A DNA stretch of 64,000 nt, from the NCBI RefSeq assembly GCF_001190925.1, contig NZ_CP011072.1, forward strand, positions 3,348,001 through 3,412,000, read 5' to 3'. The position numbers and the translations under genes are program-made. The notes under the pieces are model-generated. The model was not told where the DNA came from, made no database searches, and worked only from the letters and a program-made list of their open reading frames with translations. Numbering within the stretch: position 1 is the first letter of the stretch; each line of letters starts with the position of its first letter. Source of the DNA: Azoarcus sp. CIB. Lineage in GTDB: Bacteria > Pseudomonadota > Gammaproteobacteria > Burkholderiales > Rhodocyclaceae. Of this stretch, positions 1 to 64,000 are shown piece by piece.

Positions 1-1028
1 CCCATGTGCGAGATACCCGAGTAGGCAAGCATGCGCTTGATGTTCGTCTGGGCGATCGCTGCCAGATTGCCGAGCACGATCGAAAGCACCGAGAGGAACA
101 TCAGCATCGTCTGCCACTGGTCCGCCAGTTCGAACAGACCGTAGACCAGCAGGCGCATCGTGATCGCGAAGGCGGCGAGCTTGGGCGCAGCCGAAATCAT
201 CAGCGTCACGGCCGTCGGTGCGCCCTGATAGACGTCGGGCACCCACATGTGAAACGGGACCACGCCCAGCTTGAATGCGAGTCCGGCGACGATGAACACC
301 AGACCGAACACCAGCACCGTCTTGTTGGCGGCCTGATGGTAGATCGACTGCGCAATGCCCGACAGCTCAAGGCTGCCCGTCGCGCCGTAGATCATCGACA
401 TGCCGTAGAGCAGGAGACCGGAGGCCAGCGCACCGAGCACGAAGTACTTCATCGCTGCCTCGGTCGCACGCGGCGAGTCGCGATCGAAGGCAACCATCCC
501 GTACAGGGACAGAGACATCATCTCGAGGCCCATGTACAGCGACAGCATGTGATTCGCGCTGATCATCACCATCATGCCGAGGCTCATCAGGAGCGACAGC
601 AGGTAATACTCGGGGCGATCCATCTTGCGGTCGGCAAGGTAACCGCGACCGTACAGCAGCGCGATCGCAACCGCCAGCAGCGAAAACACCTTGAGCAGAC
701 CGCCGAGCATGTCGCCGATGAACATGCCGCTGAAAGTCGCAACCACCTCGTTCGCCGCGTAGCCCTCGGCAAGGCTCATCAGTACCTCGGCGAGTCGAAC
801 ACCAAACAGGGGTACCTCGGAGACCACCGCCGCAACGGCCGCGAGGAGGTTGGGACTCACGAGCACGCTGACCAGTGCAGCAAACACCAGCGTAAGTTGA
901 GTGAGCCCGTAAGCGAGATCGCTGGCCACGCGCCGCGCAAAGGTGGAAGCCAACATGATCACCAGCGCCATCACGGCGACGAGAATCTCTGCCGCGGCGG
1001 GGTAAAAGTCGGGAATGACGAAATTCAT
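1..1028 (-). CDS. nuoN: NADH-quinone oxidoreductase subunit N (C-terminus cut by window edge)
   Basis: Antiporter-like membrane subunit of complex I, thought to help pump protons across the inner membrane. The ATG at 1026-1028 opens a frame ([20 protein letters not shown]) that stays open for 342 codons to base 1. The visible part is almost all hydrophobic helices and has the conserved segment [20 protein letters not shown], which carries a lysine important in this family. The last visible residues, [16 protein letters not shown], are also typical of NuoN. About 140-150 C-terminal residues lie outside the window. It is the last gene of the nuo operon, 37 bases after nuoM. Confidence 0.95.
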
Positions 1029-1065
1029 CTTCTGACCAATCCGAAAAAGTGTCTCGCCCGCTCGC

Positions 1066-2547
1066 TCAGAGCTTGCTCACGGCAACATGCCGCAGGAGTT
1101 CATTAACCGACGCATGCATCACTTCCGTGAACGGGAAGGGATACAAGCCCATCGCCAGCACACACAGCGCAAGTATCCCGAGGAAGGCGAACTCGCGCGC
1201 ACCGATGTCCTCGAGTTCGGCGACGTGGCTATTGCCGACGACGCCGAAGACGACGCGCTTGTACATCCAGAGCGTATAGGCGGCACCAAGGATCAGGGTC
1301 GTCGCGGCAGCGAAGGCAACCCAGAAGTTGAACTGGACCGCACCCAGCACAACCATGAACTCGCCGATGAAGCCGCTGGTACCAGGAAGACCGGCGTTCG
1401 CCATAGCAAACAGCATGAAGAAGGCGGCGAACTTCGGCATCGTCTTAACCACGCCGCCATAGTCGGCGATGTTGCGCGTATGCATCCGGTCGTAAAGCAC
1501 GCCGATGCAAAGGAACATGGCACCCGAAACGAATCCGTGCGAAATCATCTGCACCAGCGCGCCTTCGAGACCCACGGCGTTGAACATGAAGAAACCGAGG
1601 GTCACGAAACCCATGTGCGAAATCGACGAGTACGCCACGAGCTTCTTCATGTCGGTCTGGACCAACGCGACGAAGCCGATATAGATCACGGCAATCAACG
1701 ACAAAGTAATCATCATCGGCGCCATGGCCTGCGATGCGTCAGGCACGATCGGCAGGGAGAACCGCAGGAAACCGTAGGCACCCAGCTTCAGAGCAATCGC
1801 GGCCAGCACCACAGAGCCTCCCGTGGGCGCCTCGACGTGCGCATCCGGTAGCCAGGTATGCACCGGCCACATCGGCACCTTGACCGCAAAGGCGATCAGG
1901 AAGGCCCAGAAGATCAACTGCTGCGCATCCATCGCGAGCGGCAGCTTGTGCCAGTCGAGGATGCTGAAACTGCCGCCCGCCTGCATGAACAGGTACAACA
2001 GGGCGATCAGCATCAGCAGCGAACCGAACAGCGTATAGAGAAAGAACTTGAACGCGGCATAGACCCGGTTCGCACCACCCCAGATACCGATGACCAGGTA
2101 GAGCGGAATCAGCGACGCCTCGAAGAACACATAGAACAGGATGCCATCGAGCGCGGAGAAGATCCCGTTCATCAGCCCCGACATGATCAAGAACGCCGCC
2201 ATGTACTGGGCGACCTTTTCCTGGATCACCTGCCAGCCCGCCATCACGACGATGATCGTGATGAACGCGTTGAGCAGCACGAACAGCACTGAAATACCGT
2301 CCACACCGAGGTGGTAGTTGATGTTGAAGCGCGGAATCCACGGAAGGAACTCGGCGAACTGCATCGAACTGCTGCTTGCGTCGAACTGAGTGAACAGTGG
2401 GATCGTCACCGCGAACCCGACAAGCGCAACCAGCATGGAAAGGGACCGCGCCAGCGGCGCGTTGCGGTCCGAACCGGTTGCTAGCACGAGCAACCCACCC
2501 AGGATCGGTATCCAGATCGCGAGGCTGAGGAATGGCATACCCGTCAT
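1066..2547 (-). CDS. nuoM: NADH-quinone oxidoreductase subunit M
   Basis: A 493-residue antiporter-like proton-pumping subunit of complex I, close to the usual NuoM length. The protein is polytopic. It shows the NuoM-type segment [20 protein letters not shown], with the transmembrane lysine, and the helix that starts [18 protein letters not shown]. The start at 2547 has a GGAAAG-like SD upstream; a second ATG three codons in (2538) has none, so the first is preferred. It lies between nuoL (69-base gap) and nuoN on the same strand. Confidence 0.97.
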
Positions 2548-2616
2548 CGTTACTTTCCGTTCAGTGCGCCGAAAACTGACGCGTGTTTATCGTTATTCAC
2601 AGACCGACCTTTCGGT

Positions 2617-4638
2617 TCAAACCAGGTTGAACCAGAAGGTGAGGAGAATGAAGACCCCGATGATCATTGCGAAAGCGTACTGGTACAGGTGGCCCGTCTG
2701 GAACAGACGGCTGATCTGCGCGACCCAGCCCACCAGCCTAGCCGTTCCGTTGATTGCCACGCCGTCGATGATGGCCTGATCGCCGGCCTTCCAGAGCCCC
2801 TTGCCGATCAGCCGCGAACCGCCCGCAAACACGATCTCGTTGAAGCGATCGAAGAAGTACTTGTTTTCGAGCAGCGCATGCACCGGGCGGAACGTACGCT
2901 GGATCGCCGCCGGGATGTCGGGACGAACCAGATAGAAGAACCACGCCAGCACCACTCCACCCATCGCCAGCCAGAACGGCGCGGTCTGCAGCCCATGAAG
3001 AGCCATCGCGACCGGACCGTGGAATTGGGCTGCCAGTTCCGACAGACCGACGTGGTTGCTGCCGACGTGGATCACGCCCTTGAACCAGTCACCGAAGAGC
3101 ATCGGCTCGATAGTGAAGAAACCGATAACCACGGACGGCACCGCGAGCAGCACCAGCGGTAGCGTCACCACCCACGGCGACTCGTGCGGCTTCTGTCCGG
3201 GGGCGAGACCGTGATGGTGATCAGCCGACACCTCTTCGTCGTCGTGGTCACCCTCGTGATCATGATGACCGTGGTTGTTCCCGAACCGTTCTTTCCCGTG
3301 GAACACGAGGAAGTACATACGGAACGAGTAGAACGCCGTCACGAATACACCCGCCAGCACGCAGAACAATGCATAGCCAGCGCCCGGGATCGTCGACGCG
3401 TGCACCGCTTCGATGATCGAATCCTTCGAGTAGAAACCCGCGAAGAATGGGAAGCCGATCAGCGCCAGCGAACCGAGCAGCGAGGTGATCCACGTGATCG
3501 GCATGTACTTCCACAGGCCACCCATGTTGCGCATGTCCTGATCGTGATGCATGCCGATGATCACCGAACCGGCACCGAGGAACAGCAGCGCCTTGAAAAA
3601 CGCATGCGTCATCAGGTGGAACACGGCCGCCGAGTATGCCGACACGCCCAATGCGACGGTCATGTAGCCGAGCTGCGACAGGGTCGAATACGCGACAACG
3701 CGCTTGACGTCGTTCTGCACGATGCCGAGAAAGCCCATGAAGAGGGCCGTCGTTGCGCCGATGACGAGAACGAAGGACAAGGCCACGTCGGACAGTTCGA
3801 ACAGCGGCGACATGCGCGCCACCATGAAAATGCCGGCCGTCACCATCGTCGCGGCGTGAATCAGCGCCGAGATCGGCGTCGGACCTTCCATCGAGTCAGG
3901 CAGCCACACATGCAGCGGAACCTGCGCCGACTTGCCCATCGCACCGATGAACAGACAGATGCAGATCGCAGTGATCAGCGGCCAGCCGGTACCGGCCATG
4001 TCCTGCGCGGCGAGCTCGCTCCCCTTCGCAAACACCTCCGCGTAGTCGAGGCTGCCAGCGTACGCTGCGATCAGGCCGATCCCCAGAAGGAAGCCGAAGT
4101 CGCCGACACGGTTGACGAGGAAGGCCTTGAGGTTCGCGTAGATCGCGGTCGGCCGCTCGTACCAGAAGCCGATCAGCAGATACGACACCAGGCCCACAGC
4201 TTCCCAACCGAAGAACAGCTGGAGGAAGTTGTTCGACATCACCAGCATCAGCATCGAGAAGGTGAACAGCGAGATGTAGCTGAAGAAGCGCTGGTAGCCG
4301 GGATCGTCATGCATGTAGCCGATGGTGTAGATATGCACCATCAGCGACACGAACGTGACCACGAGCATCATCATGACCGTGAGCGGATCGATCAAAAATC
4401 CGACTTCAAAGGTGAGGTTTCCGCTCTTCATCCACGTGTACAACGTGCCGTTGAACGTGTTGCCTGCCTGAACATCCTGGAAGATCACCACCGAGGCGGC
4501 CAACGCAACCGCAACGCCGAGGATCGTCACGATATGCGCGCCGGCACGACCGATGGCCTTGCCGAACAGACCCGCCAGAATCGCCCCAGCGAGAGGCGCA
4601 AGCGGTACCAGGAGATAGAGCTTTTGCATGTCCGTCAT
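2617..4638 (-). CDS. nuoL: NADH-quinone oxidoreductase subunit L
   Basis: A 673-residue distal antiporter-like subunit of complex I, of normal length; the family carries a long lateral helix at the C-terminus. Visible family segments include MGKSAQVPLHVWLPDSMEGP with its essential lysine, and QNDVKRVVAYSTLSQLGYM. A histidine/aspartate-rich cytoplasmic stretch (HGHHDHEGDHDDEEVSADHH) around residues 455-475 lies between helices and is common in betaproteobacterial NuoL. The SD (AAGGAAG) overlaps the nuoK stop region 12 bases upstream, which suggests coupled translation. Confidence 0.97.
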   Translation of the reverse strand: MTDMQKLYLLVPLAPLAGAILAGLFGKAIGRAGAHIVTILGVAVALAASVVIFQDVQAGNTFNGTLYTWMKSGNLTFEVGFLIDPLTVMMMLVVTFVSLMVHIYTIGYMHDDPGYQRFFSYISLFTFSMLMLVMSNNFLQLFFGWEAVGLVSYLLIGFWYERPTAIYANLKAFLVNRVGDFGFLLGIGLIAAYAGSLDYAEVFAKGSELAAQDMAGTGWPLITAICICLFIGAMGKSAQVPLHVWLPDSMEGPTPISALIHAATMVTAGIFMVARMSPLFELSDVALSFVLVIGATTALFMGFLGIVQNDVKRVVAYSTLSQLGYMTVALGVSAYSAAVFHLMTHAFFKALLFLGAGSVIIGMHHDQDMRNMGGLWKYMPITWITSLLGSLALIGFPFFAGFYSKDSIIEAVHASTIPGAGYALFCVLAGVFVTAFYSFRMYFLVFHGKERFGNNHGHHDHEGDHDDEEVSADHHHGLAPGQKPHESPWVVTLPLVLLAVPSVVIGFFTIEPMLFGDWFKGVIHVGSNHVGLSELAAQFHGPVAMALHGLQTAPFWLAMGGVVLAWFFYLVRPDIPAAIQRTFRPVHALLENKYFFDRFNEIVFAGGSRLIGKGLWKAGDQAIIDGVAINGTARLVGWVAQISRLFQTGHLYQYAFAMIIGVFILLTFWFNLV

Positions 4639-4650
4639 CGAGCCGCTTCC

Positions 4651-4956
4651 TTAACCCTTGAGGCTGTCCAGATCATCAACGTGAATCGTCCGCAGGTTGC
4701 GGAACAGCACGACCAAAATCGCGAGACCGATCGCAGACTCCGCCGCGGCCACGGTGAGGATGAAGAAAACAAAAATCTGTCCGGCCAGGTCGCCCAGATA
4801 GTGCGAGAAGGCGACGAAGTTCAGATTGACCGCGAGCAGCATCAGCTCGATCGCCATCAGCAGCACGATCAGGTTCTTCCGGTTCAGGAAGATCCCGACC
4901 ACGCTGATCGCGAACAGGATCGCGCCCAGAATCAGATAGTGGGAAAGCGAAAGCAT
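4651..4956 (-). CDS. nuoK: NADH-quinone oxidoreductase subunit K
   Basis: A 101-residue, three-helix membrane subunit of complex I (MrpC-like), of standard length. It opens [20 protein letters not shown] and contains [20 protein letters not shown], with the two conserved membrane glutamates (E in MAIE and in AAAESAIG) used in proton translocation. It lies between nuoJ (46-base gap) and nuoL. Confidence 0.97.
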
Positions 4957-5002
4957 CTATAACCCCTTGATTGCACCAGTTCCCGCGAAACTGCCGCAGT
5001 TC

Positions 5003-5605
5003 TTATTCTTTCTCGGCGGGCATCGAAACGAGTTCGACGCGATCACCACGCTTGACGGCCACCTGATCCGACGGATGCACCTGACGCAGCCCCTTGCGCT
5101 TGCGCAGGGTCAGCGACACGGCAACGACCATCGCCACCAGCAACAGCAGCGAGGCAAGTTCGAACGGATAGACGTAATCGGTATACAGGAGACGCCCCAG
5201 TTCGCGCGTATTGCTGTAACCGGCCTGCGTTGCAGGCGGCTCTGGCATCGCCTCGAGACCGAAGTACCGGCCCCCAAGCACCAACGCCATTTCGATGGCC
5301 AGCAGGATTCCGATCAGCGCGCCAACCGGCAGGTAGCTCCAGAAGCCCTCGCGCAGCCGATCGAGGTTGATGTCAAGCATCATCACGACGAACAGGAAGA
5401 GCACCATGACCGCCCCGACGTACACCATGACAAGCACGATCGCGAGGAACTCCGCGGCCAGAAGCAGCCAGATGCCGCCGGCGGTTACGAAGGAAAGCAC
5501 GAGGAACAGTGCGGCATGCACCGGGTTCCGTGACGTAATCACCCGAAGCGCGGCGAACACCATGATCGCCGACAGGATGTAGAAAACGAGGGTCTTGAAA
5601 TCCAT
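5003..5605 (-). CDS. nuoJ: NADH-quinone oxidoreductase subunit J
   Basis: A 200-residue membrane subunit of complex I. It has five predicted hydrophobic helices and the conserved segment VYVGAVMVLFLFVVMMLDIN, which holds the pi-bulge helix region of NuoJ. The C-terminal tail is polar and charged (RKRKGLRQVHPSDQVAVKRG), as in other betaproteobacteria. It follows nuoI by 30 bases in the same operon. Confidence 0.96.
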   Translation of the reverse strand: MDFKTLVFYILSAIMVFAALRVITSRNPVHAALFLVLSFVTAGGIWLLLAAEFLAIVLVMVYVGAVMVLFLFVVMMLDINLDRLREGFWSYLPVGALIGILLAIEMALVLGGRYFGLEAMPEPPATQAGYSNTRELGRLLYTDYVYPFELASLLLLVAMVVAVSLTLRKRKGLRQVHPSDQVAVKRGDRVELVSMPAEKE

Positions 5606-5635
5606 GTCCTTTGCGGCGCCCGCAGGCGCCCTCCC

Positions 5636-6121
5636 TTAGCGGTACTTCGAGTCTGCTTCGCGGTCGGCAGCGATCTGGGCTTCATGCCGGTCGCCGACGG
5701 CGAGCAGCATCTGCTTCGTGTAATACAGATCGCCCCGCTGCTCACCGTGGTACTCGAGCACGCGCGTCTCGACGATCGCATCCACCGGACAAGCCTCTTC
5801 GCAGAACCCACAGAAGATGCACTTCGTCAGATCGATGTCGTACCGGGTCGTACGACGCGAACCGTCGTCGCGCTGATCGGACTCGATGGTGATCGCCATT
5901 GCTGGGCAGATCGCCTCGCACAGCTTGCAGGCGATGCAGCGCTCCTCACCGTTGGGATAGCGTCGCAGAGCATGCAGACCACGAAAACGCGGGCTTTGCG
6001 GAGTCTTCTCCTCCGGAAACTGTATCGTGATCTTGCGCGCGAACAGGTGACGCCCCGTAAGCGCCAAGCCCTTGATCAGTTCCGTTAGGAACAGGCTACC
6101 GATGTAATCCTTGGCACCCAT
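5636..6121 (-). CDS. nuoI: NADH-quinone oxidoreductase subunit I, two 4Fe-4S clusters
   Basis: A 161-residue peripheral-arm ferredoxin subunit that carries clusters N6a and N6b and passes electrons toward the quinone site. Two complete motifs are visible: [16 protein letters not shown] at about residues 60-75 and [16 protein letters not shown] at about residues 100-115. The N-terminal region is amphipathic, as expected for membrane contact with NuoH. It starts 10 bases after the nuoH stop. Confidence 0.97.
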
Positions 6122-6131
6122 CTTTAGCCTC

Positions 6132-7181
6132 TCACTTCCAGATAGACAGCGGCGACATCATCCACACCGCCACCACAATCACCCAGACCAGGGTGATCGG
6201 AATAAACACCTTCCAACCCAACCGCATGATGTGGTCGTAGCGGAAGCGCGGGAATGTCGCACGTACCCACAGGAACACGAACAGGAAGAACGCGGTCTTC
6301 AGTGCCAGCCAGTGGAAACCGTCTGGAATCGCGCCGATCGGCGAAAGCCAGCCGCCCATGAAGAGCACCGCCGTCATCACCGACACGAGGAACATGTTCG
6401 CGTATTCGGCCAGGAAGAACAGCGCGAAGGCCATCCCGGAGTACTCGACCATATGCCCGGCAACCACTTCCGACTCACCCTCGACCACGTCGAACGGCGC
6501 ACGGTTGGTTTCCGCAATTCCCGAAATCAGGAAAACAATGAACATCGGCAGAAGCGGGAGCCAGTTCCAGGACAGGAAAGACAACCCCATGTCATGGAAT
6601 CTTCCTTGGCCCTGCGAATGCACGATGTCACTCAGGTTTAGGCTCGACGAGATCAGCAGCACACAGATCAGAGCGAAACCCATCGCCACTTCGTACGACA
6701 CCATCTGGGCCGCCGCCCGCATGGAACCGAGGAACGGGTATTTCGAGTTCGATGCCCAGCCGGCGATGATGACGCCATACACTTCCATCGACGTGATCGC
6801 CAGCAGCAGCAACAGGCCGGCGTTCACGTTTGCGAGCACCATCCCCTCACTGAAGGGCACCACCGACCAGGCTGCCAGAGACGGGGCGATCGCGAGAATC
6901 GGCCCGAGGATGAAAAGCCCCTTGCTCGCACCCGACGGAATGATGATCTCCTTGAAGAGGAGTTTCATACCATCGGCAATCGGCTGCAGCAGCCCCTTCG
7001 GCCCGACACGGTTCGGGCCGATGCGGACCTGCATGTAGCCGATGACCTTGCGTTCCGCGAGCGTCAGATAGGCCACGCCGATCATGAGCGGCGCGATGAT
7101 CGCTACGATCTTCGCGAGCGTCCAGACGGCAGGCCACGCGGGCCCGAAGAACTGCGACACGGGTTCCAGCAACGCTTCCAT
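6132..7181 (-). CDS. nuoH: NADH-quinone oxidoreductase subunit H
   Basis: A 349-residue membrane subunit that forms much of the quinone-binding chamber of complex I. Family segments include [20 protein letters not shown] near the N-terminus and the acidic loop [20 protein letters not shown]. The ATG at 7179-7181 ([11 protein letters not shown]) is chosen over a longer in-frame extension because it overlaps the nuoG stop as TGATG and matches the family N-terminus. Expression is probably coupled to nuoG. Confidence 0.96.
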
Positions 7182-9520
7182 CAGACACGCTCCACGCTGA
7201 TCTCGCCGCACATTGCGCCGAGGGCGGCGGTTGCCGCATTGGCCGCAGCAACACGCACGCAGTTCGCCGCGATCGAATCGTCCGCGACGATCAGGACCTC
7301 GGCCGCCCCCTGCCCCTGCTTCAGGCGCACGCCCGCGCCCGATTCAACGCCGATCGCGGCAAGGGTCGCCGCACTTGCGCGCGCCACTGGAGCCCTCGCG
7401 TCGCGCGTCTTCTGCAGCGACGTGGCGCGTCGCACCAGCGGATCGGCAGCGTAGATCGGCACATCGCTGACCCGTTCGAATCCGGCGCTAGCCTGTCCGG
7501 CGAACGTGAACTCGAGGCCATACAGACGATTACCGAGATCTGGACGGTTGCCATCTGCGAGCGCCTCCGCAGCGACAGCCTCCGAATCGTTCTGATCGAA
7601 GCCTTCGAACTCGAGGAGATTTCCTAGAACCCGCAGAACCTTCCAGCCGGGACGGGTATCGCCGAGGGGACGAGCGACTGCATTGAAGTTCTGCGCACGC
7701 CCTTCGCAGTTCACGAAGGTGCCCGAGGTCTCTGTGAACGGAGCGATCGGCAGCAGCACATCCGCTGCAGCAAGCAGGGACGGCGACTTGAAGGCCGATA
7801 GTGCGATCACCAACGGCGCAGTTTCCAGTACGGACTGCGCCAAAGCCGGGTTCGCAAAATCCATGTCCGGTTCGGCATTCAGCAGGAGATAGGCCTTGCG
7901 GGGTTGCTCCAGCATCTGCCGCGCATTGAGGCCACCAACCAGGGGCACTGCCTTGGCAAGATAACCGCCGACACTGTTGGCTGCCTCGCCGATCACCCCG
8001 AAAACACCTTCGGTCAGGCGCGCAATTTCCTCAGCGAGTTGCTGAATCTCGCAAGCATATTCGCTCTGCACCGCAAGGTTGCCGAGCCAGACAGCGACCT
8101 TGCGGCCGGATGCGAGACTCTGGGCGATCGCACGCGCCTCATCGGACACGGCGGAGGGCATGACCGCGGAAAGATGCTCGGCGACCTTTGCACCCTTCTC
8201 GGCCGCGAGAGCGGCAACCACCTGCAGGAGCACAGGGACGATAGCGGACGGGGCGGCCAGCACGCGGTTTTTCACCGGCAACAGCCACTCCTCGGCGCTC
8301 GCATTGATTGCACTGACATGCAGACCGCGCTTGGCCGCCTGCCGCACGCGCTGGGCGAGCAGCGGCGTATCCTTGCGCAGGAAGCTGCCGATCACTAGCA
8401 GGCGGTTGAGGCCGCCCACATCGTTGATGGGCATGCCCAGCCACGGTGCACCTTCGCGGAACCCGTCAGCGCGGAAATCGCTCTGACGCAGGCGGAAATC
8501 GACGCTGTCGGAACCGATGGCACGAGTGAGCTTCTGCAGAAGATACAGCTCTTCGACCGTTGCATGCGGCGAAGCCAGCGCGCCGATGGAATCCGGACCG
8601 TTCTGCTTGGCCGTCTTGCGCAGCCCGTTCGCCGCGAATTCAAGGGCCGTCTGCCAGTCCGCTTCCTTCCACACACCGTCCTGCTTGAGCATCGGGACGG
8701 TGAGACGATCTTCGCCGTTGAGACCTTCATACGAGAAACGGTCCTTGTCGGACAACCAGCACTCGTTGATGTCCTCGTTTTCGAACGGCAGCACGCGCTT
8801 GACCACATCGTGCTTCACCTGAACGATCAGGTTGGAGCCGAGCGAATCGTGCGGGCTCACCGAACGGCGACGCGCCAGCTCCCAGGTACGGGCCGAGAAG
8901 CGGAACGGCTTCGAGGTCAGCGCACCGACGGGGCAGAGATCGATGATGTTGCCGGACAACTCCGAGTCCACCGTCTTTTCGACGAACGGCATGATTTCGG
9001 CATGTTCGCCGCGGAATGCCTGGCCCAGTTCCATCTGCCCTGCGATTTCCGTCGTGAATCGCACGCAGCGCGTGCAGTTGATGCAGCGCGTCATATCGGT
9101 CGAAACGAGCGGACCGAGGTTCTTGTTCAGAACGACGCGCTTCTCTTCCTCGTAACGCGACTGGCTGCCGCCGTAGCCGACAGCCAGATCCTGCAACTGG
9201 CACTCGCCACCCTGGTCGCAGATCGGGCAATCCAGCGGGTGGTTGATGAGCAGAAACTCCATGACGCCCTTCTGGGCCTTCACCGCCTGCTCCGAACGTG
9301 TCCATACCTTCATCCCGTTCGTCACCGGAGTGGCGCACGCGGGAAGCGGCTTGGGTGCCTTCTCGACCTGCACGAGGCACATGCGGCAGCTCGCCGCGAT
9401 CGAGAGCTTCTTGTGGTAACAGAAGTGCGGAACGAAAGCACCGGCCTTGGTGGCAGCATCCATGATGGTGCTGCCATCCTCGACCGTCACCTGCTTGCCG
9501 TCGATTTCAATCTCTAGCAT
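7181..9520 (-). CDS. nuoG: NADH-quinone oxidoreductase subunit G
   Basis: A 779-residue large peripheral-arm subunit, shorter than the E. coli form (about 908) but usual for betaproteobacteria. The N-terminal 2Fe-2S ligands lie in a CYHKKL...SCRMC region, followed by [18 protein letters not shown] and [10 protein letters not shown], which hold the further cluster ligands. The rest is molybdopterin-oxidoreductase-like. A GTG at 9521-9523 adds one codon, but the ATG at 9518-9520 overlaps the nuoF stop as TGATG and is preferred. Confidence 0.96.
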
Positions 9521-10833
9521 CACGGTCTCACGTAGATTTGGCTGCCTTCATACTGGACTTCAGGCGGCACTAGACATTTCTTGTTTTCAATGTGGTACTC
9601 GAATTCGGAACCGAAGTGCTTGATGAAGCTCTGCACCGGCATCGACGCGGCATCACCGAGGGCGCAGATCGTGCGGCCCATGATGTTGCCGGTTACCGAA
9701 TTGAGAAGGTCGAGGTCGTCCTTCCGCCCGAGTCCGTTTTCGATGCGATGGACGACGCGGTAAAGCCAGCCCGTACCTTCCCGGCACGGGGTGCACTGGC
9801 CGCAGGACTCCTCGAAGTAGAAGTACGACAGACGCTCGAGCGCCTTGACCATGCACGTCGTTTCATCCATCACGATGACGGCGCCAGAACCGAGCATCGA
9901 CCCCGCTTTCGAGATCGAGTCATAGTCCATCGTGCAGTCCATCATCACGTTGCCCGGAAGGACAGGCGCCGACGAACCGCCGGGGATCACCGCCTTGAGC
10001 TTGCGCCCGCCGCGCATCCCACCCGCCATCTCGAGCAGCTCGGCGAACGGCGTACCCATGGCAATTTCGTAATTGCCGGGACGGCTCACATGACCGGATA
10101 CCGAGAACAGCTTCGTGCCGCCGTTGTTCGGTTTGCCCAGGTTGAGGAAGGCTTCTCCGCCCATGTTGATGATGAACGGAACGGACGCGAAAGTTTCCGT
10201 GTTGTTGATCGTCGTCGGCTTTCCGTACAGGCCGTAGCTGGCAGGGAAAGGCGGCTTGAAGCGCGGCTGGCCCTTCTTGCCTTCGATCGACTCGAGCAGT
10301 GCGGTTTCCTCACCGCAGATATACGCGCCGTAGCCGTGATGGGCGAACAGCTCGAATGAGAAATCGGAACCGAGAATGTTCTGCCCGAGCAGGCCCGCCG
10401 CACGTGCCTCGGCAAGCGCTGCTTCGAAGCGCTCGTAGACCTCGAAGATCTCGCCGTGAATGTAGTTGTAGCCACGCTCGCAACCCATCGCATACGCAGC
10501 GATGGTCATCCCTTCGATGACCGTGTGCGGGTTGTAGCGCAGGATGTCACGATCCTTGAAGGTACCCGGCTCGCCTTCGTCCGAGTTGCACGCCAGATAC
10601 TTTGCCCCAGGGAAGGAACGGGGCATGAAGCTCCACTTCAACCCGGTCGGGAAACCTGCGCCACCACGACCACGCAGGGAGGAGGCCTTCAGTTCCGCGA
10701 TGATCGTCTCAGGCGGGATTTTTTCGCTGATGATCTTGCGCAGCGCGGAATAACCACCGCGTGCAACATAGTCCTGCAGCCCCCAGGTACGATCGCCGTC
10801 GACGCCGGCGAGAATCAGTCCGCTTGCGCTCAT
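9520..10833 (-). CDS. nuoF: NADH-quinone oxidoreductase subunit F (NADH/FMN-binding)
   Basis: A 437-residue subunit that oxidises NADH, passes hydride to FMN and holds cluster N3. The nucleotide motif [13 protein letters not shown] lies near residues 57-69. The C-terminal ligands [10 protein letters not shown], followed by a later cysteine, bind the 4Fe-4S cluster. The start at 10833 ([10 protein letters not shown]) is chosen because it overlaps the nuoE stop as ATGA and fits the family; a 19-codon extension upstream looks non-native. Confidence 0.97.
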
Positions 10834-11309
10834 TTGTCTTCCAGCTCCGCGAGGATCTGATCGATCTTTTCCTTCGTCATCCAGCTGCACATGTGATGAT
10901 TATTGACCAGCAGCACGGGGGCATCGCCGCAAGCACCCATGCACTCACCTTCCTTCAGCGTGAACTTCCCGTCGGGGGTCGTTTCGTTGAAGTCGATGCC
11001 GAGCTTTTCCTTAAGATAGTCGGCCGCATGGACACCACCGGATAGCGCACAGGGGAGATTCGTGCACACGGTGATCTTGTGACGCCCCACCGGCTCGAGG
11101 TCATACATGTTGTAGAAGCTCGCCACCTCATAGGCCGCAATAGCGGGCATGCCGAGATAGCTGGCAACGAACTCGATGACTTCCTTCGGCAGCCAGCCCT
11201 TTTCGACCTGCGCGATGCGCAGCGCCGACATCGCGGCCGACTGCTTCTGCTCGGGTGGATATTTCGCGATCTCGCGATCGATCTGTTGTAGCGATTCTTG
11301 ACTCAGCAT
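10830..11309 (-). CDS. nuoE: NADH-quinone oxidoreductase subunit E (2Fe-2S)
   Basis: A 159-residue thioredoxin-like subunit that holds cluster N1a next to NuoF. The ligand pattern is visible as [10 protein letters not shown] and, later, [16 protein letters not shown]. The chosen start ([20 protein letters not shown]) matches the family N-terminus; 37 in-frame codons upstream have no resemblance and overlap the end of nuoD. The stop overlaps the nuoF start as ATGA. Confidence 0.96.
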
Positions 11310-11358
11310 TTCGTACTCGTCTTCCCGGGTTGCCTGCCGACGTTTCAAGACCAAGCGT

Positions 11359-12612
11359 TCAGCGGTCGATTTCGCCGAACACGACATCCATGGTGCCAAT
11401 GATCGCGACGACGTCGGCAATCATGTGCCCACGCGCCATTTCGTCCATCGCAGCAAGGTGCGCAAAGCCAGGCGCGCGCATCTTCAGACGGTAGGGCTTA
11501 TTTGCGCCGTCGGATACTGCATACACGCCGAACTCGCCCTTAGGATGCTCGACCGCGGCATAAACCTCACCCGCCGGAACGTGCATACCTTCGGTGAAGA
11601 GCTTGAAGTGATGGATAAGCTCTTCCATGTTCGCCTTCATGCGCTCACGCGGCGGCGGTGCAACTTTGTGGTTATCGGCAATCACGGGGCCGGGGTTCTT
11701 GCGCAACCAGTCGATGCACTGCTTGATGATGCGATTGGACTGCCGCATCTCCTCCATCCGGACGAGGTAGCGGTCATAGCAGTCGCCGGTCTTTCCGACC
11801 GGCACATCGAATTCGACCTGGTCGTAGACCTCGTAAGGCTGCTTCTTGCGCAAATCCCAAGGCACGCCAGAACCGCGCAACATCACACCGGTGAAACCCC
11901 AAGCCTTCGCCTGCTCGGGCGTCACCACACCAATGCCGACGGTCCGCTGCTTCCAGATCCGGTTATCCGTCAGCAGCGTCTCGTAATCGTCGCAGTAGCC
12001 GGTGAAGCGGTTGGTAAAGTCTTCGAGGAAGTCCAGCATCGAGCCCTGACGGCTCTCGTTCAACTGGCGAACCGTGTTGGCGTTCTTGAACTTGCTGACC
12101 TCATACTGGGGCATGCGGTCAGGCAGATCACGATAGACGCCACCCGGGCGGTAATACGCCGCATGCATCCGCGCACCGGACACCGCTTCGTATACGTCCA
12201 TGAGGTCTTCACGCTCGCGGAATGTGTACAGCACCATCGTCATGGCGCCGATGTCGAGTGCGTGCGTACCGATGCCCAGAAGGTGGTTCAGGATCCGCGT
12301 AACCTCGTCGAACATCACGCGAATGTACTGCGCGCGAATCGGCACCTCGATCCCGAGCAGACGCTCGATCGCCATGCAGTACGCATGCTCGTTGCACATC
12401 ATGGACACGTAGTCGAGACGGTCCATGTAAGGCACTGACTGGATCCACGTGCGCGTTTCGGCAAGCTTTTCCGTCCCCCGGTGGAGCAACCCGATATGGG
12501 GATCGGCGCGCTCGACGACCTCGCCGTCCAGTTCGAGAACCAGACGCAGCACGCCGTGCGCAGACGGATGCTGAGGACCAAAGTTGATCGTGTAATTGCG
12601 AATCTCAGCCAT
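11359..12612 (-). CDS. nuoD: NADH-quinone oxidoreductase subunit D
   Basis: A 417-residue 49-kDa-type subunit that, with NuoB, forms the quinone reduction site. It begins [20 protein letters not shown], with the conserved GPQHPSAHG loop whose histidine contacts quinone, and ends with a typical VVFGEIDR. NuoC and NuoD are separate genes here, unlike the fused form in E. coli. The start at 12612 lies inside the end of nuoC (8-base overlap). Confidence 0.97.
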
Positions 12613-13210
12613 GGCCGACATCCCCGTAATTCTCATCGCGCACAATGCGCGGAGTATTTTCGCGCGGCTCGATCGTAACCGGCTGATAGACAACCCGACC
12701 CTGGTCCGCGTCGTAGCGCATCTCGACGTACCCGGTGACCGGAAAATCCTTGCGGAATGGATGACCGACAAAACCGTAGTCGGTCAGAATCCGCCGCAGA
12801 TCGGGGTGCCCCGAGAACATGATTCCGTACAGATCGAAGGTCTCGCGCTCATACCAGTTGGCGCTCGGCCAGATACCCACGACGGATTCGAGCACCGGAA
12901 AATCGTCGTCAGCCGCGAAGACTTTCACGCGCAGACGCCAGTTTTTCGCAACCGAAAGGAGATGGACGGCAACCGCAAAGCGCTTTCCACCCCAGGCACC
13001 ATTCCCGTAAGTCGAATAATCGAGGCCGGACACATCGAGCAACTCTTCGAAGCACAGATCCGCGTAATCACGCAGAGTCTGAGCCACGCCGAGATAATCT
13101 TCCGGCGCAACGTCGATGGTCACCTCACCACGATCGACCACGATCGACCGTAACTTGTCACCCAGGACCTCTTGCAGGGCCTGGCTCAGACGCTCAAGCT
13201 TGGGACTCAT
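12605..13210 (-). CDS. nuoC: NADH-quinone oxidoreductase subunit C
   Basis: A 201-residue 30-kDa-type peripheral-arm subunit. The family signature [20 protein letters not shown] (about residues 121-140) and the following [20 protein letters not shown] are clear. It overlaps nuoD by 8 bases and follows nuoB by 14 bases. It helps assemble the NuoB-C-D connecting module. Confidence 0.97.
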
Positions 13211-13224
13211 AGATGAACCATCCG

Positions 13225-13701
13225 TCAGCGCGCGATGGTATTCGTGCGCTTGATCTTGTTTTGGAGCTGAATGATGCCGTAGAGCAGCGCTTCAGCCGTA
13301 GGTGGACAACCGGGGACGTACACATCGACCGGCACAATGCGGTCACAACCGCGCACGACCGAGTAGGAATAGTGGTAGTAGCCACCACCATTGGCGCACG
13401 ACCCCATCGAGATGACCCAGCGAGGCTCGGCCATCTGCTCGTACACCTTGCGTAGCGCTGGCGCCATCTTGTTGCAGAGAGTCCCAGCCACAATCATCAG
13501 ATCCGACTGCCGCGGACTGGGCCGAAACACGACACCAAAGCGGTCAAGGTCGTAGCGAGAACAACCCGCATGAATCATCTCGACCGCACAGCAAGCAAGA
13601 CCGAAGGTCATCGGCCAGAGAGACCCCGTGCGAGTCCAGTTGATTACCGCATCGAGCGAAGTGGTTACAAACCCTTCGCGAAAGACGCCCTCAATACTCA
13701 T
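13225..13701 (-). CDS. nuoB: NADH-quinone oxidoreductase subunit B (cluster N2)
   Basis: A 158-residue PSST-type subunit that holds the terminal cluster N2, which reduces quinone. The adjacent cysteines in LACCAVEM, the cysteine in [11 protein letters not shown], the one in [10 protein letters not shown] and the one in [13 protein letters not shown] give the family's ligand set. Length is normal. It starts 3 bases after the nuoA stop. Confidence 0.98.
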
Positions 13702-13704
13702 GCA

Positions 13705-14079
13705 TCACTCCCAGTCGAGCGCACCGTTTTTCCACTCAACGACATAACCGATGACCAGCACGGCAATGAAGACCATAACCGAGCCGAATACGAACCACGC
13801 GACTTGACCGGCCGCAATGAATTCCTGGAACACCGTCGCCCACGGAAAAAGAAAGGCGATTTCGAGATCGAAAAGAATGAAAAGGATCGCGATGAGGTAA
13901 TAGCGCACATCGAACTTCATGCGCGCATCTTCGAATGCCTCGAAGCCACACTCATACGGGGACAGCTTCTCGCTGCCGGGACGATAGGGCGCAACGAGTC
14001 GCCCCAAGATGACGGGAACAAGGCCAAAACCAAGCCCCACGAGGATGAACATCAGAACAGGAAAGTAGTTTTCCAGCAT
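13705..14079 (-). CDS. nuoA: NADH-quinone oxidoreductase subunit A
   Basis: A 124-residue, three-helix membrane subunit and first gene of the nuo operon. The conserved loop [20 protein letters not shown] and the following helix with [11 protein letters not shown] identify it. Upstream, 14080-14140 is an A/T-rich stretch with a long T-run on the plus strand (14115-14122) where the operon promoter is expected. I could not pick a convincing -35/-10 pair there. Confidence 0.97.
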
Positions 14080-14139
14080 TGCGTGACACCCCGTCTTAAA
14101 TACAGATTGTTTTAGTTTTTTTTATTAACCCATTGCATG

Positions 14140-14161
14140 AAAACGCCCGCTTTCGCGGGCG
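14140..14161 (-). terminator. Terminator after tRNA-Leu
   Basis: Perfect 7-bp stem (14144-14150 with 14155-14161) with loop TTTC, followed on the minus strand by TTTTC. It begins 12 bases past the 3' end of tRNA-Leu and would separate that transcript from nuoA. Confidence 0.7.
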
Positions 14162-14172
14162 ATTCAGTGTTC

Positions 14173-14257
14173 TGGTGCCGACGGTGAGACTCGAACTCAC
14201 ACGGCTTTCGCCACCACCCCCTCAAGATGGCGTGTCTACCAATTTCACCACGTCGGC
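14173..14257 (-). tRNA. tRNA-Leu, anticodon GAG
   Basis: An 85-base tRNA gene with CCA encoded. The acceptor stem pairs GCCGACG with CGTCGGC, the T-arm is GTGAG-TTCGAGT-CTCAC, and there is a long variable arm as expected for leucine tRNAs. The anticodon loop TTGAGGG gives GAG, which reads CUC/CUU codons. It has its own promoter and terminator (14277-14304 and 14140-14161). Confidence 0.97.
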
Positions 14258-14276
14258 ACGTTCGTTACAGCACAAA

Positions 14277-14304
14277 ATTATACGGCCTTTCCCGTATCCC
14301 GCAA
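14277..14304 (-). promoter_or_regulatory. Sigma-70 promoter of tRNA-Leu
   Basis: A perfect -10 TATAAT (14277-14282) lies 16 bases from -35 TTGCGG (14299-14304), reading toward the tRNA, which starts 20 bases on. It lies in the secG-tRNA gap. Confidence 0.75.
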
Positions 14305-14319
14305 AGCCCCAAGGGGAAC

Positions 14320-14679
14320 TTATTTCGGGATCGATTGCGCCTTCGAGTCGTCCGCCGCACCCGCGGGGACAGCCTCCCCGGCGGACGCCGGAGCGGTCAC
14401 GGCAGCATCCTGCATGACACTGGAAGGCTTAACTGCCTTGCCGTTGCCAAGGTAGCTGAGCCCAAGACTCGTGAGAAAGAATACCGCTGCGAGTATTCCC
14501 GTAGTGCGACTAAGAAAATTCGCCGAACCGGAGGAACCGAACACGCTGCCCGACGCCCCGCTACCGAATGCAGCGCCCGCATCGGCCCCCTTGCCATGCT
14601 GCATCAGAACCAGCGCAATGATGCCAAGCCCGACCAGCACATGAATGGTCAGGACAATAGAAAATAAGTAATTACTCAT
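14320..14679 (-). CDS. secG: Protein-export membrane protein SecG
   Basis: A 119-residue accessory subunit of the SecYEG translocon in the inner membrane. Two hydrophobic helices are seen (about residues 4-24 and 58-78), separated by the SecG loop LVLMQHGKGADAGAAFGSG and GSANFLSRTTG. The C-terminal tail (residues 83-119) is Ala/Ser-rich. It follows tpiA in the same transcript, 21 bases downstream, a common tpiA-secG-tRNA arrangement. Confidence 0.95.
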   Translation of the reverse strand: MSNYLFSIVLTIHVLVGLGIIALVLMQHGKGADAGAAFGSGASGSVFGSSGSANFLSRTTGILAAVFFLTSLGLSYLGNGKAVKPSSVMQDAAVTAPASAGEAVPAGAADDSKAQSIPK

Positions 14680-14700
14680 AATATGACCTTGTTTTGAATC

Positions 14701-15459
14701 TCAACTGCCCTGCGCGGCCGTTGCCGCTCGACAGATTTCAAGAAAGGACTGCGCATCGAGCGAAGCCCCACCGATCAAGCCGCCATCTGCATCCGGCAAG
14801 CCGAACAGCCCGCTCGCCATCTCGGGCTTCACACTGCCGCCATAAAGGATGCGAATCCGCTCGGGCGCGGAAAGATGGCACGCCAGCCAACGCCTGACGA
14901 ATCCCAGCACAGCCTGAACCTGCGCGACGGTCGCAGCGCGGCCGGTGCCGATCGCCCAGACCGGCTCGTAAGCCAGCACGATACGCTGCAGCGCTTCGGG
15001 CGACAGACTAGCTGCAAGCGCATCCAGTTGCCGCTCGAGCACCTGCTCCGTGACCCCGGACTGACGCTCGGTCAGAGTCTCGCCGATGCAGACAATAGGT
15101 ACGATCCCACCTTCCAGCGCTACCGCAGCCTTGCGGGCAACCACCACATCGGACTCGCCATGCAGCGCCCTTCGCTCGGAATGGCCGACAATAACAAAGC
15201 GGACGCCCCAGTCGGCGAGCATCGTCACGCTTACATCGCCCGTGTAGGCGCCATCGGAGAATTCGCTCACATCCTGTGCCCCGAGCGCGACGTCGCTGCC
15301 CGCAAGGATTTCCCCGACCTGAGGAAGATATGGAAACGGCGCGCAGACTGCGCAGTCGACGCCCGCCGGCATGGCACCCAGAAGCTGGTCCAGAAGAGCA
15401 CTGTTGCGCGCACGGTCGCCGTTCATCTTCCAGTTTCCGACGACTAGCTTTCGTTTCAT
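14701..15459 (-). CDS. tpiA: Triosephosphate isomerase
   Basis: A 252-residue glycolytic enzyme that interconverts dihydroxyacetone phosphate and glyceraldehyde 3-phosphate in the cytosol. Catalytic residues are visible: N9 and K11 in VGNWKMNGD, H93 in IVGHSERR and E165 in LAYEPVWAIGTG. The start at 15459 (MKRKLVVGNWKMNG) is chosen from the family alignment; the 30 upstream in-frame codons overlap the promoter. It heads the tpiA-secG transcript. Confidence 0.97.
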   Translation of the reverse strand: MKRKLVVGNWKMNGDRARNSALLDQLLGAMPAGVDCAVCAPFPYLPQVGEILAGSDVALGAQDVSEFSDGAYTGDVSVTMLADWGVRFVIVGHSERRALHGESDVVVARKAAVALEGGIVPIVCIGETLTERQSGVTEQVLERQLDALAASLSPEALQRIVLAYEPVWAIGTGRAATVAQVQAVLGFVRRWLACHLSAPERIRILYGGSVKPEMASGLFGLPDADGGLIGGASLDAQSFLEICRAATAAQGS

Positions 15460-15485
15460 GCACCGCGCCCCAGCGAAATTTTTCG

Positions 15486-15514
15486 ATTGTAACTTCAGGC
15501 CTTGTCGAGGTAAA
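15486..15514 (-). promoter_or_regulatory. Candidate sigma-70 promoter for tpiA-secG
   Basis: The minus strand reads TTTACC (15509-15514), 17 bases, then TACAAT (15486-15491). The predicted transcript starts about 20 bases before the tpiA ATG. Confidence 0.6.
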
Positions 15515-15540
15515 GGAAGGCTGGGGCGACACTGACCAAC

Positions 15541-15561
15541 GGAGGCCACTGTAAGGCCTCC
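15541..15561. terminator. Hairpin in the pstB-tpiA gap, probable terminator
   Basis: Perfect 7-bp stem GGAGGCC/GGCCTCC with loop ACTGTAA (15541-15547 with 15555-15561). The T-rich flank (TCTTT) is on the plus strand. On the minus strand, where the pst operon ends 92 bases upstream, the following run is only GTTGG, so termination of pst is plausible but not certain. The rest of the 193-base gap holds the tpiA promoter. Confidence 0.5.
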
Positions 15562-15652
15562 TCTTTACGCGGCATGCGCCCGGCCATTTCAATGCCTCAG
15601 GAAGGTCGTTCGCCAGATTCGGCGAGTGCAGGACGAGGTCCTGCCCGCACAC

Positions 15653-16543
15653 CTAGCCGAAACGGCCGGTGATGTAGTCTTCGGTTTCCTTGCGCTTCGG
15701 ATTGACGAAGATCTGGTTGGTTTCGCCGAACTCCATCAACTCGCCGAGATACATGTATGCCGTGTAGTCGGACACGCGGGCAGCCTGCTGCATGTTGTGA
15801 GTGACGATAAGGATCGTGACCTTGTCTCGCAGTTCGTGGATCAGCTCTTCGATACTGGCCGTCGCGATCGGATCGAGCGCCGAAGTTGGCTCGTCGAAGA
15901 GTAGCACTTCGGGCTGCGTAGCGAGGCAACGCGCAATGCACAGTCGCTGCTGCTGGCCACCCGATAGTGCTGTGGCCGGATCGTGCAGCCGATGCTCGAC
16001 CTCCGACCACAAGGCTGCCCCGCGCAGCGCCTCGCGGACGCGGTCGTCGATCGCCGAACGATTGCGCTCACCCCGGATGCGCAGACCGTAGGCAACGTTC
16101 TCGTAGATCGATTTCGGGAACGGGTTGGGTTTCTGGAAGACCATGCCGATGCGCATGCGCACTTCGATGGGATCCACGGCCGGATCCAGCAGATTGGTGT
16201 TGTCCGGATGCAGCCGGATCGTCCCTTCGTAGCGATTGCCCGGATAGAGGTCGTGCATGCGGTTGAAACTCCGCAAGAGAGTTGACTTGCCACATCCGGA
16301 CGGACCGATCAGGGCAGTCACGCGTTTCTCATGCACGGGCATGGAGATCGACTTGAGCGCCTTGTAATCGCCGTAATAGAAACTGAAATTCTCCACGGAA
16401 GCCTTCACGGGCACTCCGTTACCGGTCCGTGCAGTTGCCTCGGAGGGGTTAGGGTTCCGCGCCTCACCCGAGGCAACACCTGCCTGCACCGAAGTGTCCG
16501 CGGCGGCTTGTTCGCTCATTCGCATCGTAGCAACGCTTACCAT
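15653..16543 (-). CDS. pstB: Phosphate ABC transporter ATP-binding protein
   Basis: A 296-residue ATPase that drives high-affinity phosphate import. Walker A GPSGCGKS lies at residues 80-87, then the Q-loop region [13 protein letters not shown], signature LSGGQQQR and Walker [14 protein letters not shown]. The ATG at 16543 is chosen because AAGGA lies 6 bases before it and it overlaps the pstA stop. Internal ATGs at 16525 and 16519 lack an SD. The first 45 residues are Ala/Thr-rich and not conserved. No phoU follows; a hairpin and tpiA come next. Confidence 0.95.
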
Positions 16544-17460
16544 TTGATGTCCTTGCGCACATGGTAACGAATCCAGATAGATACGGCATTCATTGCCAAA
16601 GTCATCAGGACGAGGATAAAACCGGCTGCCGCAGCGTTTTGCTGGAAAGCCTCTTCCGGACGCGAAGTCCAGTTGAACATCTGGATTGGCATCACGGTAA
16701 AACCCGACGTCAGCCACTCGAAGTTCACCCAGGGGAACTCCGGACCGACAGGCGACTCCGGGAGGAACGCGATGAAGGTCAGCGCTCCGATGGTGATGAT
16801 GGGCGCCGTCTCACCTATCGCCCGAGACATGCCGATGATGACTCCGGTCATGATACCCGGCAGTGAATAGGGCACGATGTGGTCGCGGGTCACCTGCCAA
16901 CGCGTGGCACCCAATCCGTAGGCCGCCTCGCGGATGTGTAAGGGAATCGAACGGATCGATTCGCGCGTCGATACGATGACCACGGGGAGAATGAGGAGCC
17001 CGAGCGTGAGGCCCGCAGAAAGGATGCTCTGCCCGAATCCGAAGGTGTACACGAACACGCCGAGCGCTAGCAGGCCATACACGATCGACGGCACACCTGC
17101 GAGGTTGGTCACATTGATCTCGATGATGTCGGTGAGCAGGTTCTTCGGCGCGTACTCTTCGAGGTAGATACCCGCGGCGACACCCAGCGGGACGGCCGAG
17201 ACTGCCGTTACAAGCATTACGAGCAGCGACCCGACCCAGGCCGACAAGATTCCCGCCTGCCCGGCACGGCGCGACGGGAAGTTGGTGAAGAATTCGGGAG
17301 AAATGCGCTCCCAACCGGCCCAGGCCATCTGCGCAAACAGCGCAACGAAGGTCAGCACACCGATAAGCAGCGCAACGAAGCCGGCAACCGCGAACAGCAG
17401 TTCGCGGCGCTTGTTGCGCCGGATGATCTTTCTGATCAGGGGAATGTCTTCTGCTTTCAT
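16537..17460 (-). CDS. pstA: Phosphate ABC transporter permease PstA
   Basis: A 307-residue inner-membrane permease of the PstSCAB importer, with about six hydrophobic helices. The permease-ATPase coupling segment [20 protein letters not shown] and the following [15 protein letters not shown]-type helix are visible. The start at 17460 ([11 protein letters not shown]) leaves a 10-base gap from pstC; a longer frame reaches into pstC and is less likely. The last 7 bases overlap pstB. Confidence 0.94.
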
Positions 17461-17470
17461 GCCATTCTTC

Positions 17471-18430
17471 TTAATAAGCTTCGCGGTATCGACGCCGCAC
17501 GACGTGTCCGACAAGATTCAGGGCAAGCGTCATGAGCATCAGGCTCAGACCGGCCGCGAAGATCGACTGGTAGCCGATGGAACCGTGCGGCAGATCGCCC
17601 AGTGCAACCTGCACGATGTAGGCGGAGATCGTCTGTGCCGGCTCGAGCGGATTCAACGTAAAGTTGGGTTGCATGCCTGCCGCCACCGCCACGATCATGG
17701 TTTCTCCCACGGCACGCGAAATGCCCAGGATGTACGCGGACAGGATGCCCGACAAGGCCGCCGGGAAGACAACACGAAGCGCCGTCTGCAGCCGGGTTGC
17801 GCCCATGGCATACGAACCTTCGCGCATGCTCATCGGGACCGCGCGCATGGCGTCTTCGGCAAGGGAGCTCACGTACGGAATGATAGCGATACCCATGACG
17901 ATGCCGGCCCCGAGCATGTTGAATCCCGACAGCTCCGGCATGAGCAGTTGAAGTATCGGAATGACTACCATCAGGGCAAAGTACCCGTACACGATGGTGG
18001 GAATGCCGCCGAGGAGTTCGAGAAAGGGCTTTACCAACTCACGAACCGCCGGGCGGGCGAATTCGGAAAGATAGATCGCGATCGTGGTTCCCAGCGGGAT
18101 CGCCACGACCAAGGCTACGGCAGAGGTGGTCAGCGTACCCGCCAACAACGGCAGGATCCCGTAGCGCGGCTCGGCGAACAGCGGCGTCCACATCGTGTCC
18201 GTGAGAAAGTCCCAGATCGATACGGTGCCGAAGAAATTGACCGATTCGCTTACCAGCACCCAGATGATGCCGACCGTCGTGAGGACCGAGACGAACGCAG
18301 CCCCCAGAAGCAGGAGCTCGATTACGCGCTCCTTGAAGTTGCGCAGCGTCTTCTTCGCCAGGCGGTCGCTGACGGAGAGCGGACCGTAGGGCACGAGTGC
18401 GGCGGCACCGCCGGAATTGTTTTCTTGCAT
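17471..18430 (-). CDS. pstC: Phosphate ABC transporter permease PstC
   Basis: A 319-residue inner-membrane permease that pairs with PstA. The EAA-type coupling segment REGSYAMGATRLQTALRVVF and the following AYILGISRAVGETMIVAVAA are typical of PstC. The start at 18430 (MQENNSGGAAALVPYGPL) leaves the strong intercistronic hairpin (18454-18480) outside the gene; the longer frame would run through it. Confidence 0.94.
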   Translation of the reverse strand: MQENNSGGAAALVPYGPLSVSDRLAKKTLRNFKERVIELLLLGAAFVSVLTTVGIIWVLVSESVNFFGTVSIWDFLTDTMWTPLFAEPRYGILPLLAGTLTTSAVALVVAIPLGTTIAIYLSEFARPAVRELVKPFLELLGGIPTIVYGYFALMVVIPILQLLMPELSGFNMLGAGIVMGIAIIPYVSSLAEDAMRAVPMSMREGSYAMGATRLQTALRVVFPAALSGILSAYILGISRAVGETMIVAVAAGMQPNFTLNPLEPAQTISAYIVQVALGDLPHGSIGYQSIFAAGLSLMLMTLALNLVGHVVRRRYREAY

Positions 18431-18445
18431 TGGACGCCTACAAAC

Positions 18446-18480
18446 AACAAAAGGGTGCCCGGGCGGAACGCCCGGGCACC
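18446..18480 (-). terminator. Strong hairpin between pstS and pstC (terminator or attenuator)
   Basis: Perfect 11-bp stem GGTGCCCGGGC/GCCCGGGCACC (18454-18464 with 18470-18480) with a 5-base loop, followed on the minus strand by the T-rich CTTTTGTTGTTTG. It lies 17 bases after the pstS stop. Partial termination or 3'-end protection here would give more PstS than membrane subunits. Confidence 0.75.
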
Positions 18481-18497
18481 ACAACCTTCAGATACGA

Positions 18498-19490
18498 TCA
18501 GAGCTTGGCTTCGCGAGCCAGCAGCGAATCGATCGTTACACCGACTTCAGCTTCGCCACCGAAGACGGTGCCGAGCTTCTTCTTGTTGACGTGGTCCAAG
18601 GCGATCTCATATGCCTTGGCCGGGAGCGGAACGTATTTCACTTCGGTCGCGAGCTTGCTTGCATTTTTCAGATAGTAGGTCACGAAGTCGCGGACTTCAG
18701 CCTTTTCAAGGGATTTTTCCGCAACGTAGATGAAGATCGGACGCGAGAGCGGATTATACGAACCGTCAAGCACCGCCGCCGCACCGGGCAGAACTGGCTT
18801 GCCTTCCTTATTCACGATCGACACAGCCTTGAGCTTGCCCTGGTTTTCCGCGTAATAGGCATAACCGAAGTAGCCGATGGCGTTGATGTCGCGGGAGACA
18901 CCCTGTACCAGCACGTTGTCGTCCTCGGAGGCCGTGTAGTCGCCGCGAGAGGCCTTCGCTTTGCCGACGACCGCTTCCGTGAAGTAATCGAAGGTACCCG
19001 AATCCGACCCGGCACCAAACAGCTTGAGCGGCGCATCAGGGAAGGACGGATCGATCTGTTTCCAGCTGGTGACGGCGCCCTGCGCGCCCGGCTCCCACAT
19101 CTTCTTGAGCTGCTCGACCGACAACTGCTTGATGAAGGCATTCTTGGGGTTCGCGACGACGGTCAGGGCATCGAAAGCGACCGGCAGCTCGATGTACTTG
19201 ATGCCGGCTTGCGAGCAGGCTTCCATTTCCTTCTTCAGAATGGGACGCGAGGCGTCAGCAATGTCGATTTCGCCGCGGCAGAACTTCTTGAAACCGCCTC
19301 CGGTTCCGGAGATGCCGACCGTCACCTTCACTTCACCTTTCTTGGAGGACTGGAAGTCCTCTGCGACTGCCTCGGTGACCGGGAACACCGTGCTCGAACC
19401 GTCGATCTTGACCAGGGACTGAGCATGCGCGGCCTGCGCTCCCAGCACGAGGACGGCGGCTGCGAGAGCAGTCTGCTTGAAACCCGACAT
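18498..19490 (-). CDS. pstS: Periplasmic phosphate-binding protein PstS
   Basis: A 330-residue solute-binding protein of the high-affinity phosphate importer. A signal peptide (MSGFKQTALAAAVLVLGAQA, cleaved near AHA-QS) is followed by KIDGSSTVFPVTEAVAEDF, which holds phosphate-binding serine and threonine residues. GISGTGGGFKKFCRGEIDIA and GAGSDSGTFDYFTE contribute more ligands. The start at 19490 gives a clean signal peptide; longer frames do not. A Pho box lies about 130 bases upstream. Confidence 0.96.
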   Translation of the reverse strand: MSGFKQTALAAAVLVLGAQAAHAQSLVKIDGSSTVFPVTEAVAEDFQSSKKGEVKVTVGISGTGGGFKKFCRGEIDIADASRPILKKEMEACSQAGIKYIELPVAFDALTVVANPKNAFIKQLSVEQLKKMWEPGAQGAVTSWKQIDPSFPDAPLKLFGAGSDSGTFDYFTEAVVGKAKASRGDYTASEDDNVLVQGVSRDINAIGYFGYAYYAENQGKLKAVSIVNKEGKPVLPGAAAVLDGSYNPLSRPIFIYVAEKSLEKAEVRDFVTYYLKNASKLATEVKYVPLPAKAYEIALDHVNKKKLGTVFGGEAEVGVTIDSLLAREAKL

Positions 19491-19601
19491 AGTGAATCTC
19501 CAGTGAATGAACTCTATCATTGTCCGAACCGGATGCAGCGCGCGGAGCCGACAGGCCCGACAAATCGCATCTGCCACGCGGATGCATCCCGAAGTGCGCA
19601 C

Positions 19602-19635
19602 ACTTTAGTTGCAGCACATTTCAAGAATGTGACAG
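19602..19635 (-). promoter_or_regulatory. Pho box and -10 of the pst operon
   Basis: The minus strand reads CTGTCAC, four bases, TTGAAAT (19618-19635), close to the PhoB-box direct repeat with 11-base period. A -10-like TAAAGT (19602-19607) lies exactly 10 bases downstream, as in known PhoB-activated promoters. It starts 14 bases past the glmM stop. Confidence 0.65.
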
Positions 19636-19649
19636 TTCATATACGGGGC

Positions 19650-21011
19650 TTAACAGTGGCCGTTCGTTGCTTTTTCGATGCAATCTGCGATCTCACGCGC
19701 AAGGCCTTCGACCTCGGCGCAGTCCTGCCCTTCCACCATGACCCGCAGCAGCGGTTCGGTACCCGACGGACGAAGCAGCACACGACCACGGCTTCCCAAG
19801 CGTGACTCGGCGTCCTTGGCGGCAGAGGCGATGCCCTGATGTGCCTGCCAGTCGAATCCGGCCGGAAGCTTCACGTTGATCAACTTCTGGGGATAGAAGA
19901 CGAGATCCGCGCACGCTTCGGCAAGGCTCTTTCCCGTCTGCAGTAGGGCGGCTAGAACTTGCAGGGCGGAAATGATGCCATCTCCGGTGGTGTGCCGGTC
20001 GAGACAGATGATGTGGCCCGAGTTCTCTCCGCCCAGCTTCCAGCCCTTCTCCTGAAGCATCTCGAGCACGTAGCGGTCGCCGACCCTCGCCCGGGCGAAG
20101 GGGACGCCCAGCCTCCCGACCGCATGCTCGAAACCAAGATTGCTCATGAGGGTGCCCACGACGCCATCGAGACGTCCCCGCGCCCGTTGCGCAGATGCGA
20201 TCACGTAGAGCAGCTTGTCGCCATCGTAGAGTTCGCCACGCGCGTCCACCATCATCACGCGATCGCCGTCGCCGTCGAGCGCGATACCGAGATCCGCCTT
20301 GTTGGCCAGTACCGCCGCACGCAGGTGCTCCGGCGAAGTAGCCCCGCAGCGCTCGTTGATGTTGAGCCCGTTGGGCTCTACGCCGACCGAAACCACTTCG
20401 GCCCCGAGTTCGTGAAATACGCTCGGTGCGATGTGGTACGCCGCTCCATTGGCACAATCGAGGACGATCCTGAGCTCTCGCAGATCCAGTTCGTTCGGGA
20501 AGGTGCTCTTGCAGAATTCCACGTAACGGCCTGCGGCATCGTCGATGCGCCTCGCCTTGCCGAGCCTGGCCGACTCCGCGCAGCCCATCGGCTGGTCCAC
20601 GCGCGCCTCGATCTCCATCTCGACTGCGTCGGGCAGCTTACTTCCGTCGGCCGAAAAGAACTTGATGCCGTTATCGTAATAGGGGTTGTGCGAAGCGGAG
20701 ATCACGACGCCAGCCTGCAAACGCAGGGCGCGCGTGAGGTAAGCCACGGCGGGCGTCGGAACCGGTCCAGCGAGCAACACATCGACTCCGGCGGCGGCAA
20801 AACCCGCCTCCAGGGCGGCCTCGAGCATATAGCCGGAAATACGGGTGTCCTTTCCGATCAGCACCGCCGGCCGATCACCGCGCGGCAATTGCTCCCGCCC
20901 GACGATCGTCACACCCGCTGCGTAGCCGAGCCGCATCACGAAATCAGGCGTGATCGCGGAGTCTCCGACCTTGCCGCGGACTCCGTCAGTACCGAAATAT
21001 TTACGCGCCAT
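19650..21011 (-). CDS. glmM: Phosphoglucosamine mutase
   Basis: A 453-residue cytosolic enzyme that converts glucosamine-6-phosphate to glucosamine-1-phosphate, feeding UDP-GlcNAc for peptidoglycan and LPS. It opens [20 protein letters not shown]. The phosphoserine loop [17 protein letters not shown] has the catalytic serine at about residue 107, the metal loop is [13 protein letters not shown] and the substrate loop GGENSGHII. It follows folP by 63 bases, the common ftsH-folP-glmM order. Confidence 0.97.
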
Positions 21012-21074
21012 GACTGCTTCCGATTACAAAACCCGGATTATCGCATTCTCAGCGTTCGCGACGACAGCTGTCGA

Positions 21075-21908
21075 TCAGGACACGCCGAACCGTACCGCCT
21101 CCCAAACGGCAACTGCATCGCGCGTCTGCGCCACATCATGCACGCGGACAATACGTGCGCCGCGTTCGATGGCAATCAGGGCGGCAGCGACGCTTGCGAC
21201 GGTCCGGTCTGCAACGGCACGCCCGGTAATGGCGCCCAACATCGACTTGCGCGACACACCGATGAGCAGCGGATAACCTGTCTCAAGGAAGCAGTCGAGC
21301 GCACGCATTAGGGAGAGATTGTGTTCCAGCGTCTTCCCGAAACCAAAGCCGGGATCAAGCAGGATGCGCCCTCTGGCAACCCCCTGAGCCTCCAGCGCGC
21401 GCACTTGTCGATCGAGAAAATCAATCACCTCGCCCACCACGTCGTTGTAGTGAGGGGCCTCCTGCATGCTGCGCGGTTCGCCCTGCATGTGCATCACGCA
21501 CAAGGCGGCATCGGAATCGCTCACCGCCTCGATCGCCCCGGGCGCGCGGAATCCGTTGATGTCGTTGATCAGACTCGCACCCGCAGCCAGGGACGCACGC
21601 ATGACCGCAGGCTTCACCGTGTCGATGGACACAGGAACCGGCCAGTCGGCAAGGCGCTCGACAACGGGAACGACGCGGTCGAGCTCCTCCTGCTCGGAGA
21701 CGGAGTCGGACCCTGGGCGAGTCGATTCGCCACCGATGTCAAGGATATGCGCGCCGGCCGCGACTGCACTTTCGCAGCGCCGCAAGGCGGCATCGATGTC
21801 GTGGCCGAGCCCATCTCCGCTGAATGAGTCCGGCGTAGTGTTGATGATGGCCATGATGCGCGGGCGCTCGAGATCGATGTCGAACCGGCCGCACTTGAGA
21901 ACCGCCAT
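21075..21908 (-). CDS. folP: Dihydropteroate synthase
   Basis: A 277-residue TIM-barrel enzyme of folate synthesis that joins p-aminobenzoate to the pterin diphosphate; it is the sulfonamide target. Visible motifs are IMAIINTTPDSFSGDG, DIGGESTRPGSDSVSEQEE, LINDINGF and the C-terminal GVSRKSMLG. The ATG at 21908 (MAVLKCGRFDIDL) has an AGGAG SD; the 74-codon extension upstream runs through a terminator and the end of ftsH and is rejected. Confidence 0.96.
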   Translation of the reverse strand: MAVLKCGRFDIDLERPRIMAIINTTPDSFSGDGLGHDIDAALRRCESAVAAGAHILDIGGESTRPGSDSVSEQEELDRVVPVVERLADWPVPVSIDTVKPAVMRASLAAGASLINDINGFRAPGAIEAVSDSDAALCVMHMQGEPRSMQEAPHYNDVVGEVIDFLDRQVRALEAQGVARGRILLDPGFGFGKTLEHNLSLMRALDCFLETGYPLLIGVSRKSMLGAITGRAVADRTVASVAAALIAIERGARIVRVHDVAQTRDAVAVWEAVRFGVS

Positions 21909-21921
21909 GAGCTCTTTCTCC

Positions 21922-21953
21922 TGAAAAAGAATCGGGCCGACTCTCGTCGGCCC
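21922..21953 (-). terminator. Terminator between ftsH and folP
   Basis: Perfect 8-bp stem GGGCCGAC/GTCGGCCC with a 4-base loop (21934-21953), followed on the minus strand by GATTCTTTTTC. It begins 29 bases after the ftsH stop. Because folP and glmM follow on the same strand, it is probably leaky or regulated. Confidence 0.65.
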
Positions 21954-21982
21954 AATTCGAGGTGCGTCAAGGCTTGATCGGA

Positions 21983-23878
21983 TCAGGCGACGGGCGCAGC
22001 CGCCGTCGGTGCTGCACCAGGCGCATCGTCGTCGCGCGAGCTCCGGACCGCCTGCGACGTCGGCTTCGGCGCGCGCGGGGGCTGACCCATCATGATGTCT
22101 TGGATTTGATCCGCATCCAGGGTCTCCCACTCGAGGAGCGCCTTCGTCATCGTCTCGATCTTGTCGCTGTTTTCCTCGATCAGACGGCGCGCCAGAGCGT
22201 ACTGCTGGTCGATGATGCGACGAATCTCCGCGTCCACCTTCTGCATCGTGGCTTCCGATACGTTACGGTGAGTGGTGACCTGCCTTCCGAGGAAGATCTC
22301 GCCTTCTTCCTCGCCATACACCATCGGGCCGAGGTTGTCCGACATACCCCACTGGGTCACCATCCGGCGCGCAAGATCGGTCGCGCGCTGGAAGTCGTTC
22401 GATGCCCCGGTCGTCATCTGCTTCATGAAGATCTCTTCGCAGATCCGGCCGCCGAACAACACGGCGATCATCTGCAACAAACGCTCGCGATCTTGGCTGT
22501 AGCGATCGGTCTCCGGCAGTTGCATCGTCACGCCCAAGGCGCGGCCACGCGGGATGATGGTGACCTTATGCACCGGGTCGGTCTTGTCGAGCAGCTTGGC
22601 GACCACTGCATGACCCGACTCGTGGTAGGCGGTGTTGCGGCGCTCTTCTTCGGGCATGACCATGGAGCGACGCTCCGAGCCCATCATGATCTTGTCCTTG
22701 GCGCGCTCGAAGTCGTCCATATCTACCAGACGCTTGCTCCCGCGTGCCGCGAAAAGTGCCGCCTCGTTGACGAGGTTTGCAAGGTCGGCGCCGGAGAAAC
22801 CGGGTGTGCCGCGCGCTAGAACGACCGGCTCGACGTCCGGCGCGATCGGCACCTTGCGCATGTGCACCTTGAGGATCTGCTCGCGGCCGCGGATGTCCGG
22901 CAGCGGCACGACGACCTGGCGGTCGAAGCGCCCGGGACGAAGCAGCGCCGGGTCAAGCACGTCGGGACGGTTGGTGGCGGCGATCACGATCACGCCGGTC
23001 TGCCCTTCGAAACCGTCCATCTCGACCAGCAACTGGTTAAGCGTCTGTTCGCGCTCGTCGTTGCCGCCGCCCATGCCGGCGCCACGCTGGCGACCGACGG
23101 CATCGATCTCGTCGATGAAAATGATGCACGGAGCGTGTTTCTTGGCCTGCTCGAACATGTCGCGCACACGTGCTGCACCAACGCCGACAAACATTTCGAC
23201 GAAGTCAGAACCGGAGATCGAGAAGAAGGGAACCTTAGCCTCGCCGGCGATGGCCTTCGCGAGCAGCGTCTTGCCCGTTCCGGGGGAACCGACCATCAGG
23301 ACACCCTTCGGGATGTGTCCGCCGAGCTTCTGGAATTTGGACGGATCACGGAGGAAATCGACGAGTTCCGCCACCTCTTCCTTCGCCTCGTCACAGCCGG
23401 CGACGTCCGCGAAGCTCAGCGAATTCGCCGACTCGTCGAGCATGCGGGCCTTCGACTTGCCGAACGAGAACGCACCGCCGCGCCCGCCCCCCTGCATCTG
23501 GCGCATGAAGAACACCCATACGCCGATGAGCAGGAGCATCGGGAACCACGACACGAAGATGCTCATCAGGAAGGACTGCTCTTCCTCGGGCTTGCTTGCA
23601 TTGACGGCAACACCGGCGCGGATCAGGTCCGACACCATCCAGATGTCCTGCACCCCGGGTGTATAGACCGTGATCTGACGGCCTTCCTGCGTAGTTGCAC
23701 GCACGAGCCGACCGTCAACCGTCGCCTTCGCGATGCGCCCAGCCTTCGCCTCCTCGAGGAATTGGGAATATTCCATCGTGTTGGTCGAGACCTGTCGCGA
23801 ATTGAACTGGTTGAACACCGTCATCAGGACGACGCCGATGACCATCCAGATCGCGAGATTCTTGAAGAGATTATTCAA
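21983..23878 (-). CDS. ftsH: ATP-dependent zinc metalloprotease FtsH
   Basis: A 631-residue membrane-anchored AAA protease that degrades misfolded membrane and short-lived regulatory proteins. Two N-terminal helices (about 8-24 and 103-125) flank a periplasmic domain. Walker A GSPGTGKT is at about 197-204, Walker B IIFIDEID, second region of homology [20 protein letters not shown], and zinc site HESGH at 419-423. The start codon is TTG (23876-23878) with AAGGAAAG just upstream. The tail after about residue 600 is Pro/Ala-rich. Confidence 0.97.
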
Positions 23879-23921
23879 CTTCTTTCCTTATGAGCCCATG
23901 GGGGCAGCGAAACATTGACCC

Positions 23922-23951
23922 ATTCTAGTGGCGAACGTTCCACTGCGTAAA
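23922..23951 (-). promoter_or_regulatory. Candidate sigma-70 promoter for ftsH
   Basis: The minus strand reads TTTACG (23946-23951), 18 bases, then TAGAAT (23922-23927), within the 118-base rlmE-ftsH gap. I saw no sigma-32 type CTTGAAA before ftsH. Confidence 0.45.
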
Positions 23952-23996
23952 CCAATGGTCACGATCGAAACAGCCAATCGATGCGGCAGGTTCGGC

Positions 23997-24635
23997 TCAG
24001 TCGGGCTTGCGCCTCAGACCCAGGAGATAGACCTCGGCGCTGCGGTCTCGCGAGGCCTTCGGCTTGCGCACCTGAAGCGAGGCGAAATGGCGCTGGATCT
24101 CGCTACGGAACTCCATGAAGCCGGCGCCCTGAAACACCTTGATAAGAAAATTTCCGCCAGGTTTCAGATGCCGTGCCGCGAAATCGAGAGCCAGTTCGCC
24201 GAGATGGATGGAACGCGCCTGGTCCACCGTGTCGATACCCGACATATTGGGGGCCATGTCGGAAAGTACAAGGTCGACCGGCTCACCCGCGAGTCGGTTT
24301 TCGAGTTCGGCCAACACCGCATCTTCCTGAAAATCGCCCTGAATGAACTCCATGCCGAACAATGGCTCGACCGGAAGCAGGTCGAGCGCAAACACACGCC
24401 CGCCCCTGCCGACACGTTGCAGTGCGACCTGCGTCCAGGAGCCCGGAGCGGCTCCGAGGTCGACAACGACCATGCCGGGTCGCAGCAGATGGTCCTTGTC
24501 ATCGATCTCCATCAGCTTGTACGCGGCACGCGAACGGTAGCCTTCGCTCTTCGCACGCTGCACGTAGGAGTCGTTCACGTGCTCGTGCATCCATGCCTTG
24601 CTGGTCTTGGTCCTAGTCATGGGAGTAGAATCCAT
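23997..24635 (-). CDS. rlmE: 23S rRNA 2'-O-ribose U2552 methyltransferase RlmE
   Basis: A 212-residue SAM-dependent methyltransferase (FtsJ/RrmJ family) that acts on the large-subunit A-loop. SAM motif I is [15 protein letters not shown]. The K-D-K catalytic set fits the lysine in [11 protein letters not shown], the aspartate in [11 protein letters not shown] and the lysine in [11 protein letters not shown]. It starts either at 24635 or at 24620 ([10 protein letters not shown]); AGGGG lies very close to the first. It is divergent from yhbY (24-base gap) and upstream of ftsH, a classic order. Confidence 0.96.
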
Positions 24636-24659
24636 GCCCCTGAAAGATTTGAGAAAACG

Positions 24660-25127
24660 ATGATCGAACTATCCCCTGCCCGTCGCCGCGAATTGCGGGC
24701 CGCGGCCCACCATCTGAACCCGGTTGTCAGCGTCGCGGGCAACGGGCTCACGCCGACCGTGCTGGGCGAGATCGACCGTTCCCTGCAGGCACATGAGCTT
24801 ATCAAGATCAAGGTTCATGGTACCGAGCGCAGCGACCGCGATGCGCTGATGCAGGCAATCTGTGAGGAACTCGGCGCTGCCCCGGTGCAGCACATTGGGA
24901 CGATCCTGGTCGTGTGGCGCGAACGTCGCGAAGAGGAAGCGACCGCGTCGCCGAAGACCGCCTCTGCGGTAAACACGCCGCGAGCCGCCAAGGCCAAGTC
25001 GGCCCGCGCATTCGCTGCCACGGCGCGACGCACCGCGCTCATCAAGGCCGCCGCGGACAAGAAACGGCTGGCAGAAAAGCGCACCAGAAGCCCCGTTCGC
25101 AAGTCCGGGCCGCTCGGCAACAAGTGA
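24660..25127 (+). CDS. yhbY: YhbY-type CRM RNA-binding protein with a basic tail
   Basis: A 155-residue protein. Residues 1-93 form the CRM domain ([20 protein letters not shown], loop [23 protein letters not shown]), which in E. coli YhbY associates with pre-50S ribosomal particles. Residues 94-155 are an Ala/Lys/Arg-rich, probably disordered tail ([18 protein letters not shown] and [15 protein letters not shown]), longer than in the about 97-residue E. coli protein. It is divergent from rlmE, which also acts on 23S rRNA. Confidence 0.93.
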
Positions 25128-25176
25128 TCTCGGATTGCAGCAGGGGGCACATGCCACCCTTTACGGAATCGCATAT

Positions 25177-25209
25177 CGGGCCGGGCATTGCTCCCGGCCC
25201 GTTTGCTTT
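25177..25209 (+). terminator. Terminator between convergent yhbY and greA
   Basis: Perfect 9-bp stem CGGGCCGGG/CCCGGCCCG (25177-25185 with 25193-25201) with a 7-base loop, followed by TTTGCTTT on the plus strand. It lies 50 bases after the yhbY stop and abuts the greA stop, so it may serve both directions. Confidence 0.75.
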
Positions 25210-25681
25210 CAGATGTAGAGTACTTCGATAATCTCGTATTCACGCACGCCGCCTGGAGCCTGCACCTCGGCGATGTCGCCGGCGTACTTGCCGATCAGCG
25301 CGCGGGCGATTGGAGAACTGATGGAAATCTTGTTCTCCTTGATGTCGGCCTCGTCGTCACCGACGATCTGGTAGGTGACCGCCTTCCCTGACTCCATGTC
25401 CTCAAGGTTCACGGTCGCGCCGAATACACAGCGCCCATCGGCATCGAGAAGGCGCGGATCGATAATCTGCGCGTTCGCGATCTTTCCCTCGACTTCCTTG
25501 ATCCGGCCCTCGACGAAGCCCTGACGCTCCTTCGCCGCGTCGTATTCAGCGTTTTCGGAGAGATCGCCGTGCGAGCGCGCTTCGGCGATCGCCGCGATCA
25601 CGCTCGGACGATCGACGGTCTTGAGGCGATGCAGTTCGATGCGGAGTTTTTCCGCACCATTCACGGTAAGGGGAGTCTTGT

Positions 25682-25685
<4 letters not shown>
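25209..25685 (-). CDS. greA: Transcription elongation factor GreA
   Basis: A 158-residue secondary-channel factor that stimulates cleavage of backtracked RNA by RNA polymerase. The N-terminal coiled coil has the acidic tip [19 protein letters not shown] (D and E residues at about 41-44), and the C-terminal FKBP-like domain ends with [20 protein letters not shown]. Its start overlaps the carB stop as ATGA, so it is the last gene of carA-carB-greA. Confidence 0.97.
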
Positions 25686-28909
<3,224 letters not shown>

Positions 28910-28935
28910 TGCCTAACCTCGGTCTTGCGTTGGGG

Positions 28936-28957
28936 AGCGGCAGCGCGAGCTGCCGCT
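28936..28957. other. Intercistronic hairpin, carA-carB gap
   Basis: Perfect 9-bp stem AGCGGCAGC/GCTGCCGCT with loop GCGA, filling most of the 54-base gap. There is no T-run on either side, so it is more likely an RNA-stabilising or translation-modulating element than a terminator. Confidence 0.55.
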
Positions 28958-28963
28958 TGCGAA

Positions 28964-30106
28964 TCATTTGCGCGCTTCGAGCAGCTTGATGAAGCGGTCG
29001 AACAGGTAGGCGACGTCGTGCGGACCGGGGCTTGCCTCGGGGTGCCCCTGAAAGCAGAACGCTGGCACGTCCGTGCGCTCCATGCCCTGCAGACTGCCGT
29101 CGAACAGCGAGACGTGGGTCGGACGCAGGTTCGCCGGCAGCGTGTCGGCGTCGACCGCAAAGCCGTGGTTCTGGCTGGTGATGAGCACCTGTCCGGTATC
29201 GAGGTCCTTGACCGGGTGGTTCGCGCCGTGATGACCGAACTTCATCTTCACGGTCTTCGCGCCGGACGCGAGCGCCATGAGCTGATGGCCGAGGCAGATG
29301 CCGAAGGTCGGGATGCCGCGGGCGAGGAATTCACGGATGGCGGCGATCGCGTAGTCGCAGGGCTCGGGGTCGCCAGGGCCGTTCGACAGGAAGATGCCGT
29401 CCGGATTGAGGGCGAGAACTTCCGCTGCGGGTGTCTGCGCGGGCACGACGGTGAGCCTGCAGCCGCGGCTCGCCAGCATGCGCAGGATGTTGCGCTTGAC
29501 GCCAAAGTCATAGGCGACGACGTGGAATCGGGTCTTCCGTTCGGCCTGATAACCCTCGCCGAGCGTCCATTCGCCTTCGGCCCACTCGACGGTGCGCTCT
29601 GCACTCACGACCTTTGCCAGATCCATGCCGGCAAGGCCGGGGAAGGCGCGCGCCTGGGCGATCGCAGCTTCCGCGTTGAGCGATGCGCCTTCGGCAGCGG
29701 TGACGATGCAACCAGCCTGGGCGCCCTTCTCGCGCAGCACGCGCGTCAGCTTGCGGGTATCCAAGCCGGCAATGGCGACCACGTTCTCGGCCTTGAGATA
29801 GGCGTCGAGGGTCTGGTCCATGCGGAAGTTGGACGGAAGGATGGGCAGGTCGCGAATGACGAGACCGGCGGCGTGTACCCGCCCGGACTCGACGTCCTCG
29901 CGGTTCACGCCGGTATTCCCGATGTGCGGATAAGTCAGCGTTACGATCTGGCGGCAGTAGCTCGGGTCGGTAAGGATTTCCTGATAACCGGACATCGAGG
30001 TGTTGAACACCACCTCACCAACCGTGCTGCCGGCCGCACCGATTCCCTTGCCGAAAAATACCGTCCCATCGGCGAGTGCTAGTAGGGCGGGCGGGGAAGC
30101 AGTCAC
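28964..30106 (-). CDS. carA: Carbamoyl phosphate synthase small subunit
   Basis: A 380-residue glutaminase subunit that supplies ammonia to CarB. The class I amidotransferase nucleophile is in [15 protein letters not shown]; the other triad members are in [15 protein letters not shown] near the C-terminus. The start codon is GTG (30104-30106), with AGGAG seven bases upstream. It heads carA-carB-greA. Its leader holds a promoter-like site followed closely by an intrinsic terminator (30168-30249). Confidence 0.97.
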
Positions 30107-30167
30107 GACAAACTCCTGAGTTCAGCCGAAAAGGCAGGGACAGGCGCAACGGGCCTGCCCGAACGTG

Positions 30168-30203
30168 AAAAAAACGGGACGAGCCGCTGATCGGCCAATC
30201 CCG
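30168..30203 (-). terminator. Intrinsic terminator between dapB and carA
   Basis: On the minus strand, CGGGA pairs with TCCCG around an inner GCCG/CGGC stem with loop ATCAG and an internal TTG/TCG mismatch, followed directly by seven T's (30168-30174). It may end the dapB transcript or, if the promoter at 30221-30249 is real, act as an attenuator in the carA leader. Confidence 0.75.
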
Positions 30204-30220
30204 CTTATCTAAACCGCTGA

Positions 30221-30249
30221 ATTGTATCGTTTGGCGCCGCCCGAGGCAA
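30221..30249 (-). promoter_or_regulatory. Candidate sigma-70 promoter for carA-carB-greA
   Basis: The minus strand reads TTGCCT (30244-30249), 17 bases, then TACAAT (30221-30226). Transcription would start near 30214, giving a leader of about 108 bases that contains the terminator at 30168-30203. No ATG-initiated leader peptide is visible in that leader. Confidence 0.55.
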
Positions 30250-30275
30250 CGACGGCGAAGGACGACCGCGGCGAC

Positions 30276-31082
<807 letters not shown>

Positions 31083-31120
31083 TCAGTCAGATCCTGTGAG
31101 CGCAGCAAGAGAACGTCTTA

Positions 31121-31537
31121 CTACTGCTTGGCTGCGGGCGAGATCTCGATCACGCGGGAACGCTCGGTCTGCGCAGCCGCCGCCGCGGCCGGCGCGTCAC
31201 CGGACTGCACGTCACCGGAAACCCGGTCGAGCTTGTCGCCATCAAAGAAGACGCTGAGCACGCGGTGCTGAGGTTCGCCGCGCCCGGGGCGGAAGGTATA
31301 GACGTAATCCCAGCGATCGGCATGGAAGACGTCGGTCACGAGGGGCGTACCGAGAGCGAAGCGAACCTGCTCACGCGTCATGCCTTTTTTGAGGCGCGCG
31401 ACCATTTCCTGATCGACGTAGTTACCCTGGCGTACGTCGACGCGATGGGGATTCAACCCAGCGGTCAGGGAGGTAAGGGAACAACCGGCCACGAGGCCCG
31501 CGACGGCGACGACCGCCGGAAGAATCAATACGCGCAT
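31121..31537 (-). CDS. bamE: Outer membrane assembly lipoprotein BamE
   Basis: A 138-residue lipoprotein (SmpA/OmlA family) of the Bam complex, which inserts beta-barrel proteins into the outer membrane. The signal peptide ends in the lipobox LVAGC, giving lipidated C19. The core has the typical RQGNYVDQEMVARLKKGMT and VRFALGTPLVTDVFHADRWD. The tail after about residue 112 is Ala-rich. It is divergent from fur, an arrangement also seen in other betaproteobacteria. Confidence 0.95.
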   Translation of the reverse strand: MRVLILPAVVAVAGLVAGCSLTSLTAGLNPHRVDVRQGNYVDQEMVARLKKGMTREQVRFALGTPLVTDVFHADRWDYVYTFRPGRGEPQHRVLSVFFDGDKLDRVSGDVQSGDAPAAAAAAQTERSRVIEISPAAKQ

Positions 31538-31577
31538 GAATGGGGATCTTGGTCGTTGGCGCCGAACGGCGTATCTT

Positions 31578-31606
31578 TTTCAGACAAAGGCGAAAAAATA
31601 TATCAT
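31578..31606 (+). promoter_or_regulatory. Candidate sigma-70 promoter for fur
   Basis: TTTCAG (31578-31583), 17 bases, then TATCAT (31601-31606), about 50 bases before the fur start, in an A/T-rich island of the bamE-fur gap. Promoters for both genes probably overlap here. I did not find a convincing Fur box. Confidence 0.45.
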
Positions 31607-31657
31607 ACGTAGCCAGCAGCCACGCTGCCGCGCGAACTGCAAGCCAACAGAGCGACT

Positions 31658-32095
31658 ATGTCAGAGAATTCGCAGAACCTAAAAAATATAGGCCTCAAGG
31701 CCACCTACCCGCGCCTGAAGATCCTCGATCTCTTCCAGACTTCGGATCTGCGGCACCTCACTGCCGAGGATGTGTATCGACTGCTAATGGCGGAAGGCAT
31801 GGATATCGGACTTGCCACCGTCTACCGCGTCCTGACGCAGTTCGAGCAGGCGGGTCTGCTGGAACGGCATTATTTCGAATCCGGCAAGGCCGTCTTCGAA
31901 CTGAAGGAAAGCGGCCATCACGACCATCTGGTCTGCGTGCAATGCGGCAAGGTGGAAGAATTCTTTGACGCGGAAATCGAGCGGCGGCAGAACCAGATCG
32001 CGCAGGAGCGTGGTTTTGCGGTCCGCGAACACGCGCTGTACCTCTACGTCGATTGCCTCAGGAAGGATTGCCCGAATCGCAAGCTGGGAGGCTGA
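31658..32095 (+). CDS. fur: Ferric uptake regulator
   Basis: A 145-residue iron-responsive repressor. The N-terminal winged helix contains [16 protein letters not shown] and [20 protein letters not shown]. The metal-binding, dimerising half has [20 protein letters not shown], with the histidine cluster and CxxC, and a second cysteine pair in DCLRKDCPN at the C-terminus. Length is normal for Fur. It is convergent with recN (26-base gap). Confidence 0.96.
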
Positions 32096-32121
32096 CTCCC
32101 CTCGGACGAAACTCGCGGCGA

Positions 32122-33786
32122 CTAGGGTGCTGCACTCACGCCGAGCATTTCCGCCGCATGGCGGCGGGTGGTGTCCGTGATGTTGACACCCCCGAGCATG
32201 CGGGCGATTTCTTCGACCCGGCCTTCGGTTTCGAGCGGCGTGACGGCACTGACGACCTCGTTACCGCGATTCGACTTGGCAATGTTCCATTGCCAGTCGG
32301 CACATGCAGCGACCTGAGGAAGATGGGTGACGCACAGCACCTGCCTTTCCCGACCCAGCCGATGCAGGAGCTTGCCGACAATTTCCGCCACGCCGCCACC
32401 GATGCCGACATCGACTTCGTCGAAGATCAGCGTCGGCGTCGCGGAATCGCGACTCGTCATGACCTGGATCGCCAGACCGATGCGCGACAGTTCGCCGCCC
32501 GAGGCGACCTTCGACAAGGGGCGCAAGGGCTGACTCGGATTGGCTGCCACGCGGAACTCGACGGTTTCGGCACCACGCACTGACGGCGAACAAGGCTCGA
32601 GCACTACTGCAAACTGGCCACCCGCCATCGCGAGCGTCTGCATCGCCTCGCTGACCTCATGCGACAGGCGCTCGGCAGCCGGCCGACGCGCCGCCGAGAG
32701 GCGTGAAGCCGCCTGCTCGTAGGCCGCCCTGACCTGCGCTTCCTGCTCGGCAAGATGGACGGGATCCGCCCGCGCGACCAGCTCGTCGAACTTCCGCACC
32801 CAGTCGTCGAGCAAGTCCGGCAAGCCCTCGGGATCGACGCGATATTTGCGCGCGAGATCGGTCACGGCGCCGATTCGGCGTTCGATCTCGGCCAGGCGCT
32901 GCGGATCGAGATCCAGCCGGTCGCGATAGCGGCGCAACGCGTGCAGCGCCTCGTCCGCCTGGATCGCTGCCCCGGAGAGCAGGTCCCGCACGTCGCCCAG
33001 CCCCGGATCAATGTCGGCCATCGCGTCGACGCGCACGCTGATGTGGCGTAGCAGGGACGCAACTGCCGCCTCCCCCTCGCCCAGCGCTGCCAACGCCTCG
33101 TCCGCCCCTTCCATGAGGCCCGCTGCATGCGCCAGCCGGGCGTGCTCCTGGTTGATCTCGGACCACTCGTCAGCATCGAAAGCCAGGTTGCGCAACTCGT
33201 CGATCTGCCACACGAGCAGTTCGCGTTCGCGCTCGGAGGCGGCCGAATCCTGCTCGGCCGTCCGTCGCAGCTCGACCACCCGCTGCCACCCGCGAAAGAG
33301 CTCTGCGACCTCGTTCGCAAGCGCGCCAGCACCGGCATGGGCATCGATCAACGCACGCTGGGCATCGCTCCTGAGCAGGGCGTGGTGCGCATGCTGGCCG
33401 TGGATGTCGGCCAGCCAGTCCCCCGCCTCGCGCAACTGCGCCTGCGTCACCGGCACGCCGTTGATCCACGCACGCGATCGCCCCCCAGTCTCGACGACGC
33501 GCCGCAGGATCACCATGCCCTCATCAGCCGGCAGATCCTGCGCGGCGAGCCAGTCCGACAGGCTGCCGTCTGCCGGAAGGTCGAATTCGGCGGCAATGTC
33601 GGCCTTGTCGCGACCGACACGCACCGCAGCGGCATCGGCACGACCGCCCAGTGCGAGGCCCAGTGCGTCCAGCAGGATGGACTTGCCCGCGCCCGTCTCC
33701 CCCGTAAGCGCCCCGAAGCCCGTCTGGAATTCGAGTTCGAGGCGATCGACGATCACGAAATCACGGATGGTCAGACGGCGGAGCAT
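32122..33786 (-). CDS. recN: DNA repair protein RecN
   Basis: A 554-residue SMC-like ATPase of double-strand-break repair. Walker A GETGAGKS lies at residues 29-36, a long coiled-coil middle at about 150-390, then the ABC signature VASGGELSRIGLA and Walker B TLIFDEVDVGIGG. The start at 33786 (MLRRLTIRDFVIVD) is set by the family alignment; 57 in-frame codons upstream overlap nadK. It follows nadK by 37 bases. Confidence 0.96.
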   Translation of the reverse strand: MLRRLTIRDFVIVDRLELEFQTGFGALTGETGAGKSILLDALGLALGGRADAAAVRVGRDKADIAAEFDLPADGSLSDWLAAQDLPADEGMVILRRVVETGGRSRAWINGVPVTQAQLREAGDWLADIHGQHAHHALLRSDAQRALIDAHAGAGALANEVAELFRGWQRVVELRRTAEQDSAASERERELLVWQIDELRNLAFDADEWSEINQEHARLAHAAGLMEGADEALAALGEGEAAVASLLRHISVRVDAMADIDPGLGDVRDLLSGAAIQADEALHALRRYRDRLDLDPQRLAEIERRIGAVTDLARKYRVDPEGLPDLLDDWVRKFDELVARADPVHLAEQEAQVRAAYEQAASRLSAARRPAAERLSHEVSEAMQTLAMAGGQFAVVLEPCSPSVRGAETVEFRVAANPSQPLRPLSKVASGGELSRIGLAIQVMTSRDSATPTLIFDEVDVGIGGGVAEIVGKLLHRLGRERQVLCVTHLPQVAACADWQWNIAKSNRGNEVVSAVTPLETEGRVEEIARMLGGVNITDTTRRHAAEMLGVSAAP

Positions 33787-33823
33787 AGGCGTCGCAAGTG
33801 AAGACTCAATGGAGGGCGGCCCA

Positions 33824-34708
33824 TCAGGGCAGTCGCGGCGTGGCGCTCCAGTGGAGCTTTCCGCGCAGCATGGCGAAGTAACTGTAGCCTTCGGGGTGCA
33901 GGAAGCGCACCACTTTGGGCGAACGCGTGATCCGGACGACGTCACCGGCACGCGCATCGAACCGTGTCTGGCCGTCGAAATGGATGCGCGCGTCGTGCGG
34001 AGAAAGCAGCTCGATCTCGATCCGGCAGCTGTCGGGCAGCGTAATCGGGCGGGCGGTAAGGGCGTGCGGACACAGAGGCACGAGGGCGATGCCGCCGACC
34101 GTGGGGTGCAGGATCGGCCCGTTGGCGGACAGGGCGTATGCGGTGGATCCGGTCGGAGTCGTGATGATCATGCCGTCCGAACGCTGCGTGTACACGTATT
34201 CGCCGTCGATCGACAGATCGAACTCGATCATGCGACCGAGATCGCCCTTGTTCACGACGACATCGTTGAACGCGAGCGTGTGAAACACCCGCTGCCCGCC
34301 GCGGACGACTTCGGCGTCGAGCATCGTGCGCGCCTCTTCGACATAGCGGCCATCGAGGATTTCGGCGAGTTTGCTCAAAGCCTCCTTGCGCGGGATGTCG
34401 GTCAGAAAGCCCAGCCTGCCCTGGTTGATGCCAACGAGCGGGACGGCATGCTCGGACAACCGGCGAGCGGTGTTCAGCATCGTTCCGTCGCCCCCGAGCA
34501 CCACCGCGAGATCGGCCTGTGCACCGATCTCGTCATAGGTCACCGTGGCGAATTCGCCGACGAGCCCGATGGAACTTGCCGTACCCTGCTCGATCCATAC
34601 GGCGAGCCCCCTTTCACGCAGGAAACTGGCGATCGAAAGGACCGCGCCAGCAACGTCCGGGCTCTGGTACTTGCCGATCAGGGCAATGGTATTAAAGCTG
34701 TGGCTCAT
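33824..34708 (-). CDS. nadK: NAD kinase
   Basis: A 294-residue enzyme that phosphorylates NAD to NADP. The GGDGT motif lies at residues 72-76 (VVLGGDGTMLNTARR), followed by GINQGRLGFLTDI and the glycine/threonine-rich SDGMIITTPTGSTAYALSAN. The ATG at 34706-34708 (MSHSFNTIALIGKYQ) is chosen over a 192-codon upstream extension that lies antisense to hrcA. It is divergent from hrcA. Confidence 0.96.
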   Translation of the reverse strand: MSHSFNTIALIGKYQSPDVAGAVLSIASFLRERGLAVWIEQGTASSIGLVGEFATVTYDEIGAQADLAVVLGGDGTMLNTARRLSEHAVPLVGINQGRLGFLTDIPRKEALSKLAEILDGRYVEEARTMLDAEVVRGGQRVFHTLAFNDVVVNKGDLGRMIEFDLSIDGEYVYTQRSDGMIITTPTGSTAYALSANGPILHPTVGGIALVPLCPHALTARPITLPDSCRIEIELLSPHDARIHFDGQTRFDARAGDVVRITRSPKVVRFLHPEGYSYFAMLRGKLHWSATPRLP

Positions 34709-34739
34709 GCCGCGGATTAAACCACAATCGCCGAGAACC

Positions 34740-34769
34740 TTGGCAGAGACACCGGTACTTCCATAGAAT
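34740..34769 (+). promoter_or_regulatory. Candidate sigma-70 promoter for hrcA
   Basis: TTGGCA (34740-34745), 18 bases, then TAGAAT (34764-34769), 24 bases before the hrcA ATG. The first element is part of CTTGGCA, and CCAT lies about 13 bases on, so a weak sigma-32 reading is also possible. No CIRCE inverted repeat is present here. Confidence 0.5.
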
Positions 34770-34792
34770 CGGGGAAATAACTTCTTACCGTC

Positions 34793-35821
34793 ATGAAACC
34801 GCTCGACCCGCGCTCCCAGATCCTGCTCAAGACACTTATCGAACGCTACATCGTGGAAGGGCAGCCCGTGGGCTCTCGCGCGCTGTCGCGCTACTCGGGG
34901 CTCGAGCTGTCGCCCGCGACGGTACGCAACGTGATGAGCGACCTCGAGGAGATGGGCTTCATCGCGAGCCCCCACACTTCGGCCGGGCGCATTCCGACGG
35001 CACTTGGCTACCGCTTCTTCGTCGACTCGCTGCTGACCGTTCAGCCGCTGGAACAGGCGCAATTGCGCGAACTCAAGGGGCATCTTCAGCCCGACCAGCC
35101 CCAGCGCCTGATCAGCTCTGCGTCGCACCTGCTGTCCGAGCTGACACAGTTTGCAGGAGTCGTCGTTTCGCCGCATCGCGACCTGATCAAGATCCGCCAG
35201 ATCGAATTCATCAGCGTGTCGGAAAACCGCATCCTGCTGATCATAGTCACCACGGCAGGCGACGTGCAGAACCGCATCATCCATACGCGGCGCTCGTACT
35301 CACCCTCCGAACTGGTCGAAGCGGCGAACTATCTGACCGAACACTGTGCCGGGCTGGGGTTCGATGACATTCGTACGCGCATCCGGGCCGAGCTGAAACA
35401 GTTGCGCAGCGACATGAGCGAACTGATGAATGCGGCGGTCGAAACCGGCAGCGCTGCGGCCGAGGACGACACCTCCCGCTACGTACTGTCGGGCGAGACG
35501 AACCTGCTCGACGTCGAGGACCTTTCGTCGAACATGGCGCGGTTGCGCGAGTTGTTCAAGCTGTTCGAGCAGAAGACCGGACTCATCCAGCTCCTCGACC
35601 TGTCCAACCGCGCCCAGGGGGTGCAGATCTTCATCGGTGACGAATCGGGACTGGCGCAACTCGACGGCTGCAGCGTCGTGACTGCGGGTTACGAGGTCAA
35701 CGGCCGCATCGTCGGCTCGGTCGGCGTGATCGGACCGACACGCATGGCTTATGATCGTGTGATTCCCATCGTCGACATCACGGCTCGCCTACTCTCGAAC
35801 GCGCTGTCGAACGCGAACTGA
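34793..35821 (+). CDS. hrcA: Heat-inducible transcription repressor HrcA
   Basis: A 342-residue repressor that binds CIRCE operators of chaperone genes, with activity set by GroEL in other bacteria. The N-terminal winged helix has [20 protein letters not shown] and [20 protein letters not shown], and residues 60-70 read [11 protein letters not shown], a HrcA hallmark. The C-terminal GAF-like domain ends with [16 protein letters not shown]. It precedes hemH by 30 bases and lies 4 kb from grpE-dnaK-dnaJ. Confidence 0.97.
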
Positions 35822-35851
35822 GCGACGCGCCGCAATCACACAAGGATCAGC

Positions 35852-36949
35852 ATGGCCCGTTACTGGCCCGAACCCGCCTGGACGCATGGCACACCTGCAC
35901 GCACGGGCGTGTTGCTCGTCAACCTGGGCTCCCCCGCTGCCCCCACCGCCGCAGCCGTCCGCCCATACCTCAAGCAGTTCCTGTCCGACCCGCGGGTTGT
36001 CGAGATCCCCGCCCCGGTCTGGTGGCCCATCCTCAACGGCATCATCCTGAACACCCGCCCGCGGAAGTCCGCCGCCAAATACGCGACGATCTGGATGGAC
36101 GAAGGGTCACCGCTGAAGGTGCATACCGAGCGTCAGACGAAGCTGCTTGCAGGCTACCTTGGCCATCGCGATATCGTGGGCCTACAGGTCGAATGGGCGA
36201 TGCGCTACGGTTCGCCCTCGGTGCCGGACGTGCTGAACCGCATGAAGGCTGACGGCTGCAACCGCATCCTGATCGTTCCGATGTATCCGCAATTTGCCGC
36301 CAGCACGACCGCAAGCGTGCTGGACGAAGTCGCGAACTGCTTCGTGCACTGGCGCAACCAGCCCGAAATCCGCTACGTGCGCAGTTTCCACGACCACCCG
36401 GGCTATATCGCGGCGCTCGCCCAGAGCGTGCGCGACCACTGGATGAAGAATGGCGAGGGCGACAAGCTGGTCATGAGCTTTCACGGCATCCCGCGGCGAT
36501 CGCTCGACCTCGGCGACCCCTATCACTGCGAATGCCACGTGACGGCACGCCTGCTCGCCAGGGAACTCGGACTGACGGACGACCGTTGGCAACTGACCTT
36601 CCAGTCGCGCTTCGGCAAGGCCGAATGGCTCAAACCCTACACCCAGCCAACGCTCGAAGCGATGGCGCGCCAAGGCACGGAACGCGTCGACGTGATGTGT
36701 CCGGGCTTTCCGGCGGACTGTCTGGAGACGCTCGAGGAGATCGCAATGGAATGCCGCCATGCGTTCCTGTCGTGCGGCGGGAAGGAATTCCACTACATCC
36801 CGTGCCTGAACGAGCGTGACGACTGGATCACGGCGCTGACCGACATCGTGCGCGACAACCTCGGCAACTGGTTGACCCGCCCGCCCGCGGGGCCACAGGA
36901 CCTCGCCGCCAGCGCCCAGCGCGCGCGCGTTGCCGGCGCGACGTGCTGA
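35852..36949 (+). CDS. hemH: Ferrochelatase
   Basis: A 365-residue enzyme that inserts Fe2+ into protoporphyrin IX, the last step of protoheme synthesis. N-terminal [20 protein letters not shown], the metal-site histidine in [17 protein letters not shown] and the conserved acidic segment [19 protein letters not shown] identify it. Full length; the last 20 residues are Ala/Arg-rich and variable. It probably shares a transcript with hrcA. Confidence 0.97.
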
Positions 36950-37089
36950 CAATGGATCCGCGACACGAACTCGCGCTCGCCGACTCGGAGGACACCCGCA
37001 TCCGGGCGCGGTTCCGGCATCACCGCGACTGACCGCGGCCCGCAGCGGGCCAGCGCGAGGGGCATGTACGGAAAGTGCCGCGACCGGCC

Positions 37090-37116
37090 TGAAGTTTTTC
37101 CGAAATCTGCCGTTAA
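37090..37116 (+). promoter_or_regulatory. Sigma-28 (FliA) flagellar-type promoter
   Basis: TGAAGTTT (37090-37097), exactly 11 bases, then GCCGTTAA (37109-37116), against the sigma-28 consensus TAAAGTTT-N11-GCCGATAA: 14 of 16 positions at the right spacing. It lies in the 200-base hemH gap and would start transcription about 25-30 bases before the ATG at 37150. The rest of the gap is GC-rich, with no other gene I can support. Confidence 0.7.
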
Positions 37117-37149
37117 AACCTGCGCTTGAGTGGGTCGCAGGGAACCGTC

Positions 37150-38214
37150 ATGAAAATTGCATCGGCAGACATTCAGCTTCAGGCTTCGCACCTATCCTTC
37201 AGTCGCCGCGAGACCTCGGAGCGGCTCGAGATGTGGGTCGGCGAACGTCCCGCCAGCGCGGGGCGGAACAACGGCATCGGCGTCGCCGCAAGCGCGGGCG
37301 TGCGGCCCGAGGTGCAAATTTCCAGGGATGCCCTCGAGGCCCAGGAGGCCGAGGCTGCGGAGAACGATTCCGGGGAAGACGGCCTCGACCCGCGATTCCG
37401 CTTCCTCAAGCACCTGATCGAGGCACTGACGGGGCGCGCGATCCACACCCTGCAGTCAAGCGATTTCCACGCTGATCAGGCTGCAGCGGCAGTCATCGAG
37501 CAGCCGCCCGCCGAAGGCCGCCGCGCGGACGCCCCGCGACGCGCGGGATTCGGCATCGAGTACGACTTTCGCTCGGTGTCTCAGGAATACGAATACACGA
37601 GCTTCGAAGCCGCGGGCGTTGTCAGGACCACTGACGGCCAGGAAATCCGCTTCAATCTGGAACTGGAGATGGAACGCGCGTATGCCGAAACCTCGAACGT
37701 CCAGGTGCGTCTTGGCGATGCGCGCGTGAAGGACCCGCTGGTGCTCGATTTTGCCGGCACGTCCGCCCAGCTTTCAGACGTGCGTTTCGCCTTTGACCTC
37801 GATGCCGACGGCAAGACCGAAGACGTGCCGATGCTTGGCGGTGGTCGCGGCTACCTCGCCATTGACCGCAATCTGAACGGCCGCATCGACGACGGCGCCG
37901 AACTTTTCGGGCCGACAACCGGCGACGGCTTCGCCGAACTGGCAGCGCTCGATACCGACGGCAGCGGCTGGATCGACGAAGCCGACGCGAAATTTGCCGA
38001 TCTCCGCATCTGGACCCCGACTGCCGACGGCGCCGGCAGCGTCGTGACGGCGTCGGAAGCCGCCGTCGGCGCACTCTACCTGGGGAGGGTCGCCACGCCG
38101 TTCGAGTTGCGCGGAGCAGCGAACGACACGCTTGGCGTGATGCGCTCCACCAGCATCTATCTGCGGGAGGACGGCACCACCGGTACCGTCAGCCAGGTCG
38201 ACCTGAGCATATAG
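37150..38214 (+). CDS. Protein with EF-hand/VCBS-like calcium loops, probable sigma-28 regulon member
   Basis: A 354-residue protein of unknown function. Residues 1-35 (MKIASADIQLQASHLSFSRR, then SERLEMWVGERP) resemble the start of uncharacterised proteobacterial proteins I recall. A charged, low-complexity stretch covers 40-130. Three Asp-rich loops follow: FDLDADGK (215-222), IDRNLNGRIDDGAELFG (238-254) and LDTDGSGWIDEADAKFADL (267-285). The last has D268, D270, S272, W274, D276 and D279, an EF-hand-like spacing. No signal peptide or membrane helix is seen. The start at 37150 is preferred over one eight codons upstream: it sits behind AGGGA, and the upstream ATG lies at the expected transcription start. 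Calcium binding is inferred. Confidence 0.75.
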   Translation: MKIASADIQLQASHLSFSRRETSERLEMWVGERPASAGRNNGIGVAASAGVRPEVQISRDALEAQEAEAAENDSGEDGLDPRFRFLKHLIEALTGRAIHTLQSSDFHADQAAAAVIEQPPAEGRRADAPRRAGFGIEYDFRSVSQEYEYTSFEAAGVVRTTDGQEIRFNLELEMERAYAETSNVQVRLGDARVKDPLVLDFAGTSAQLSDVRFAFDLDADGKTEDVPMLGGGRGYLAIDRNLNGRIDDGAELFGPTTGDGFAELAALDTDGSGWIDEADAKFADLRIWTPTADGAGSVVTASEAAVGALYLGRVATPFELRGAANDTLGVMRSTSIYLREDGTTGTVSQVDLSI

Positions 38215-38233
38215 GCCTGCAGGAGCCGGGGCT

Positions 38234-39595
38234 TCAGTCCTCGACCAGCTGCAGGTCGAGCCCCGAGGCGGTGAACTTGCCAGCCATTGCCGGCTCGCCG
38301 TTTGCCGAGAGTTCGCGCAGCGCTTCACCGAGGCGCCGAACGGCGACCGTAGCCAGCATCGTGCGGAACAGCTCGCGCAACTCGTCGGTTGCGAGCGCCA
38401 ACGCGGAAGGGTTGACCTCGAGATAGATCGTCGAATTCACCGAGGTGACCGTCGTCATGTGACGATGCTGGACGCTGTCGAGCCACGCGATCTCGCCGAA
38501 CACCTCGCCCACGCCGCGGCGACTCACACGCCGGCCATCGACCGACACCTCCACCTCGCCATCGACGACAACGCCGAAGCGCTGGTCCGCATCGCCCTCG
38601 CGAATCAGCGTCGTTCCGCCATCGACGACGCGCCACGACGAAATGCGCAACACCTCCCACAGCTCGATGTCATCGAACTCGGTGAAGAAAGCCAGCTTGC
38701 GCAGCAGCGAGAAGCGGCTAGTGTCGGGCGGCACAAAGGTATCGTCGACCAGCTGATAGCGCACCGCCGAGAGCTCCTTGGCAAACTCTGCACCGTTCTT
38801 GTAGCGCGAATACAGGTCCTTTTCGAGCGCCTTGCGGATCACGCCATCGATCTGGTCGGGCAACTCGGGATTGAGCTGCGAGACCCGCGGCGGATCGACA
38901 TTGATGATCTTGTAGATCAGCTGCGCCGGATTGCTCGCCCGGAAAGGCAGTCGTCCGGTGAGGAGATTGAACAGCACGACCCCGAGCGAATAAAGATCGG
39001 TCTTCTGATTGAGTTGATAGCCCTTGATCTGCTCCGGACTCATGTAGGCCGGCGAACCGACTCCCATGATGAAGGTCGAGTCCGACTCCACCTTCTTGCT
39101 GATGTTCAGCGCGAGACCGAAGTCCGTGATCTTCACGTTGTCCTGATCATCGACGAGGATGTTCGCCGGCTTGATGTCGCGATGGACGATGCCCTGCCGA
39201 TAGGCGTAGTCGAGCGCCATGCAGCACTTGAACACGATCCCGATCGCCCGGTGCACCGGCAGCATGCGCTCGAAGCTGCAATAGCGCTCGAGCGATTCTC
39301 CCGGGAAATACTCCATGACGACGTAGGACTGCTCGGCTTCGATCACGACGTCGTGCACGTGGATGATGTGCGGATGATCGAGGCGCGTCGAAACCGCCCT
39401 TTCCGCCTTGAGCAACTTCAGCAGGCGCCGGTTCCACTTCGACTCGTCCTTCGACTTGTCGTTGAAACGGATCAGCTTGACGGCGACCGGCACCGGCCAA
39501 TCGGCGGACTCCGCCATATAGACGACCGCCGTCGCACCGCGGCCCACCTCCTTCACGATGCGGTACTTCCCGATTGTCAGCGGCATCTCGCTCAT
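38234..39595 (-). CDS. Ser/Thr protein kinase with C-terminal cyclic-nucleotide-binding domain
   Basis: A 453-residue cytosolic protein. Residues 10-280 form a Hanks-type kinase: Gly-rich loop VGRGATAVVY (17-26), ATP lysine K40 in VAVKL, catalytic IVHRDIKPANIL with D140, metal-binding ITDFG with D158, and GSPAYMSPEQ (180-189). All key residues are present, so it should be active. Residues 297-395 form a cNMP-binding domain with FGEIA (366-370). E368 and R378 are 10 residues apart, as in CRP E72/R82, but H379 replaces the usual Ser/Thr/Ala. There is no membrane helix. It is convergent with the EF-hand-like gene (19-base gap) and divergent from grpE. Ligand and targets are unknown. Confidence 0.88.
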   Translation of the reverse strand: MSEMPLTIGKYRIVKEVGRGATAVVYMAESADWPVPVAVKLIRFNDKSKDESKWNRRLLKLLKAERAVSTRLDHPHIIHVHDVVIEAEQSYVVMEYFPGESLERYCSFERMLPVHRAIGIVFKCCMALDYAYRQGIVHRDIKPANILVDDQDNVKITDFGLALNISKKVESDSTFIMGVGSPAYMSPEQIKGYQLNQKTDLYSLGVVLFNLLTGRLPFRASNPAQLIYKIINVDPPRVSQLNPELPDQIDGVIRKALEKDLYSRYKNGAEFAKELSAVRYQLVDDTFVPPDTSRFSLLRKLAFFTEFDDIELWEVLRISSWRVVDGGTTLIREGDADQRFGVVVDGEVEVSVDGRRVSRRGVGEVFGEIAWLDSVQHRHMTTVTSVNSTIYLEVNPSALALATDELRELFRTMLATVAVRRLGEALRELSANGEPAMAGKFTASGLDLQLVED

Positions 39596-39620
39596 GTGTG
39601 ATCCGGACCCAGCCTCTCGC

Positions 39621-39636
39621 GCGACTTTCAAGTCGC
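39621..39636. promoter_or_regulatory. Perfect palindrome between kinase and grpE genes
   Basis: GCGACTT-TC-AAGTCGC, a 7-bp perfect inverted repeat, lies 25 bases upstream of the kinase ATG in the divergent region. It could be an operator or an RNA hairpin in the kinase leader. No T-run follows. Confidence 0.45.
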
Positions 39637-39704
39637 TGTGCGGACTTTAATCCTGACATATGCAGGCGCACACCGGCAACCCGACAAATTTTTGTAACCA
39701 TCCC

Positions 39705-39732
39705 CTTGAAACGGGAACACCCGACCCAATCT
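39705..39732 (+). promoter_or_regulatory. Sigma-32 heat-shock promoter of grpE
   Basis: CTTGAAA (39705-39711), 13 bases, then CCCAATCT (39725-39732), close to the sigma-32 consensus CTTGAAA / CCCCATNT. It lies 36 bases before the grpE ATG. Confidence 0.75.
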
Positions 39733-39767
39733 CACGCCCGTCGAACGAACACAGGGAGTTCCACCCC

Positions 39768-40346
39768 ATGCAGGAAAACAAGCCCTCCGCCGAGGCCCCC
39801 GAAGAGCTGCTGCAGGCCACCGCAGAACAATCCGGCAACGCCCCCCAGAACGAAACGACCGCCGAGCCCATGGGCGACACGATGCCCAGCCTCGAGGAGT
39901 CGCTGCGCGTGGCCGAGCTGAAGGCCGCCGAGCATCACGATGCCTGGCTGCGAGCCAAAGCCGATAGCGAAAATATCCGGCGGCGTGCGCAGGAAGACAT
40001 CGCCAAGGCGTCGAAGTTCGCGGCGGAAAAGTTCGCAAATGCCATGCTGCCGGTCAAGGACAGCCTTGAAGCCGCCCTGGCGACGGAAAACCAGACGATC
40101 GAAAGTCTTCGCGAAGGTGTCGAGTTGACCCTGAAACAGCTCACCGCCGCCTTCCAGAACGCCGGCGTGACCGACGAGAACCCCGTCGGAAGTAAGTTCG
40201 ACCCCAACCGCCACCAGGCCATCGCAATGGTCGAGGGCGACGGCGAACCGAACACCGTGGTGAGCGTGCTGCAGAAGGGCTACCTGCTGCACGAGCGCGT
40301 GCTGCGTCCGGCAATGGTAACCGTCTCCAAGAGCAAGAGTGCCTGA
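39768..40346 (+). CDS. grpE: DnaK nucleotide exchange factor GrpE
   Basis: A 192-residue co-chaperone that releases ADP from DnaK. A long N-terminal helix/coiled coil (about 45-100, [20 protein letters not shown] then [19 protein letters not shown]) is followed by the beta-domain with [20 protein letters not shown] and a C-terminal [19 protein letters not shown]. The ATG at 39768 has AGGGAG upstream; a frame extension of 36 codons crosses the promoter and is rejected. dnaK follows. Confidence 0.97.
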
Positions 40347-40359
40347 GTTCGGGACACCA

Positions 40360-40387
40360 CTTGAAATCGACGACGACACCCCTAACT
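40360..40387 (+). promoter_or_regulatory. Second sigma-32-like promoter, before dnaK
   Basis: CTTGAAA (40360-40366), 12 bases, then CCCCTAAC (40379-40386), in the grpE-dnaK gap, 88 bases before the dnaK ATG. The -35 is a perfect match; the -10 matches only in its CCCC. Confidence 0.55.
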
Positions 40388-40475
40388 AACTGACAGCGCA
40401 ATCCGGCAAGCCGAGGCCCCGAGCGGAGCAAACCGCCCGCCTCCCCGGCTTCCCCCTCACCCGAAAGGAACTGAC

Positions 40476-42407
<1,932 letters not shown>

Positions 42408-42431
42408 TCGCTCGCCGGGCGGCGAGATGAT

Positions 42432-42476
42432 GGCCGAGCCGACGCCGGAGCAGCATTTCCGGCAGGCTCGGCCTTT
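42432..42476 (+). terminator. Hairpin with T-run between dnaK and dnaJ
   Basis: GGCCGAGCC (42432-42440) pairs perfectly with GGCTCGGCC (42465-42473) around an inner GCCGGA/TCCGGC stem, followed by TTT. It would partly end transcription after dnaK, so that less dnaJ is made. Confidence 0.7.
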
Positions 42477-42523
42477 GCATGACAGGGAGGCCCGTGCGGC
42501 CACCCCAGCCTGAGCGACAGGAA

Positions 42524-43651
42524 ATGGCAACGAAACGGGATTACTACGACGTACTGGGTGTCAATCGCGACGCCTCGGACGACGAAATCAAGAAGGCCTA
42601 CCGCAAGCTGGCCATGAAGCACCATCCGGACCGCAATCCGGAAAGCAAGGACGCCGAGGACAAGTTCAAGGAGGCCAAGGAAGCCTACGAGATCCTCTCC
42701 GACGCACAGAAGCGCGGCGCCTACGACCGCTACGGCCACGCCGGCGTCGATCCATCGGCCGGCGCGGGACCCGGCGGCCAGGGCTTCGACGGTTTTTCCG
42801 ACGCGTTTTCGGACATCTTCGGGGACATCTTCGGCGGAAGCGGCGGACGCGGCCGCTCGAATGTCTATCGTGGCGCAGACCTGCGCTATAACCTCGAGAT
42901 CTCGCTGGAAGAAGCCGCACGCGGCGCGGAAAAGACAATCCGCATTCCGACCGTGGAAGAGTGCGACACCTGCCACGGCAGCGGCGCAAAGCCCGGCACC
43001 CAGCCCAAGCCCTGCCCCACCTGCGGCGGCGCGGGCCAGGTGCGCATCCAGCAGGGTTTCTTCTCGATCCAGCAGACCTGCCCGAAGTGCCACGGCACCG
43101 GTCGCATCATCCCCGACCCCTGCCGCGACTGCGGCGGCGCCGGTCGCGTGAAGCGCCAGAAGACGCTTGAAGTGAAGATTCCCGCGGGCATCGACGAAGG
43201 CATGCGCCTGCGCCATGCGGGCCACGGCGAGCCCGGCGTCAATGGCGGCCCCCCGGGCGACCTCTACGTCGAGATCCACATCCGGCAGCACTCGGTGTTC
43301 CAGCGCGACCACGACGACCTGCACTGCGAGATGCCGATCAGCTTCACGACCGCCGCGCTGGGCGGAGAGATCGAAATTCCGACGCTCGAGGGCATGGCAC
43401 GCCTCAAGATCCCCGCCGAGACGCAGAGCGGGCGAGTCTTCCGCCTGCGCGGTAAAGGCATCCGCAACGTGCGCTCGCAGGCGCACGGCGACCTGATGTG
43501 CCACGTCGTCGTCGAGACCCCGGTAAACCTTACCGAGCGTCAGAAGGAACTGCTGCGGGAATTCGAGGAAGTGTCACGCGGCGATGCCGATCGCCACAAC
43601 CCCAAGGCCAAGTCCTGGATGGACAAGGTGAAGGAGTTCTTCGGCGGCTGA
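42524..43651 (+). CDS. dnaJ: Chaperone protein DnaJ (Hsp40)
   Basis: A 375-residue co-chaperone that stimulates DnaK ATPase. The J-domain (1-70) has [20 protein letters not shown] with HPD; a Gly/Phe-rich region follows; the zinc domain has four CxxCxGxG repeats: [24 protein letters not shown] and CRDCGGAG. The ATG at 42524 ([13 protein letters not shown]) is supported by AGGA upstream and by the family; a 15-codon extension is unlikely. Confidence 0.97.
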
Positions 43652-43660
43652 CGCCGCCCA

Positions 43661-43749
43661 CGGATCGCTCGCGCGGCGGGAAACCGCGGCGCAAGCGATC
43701 CGAACCCGCTTGCCGCCATCCGTTTGCACCCCGCATAGCGGGGCGCAAA
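43661..43749. terminator. Two hairpins between convergent dnaJ and cysS
   Basis: First: CGGATCGCT and AGCGATCCG (ends 43661 and 43702) close a long stem with one mismatch around an inner GCGG-GAAA-CCGC hairpin. Second: TTTGC-A-CCCCGC pairs with GCGGGG-C-GCAAA (43723-43749) around ATA. Neither is followed by a long T-run. They occupy most of the 110-base gap and probably stop both convergent transcripts. Confidence 0.5.
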
Positions 43750-43761
43750 ACCATCAAGCGC

Positions 43762-45144
43762 CTACGCGCGCCGCCACAGAGTCCCCTGCGGCGTATCCTC
43801 GAGCGCGATGCCACGTGCCAGCAAGTCAGCACGAATGCGGTCCGCCTCGGCAAAATTTCTCGCCTTCTTGGCCTGGATGCGCTGCTCGATCAGTGCCTCG
43901 ATCTCAACCGCCTCGTCACCCCCCGTTTCCGAAGTGCTGCTCTGGAGGAAGGCAAGAGGATCGCGTCCGAGCAGGCCGAGCACCCCACCCAAGCCCTTCA
44001 GCTGTGCCGCCATGGCCGCGGAGCCGCTGCGGTTCGCTTCGTTCGCGAGATCGAACAGCACGGCGACCGCCTCGGCGGTATTGAAGTCGTCGTCCATCGC
44101 TTCGCGAAAACGCCGCGCGTGCGCCTCCTCCCAGTCGACCGGTGCATCCGCTGGCACGACGTTGCGCAGCGCCGTGTACAAGCGCGTGAGGGCCTGACGG
44201 GCATCCTCGAGATGCGCGTCCGAATAATTGAGCGGACTGCGATAGTGGGCGCGCAAAATGAAGAAGCGCACCACCTCGGCGTCGTACTTCTTCAGCACAT
44301 CGCGAATCGTGAAGAAATTGCCGAGCGACTTCGACATCTTCTCGTCATCGACGCGGACAAAGCCGTTGTGCATCCAGTAGTTCACGAAGGTGTGCCCGTG
44401 GGCACCCTCCGACTGCGCGATTTCGTTTTCGTGGTGCGGAAACTGCAGGTCCTGCCCGCCGCCGTGGATGTCGAAATGCTCGCCGAGCAGGTCCGAACTC
44501 ATCGCGGAGCATTCGATGTGCCAGCCGGGGCGCCCCTCGCCCCACGGAGACGCCCACTTCACCTCCGTCGGCTCTTCGGTGCGTGCATGCTTCCACAGCA
44601 CGAAATCGAGCGGATCGTGCTTCTCGCCCGCAATCTCCACACGCTCGCCGGCGCGCAGCTCGTCCACCGACTTGCCCGACAGCTTGCCGTAACCGTCGAA
44701 CTTGCGCACCGAGTAGCATACGTCGCGATTCTCGGCGACGTATGCGAGTCCCTTATGGTGCAGCCGCTCGATCAGGGATTGCATCTGCCCCACATACTCC
44801 GTCGCACGCGGCTCATGGTCGGGCCGCATCACGCCGAGCGCGTCGGCATCCTCGTGCATCGCGGCGATGAACCGGTCGGTCAGCGAACGGATCGATTCGC
44901 CGTTCTCACCAGCACGACGAATGATTTTGTCATCAATATCCGTGATGTTCCTGACATACACGAGATCGAGCCCGCTCGCCCGCAGCCAGCGCGCGACCAA
45001 ATCGAACACGACCATCACACGAGCATGACCGAGGTGGCAAAAATCATACACAGTCATGCCACAAACATACATCCGAACCTTTCCAGGCTCGATCGGAACG
45101 AAGATTTCTTTCTTTCGCGTCAGTGTGTTGTGGATCTGAAGCAT
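43762..45144 (-). CDS. cysS: Cysteinyl-tRNA synthetase
   Basis: A 460-residue class I aminoacyl-tRNA synthetase. The HIGH-type motif is [10 protein letters not shown], preceded by the zinc cysteine in [10 protein letters not shown], and further zinc ligands lie in [14 protein letters not shown] appears as [13 protein letters not shown]. The start at 45144 ([13 protein letters not shown]) follows the family; a 38-codon extension upstream has no resemblance. Confidence 0.97.
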
Positions 45145-45270
45145 GGCATTTTCCGCAAGGCGGCACAGAAAGACAGCATTCGACGGGACGGTATTCCGCG
45201 CAAGAGCGAAGCGCAATGCGGAAAGCGTCGGGGAGGGCCGCCACGTTCGCGCCGGCACTGCTACCCCGCC

Positions 45271-45299
45271 GTGATGCGACTCCCGTTATTTGATAGAAT
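45271..45299 (+). promoter_or_regulatory. Extended -10 promoter for the TPR/L,D-transpeptidase group
   Basis: TGATAGAAT, an extended -10 (TGn plus TAGAAT at 45294-45299), lies 17 bases after a poor -35 (GTGATG). It is in the 204-base cysS-TPR gap, about 50 bases before the ATG. I see nothing else convincing in that gap. Confidence 0.45.
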
Positions 45300-45348
45300 G
45301 TCGCGTTAAGTCCGCGTGGATCAACGGAAACCGAGCGATTCTAACACA

Positions 45349-46500
45349 ATGAACATGCGTCCCAATTCAGCCCTGGCCGTGATGGCCCTCATCGTCGGCC
45401 TCGGCGTGGCTCCGCTGCTGCATGCGGCCGACAACGTCGCCCAGATTCAAACGCTCGTGAATCAGGGCCAGCATGCGCAGGCGCTGGCAATGGCCGACCG
45501 GGTGCTCGCAGGCAATGCCAAGGAACCGCAGGCGCGTTTCCTCAAGGGAATCGCCCTTACTGAGCTCAACCGCCAGGACGAAGCCGTCGCGGTATTCCAG
45601 AAGCTCACCGAGGATTTCCCAGAACTGCCCGAGCCCTACAACAACCTCGCCGTCCTGTACGCTCAACAGCGCCAGTACGACAAGGCGCGCTCAGCCCTCG
45701 AAATGGCGATCCGCACCCACCCGAGCTATGCGACCGCACACGAGAACCTCGGCGACGTCTACGCACGCCTCGCGAGTCAGGCCTACGACAAGGCCCTGCA
45801 ACTGGACTCGGCGAACACGGGTGCACAGTCCAAGCTCGCGTTGATCCGCGAAATGATGTCCTCCGGTTCGCGAACGCGAGTTGCGGGGCAGACCGCACCG
45901 CCACGCACTGCCGCCGTGGCGCCGACTGCGGCACCCGCCCCGGCACCGGCCGCAGCCGCCGTCGCTGCATCTCCGGCAGCCTCCGCCACGCCAGTGCCAT
46001 CCACTGCTGCGGCTGCCCCCACGGCCAAGCCGGCAGCAGCTGTTGCAGCACCGGCCGCCGCGGCTGCACCGACAGTCCCAGCCGCATCGCCCGCACCTGC
46101 AGCCGCCGCAGCGCAAACTGCCCGAGCGGCAACACCGGAACCCGCGGCAGCCGACGCCAGTGCCGAACGCGAAGCGCTGCAGACCGTCGAAGCGTGGGCC
46201 AAGGCGTGGTCGCGCAAGGACGTGAAGGCTTACCTTGGCTTCTACGACAAGGAGTTCCGTACCCCGGGCGGCGTGCCCCGCAAGGTGTGGGAAGACGAGC
46301 GCGAGCAGCGCGTCGGCAAACCGGGCCGCATTGCCGTCGAGATCGCGAAACCTGACACGAAGGTCGATGGCGAAGTGGCAACGGTACGTTTCCGTCAGAA
46401 CTACGAGTCAGCCGGCTTCAGCTCCAGCTCGACCAAGACGCTCGAACTCGTCAAACGTAACGGTTCGTGGCGCATCCGCCAGGAGCGCGTCGGAGGATGA
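45349..46500 (+). CDS. Periplasmic TPR protein with Cds6/NTF2-like C-terminal domain
   Basis: A 383-residue exported protein. A signal peptide (about residues 1-26, ending APLLHA) is followed by tetratricopeptide helices at about 27-160 (QARFLKGIALTELNRQDEAV, EPYNNLAVLYAQQRQYDKAR, ATAHENLGDVYARLASQAYD). A long Ala/Pro-rich linker follows (about 175-270), then an NTF2-like domain (WAKAWSRKDVKAYLGFYDKE, GSWRIRQERVGG) that matches the C-terminus of the next gene. ATG codons at 45349 and 45355 are both possible. It overlaps the L,D-transpeptidase start (ATGA) and probably acts with it in the cell wall. Exact role unknown. Confidence 0.85.
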   Translation: MNMRPNSALAVMALIVGLGVAPLLHAADNVAQIQTLVNQGQHAQALAMADRVLAGNAKEPQARFLKGIALTELNRQDEAVAVFQKLTEDFPELPEPYNNLAVLYAQQRQYDKARSALEMAIRTHPSYATAHENLGDVYARLASQAYDKALQLDSANTGAQSKLALIREMMSSGSRTRVAGQTAPPRTAAVAPTAAPAPAPAAAAVAASPAASATPVPSTAAAAPTAKPAAAVAAPAAAAAPTVPAASPAPAAAAAQTARAATPEPAAADASAEREALQTVEAWAKAWSRKDVKAYLGFYDKEFRTPGGVPRKVWEDEREQRVGKPGRIAVEIAKPDTKVDGEVATVRFRQNYESAGFSSSSTKTLELVKRNGSWRIRQERVGG

Positions 46501-47711
46501 CGGGCGTAACAATCGGACGAATAGGATTCGTCCGAATGCTATTAACACTGGCCGCGGCAACCCTGCCGCTGGCCGCCGCCGCCGCCCCCGTTCCACGCGG
46601 CATCTCGGATTCCGGGCCGGATGCATCGCTCGACTACGTCTTCACCGAGATCGAAGCGAACCGACTAGACGCGGCACTCGAACGCACCGAGGAAGTACTG
46701 CGCGCCTACCCCAATTTCCGGCTTGCCCACTTGATCAAGGGCGACCTGTTGCTGGCCCGCTCCAAACCGATCTCGACGTTCGGCAACGCGCCCGCGCCCG
46801 CCGAACGGGTCACTGAACTGCGTGACGAGGCCATCGCGCGTCTGCGCGCCTATCGCGAGCGGCCCGCCGCGGCGAGCTACATCCCGCGCTACCTCCTGCA
46901 GATGGGACCGGACCAGCGCTTCGCGGTCGTCGTCGATACCAAGCGCGCACGCCTGTACGTATACGCCAACGAGGGCGGAAAGCCGCGCTTCGTCGCAGAC
47001 TACTACATCAGTCACGGCAAGGCCGGCACGGACAAGCGCGTCGAGGGCGACAACAAGACTCCGCTCGGCGTGTATGAAGTGACCTCCTTCATCGAGCAGG
47101 CCAAGCTGCCGGATCTATACGGCAGCGGCGCCTTCCCGATCAATTACCCCAACGAGTGGGATCGACGGCTCGGCCGCACCGGACACGGAATCTGGCTGCA
47201 CGGAACGCCGAGCAACACCTACGCCCGCCCGCCGCTTTCTTCCGAGGGCTGTGTCACGCTCGCGAATCAGGACTTTCTCAAGCTTTCGAACTTCGTCGAG
47301 CCCGGGCTTACGCCGGTGATCATCAGCAACGAGATCGAATGGCTGTCGCTGGACGACTGGCAGGCCGAACGCCGCAACCTGCAGCTTGCGATCGAAGACT
47401 GGCGCCGGGACTGGGAAAAAACCGGCGAAGTGGGCCGTTACCTCTCGCACTATTCGAAGGAATTCCGCAGCGACACCCAGAATCTCGCGGAATGGTCGGA
47501 GCAGAAGCGCAAGGTCGCGGCGAGCCGCCAATGGATTAAGGTGCGCCTCGACAAATTGAGCATGTTCCGGAATCCGGGGCGAGACGACATCGTGGTCGTG
47601 ACCTTCGAGCAGGACTATCGCAGCGACGACCTGTCCGACCGAGTCCGCAAGCGCCAGTACTGGCTCAAGGAAGGCGGTCGCTGGAAGATCGTCTATGAAG
47701 GCAAGGCCTGA
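46497..47711 (+). CDS. L,D-transpeptidase (YkuD family) with Cds6-like C-terminal domain
   Basis: A 404-residue exported enzyme. The signal peptide is at about 1-30 (MLLTLAAATLPLAAAAAP core). The helical region 45-120 is TPR-like. The YkuD domain (about 140-290) has the active site HGTPSNTYARPPLSSEGC, with H235, S249, G251 and C252. It should form 3-3 peptidoglycan cross-links or attach a protein, using a thioester on C252. Residues about 300-404 are NTF2-like. The start at 46497 overlaps the upstream stop as ATGA. Confidence 0.9.
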   Translation: MTGVTIGRIGFVRMLLTLAAATLPLAAAAAPVPRGISDSGPDASLDYVFTEIEANRLDAALERTEEVLRAYPNFRLAHLIKGDLLLARSKPISTFGNAPAPAERVTELRDEAIARLRAYRERPAAASYIPRYLLQMGPDQRFAVVVDTKRARLYVYANEGGKPRFVADYYISHGKAGTDKRVEGDNKTPLGVYEVTSFIEQAKLPDLYGSGAFPINYPNEWDRRLGRTGHGIWLHGTPSNTYARPPLSSEGCVTLANQDFLKLSNFVEPGLTPVIISNEIEWLSLDDWQAERRNLQLAIEDWRRDWEKTGEVGRYLSHYSKEFRSDTQNLAEWSEQKRKVAASRQWIKVRLDKLSMFRNPGRDDIVVVTFEQDYRSDDLSDRVRKRQYWLKEGGRWKIVYEGKA

Positions 47712-47750
47712 CGGCCATCACACAATTTCACTCCCGAACGGAAGGTCGAC

Positions 47751-48329
47751 ATGAAGCGCTTTTTCGCAAGCCTGTTCCTTTTCATCTGGTGCGCCGTCGC
47801 ACAGGCCGCCAATCCCGTTGTCGAAATGCGCACCAACCAGGGGACGATCCTCCTCGAACTGTTTGCGGACAAGGCGCCCAAATCGGTAGAGAACTTCCTT
47901 GAGTACGCGAAGAGCGGGCACTACAACGGCACGATCTTCCACCGCGTCATCGACGGTTTCATGATCCAGGGCGGTGGCTTCGACGGATCGCTGAGCCAGA
48001 AGCCCACGCGCGCACCGATCGAGAATGAAGCCAAGAACGGGCTGCGCAACGAAACGGGGACGCTTGCCATGGCACGGACCTCCGACCCCCATTCCGCGAC
48101 CGCGCAGTTCTTCGTCAACCTCGCTGACAACAGCTTCCTCGATTACCCGTCGCGCGACGGCTGGGGCTATGCCGTGTTCGGCAAGGTCACGAGCGGCATG
48201 GACGTCGTGCAGAAGATCGGCAAGATGCGCACCGGGCTCGTTCGCGGCATGCGCGATGTCCCTGCGGAACCGATGATCATCGAGTCGGTCCGCCTCGTCG
48301 AGGCCGCCAAGACCGGCCAAACCAAGTAA
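47751..48329 (+). CDS. ppiA: Periplasmic peptidyl-prolyl cis-trans isomerase (cyclophilin)
   Basis: A 192-residue cyclophilin with a signal peptide ([20 protein letters not shown]). The active-site segment [19 protein letters not shown] and the later [13 protein letters not shown] are typical. It should catalyse proline isomerisation of envelope proteins. It is followed 20 bases on by a cytosolic paralogue (48350-48844), with about 60% visible identity over the core by eye. Confidence 0.92.
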
Positions 48330-48349
48330 CGATCCCCAAGGAGCCCCAC

Positions 48350-48844
48350 ATGGCAGTCAAGCTTCATACGAATCACGGCACGATTACCCTCGAACTCGAC
48401 GCCGACAAGGCACCGGAAACGGTCAAGAACTTCCTCGACTACGTCAGCGCCGGCCATTACGACAACACGATCTTCCATCGCGTGATCAAGAACTTCATGA
48501 TCCAGGGCGGCGGTTTCGAGCCCGGCATGAAGCAGAAGCCTACCGGCGAGCAGATCAAGAACGAGGCCGACAACGGCCTGAAGAACCTGACGGGCACGAT
48601 CGCGATGGCCCGCACCCAGGCGCCCCACTCCGCCACGGCCCAGTTCTTCATCAACGTCGTCGATAACGATTTCCTCAATTTCCGCTCGCAGGATATGCAA
48701 GGCTGGGGCTACTGCGTATTCGGCCGGGTCACCGAAGGCATGGACGTCGTGAACAGCATCCGCTCAGTCCCTACGGGTTCGAGCGGCTTCCACCAGGACG
48801 TGCCGGTCGAGGACGTCCTCATCGAACGCGCCGAAATCGTCTGA
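48350..48844 (+). CDS. ppiB: Cytosolic peptidyl-prolyl cis-trans isomerase B
   Basis: A 164-residue cyclophilin without a signal peptide. It has [20 protein letters not shown] and [27 protein letters not shown] is well placed. It lies between the exported cyclophilin and lpxH, the usual ppiA-ppiB-lpxH order in betaproteobacteria. Confidence 0.96.
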
Positions 48845-48882
48845 TTTCGCCGGGCCGATCCGTCTCAGAATTCCGAACGCGC

Positions 48883-49599
48883 ATGTCGGCCCTATTCATC
48901 GCGGATCTGCACCTCGCGGACCAGTGCCCGGACAACACCCGCGCGTTCCTCGCCCTGCTTGCAGGGCAGGCGCGCGAGGTGGGCGCGCTGTACATCCTCG
49001 GGGATCTGTTCGAGTACTGGGCCGGTGACGATGATCGCGATTCTCCGCTGACTCGCGAGATCGGGGAGGCCCTTGCGACACTTGCGTCACGGGGTACGCA
49101 GATCGGCTTTGTTGCCGGAAATCGCGACTTCCTCGTCGGAGAGCACTTTGCCCGCGATGCCGGGCTGATCATCCTCGCGGATCCGACGGTAGTCGATCTC
49201 GATGGCCGGCGGGTGCTGCTCACCCACGGCGACAGCCTGTGCACCGACGACCATGCCTACCAGGCTTTCCGGCAACAGGTCCGCGACCCGCAGTGGCAAA
49301 GAGCATTTCTTGCCCGCCCCCTCGAAGAACGCAAGCGGGTAATCGAGGGCCTACGCCGGCACAGCGAAACGGCCAAGCAGGAAAAGGCCGTGGACATCAT
49401 GGATGTTAACGCGGCAGCCGTGGATGCCCTGCTGCGAGCCCACGATTACCCGACACTCATTCACGGCCACACGCACCGGCCAGCACGCCATCTACATCAG
49501 GTGGATGGCCGGGCCTGCGAGCGCTGGGTCCTCTCCGACTGGCGCGGAACGGCGAGTTGGCTGCTTTGGGACGGAACGGACTTCCGCCCCGGCCCTTGA
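48883..49599 (+). CDS. lpxH: UDP-2,3-diacylglucosamine hydrolase
   Basis: A 238-residue metallophosphoesterase that makes lipid X in lipid A synthesis. Metal-site motifs are all present: FIADLHLAD, YILGDLFEYWAGDDDRD, VAGNRDFLVGEHF, LTHGDSLCTDD and IHGHTHRPARH. It ends 54 bases before the convergent metZ stop. Confidence 0.97.
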   Translation: MSALFIADLHLADQCPDNTRAFLALLAGQAREVGALYILGDLFEYWAGDDDRDSPLTREIGEALATLASRGTQIGFVAGNRDFLVGEHFARDAGLIILADPTVVDLDGRRVLLTHGDSLCTDDHAYQAFRQQVRDPQWQRAFLARPLEERKRVIEGLRRHSETAKQEKAVDIMDVNAAAVDALLRAHDYPTLIHGHTHRPARHLHQVDGRACERWVLSDWRGTASWLLWDGTDFRPGP

Positions 49600-49653
49600 G
49601 GAAATTCCGCGGGCCACAAGGCGAGTGCCAAGCACCCGCCGCCGCGACGGCTG

Positions 49654-50823
49654 TCAGCCCGCCAAGCCGCGCGCGAGATCCGCGCGCAAGTCCTCGACCG
49701 CCTCCAGGCCGACAGCGATCCGCAGCAATCCCTCGGTAATGCCTGCCGCAGCACGCGCTTCGGCACTGATGCGCCCATGCGTCGTGGACGCCGGATGGGT
49801 GATGGTGGTCTTCGCATCGCCAAGGTTCGCGGTGATCGAGATCATGCGGGTCGAATCCACGACCCGCCATGCGCCCTCACGCCCTCCGGCGACCTCGAAA
49901 CTGACAATCGCGCCGCCGGACTTCTGCTGCCGCATCGCGAGTTCGTGCTGCGGATGGGAGGCCAAGCCGGGGTAATACACCCTCTCGACTCCTGCTTGCT
50001 GCTCGAGCCAGTGCGCTAGTTCGAGCGCGGCCGCCGACTGTGCATCCATGCGAATGCGCAGGGTTTCCAGCCCCTTCAGAATCACCCACGCATTGAAGGG
50101 CGAAATCGACGGTCCTGCCGTGCGCAGGAATTTCAGCACTTCGTCGACGATGACTTTCTTGCCGGCGACTGCACCGCCCAGCACCCTGCCCTGGCCATCG
50201 AGGTATTTCGTCGCGGAATGCACGACGACGTCGGCCCCCAGTTCGAGCGGGCGCTGCAGCGCAGGCGTGCAGAAACAATTGTCGACAGCGAAAATCGCAC
50301 CGCAGGAATGCGCGATGTCTGCCACCGCGGCGATGTCGATGACCTCGGTAAGGGGGTTCGACGGCGTCTCGATGAAAAAGAGCCGCGTGCGCGCCTTGAT
50401 CGCAGCGCGATAGGCATCCGAGTCGGTCGCGGGCACGAAGGTCGTCTCGATGCCGAACTTCGCGAGAATCGTCCCGAAGAGCTGTTGCGTCGCCCCGAAG
50501 AGACCCATCGACGCAACCACGTGGTCACCGGCCTGCAGGGTCGCCATCGCAAGCGACAGGATCGCGGACATGCCCGAGGCGGTAGCGACGCAGGCTTCGG
50601 CACCTTCGAGGGCGGCAAGACGCTGCTGCATCGCCGTCACGGTCGGATTCGTGAAGCGCGCGTAGACGTTGCCTTCATCCGCGCCCGAGAACCGGGCTGC
50701 GGCCTGCGCGGCGCTCTCGAAGACGAAGCTCGACGTCAGATAGAGGGCTTCGCTGTGTTCATTGAACTGGCTGCGCGCTATGCCCGCGCGCACCGCCAGG
50801 GTGTCGAACTCGTAGTCGCTCAT
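49654..50823 (-). CDS. metZ: O-succinylhomoserine sulfhydrylase
   Basis: A 389-residue PLP enzyme of the Cys/Met metabolism family that makes homocysteine directly from O-succinylhomoserine and sulfide. The PLP lysine lies in HSATKYLDGQGRVLGG, and the cofactor region reads ATASGMSAILSLAMATL. DGQGRVLGGAV favours MetZ over MetB or MetC. It follows purF by 6 bases and ends the long minus-strand gene run. Confidence 0.93.
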   Translation of the reverse strand: MSDYEFDTLAVRAGIARSQFNEHSEALYLTSSFVFESAAQAAARFSGADEGNVYARFTNPTVTAMQQRLAALEGAEACVATASGMSAILSLAMATLQAGDHVVASMGLFGATQQLFGTILAKFGIETTFVPATDSDAYRAAIKARTRLFFIETPSNPLTEVIDIAAVADIAHSCGAIFAVDNCFCTPALQRPLELGADVVVHSATKYLDGQGRVLGGAVAGKKVIVDEVLKFLRTAGPSISPFNAWVILKGLETLRIRMDAQSAAALELAHWLEQQAGVERVYYPGLASHPQHELAMRQQKSGGAIVSFEVAGGREGAWRVVDSTRMISITANLGDAKTTITHPASTTHGRISAEARAAAGITEGLLRIAVGLEAVEDLRADLARGLAG

Positions 50824-50829
50824 TTCTGC

Positions 50830-52353
50830 TCAACTGTCCTGGTTGGCAACCAGGTTCAGGTCGAGTTGTCCGCCTTCGCCGTCGTCGCCCGATTTGTTCT
50901 CGGCACGCTGGTTCTCGACGCCGTTCAGGTATTCGGGCGTGATGTCGCCGGTTATGTAGGAGCCGTCGAAACAGGACGTCTCGAAGAACTTGATCGCGGG
51001 ATTGACCGCCCGTACGGCAGCCTTGAGATCGCTGATATCCTGATAAATCAGTCCGTCCGCTCCAATGACGCGACAGATCTCTTCCTCGCTGCGATCGGCC
51101 GCGATAAGCTCGGCTCGGGTCGGCATGTCGATGCCGTATACGTTCGCATAGCGAACCGGCGGCGCCGCAGAAGCGAGGTACACCTTCACCGCGCCGGCGT
51201 CGCGGGCCATGGTGACGATCTCGCGGCTCGTGGTACCGCGGACGATCGAGTCGTCGACCAGCAGCACCTTCTTTCCCCTGAATTCCTGCGGGATGGTGTT
51301 GAGCTTCTGGCGCACCGACTTACGCCGGGTCGCCTGGCCGGGCATGATGAAGGTGCGCCCGATGTAGCGGTTCTTCACGAAGCCTTCGCGGTACGGGAGG
51401 TTCAACCGGTGCGCCATCTCCATCGCAGCAGGACGGCTGGAATCGGGGATGGGGATCACGACATCGATCTCCGCGTGGGGCACGACGCGCTTGAGCTTGT
51501 CGGCGAGGAATTCGCCCATCTTCACGCGTGACTCGTATACCGACACTCCGTCGATCACCGAGTCCGGGCGCGCGAGGTACACGAACTCGAACATGCACGG
51601 CGCTTCGACGGTCTTTTCCGCACACTGGCGGCTGCGGAAATTTCCCTGTGTGTCAATGAGGATCGCCTCGCCCGGCGCCACGTCGCGCAGCGTCTTGAAG
51701 CCAAGCACGTCCATCGCAACCGACTCGGACGCCACGACCCACTCATGGCCGCCGTCGACATCATTGCGCCCGACAACCAGCGGACGAATACCGAACGGAT
51801 CGCGGAACGCGAGCAGGCCGAAGCCAGCAATCATCACGACGACGGCGTAAGCACCACGGCAGCGGCGATGCACACCCGCCACGGCGCGGAACACGGCATC
51901 CTCGTCGAGCTTGAAGCCCTTGGCAGCGGCCTGCAGTTCGTGCGCGAGCACGTTCAGCAGCACCTCCGAATCGGAATTGGTGTTGATGTGGCGGAGGTCC
52001 GAGAGGAACATCTCGCGCTTCAGTTCCTCGGAATTCGTCAGGTTGCCGTTATGGGCGAGCAGCAGGCCGAAGGGCGAATTGACGTAGAAAGGCTGCGCTT
52101 CGGCAGGATTGCACGCCGACCCCGCAGTCGGATAGCGGACATGGCCGATACCCCAATTGCCCACCAGATTGCGCATGTTGCGCGTGCGGAACACGTCGCG
52201 CACGAGCCCCGGCCCCTTGTGCATCAGGAAGCGCCCCCCCTCCGACGTCGCGATGCCTGCCGCATCCTGTCCGCGGTGCTGCAGCACCTGCAGGCCGTCA
52301 TAGAGCAACTGATTGACCGGGGATTTTGCAACGACCCCAATGATTCCGCACAT
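50830..52353 (-). CDS. purF: Amidophosphoribosyltransferase
   Basis: A 507-residue enzyme of the first committed step of purine synthesis. The N-terminal glutaminase starts [20 protein letters not shown], with catalytic C2 after Met removal, and [11 protein letters not shown]. The PRPP loop is [18 protein letters not shown]. The start at 52353 is fixed by the catalytic cysteine. It follows cvpA by 10 bases, the common cvpA-purF pair. Confidence 0.98.
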
Positions 52354-52363
52354 GGAATAGCAC

Positions 52364-52855
52364 CTATCTGAATCGAATCTTTGTAGCCACCACATCGGGC
52401 AGCCACGGTTTGGCAGCGATGACCGCCGTCTCCAGCGGAGGAGCAAACATTGCGTTGGACCACCACGGCTCACGCGCAATCCCGATCAAGCCGCCCAACA
52501 GCACCACCGCGAGGGCGATCGCAATGCCGCGGGCAACACCGAATAATGCGCCGAACACCCGGTCGGCCGTGCCCAGCCCAACCACCTTGAGCAGTTCGCG
52601 AAGCAGGAAGCGCAACAGGGCAGCCAGCATCAGGACCACGACGAAGATCAGCGCGAACCCGGCGATCTGGCGCCAGGCGGGTTCGACGATCATGCCGCCG
52701 AACAGCACCGCTGCATCGCCTGCGTAGCGCCAGGCCGCAAAGAGCGCGACCGCCCACGCGAGCAGCGCTATCACCTCGCTGACCAATCCGCGCCACATGC
52801 CGACAGCCGCCGACAAAGCGAGAACGCCGAGGAATACGTAATCGAATACCGTCAT
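52364..52855 (-). CDS. cvpA: CvpA family inner-membrane protein
   Basis: A 163-residue membrane protein with about four helices. The CvpA pattern [20 protein letters not shown] and [16 protein letters not shown] is clear. In E. coli it is needed for colicin V production and envelope homeostasis; its molecular role is not settled. It lies between the SPOR-domain gene (19 bases) and purF. Confidence 0.93.
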
Positions 52856-52874
52856 CGCAGTGATCTGCGCATGC

Positions 52875-53579
52875 TCATCTCGGCACGACCGAGCCGCTCA
52901 TTCCGCTCGCCCGGATCCGCTGGGCGGACTTTTCGGCGTCGTCGCGCCCGCCGAACGGCCCGACCCGCACGCGCGTCATCGCGCCGATTTTTTCAGTGTA
53001 GACCGCGAAGCCCCGCCTTTTCAGGTCTGCCGCAATCGACGCAGCCTTCCCACCATCGCCGAAGGCACCGATCTGGACGACAAAGCCGCTTCCAGCCACC
53101 GGGGGAGAAAGCACCGCCTGCTTGCCTTCGAGAATTGCCTGGGCGCGAGCACTATCGGTTAGAGCATCCTTCGCCGCCGGCGGCGCCGGCTTCACGGGTT
53201 CGACCGCGGCACTTGCCGAACCGGGGACCCGTGGCACATCGGGTGTCGCGGGCGCCGGAGCCGGACGCTGCGGAGGCGGCACATTTGCGCCGGCTTCCTG
53301 CCTCGGCGCCTCGGATGAGCCTGGAGTGGGCGGCTGCTCCTCGGGCGGAGGCGCGAGTTGCGGATCGGGATCGCGCACCGGGCGACTGGCAATGCGGCGC
53401 GAGAGGGTGTTGTCCGCCTCGCGGTCGGGGATCGTGATCTGGATATCCTGCGCCGGGGCGCTCGGCTCCTGATCCATCACCATGGGGAGGATGATCGCGG
53501 CGAGCAGCGCCAGCGCGGCCGCCCCAACCAAACGACGCCTGGCGCGCTTCTTGAGTTCGACGTTGTCGCTATCGGTCAC
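52875..53579 (-). CDS. SPOR-domain membrane protein (DedD-like)
   Basis: A 234-residue bitopic protein. A basic N-terminus (ELKKRARRRLVG) precedes one membrane helix (about 16-36, AAALALLAAIILPMVM). A Pro-rich periplasmic linker (about 45-135) follows, then a C-terminal SPOR domain (FVVQIGAFGDGGKAASIAAD to TRVRVGPFGGRDDAEKSAQR). SPOR domains bind denuded septal glycan, so a cell-division role is likely. GTG at 53579 with GAGG six bases upstream is preferred; a TTG at 53591 overlapping the folC stop is the alternative. Confidence 0.88.
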   Translation of the reverse strand: MTDSDNVELKKRARRRLVGAAALALLAAIILPMVMDQEPSAPAQDIQITIPDREADNTLSRRIASRPVRDPDPQLAPPPEEQPPTPGSSEAPRQEAGANVPPPQRPAPAPATPDVPRVPGSASAAVEPVKPAPPAAKDALTDSARAQAILEGKQAVLSPPVAGSGFVVQIGAFGDGGKAASIAADLKRRGFAVYTEKIGAMTRVRVGPFGGRDDAEKSAQRIRASGMSGSVVPR

Positions 53580-53587
53580 GCGGAGCC

Positions 53588-54865
53588 TCAATGACGAGCG
53601 GCGCGGACGGTGGCCAGCACATCCGCGACCGTCAGGAACGAGCCAAAGGCTACGATTCTATCACCCTCGCCTGCAGATTTCCGGGCAGCCGCATAACCCT
53701 CCGCGGGGCTCTCGAAACGCTGGATATCGCCTCGCACGCCCACACTGCGGAGGCGCTGTTCGAGACGCTCTGCGCTGAGCCCGCGGGCTCCGGGAAGACT
53801 GACGAGCATCCAGTGATCGACGCGATCCTGGATCAGCTTCACGACACCTTCTACGTCCTTGTCCGCGAGCATGCCCAGGACTGCCCACGTTTCAGGGAAG
53901 AACCCCATGTTGGACAGGTTCTCGGACAGCACCCCTGCCGCCTGCGGGTTATGCGCGACGTCGAGCACCACCGAGGGTCGTCCCGGCAGAACCTGAAAGC
54001 GCCCGGGCAGCTCGACGAGCATCAGCCCCTGGCGGACCGCCTGCATTGACACGGGAATCCGCTGTCGCAGGGTTTCCAGCGTCATCAGCACCGCCGACGC
54101 GTTCAGGAGCTGGTTGGCCCCGCGCAACGCGGGGTAGGCAAGCCCCCCACGACGCGCACCGCCCTTGCTCCACCATGTCCATTGAGTGCGGTCGCCGCTG
54201 AATCCGAAATCCTCGCCAACCAGCTTCAGGTCGGCGCCGATCGCGCGTGCATGGCCGACCAGCGTGGCGGGGACCATAGGATCGGAACAGATTGCTGGAC
54301 GCCCCGCACGGAAAATGCCGGCCTTCTCGAAGCCAATCTTCTCCCGCGTGTCGCCCAGCCAGTCCATATGGTCCATCGCGATGCCGGTCACGATGGCGCA
54401 GTCGGGGTCAATCGCATTTACCGCGTCGAGGCGCCCGCCGAGGCCGACTTCGAGGATCACGACGTCGAGCGGCGCACCGCAAAATGCCCACCAGGCGGCG
54501 AGCGTTCCGTGCTCGAAGTAGGTCAGCAGGGTTTCGCCGCGCGCCTCCTCGACGGCACGAAAGGCGCCTACCAAGGTCTGGTCATCAACCTCGCGTCCGT
54601 CGATGCGCACGCGCTCGTTGTAGCGCAGCAGATGCGGGGACGTGTAGCAGCCGACGCGATACCCGGCGGCGAGCAGAATCGCCTCGAGCATGGCGCAGGT
54701 CGAGCCCTTACCGTTGGTACCCCCAACGGTGATCACCACAGCATCGCTGCGCACGTCGAGCGCATCGCGCACGCGGGAGACGCGATCCAGGCCAAGCTGG
54801 ATCTGGACCGTATGGCGGCTTTCGAGCAGCTCGAGCCAGCCGCTCAGGGATTCAGGAAAATGCAT
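53588..54865 (-). CDS. folC: Bifunctional folylpolyglutamate synthase / dihydrofolate synthase
   Basis: A 425-residue ATP-dependent ligase that adds glutamate to folates. The P-loop is VTVGGTNGKGSTCAMLEA; also visible are SPHLLRYNERVRIDGREV, EVGLGGRLDAVNAI and VVLDVAHNPQAAG. It starts 15 bases after accD, in the accD-folC-SPOR-cvpA-purF order shared with many beta- and gammaproteobacteria. Confidence 0.96.
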   Translation of the reverse strand: MHFPESLSGWLELLESRHTVQIQLGLDRVSRVRDALDVRSDAVVITVGGTNGKGSTCAMLEAILLAAGYRVGCYTSPHLLRYNERVRIDGREVDDQTLVGAFRAVEEARGETLLTYFEHGTLAAWWAFCGAPLDVVILEVGLGGRLDAVNAIDPDCAIVTGIAMDHMDWLGDTREKIGFEKAGIFRAGRPAICSDPMVPATLVGHARAIGADLKLVGEDFGFSGDRTQWTWWSKGGARRGGLAYPALRGANQLLNASAVLMTLETLRQRIPVSMQAVRQGLMLVELPGRFQVLPGRPSVVLDVAHNPQAAGVLSENLSNMGFFPETWAVLGMLADKDVEGVVKLIQDRVDHWMLVSLPGARGLSAERLEQRLRSVGVRGDIQRFESPAEGYAAARKSAGEGDRIVAFGSFLTVADVLATVRAARH

Positions 54866-54880
54866 GAAGTGGAACGGAAA

Positions 54881-55750
54881 TCAGACGCCGATGGCGGGCT
54901 GGCGCGTCAGCAGGGTGAGGAGTTCGGCGACCTTCGAGCGCATCTCGCGCCGATCGACGATCATGTCGATCGCGCCCTTCTCGAGCAGGAACTCGGAGCG
55001 CTGGAAACCCTCCGGCAGGGTTTCGCGCACGGTCTGCTCGATCACGCGCGGGCCAGCGAAACCGATCAGCGCGCCCGGCTCGGCGATCACGACGTCGCCC
55101 ATGAAGGCAAAGCTCGCCGACACGCCCCCCATCGTGGGGTCGGTGAGGATGGTGAGGAACGGCAGCTTGCGCTCAGCGAGCTGAGTGATCGCGGCGGTGG
55201 TCTTGGCCATTTGCATCAGCGAGAAGAGCCCCTCCTGCATGCGGGCACCGCCCGTGGCGGTGATGCAGATGAAGGGAAGACGCTGCTCCAGGGCCGCCTT
55301 GGCGCCGCGCACGAAACGTTCGCCCACGACAGACCCCATTGATCCGCCGAGGAAATCGAACTCGAAGCAGGCGACCACGACCGGCACCGTCAGGATGGAA
55401 CCCTGCATCACGACCATCGCATCAGCTTCGCCGGTATCGTCGTTCGCTGCCGAAAGCCGCTCGGTGTAGCGCCGCGAGTCCTTGAATTTCAGCGGATCGA
55501 CCGGCACGACTTCGCTACCGATCTCGAAGCGCGCTTCCGCGTCAAGCAGTTGATCGAGCCGCGCCCGCGCGCGCAGGCGCTGGTGGTGACCGCACTTCGG
55601 ACACACGCTCTGGTTGCTTTCGAGATCGGAACGGTAGAGCACAGCCTCGCATGCCGGGCACTTGCTCCAAAGGCCTTCCGGAATCGACTTGCGCGCAGCG
55701 CTTTCGGCGCGCTTGATCTTCGGCGGCAGCAGTTTCTGAAGCCAACTCAT
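54881..55750 (-). CDS. accD: Acetyl-CoA carboxylase carboxyltransferase subunit beta
   Basis: A 289-residue subunit that, with AccA, transfers carboxyl from biotin to acetyl-CoA for fatty acid synthesis. The N-terminal zinc ribbon has C31, C34, C50 and C53 (KCPACE and VCPKCGHH). The crotonase-like core has [20 protein letters not shown] and [15 protein letters not shown]. The start overlaps the trpA stop as ATGA. Confidence 0.97.
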
Positions 55751-56562
55751 CGCGGAGCTCCTTGGATCTGGTCGAGCGCAGCACGCACGCCCTCAACGAA
55801 GTTCTTTACCCGGGCTACCGCCTGATCGCGCGGACTGTTTTCGATCTCTTCGATGATGCGGCTGCCGATCACGACCGCGTCGGCCACCTCGCCGATACGG
55901 CGGGCCGATTCGGCGTCGCGGATGCCGAAGCCGACGCCGACCGGCATGCCGACGCCCTGACGAATCTGCGGCATGCGCGCAGCGACATCGTCGAAATCGA
56001 GGGCCCCCGAACCAGTCACCCCTTTGAGCGAAACGTAGTAGATATAGCCGCTGCCGATCATCGCGACCTCACGGATGCGCTGTTCGGTGGAAGTCGGCGC
56101 CAGCAGGAAGATGGGGTCCATACCGCCCGCCTTGAGCGTGCGCGCAAACGCTTCGCATTCCTCGGGCGGGTAATCCACGACGAGAACCCCGTCCACGCCG
56201 GCAGCGCCGGCAGCGGCGACGAACCGTTCGACGCCCATGGCTTCGATCGGGTTCGCATAGCCCATCAGGACGACCGGCGTATCGGAATTCGTCGCACGGA
56301 AGTCGGCCACCAGCGCGAACACCTTGCGCAGGCTCATCCCGTTGACGAGTGCGCGCTCGGACGCCCGCTGAATGGTCGGGCCATCCGCCATCGGGTCGGA
56401 GAACGGCACGCCCAGTTCTATGATGTCCGCCCCGCCATCGACGAGCGCATGCATCAGCGGCACGGTGAGTTCGGGAGCGGGGTCGCCCGCAGTGATGAAG
56501 GGGATCAGAGCCCGCCGCCCTGAGGCCTGCAGGCTCTGAAAAACTGACTGGATTCTGGACAT
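55747..56562 (-). CDS. trpA: Tryptophan synthase alpha subunit
   Basis: A 271-residue TIM barrel that splits indole-3-glycerol phosphate to indole. The catalytic glutamate is in [17 protein letters not shown] and the substrate loop in [11 protein letters not shown]. The start at 56562 ([12 protein letters not shown]) is set by the family; a 70-codon extension would run through an intercistronic hairpin and into trpB. Confidence 0.97.
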
Positions 56563-56578
56563 ATGCGGTATCGGGATG

Positions 56579-56600
56579 CGCGGGCCCGTCAAGGCCCGCG
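56579..56600. other. Intercistronic hairpin, trpB-trpA gap
   Basis: Perfect 8-bp stem CGCGGGCC/GGCCCGCG with a 6-base loop in the 41-base gap. No T-run follows on the minus strand, so I read it as a stabilising or translational element rather than a terminator. Confidence 0.5.
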
Positions 56601-56603
56601 GAG

Positions 56604-57815
56604 TCAGAACTGGATGCCGGACTTTTCGGCGACGGTGTGCATGTCCTTGTCGCCGCGCCCGGAGAGATTGACTAGCAGGATCTTGTCGCGCGGCAGGGTC
56701 GGCGCCAGCTTCGCGGCATACGCGAGGGCGTGGGACGACTCGAGCGCGGGGATGATGCCTTCGAGATGACACAGATTATGGAAAGCGGCCAGCGCCTCCT
56801 CATCGGTGACGCCGACATACTCCGCACGGTCGCTGTCCTTGAGCCAGGCGTGCTCGGGCCCTACGCCCGGATAGTCGAGGCCGGCCGAAATAGAATGGGT
56901 TTCGATGATCTGGCCGTCGTCGCTCTGGAGCAGGTAGGTGCGGTTCCCGTGCAGCACGCCGGGTGTGCCGCCGGTGAGGCTGGCCGCGTGACGCCCGGAC
57001 TCCAACCCCTCGCCGTACGCTTCCACGCCGATCAGCCTAACGCCCGCAACGTCGATGTAGGGATGGAAGATGCCCATCGCGTTCGATCCACCGCCGACGC
57101 ACGCAATCACATAATCGGGCTGGCGACCGGCCATCTCGGGCATCTGCACGAGGCATTCCTTGCCGATGACTGACTGGAAGTCGCGCACCATCATCGGGTA
57201 CGGATGCGGCCCCGCCACCGTGCCGATGATATAGAAGGTGTTATGGATGTTCGTGACCCAGTCGCGCATCGCTTCGTTAAGGGCGTCCTTCAGCGTCTTG
57301 GAGCCCGATTCGACCGGAACGACCTTCGCCCCCAGGAGCTTCATGCGGTACACGTTGGCGGCCTGGCGTTTCATGTCCTCGGCGCCCATATACACCACGC
57401 ACTCCATCCCGTAGCGCGCAGCCACCGTCGCCGTTGCGACCCCATGCTGACCGGCGCCGGTCTCCGCGATCACGCGCGGCTTGCCCATGTATCGCGCAAC
57501 GAGCGCCTGGCCGATGCAGTTGTTCACCTTGTGCGCGCCGGTGTGATTCAGATCCTCGCGTTTGAGGTAGATCTGCGCGCCGCCGAGCGAATCCGACATG
57601 CGCTTCGCGTGGTAGATCGGGCTCGGCCGGCCAACGTAGTGCTTGAGCTCATATTCGAACTCGGCCATGAAGGCCGGGTTGTTCCTGCACGCCTCGTAGG
57701 CGGCCTTGAGCTCGTCCAGCGCAGGAATCAGCGTCTCGGCCACGAACACGCCGCCGTACGGCCCGAAATGACCGCGCGAATCAGGAAACCGGTATGACTT
57801 GTCAACCGTCTGCAT
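56604..57815 (-). CDS. trpB: Tryptophan synthase beta subunit
   Basis: A 403-residue PLP enzyme that joins indole and serine. The PLP lysine is in [16 protein letters not shown], and the phosphate-binding loop is [13 protein letters not shown]. The start at 57815 ([20 protein letters not shown]) lies inside the end of trpF (14-base overlap), which favours coupled translation. Confidence 0.97.
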
Positions 57816-58425
57816 TGCGTACTCCAGCGACGAACGCGGCAATCCGTGCCGCGTCCTTGATACCCTTGCCCGACTCCACGCCACTGGATACATCGACAGC
57901 CCACGGCCTTACGCGGCGGACTGCCTCGGCGACGTTATCGGGATCCAACCCACCGGAAAGGATCAGCGGCCGCCCAAGGCGCTCGGGAATCAGGGACCAA
58001 TCGAAGATCTTGCCGCCGCCGCCGTAGCCTTCGACAAACGCGTCGAGCAGCAATCCGGAAGCGGACGGGTGGGAAGCCGAGAATTCTACCAGATCGACTC
58101 CGGGTCGCACGCGCGCTGCCTTGATCCAGGGGCGACCGAAGCCTGCACACAGGGCTTCCGTTTCCTCGCCGTGAAACTGCAGGAGCTGCAACGGCACCTG
58201 CGCGACCGCCTGCTGCACGTAGGCTGGATCGGGATTCACGAAAAGACCCACCGTCGTGACGAACGGCGGCACCAGCGCGGCCAGCTCCGCCGCACGCTCG
58301 AACGCGACGAAACGCGGGCTGGGCGGATAGAAGACCAGTCCGATTGCATCCGCGCCAGCCTCGACGGCGGCATGCACGTCCTCGGCGCGGGTCAGGCCGC
58401 AGATCTTAATTCGGGTTCTGGACAC
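57802..58425 (-). CDS. trpF: Phosphoribosylanthranilate isomerase
   Basis: A 207-residue TIM barrel of tryptophan synthesis. It has the catalytic cysteine in [12 protein letters not shown], then [14 protein letters not shown] and the phosphate-binding [14 protein letters not shown]. The gene abuts the truA stop with no gap. The truA-trpF-trpB-trpA-accD order is conserved in this group of bacteria. Confidence 0.97.
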
Positions 58426-59220
58426 TCAGACGAAAGGGATACGCGGGAGCGCGATGATACGCCCTTCGTCTGGCAGCGGCCAGTGCGAGGGGTACTCGAC
58501 ACCTGCGAGATACAAACCGTCGGGAGTGAAGGTCATCGCCGCGCGGCTGCGGTCGCGCGAGTGCAGCACTTCGGACATCCACTCTGGCGGGTAACAACCC
58601 TTGCCGACGTAGACCAGCGAGCCGATCAGGTTGCGCACCATATGGTGCAGGAAGGCATTCGCCCAGAAATCGAAGACGATGTAATCCCCGTCGCGCCTCA
58701 CCTGCGCCTCGTGCATGAGTTTGATCGGCGATTTAGCCTGGCACCCGGCGGCACGGAAGGCCGAAAAATCCTGCCAGCCGAGGATGGAACGGGCGGCCTC
58801 GTCCATCGCCGCTTCATCGAGCGGCGGGTGAAACCATCCCACGCGACCGGCCAGGAGCGCCGGCCGCACGGCCGAGTTGTAAAGGATGTAGCGGTAGCGG
58901 CGCGAAACGGCACAAAAGCGCGCATGGAAATCGTCACCGACTTCCACCGCCCAACGGACTGCGACCGGCGCCCTCATCCGGGCATTGGTACCGCGGACCC
59001 AGCCATGCAGCGAACGCACGGATTGGGTGTCGAAATGCACCACCTGCGCCGTTGCATGGACGCCGGCATCGGTCCGCCCAGCACAGTGCAGTCGCACCGG
59101 GTGACCGGCCATGCCCGAGAGGGCTGCCTCGAGGTGGTCCTGAACGGTCTGCCCGTGGGACTGGCTCTGCCAGCCCTGAAAAGCGTCGCCTGCATATTCG
59201 ACGCCAAGAGCAATTCTCAT
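58426..59220 (-). CDS. truA: tRNA pseudouridine(38-40) synthase TruA
   Basis: A 264-residue enzyme that isomerises uridines in the anticodon arm of tRNAs. The catalytic aspartate is D51 in CAGRTDAGVHA; FWANAFLHHMVRNLIG is the other conserved block. The ATG at 59220 overlaps the upstream stop as ATGA and matches the family (MRIALGVEYAGDAFQGWQ); a 22-codon extension is rejected. Confidence 0.97.
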   Translation of the reverse strand: MRIALGVEYAGDAFQGWQSQSHGQTVQDHLEAALSGMAGHPVRLHCAGRTDAGVHATAQVVHFDTQSVRSLHGWVRGTNARMRAPVAVRWAVEVGDDFHARFCAVSRRYRYILYNSAVRPALLAGRVGWFHPPLDEAAMDEAARSILGWQDFSAFRAAGCQAKSPIKLMHEAQVRRDGDYIVFDFWANAFLHHMVRNLIGSLVYVGKGCYPPEWMSEVLHSRDRSRAAMTFTPDGLYLAGVEYPSHWPLPDEGRIIALPRIPFV

Positions 59221-59822
59221 CGTGTTACTCCGAACCACAACGCCGCTACGCCCAGCACCACGAGCAGAGCCGCCAGATCCCACCATGCAAAGGCTTCGCG
59301 GGTAAACACGATCCTGTCGGTGCCGTTGCCGTTGATGCCGTCATCCTCGAGCCAGTCGCGCCACGCAGCCGCTGGTGCCGATTCCACGTAGCGCAGAACG
59401 AGCATCAGGCGCACCGCCAACCTCTCGGTAGGGAGGCCGAGCCATCCCAGGGGGCGCAGCAGGGCATGCAGACCGCCGACGAGACGTGATACGGGAAGTC
59501 CCTCCAGCAGCAGCGCCACGCACAACACGACCGCAACCAGCCGCCCCACATGCTCGGCAGCCAACATCAGCCCTTCGCGGCTCGGACTGAGCTCGGGAAG
59601 CGCCGAAAAGAGCGCCTCGCCCGGAGTGAATCCGGCGAACAGCGCGAGTATCGCGAGGATCAGAAAACGCACGCGCCGCAACAACTTCAGGCTACGTGTA
59701 GGCGCAAACCACCATCCGGCAAGCGCGCACAATCCTGCCGCAACCGACAGGACCATAGGCGACATAACCTGCAGGACAACGACGCACGCCATCCACAACG
59801 CAATCACGAATCCGGAATGCAT
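59217..59822 (-). CDS. EcfT/CbiQ-like membrane protein
   Basis: A 201-residue polytopic protein with about five hydrophobic helices. The middle part (EGLMLAAEHVGRLVAVVLCV, LLEGLPVSRLVGGLHALLRP, LGWLGLPTERLAVRLMLVLR) resembles the transmembrane T component of energy-coupling-factor vitamin/metal transporters (CbiQ family). No ATPase (EcfA) or substrate-binding (S) gene lies near, and the Ala-Arg-Gly coupling motifs are not obvious. The ATG at 59822 (MHSGFVIALWMACVVVLQ) is preferred; a 17-codon extension starts Gly/Pro-rich. It overlaps truA. Substrate unknown. Confidence 0.6.
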   Translation of the reverse strand: MHSGFVIALWMACVVVLQVMSPMVLSVAAGLCALAGWWFAPTRSLKLLRRVRFLILAILALFAGFTPGEALFSALPELSPSREGLMLAAEHVGRLVAVVLCVALLLEGLPVSRLVGGLHALLRPLGWLGLPTERLAVRLMLVLRYVESAPAAAWRDWLEDDGINGNGTDRIVFTREAFAWWDLAALLVVLGVAALWFGVTR

Positions 59823-59882
59823 GAAAATGAACGGGCCGCCCGGCGGCGGCCCCTTGGAATGCGCGGACTGCAACCCCGACCG

Positions 59883-62753
59883 TTAACCGATTCGCTCAGC
59901 CAGGCGCGCCGCCGCCTCCCGCTGCTCCGCCGAGCCCTCGCGCAACACTTCCTGAATGAGTTCGCGAGCACCTTCGGTATCGCCCATTTCCTCGTAGGCG
60001 CGGGCCAGCTCAAGCTTCGTATTGACCTCTTCGATCACATCCGCACCGGGAGCCGGAGCGTCTGAAGACCCGTCGCTCGCGGATAGCGCCGTATCACCAA
60101 TGCCCGCGAATTCGGCCGCTCCGGTCTCCGGCGTCAAAGGCACTGCGGAAGTTGCCTCGAGGTTCAGATCGATACTCGCGAGATCGAGCGCGGGAGGAGT
60201 CGCAGCCGGCTGGTTTGCACCCCCATCGAGGTTGAAATCGAAATCCAGCAGACTGCTGTCGAAAGACGTCTTTTCGAGATCATCCGCCGCTGCAATGCCG
60301 CTCGCGGCCGGTGTGCGATCTTGCGAAATCATGGTCTGATCGAGGCTGACTTCGCCTGCCGCCGACACAGGGGCGGCATTGAAATCCGGCGCAAGATCGA
60401 ACTCGAGAGCCTGATCAGCGGCCGCAAAATCCATCCCCTGACCTATCACGGTCGCGAGCATCGGATCGGCAGCAGGCGTCGAAATCGGCTCCGCCTCGAC
60501 CGCCTGCCCGGTTACCGCGCCGACATCAAGATCGAAGGAGGCTGCCGCTTCGAGGGGGTGGGCCGCGATCTCTGCGGGCAGAGCAGCGTCGATTTGCGGC
60601 ATGGGAGCCTCCGCCGCAGCGGCAGCACCCAAATCGAGGCCGGCATCGAGATCGAAGTCGAGCGCTCCGGCGTCGACCTCCGGCAAAGCTTCGATTCCGG
60701 CATCCACTGGCATTTCGGTCGACAGCGACCCGCGAGCCGCAGACCCCGCCACCGCGAACGATGCATCGGGAGCGCCCCCGGAATCGCCTGCATGGGTGGC
60801 CACCGCCGCTAGACCCGCCGCGACCGCAGCCCCCGCAGCGAAACCTGCGGTCGGGATGCCGCTGGCGACCGAGGCACGATACAGCGGATTCTCTGGATCG
60901 AGGCGACGCCCCATTTCGGCCGCCTTCTCCCAATCACCGCCTTCACCACCGGTCCGCGAATAGAGGTCCGTCGCGGTGTTCTCGAACGCCTTCAGGTTCT
61001 TGCGCTGGGCGTAGATCTCCAGCAGCTTGACGTAGATCGCCATCCTCGATGTGTCGGTCTTCAAGGCATCGAGCAGGATCTCTTCGGCCTGCGCATCGCG
61101 CCCGTAAGCCATATACACATCGGCCTCGGCGACAGGGTCGACGCCCTCGTCGGTGTCAATCGCCGAAAGGCCGGACTGGCTGAAATCCGTGTGCAGTACG
61201 CTGCTCTCACCCGTATTGACACTCTGACCGCCCGTTGCCCCGAACACCGAATTGGTCGGCGGCGGGAAAGCGCTCGCGACGGATTCAAGCCCGTGTTCCG
61301 TATCCTGCTTGCGCCGCTGCCGCGCCTTGATGCCGACATACGCGAGGAGGAGCGCGAGAATGCCGCCGCCTCCGGCCAGGACCATCGAATCACCGAGCAG
61401 GCTTTGAACGACGCCCGGTTCCTCGACCGGCGCCGGCGCCGGTGCAGGTGCTTGTGCCGGGGCCGACTTGGGCGCCGGGACGGGAGCAGGTGCCTGCTCC
61501 TGCACCGGGGCCGCCGCCTTCTGCGTCTCAGCCTCAATGGGCTGCTGCGCGGGGGCCGAAGGCGCTGCAGAGGGCTCCTGAGCCGGAGCCGACGGTGCTG
61601 CGGTCGCCTGTTGCTGCAACTGCGCCATGCTTTCGCTACGCAGGTTCAGCAATTCCTGCATCTGCTTGACACTGGCCTCCAGCGCAGCGACGCGCTGGTT
61701 CGCCTCTTCGAGTGCCTTGTCACGTGCGACGAGCTCCTCCTCGAGCGCCTGAAGGCGAGCGAGGCGGGCCTTGTCGGCGCCTTTCGCGGCGCCCTGCTCG
61801 GACGGGGCTCCGGAAACCTTAACCTGATCGCCTGCCGTCGGTCGTGCAGGTTCGTCGACTTTCGGCACAATCGTGCCTGCATCGCCGCGCGACGGCGCGG
61901 ATTCGGGCGCCGCGGGCCGTGCGGCCACGGCTCCGGCGAGCTTTCTGCGATAGGCGGCAAAGTCCGCTGATTGGGCCTGAACCTCGCGACGCGCTTGACC
62001 GGGATCGATCTCGCGAACGCGCACATCGGACGGAACGGTCACGATCGATCCGGTGCGCAGGCGGTTGATGTTATTCCCTTCGAAGGCGTCGGGATTCTCG
62101 CGAAACAGGGCGATGAGCATCTGATCGAGGCTGGCGCCTTCGGGCCGGTTCGCCTCGGCGATACGATGAAGCGTATCGCCCTTCCTGATCTCATGGTGCT
62201 CGCCGCCAGTCCTGGCCGCCTGGCCTGCAGCCGGCGCCTGGCCTGCAGCCGGCGCCTGGTTTGCGGCCGGCGCCCTGCGCTGAGTCGACGCGGCCGGAGC
62301 TGCAAGCGGTGCAGCGACCGGAGCCGCTCCGCGCCCGGCGGCGGAAGCCGGGGCGCCTGCCGGCACGGGATCGAGCAGGAAGGTGTATTCGCGCATTAAC
62401 CGTCCGGACGCCCAGTTCAGTTCGATCAGGAGATCGACGAACGGGTCGTTGAACGGCCTGTCGCTGGTGATCTTGACAACGGAACGGCTGCCCCTGCGCT
62501 CCACCGCGAAGCGCAGCCCCGATATTGCAGCGGTATATTGAAGACTTGCCTGACGGAATGCTTCGGGCGGAGCGACGCGCGCCGAAAGCGACTGTAGCTC
62601 CTCATTACTCGCATTCAGCTCGACCTCTGCCCTGAGCGGCTGTCCGATGCCGCTGAAAACATGGATCGAACCGAGTCCGGCTGCATTGCTGCCTAGTGGG
62701 AGCATGGCGATCGCCGTCGCGATCAGGGAAGCCTTGATCGATGTCTTCATCAT
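59883..62753 (-). CDS. fimV: FimV-family pilus assembly / polar hub protein
   Basis: A 956-residue inner-membrane protein with large periplasmic and cytoplasmic parts. Signal peptide at about 1-24, then the FimV N-domain (LGSIHVFSGIGQPLRAEVEL). A LysM peptidoglycan-binding domain lies at about 187-245 (HHEIRKGDTLHRIAEANRPE). A coiled coil is at about 325-375, Pro/Ala-rich linkers follow, and one membrane helix is at about 465-490. The cytoplasmic half is acidic with TPR-like segments and ends in the conserved C-domain ARAYEEMGDTEGARELIQEV. In relatives it organises type IV pili, cAMP signalling and polar factors. Confidence 0.92.
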   Translation of the reverse strand: MMKTSIKASLIATAIAMLPLGSNAAGLGSIHVFSGIGQPLRAEVELNASNEELQSLSARVAPPEAFRQASLQYTAAISGLRFAVERRGSRSVVKITSDRPFNDPFVDLLIELNWASGRLMREYTFLLDPVPAGAPASAAGRGAAPVAAPLAAPAASTQRRAPAANQAPAAGQAPAAGQAARTGGEHHEIRKGDTLHRIAEANRPEGASLDQMLIALFRENPDAFEGNNINRLRTGSIVTVPSDVRVREIDPGQARREVQAQSADFAAYRRKLAGAVAARPAAPESAPSRGDAGTIVPKVDEPARPTAGDQVKVSGAPSEQGAAKGADKARLARLQALEEELVARDKALEEANQRVAALEASVKQMQELLNLRSESMAQLQQQATAAPSAPAQEPSAAPSAPAQQPIEAETQKAAAPVQEQAPAPVPAPKSAPAQAPAPAPAPVEEPGVVQSLLGDSMVLAGGGGILALLLAYVGIKARQRRKQDTEHGLESVASAFPPPTNSVFGATGGQSVNTGESSVLHTDFSQSGLSAIDTDEGVDPVAEADVYMAYGRDAQAEEILLDALKTDTSRMAIYVKLLEIYAQRKNLKAFENTATDLYSRTGGEGGDWEKAAEMGRRLDPENPLYRASVASGIPTAGFAAGAAVAAGLAAVATHAGDSGGAPDASFAVAGSAARGSLSTEMPVDAGIEALPEVDAGALDFDLDAGLDLGAAAAAEAPMPQIDAALPAEIAAHPLEAAASFDLDVGAVTGQAVEAEPISTPAADPMLATVIGQGMDFAAADQALEFDLAPDFNAAPVSAAGEVSLDQTMISQDRTPAASGIAAADDLEKTSFDSSLLDFDFNLDGGANQPAATPPALDLASIDLNLEATSAVPLTPETGAAEFAGIGDTALSASDGSSDAPAPGADVIEEVNTKLELARAYEEMGDTEGARELIQEVLREGSAEQREAAARLAERIG
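62223..62277. repeat. 18-bp tandem repeat inside fimV
   Basis: Two exact 18-base units (62223-62240 and 62241-62258) and a third degraded unit encode APAAGQ-type repeats in the Pro/Ala linker just before the LysM domain. In-frame unit changes would only lengthen or shorten the linker. Confidence 0.8.
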
Positions 62754-62989
62754 TGCCTTATCATCCGCACCCTAGTCTGGGTACCAAACTGCGTGGAATA
62801 TGGACGTCGCGGACGCGGCCGGGCATCCGTCATGCCCCGGCAATCTAACATTTTGTTTAAGTTTTGGCAGCAATTCTTTAATTGCCAAGACTATTTTCCA
62901 AGCCGCGAATACCAGCATCCTGCCTTGAGGACCAACGCATAGGACATGGGAAACGGCGATGCGAACGCCGTTTCCTCATGTCATGACGA
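62754..62989 (-). promoter_or_regulatory. fimV upstream region with dyads and asd terminator
   Basis: This 236-base gap, the longest without a gene, holds a hairpin 14 bases after the asd stop (perfect 9-bp stem GGAAACGGC/GCCGTTTCC, 62949-62975, without a T-run) that probably ends asd. An A/T-rich dyad lies at 62864-62888 (TTGGCA...TGCCAA, with inner GCAATT-CTTT-AATTGC). A further hairpin GGGCAT-CCGTC-ATGCCC at 62821-62837 is in the presumed fimV leader. No -35/-10 pair convinced me. Confidence 0.5.
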
Positions 62990-64000
62990 TCAGCGATCGA
63001 GAAGGATCCGCAGCATGCGGCGCAGGGGTTCGGCAGCCCCCCACAGCAGCTGGTCGCCGACGGTGAAGGCGCCGAGGTATTCGGGCCCCATCGCCATCTT
63101 GTGCAGACGGCCGACGGGGACCGTCAGGGTGCCGGTGACGGCCGCCGGGGTCAGTTCGCGCTCCGAGATCTCACGCTCGTTGGGCACGACTTTTACCCAG
63201 TCGTTGGCCTGCGCGATGATGTCGCTGACCTCGTCGAGCGGCACGTCCTTGCGCAGCTTGATCGTGAGGCCCTGCGAGTGGCAGCGCATCGCGCCGATGC
63301 GTACGCACAGACCATCAATCGGAATGCTGCCAGGGCTGCGGAAGGCGGGCCGGCCGAGGATCTTGTTGCATTCGGCGCCCCCCTTCCACTCCTCCTTCGA
63401 CTGGCCGTTGTCGACCGGCACGTCGATCCACGGGATCAGGCTGCCGGCGAGCGCCGTGCCGCGGAAATTCTTGACGGGAAAATCCCCCGAACGCATGGTC
63501 GCGGCGACCTTGCGGTCAATGTCGAGGATCGCGGACGCAGGATCGGCCAGTTCCGTCTTGACCGCATCGTGCAGCGCACCCATCTGGGCGAGCAGCTCGC
63601 GCATGTTTTGCGCGCCAGCGCCGGAGGCAGCCTGATAGGTCATGGCCGACACCCATTCCACCAGGTCATTCTGGAACAGGCCACCGAGGCCCATCAGCAT
63701 CAGGGAGACGGTACAGTTGCCCCCGATCCAGTCGCGGCCGCCCTTCACGAGCGAATCCTTGATCACGTTCATATTGACCGGATCCAGGATGATCACCGCG
63801 TTGTCTTCCATGCGCAGGGCGCTTGCGGCGTCGATCCAGTGCCCCTTCCAGCCGGAGGCACGCAGCTTCGGATAGACGGACTTGGTGTAGTCGCCGCCCT
63901 GGCAGGTGATCACAATGTCCATCTGCTTGAGCATGTCGATGTTCGACGCATCCTGCAGCGGCAGTGCAGCTTCCTTGCCGCCGAAAGCGGGCGGCTTGCC
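62990..64000 (-). CDS. asd: Aspartate-semialdehyde dehydrogenase (N-terminus cut by window edge)
   Basis: The last 336 residues of the NADP-dependent enzyme that makes aspartate semialdehyde for lysine, threonine and methionine. The catalytic cysteine is in [15 protein letters not shown]; also visible are [31 protein letters not shown] and [20 protein letters not shown]. An ATG at 63934 is internal: the frame continues to the window edge with family-like sequence ([18 protein letters not shown]). About 35-40 residues are missing. Confidence 0.96.

What the first reader, a model, noticed from the sequence alone, without database searches (positions are those of the whole stretch)
37090..38214. 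Calcium-loop protein of unknown function behind a near-consensus sigma-28 promoter
TGAAGTTT-N11-GCCGTTAA matches 14 of 16 positions of the FliA consensus at exact spacing, and lies about 34 bases before the ATG. The gene is alone, between hemH and a kinase, far from any flagellar gene in this window. The product has three Asp-rich calcium-type loops, no signal peptide, and a disordered N-terminal third. A FliA-driven, signal-less protein with Ca2+ loops could be a flagellum-exported or motility-linked calcium sensor, which to my knowledge is undescribed.
Basis: partly seen in the sequence, partly recalled or inferred. Interest (0 to 1): 0.72.

Follow-up and report, generated by a model that had tools for sequence, protein, structure and literature searches.

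The report
Flagellar-regulon self-cutting calcium protein
This soil bacterium appears to switch on, together with its flagella, a small protein built around a calcium-triggered self-cutting module that is known from very large secreted proteins, which suggests a new link between swimming and covalent protein attachment outside the cell.

Summary
The box at 37090-37116 matches 14 of 16 FliA consensus positions, the only such site in the window. The genome has fliA and similar boxes before flagellin, flgM and flgA. The box recurs before orthologues (score >=13: 63 of 90, versus 2 of 312 other ORFs). The gene tracks flagella: in a 199-genome family sample, 127 of 127 strong carriers have fliA or flagellin, and 0 of 17 genomes lacking both carry it.

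The protein is not simply an EF-hand-like sensor. [quoted passage not shown] profile E 3.7e-16), with Pro196 opposite the proline of FrpC's scissile Asp-Pro bond. Asp195-Pro196 is present in 111 of 111 orthologues, but in 3 of 9 SPM-like domains of other, mostly long ORFs.

Best reading: a stand-alone, FliA-driven SPM protein, exported unfolded, which folds in external Ca2+, cuts itself and leaves a reactive N-terminal fragment. Regulation and homology are well supported; cleavage is inferred from conservation; export route and target are hypotheses.

The parts
37090..37116 (+). FliA (sigma-28) type promoter: -35 TGAAGTTT (37090-37097), 11-base spacer, -10 GCCGTTAA (37109-37116)
   Evidence: conserved upstream of orthologues; same box type before own flagellin, flgM and flgA
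37150..38214 (+). CDS, 354 aa, stand-alone SPM protein
   Evidence: one match of its profile in the genome
37150..37242 (+). residues 1-31: conserved N-terminal strand with the E[SR]LxxWVG motif; candidate export or targeting segment
   Evidence: mean conservation of residues 16-31 is 0.52 in FliA-type orthologues and 0.25 in the paralogues; predicted strand 3-30
37243..37542 (+). residues 32-131: variable, mostly disordered linker with two predicted helices (59-68, 81-94)
   Evidence: mostly low pLDDT; low conservation at 32-57 and 97-131
37543..37731 (+). residues 132-194: long beta-hairpin (strands 134-160 and 165-189); with strand 3-30 it is predicted to make a long beta sheet
   Evidence: AlphaFold2 of the N half, block means 85-95 over 131-190; no solved relative at E<=0.001
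37732..37737 (+). Asp195-Pro196, predicted self-cleavage site
   Evidence: Pro196 aligned with Pro415 of FrpC, first residue of that chain; D and P in 111 of 111 orthologues
37735..38211 (+). residues 196-354: SPM-like domain
   Evidence: Foldseek 6sjx E 1.6e-10, 6sjw E 1.8e-9; hmmsearch E 3.7e-16; pLDDT block means above 90 from 211 to 310, 78-88 after that, 68-75 at 191-210
37795..37830 (+). Asp-rich loop 216-227 (DLDADGKTEDVP); its FrpC counterpart lies in a flexible region
   Evidence: D216 and G221 in 111 of 111; flexibility from a passage of PMC7078468
37864..37902 (+). EF-hand-like loop 239-251, counterpart of FrpC D462-E474
   Evidence: D239 111 of 111, E251 110 of 111
37951..37986 (+). 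EF-hand-like loop 268-279, counterpart of FrpC D499-D511
   Evidence: D268 111 of 111, D279 110 of 111
38200..38211 (+). C-terminal residues 351-354 (DLSI), likely counterpart of FrpC D579-L582 lining the cleavage site
   Evidence: D351 107 of 111, L352 108 of 111; the equivalence is inferred from position only, since the profile alignment stops at residue 315

Best explanation
The gene belongs to the FliA regulon and encodes a stand-alone self-processing module protein. In the cytosol, where calcium is low, the SPM half should stay unfolded, which suits export through a narrow secretion channel; because expression is tied to the late flagellar sigma factor, the flagellar export apparatus is the leading candidate. 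Outside, calcium would fold residues 196-354 and strain the Asp195-Pro196 bond until it breaks. The N-terminal 195 residues (long predicted beta strands plus a disordered loop) would then carry a C-terminal aspartyl anhydride that can react with lysines of whatever that part is bound to, for example filament, envelope or matrix protein. Shown here by computation: FliA-type promoter and its conservation, co-distribution with flagella, SPM homology, invariant Asp-Pro. Inferred from the FrpC work: calcium-triggered folding, cleavage and lysine linkage. Hypothesis: export route and target.
For: Promoter: score >=13 of 16 in 63 of 90 orthologue upstreams versus 2 of 312 other ORFs of the same loci; >=14 in 45 of 90 versus 1 of 312. 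Of 21 further orthologues 15 score >=13, versus 0 of 18 paralogues with checked starts. Regulon: fliA; same box type before own flagellin, flgM and flgA. Flagella link: family sample, 127 of 127 strong carriers have fliA or flagellin, 0 of 17 genomes lacking both carry the gene (p 8e-9); order sample, 57 of 57 strong carriers have fliA versus 269 of 399 overall and 29 of 39 genomes with only weak matches; class sample, 15 of 15 strong carriers versus 208 of 369. Fold. Asp-Pro: 111 of 111 orthologues, 18 of 18 paralogues, 6 of 6 short forms that span the site, 3 of 9 domains of other, mostly long ORFs. Counterparts of narrow-port residues L475, G477 and G491 are invariant in the 111 (residue list from PMC7078468). 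Trait fitting an exported protein: 103 of 111 orthologues have no cysteine, versus 6 of 89 roughly called ORFs of 250-450 aa and 0 of 18 paralogues. A chemoreceptor-like gene follows on the same strand in 24 of 90 loci.
Against: Several FrpC features are missing: the D419/D421/D423 calcium site is not kept (position 200 is N in 80 and D in 31 of 111; positions 202 and 204 are mostly not D), D478 (P, A or T at 255 in 108 of 111), W451 (no W among the commonest residues at 228), and the D521-E532 loop is degenerate; the module might be slow or inactive. No experiment shows cleavage, calcium binding or secretion. 16 of 90 orthologues score below 12 for the box, and 4 of the 21 further ones. 55 genomes of the family sample have a flagellar marker but no strong match, so the gene is accessory. 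All 18 paralogues keep Asp-Pro without a FliA box, so the chemistry is not specific to flagella. One weaker, short-form relative is in a genome with no fliA found (G221, 82% complete, flagellin present) and one in a complete genome with neither (G034, stop codons in the match). No export signal can be proven from sequence. The chance comparisons ignore relatedness of the genomes.
Confidence: 0.66

Rival explanations
1. The SPM-like domain has lost its chemistry and serves as a calcium-stabilised structural or sensing domain of a flagellum-associated protein.
For: Counterparts of FrpC D478, W451 and the D419-D423 site are not kept. The paper proposes that D478 and D579 help form a fifth calcium site that strains the bond.
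Against: Asp195 is invariant in 111 orthologues although the position is Ser or Thr in 5 of 9 domains of other ORFs, so selection appears to keep the Asp-Pro pair itself.
Confidence: 0.17
2. The protein is secreted by a type I system, as FrpC is, and only its expression is tied to FliA.
For: The SPM proteins described in the passages read (FrpC, ApxIVA) are RTX proteins, a class secreted by type I systems; the conserved C-terminus could hold a signal.
Against: No Pfam match at E<=1, hence no RTX repeat hit; the C-terminal residues are well explained as the last strand of the SPM fold. No type I gene was recognised among the neighbours printed, but these were read by eye or by cluster representative, not scanned, and type I genes were not searched in the genome.
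Confidence: 0.15
3. Cytoplasmic calcium-responsive protein that modulates motility or chemotaxis.
For: Link to FliA; chemoreceptor-like gene downstream in 24 of 90 loci; EF-hand-like loops; weak profile matches to lanmodulin and another EF-hand protein (E 0.19 and 0.24).
Against: FrpC SPM binds calcium at about 150 uM, far above bacterial cytosolic levels (PMC7078468); near absence of cysteine hints at an extracytoplasmic fate.
Confidence: 0.12
4. The promoter match is coincidental.
For: The 2-mismatch pattern is hardly enriched genome-wide (7 sites versus 5 in the control).
Against: Conservation across orthologues, absence in paralogues, co-distribution with flagella.
Confidence: 0.02

Closest known systems
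Self-processing module (SPM) of FrpC, Neisseria meningitidis (PDB 6sjw, 6sjx; PMC7078468)
   Same: Fold, Asp-Pro at the module's first residue, two EF-hand-like loops, counterparts of L475, G477, G491, W519 (W288, 106 of 111) and probably D579-L580
   Different: 354-aa stand-alone protein with no RTX repeat hit; different N-terminal part; FliA-type promoter, whereas FrpC is described as iron-regulated; counterparts of W451, D478 and the D419-D423 site not kept
FliA (sigma-28) regulon genes such as flagellin and flgM
   Same: Same promoter type in the same genome; strong carriers all have a flagellar marker in the three samples
   Different: Not a known flagellar part; away from the flagellar genes found here (about 1.06-1.09 Mb and fliA at 3.99 Mb, this gene at 3.385 Mb); accessory
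Paralogues without a FliA box (L153-L170) in the same bacterial family
   Same: Same SPM-like domain, Asp-Pro in 18 of 18
   Different: 0 of 18 boxes at >=12, two to seven cysteines each, and residues 16-31 poorly conserved
SPM-like domains in other, mostly long ORFs (weak matches)
   Same: Homologous domain
   Different: Asp-Pro in 3 of the 9 rows examined, two of these from one locus with frames of about 400 aa; genomes with only weak matches have fliA in 29 of 39, near background

Membership tests
FrpC-type self-processing module | SPM fold | tested here: met
   Foldseek E 1.6e-10 and 1.8e-9 on a predicted model; profile E 3.7e-16
FrpC-type self-processing module | Asp-Pro bond at the start of the module | tested here: met
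   111 of 111 orthologues; Pro196 aligned with Pro415, where the 6sjw chain begins
FrpC-type self-processing module | Four calcium sites | tested here: inconclusive
   Two loops kept, one degenerate, one not kept, and one Asp-rich loop (216-227) conserved instead; binding not measured
FrpC-type self-processing module | Residues of the narrow port and fifth calcium site | tested here: inconclusive
   L475, G477, G491 counterparts invariant, D579-L580 probable; W451 and D478 counterparts not kept
FrpC-type self-processing module | Calcium-dependent cleavage and Asp-Lys linkage | not testable with these tools
   needs purified protein
SPM-bearing RTX exoprotein | Very large protein (>1,000 residues) with RTX repeats | tested here: not met
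   354 aa, no Pfam or NCBIfam hit at E<=1
SPM-bearing RTX exoprotein | Type I secretion | not testable with these tools
   needs a secretion assay
FliA regulon | fliA in the genome | tested here: met
   279.9 bits, cut-off 189.6
FliA regulon | FliA-type promoter, conserved in orthologues | tested here: met
FliA regulon | Expression depends on FliA | not testable with these tools
   needs a fliA mutant
Flagellar type III export substrate | Export lost without the flagellar export gate | not testable with these tools
   only indirect traits seen: no apparent Sec signal, few cysteines, conserved N-terminus

The most novel reading that the evidence does not exclude
A flagellum-exported, calcium-triggered protein-linking device: the protein leaves through the flagellar export channel unfolded, folds in external calcium, cuts at Asp195-Pro196 and covalently fixes its N-terminal beta sheet to the flagellum, the cell surface or a surface the cell touches.
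Probability: 0.3. Interest if true: 0.92.

Novelty: new variant of a known kind. Interest (0 to 1): 0.76.

Why it matters
[quoted passage not shown] Here it appears as a small protein under the flagellar late sigma factor in many flagellated genomes. If it is active, it would join motility to covalent protein attachment, give a natural test case for why SPMs exist, and supply diverse small SPMs for the protein-ligation tools built on FrpC and FrpA (abstracts and passages of PMC7846742 and PMC12538545).

Tried and rejected
Considered and rejected: chance promoter match; plain EF-hand family (no Pfam or NCBIfam hit at E<=1; the SPM match is far stronger than lanmodulin). The four family-sample genomes that carry the gene but lack fliA looked like counter-examples (G374, G411, G458, G461); all four have flagellin, so fliA is probably missing from their assemblies. 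The N-terminal half gave no solved relative at E<=0.001, only generic long hairpins. The first paralogue box count used wrong start codons for some rows and was redone (0 of 18 at >=12). A Fisher test was given 14 instead of 15 successes; one search repeats it correctly. My note says 4 of 9 Asp-Pro in the comparison domains; the rows show 3 Asp-Pro, 5 Ser/Thr-Pro and 1 Asp-Phe. My notes place the W451 counterpart loosely; by the alignment it is residue 228, counted.

Rows dropped: L052 and L053 (repeat L010 and L011); seven order-level loci that repeat genomes already used (L174, L177, L183, L188, L190, L192, L193); two of the 20 loci (L171, L172) are orthologues, not paralogues, so 18 were used; L033 and L036, with incomplete ends, are in the 90 and 111 but not in the alignment used for structure prediction. 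One short-form row (L047) is an edge fragment that does not reach the site.

Literature: ten searches. Only open-licence PubMed Central papers are held, so absence there is weak evidence. 'Self-processing module' together with flagell* gave 2 papers: passages of PMC3034196 were read; PMC5401866 was seen only in the listing. Of PMC7078468 I read sections 4, 8, 11 and part 1 of 15, and passages; of PMC7846742 and PMC12538545 passages and abstract starts.

Full report
What was checked. The finding describes a sigma-28-like promoter at 37090 and a 354-residue calcium-loop protein at 37150-38214. Both are there. The box matches 14 of 16 positions of the recalled FliA consensus with an 11-base spacer. 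It is the only site in the 64 kb window with at least 13 strict matches, and 20 Markov copies of the window averaged 0.1 such sites. The genome, one contig of 5,257,030 bases, has a fliA gene well above the family cut-off. Its near relatives in the genome collection are Azoarcus and Aromatoleum strains.

Is it a real FliA promoter? In the same genome, sites of this type lie 90 bases before a flagellin start, 33 bases before flgM (the same spacing as here) and 203 bases before the probable flgA start (Pfam identities). Of the six sites at one mismatch (reversed control: one), three were not assigned, and the 2-mismatch pattern was barely above its control (7 versus 5), so sequence match alone would not convince. 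Conservation does. I scored the 120 bases before the start codon of 90 orthologues (the window, L007-L014, L023-L036, L054-L120; L052 and L053 dropped as repeats). A score of 13 or more of 16 was reached by 63 of 90, against 2 of 312 upstream regions of other long ORFs in the same loci and 0.16% of shuffles. Of the 74 boxes scoring 12 or more, 56 start 54-66 bases before the start codon. Of 21 further orthologues from the order-level search, 15 reached 13. Eighteen paralogues from the same bacterial family, with start codons checked, gave 0 of 18 at 12 or more. Misses: 16 of 90 and 4 of 21 orthologues score below 12. Relatedness of the genomes is not corrected for, but boxes persist in loci whose neighbours differ, for example L013 and L023/L141.

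Does the gene follow flagella? Family sample (199 genomes): any match in 151, strong match in 127 (my threshold, best E <= 1e-60; it does not separate orthologues from paralogues, and a few best hits are partial, for example G433 and G467). Of the 127, 123 have fliA over the cut-off and the four others have flagellin. Of the 19 other genomes without fliA, 17 also lack flagellin; none of the 17 has a strong match, one (G369) has a weak one. As a 2x2 table of flagellar marker and strong match this is 127, 55, 0, 17 (p 8e-9). Order sample (399 genomes): 57 strong carriers (best E <= 1e-50), all 57 with fliA, against 269 of 399 overall; of 39 genomes with only weaker matches, mostly to the SPM part of longer ORFs, 29 have fliA, near the background. 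Class sample (369 genomes): 15 of 15 strong carriers against 208 of 369. The samples share some genomes. Among weaker class-level matches, two short-form relatives are in genomes without detected fliA: G221 (82% complete, has flagellin) and G034 (complete, neither fliA nor flagellin), where the match contains stop codons. The latter would fit decay after loss of flagella, but it is a single case.

What the protein is. Pfam and NCBIfam give nothing at E<=1. AlphaFold2 with 88 aligned sequences gives a confident C-terminal domain, whose only matches at E<=0.001 among solved structures are the two FrpC self-processing-module entries (E 1.6e-10 and 1.8e-9). A profile of the orthologues finds the same chains by sequence (best E 3.7e-16), with Pro196 opposite the first residue of the 6sjw chain, Pro415, which follows the cleaved bond of FrpC. 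I read sections 4, 8, 11 and part 1 of 15 of PMC7078468: calcium folds the module, the Asp414-Pro415 bond breaks, and the new aspartyl anhydride can join a lysine.

Is the chemistry kept? Asp195 and Pro196 occur in 111 of 111 orthologues, 18 of 18 paralogues and 6 of 6 short stand-alone forms that span the site. Nine SPM-like domains of other, mostly long ORFs (8 loci) show Asp-Pro in 3, Ser/Thr-Pro in 5 and Asp-Phe in 1; two of the three Asp-Pro rows come from one locus with frames of about 400 residues. So the fold seems to tolerate loss of the Asp, yet no stand-alone protein examined lacks it. The comparison set is small. Counterparts of L475, G477 and G491, which line the cleavage site, are invariant, W519 is kept in 106 of 111, and D351-L352 near the C-terminus probably stands for D579-L580. 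Against this, the counterparts of W451, D478 and the first calcium site are not kept, and the fourth loop is degenerate. Activity is therefore likely but not certain.

The N-terminal part. Modelled alone with 87 sequences, it has three very long strands (3-30, 134-160, 165-189) with high confidence and a mostly disordered insert; no solved relative was found at E<=0.001. Residues 16-31 are more conserved in the FliA-type clade (0.52) than in the paralogues (0.25), while the SPM half is about equally conserved in both. This segment is a candidate for an export or targeting signal. FliA-type orthologues are nearly free of cysteine (103 of 111 have none), unlike paralogues (0 of 18) and other ORFs of 250-450 residues in the neighbourhoods (6 of 89 have none; these ORFs were called crudely and include doubtful ones).

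Surroundings. In one search the target could be placed in 24 of 29 neighbourhoods. A dnaK-cluster gene lay within four genes in 14 and a hemH-cluster gene in 9 (the crude caller sometimes took antisense ORFs), so the window's hemH-gene-kinase-grpE-dnaK order is common in this family but not universal. In 24 of 90 loci a chemoreceptor-like gene follows on the same strand (MCPsignal and HAMP in the one representative scanned); two loci had too little DNA to judge. Short forms exist in other families, 3 of 6 with a box of 13 or more; one sits near cheY-like and cheA genes.

Mechanism and verdict. The most likely picture is a FliA-driven protein exported unfolded, folded by external calcium and cut at Asp195-Pro196, leaving a reactive N-terminal fragment. 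I put the regulation above 0.9, SPM homology near certain, cleavage about 0.75, flagellar export about 0.45 and covalent attachment to a flagellar or surface target about 0.35; these are judgements. The searches named in Tried and rejected found no description of an SPM tied to flagella, within an open-access library only. I class it as a new variant of a known kind: known chemistry in a new, small, flagellum-linked architecture.

Noticed in passing
L153-L170 (paralogues of the same bacterial family): A second clade of stand-alone SPM-like proteins without FliA boxes but with 2-7 cysteines each, many in recurring columns, all 18 keeping Asp-Pro.
   Followed up: partly
L037-L041, L044: Short stand-alone SPM-like proteins with a different N-terminus in more distant genomes; they keep an Asp/Asn-rich stretch after Asp-Pro and an ELFGD motif; 3 of 6 have a FliA-type box of 13 or more.
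   Followed up: partly
24 loci, e.g. L149:8940-10556: A chemoreceptor-like gene (MCPsignal, HAMP in the one scanned) directly downstream on the same strand; a CxxCH motif printed in the L150 copy suggests a haem-binding sensor part.
   Followed up: partly
L040 and L208 (G034): Complete genome without detected fliA or flagellin whose short-form relative has stop codons inside its match while a 14 of 16 box remains.
   Followed up: no
weak matches: Many long ORFs (open frames up to 24255 aa) carry an SPM-like domain; in the 9 rows examined the Asp of Asp-Pro is Ser or Thr in 5, so some may not cleave.
   Followed up: partly
orthologue alignment, residue 194: The residue just before the predicted cleavage Asp is Lys in 88 of 111 orthologues; its role is unknown.
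   Followed up: no
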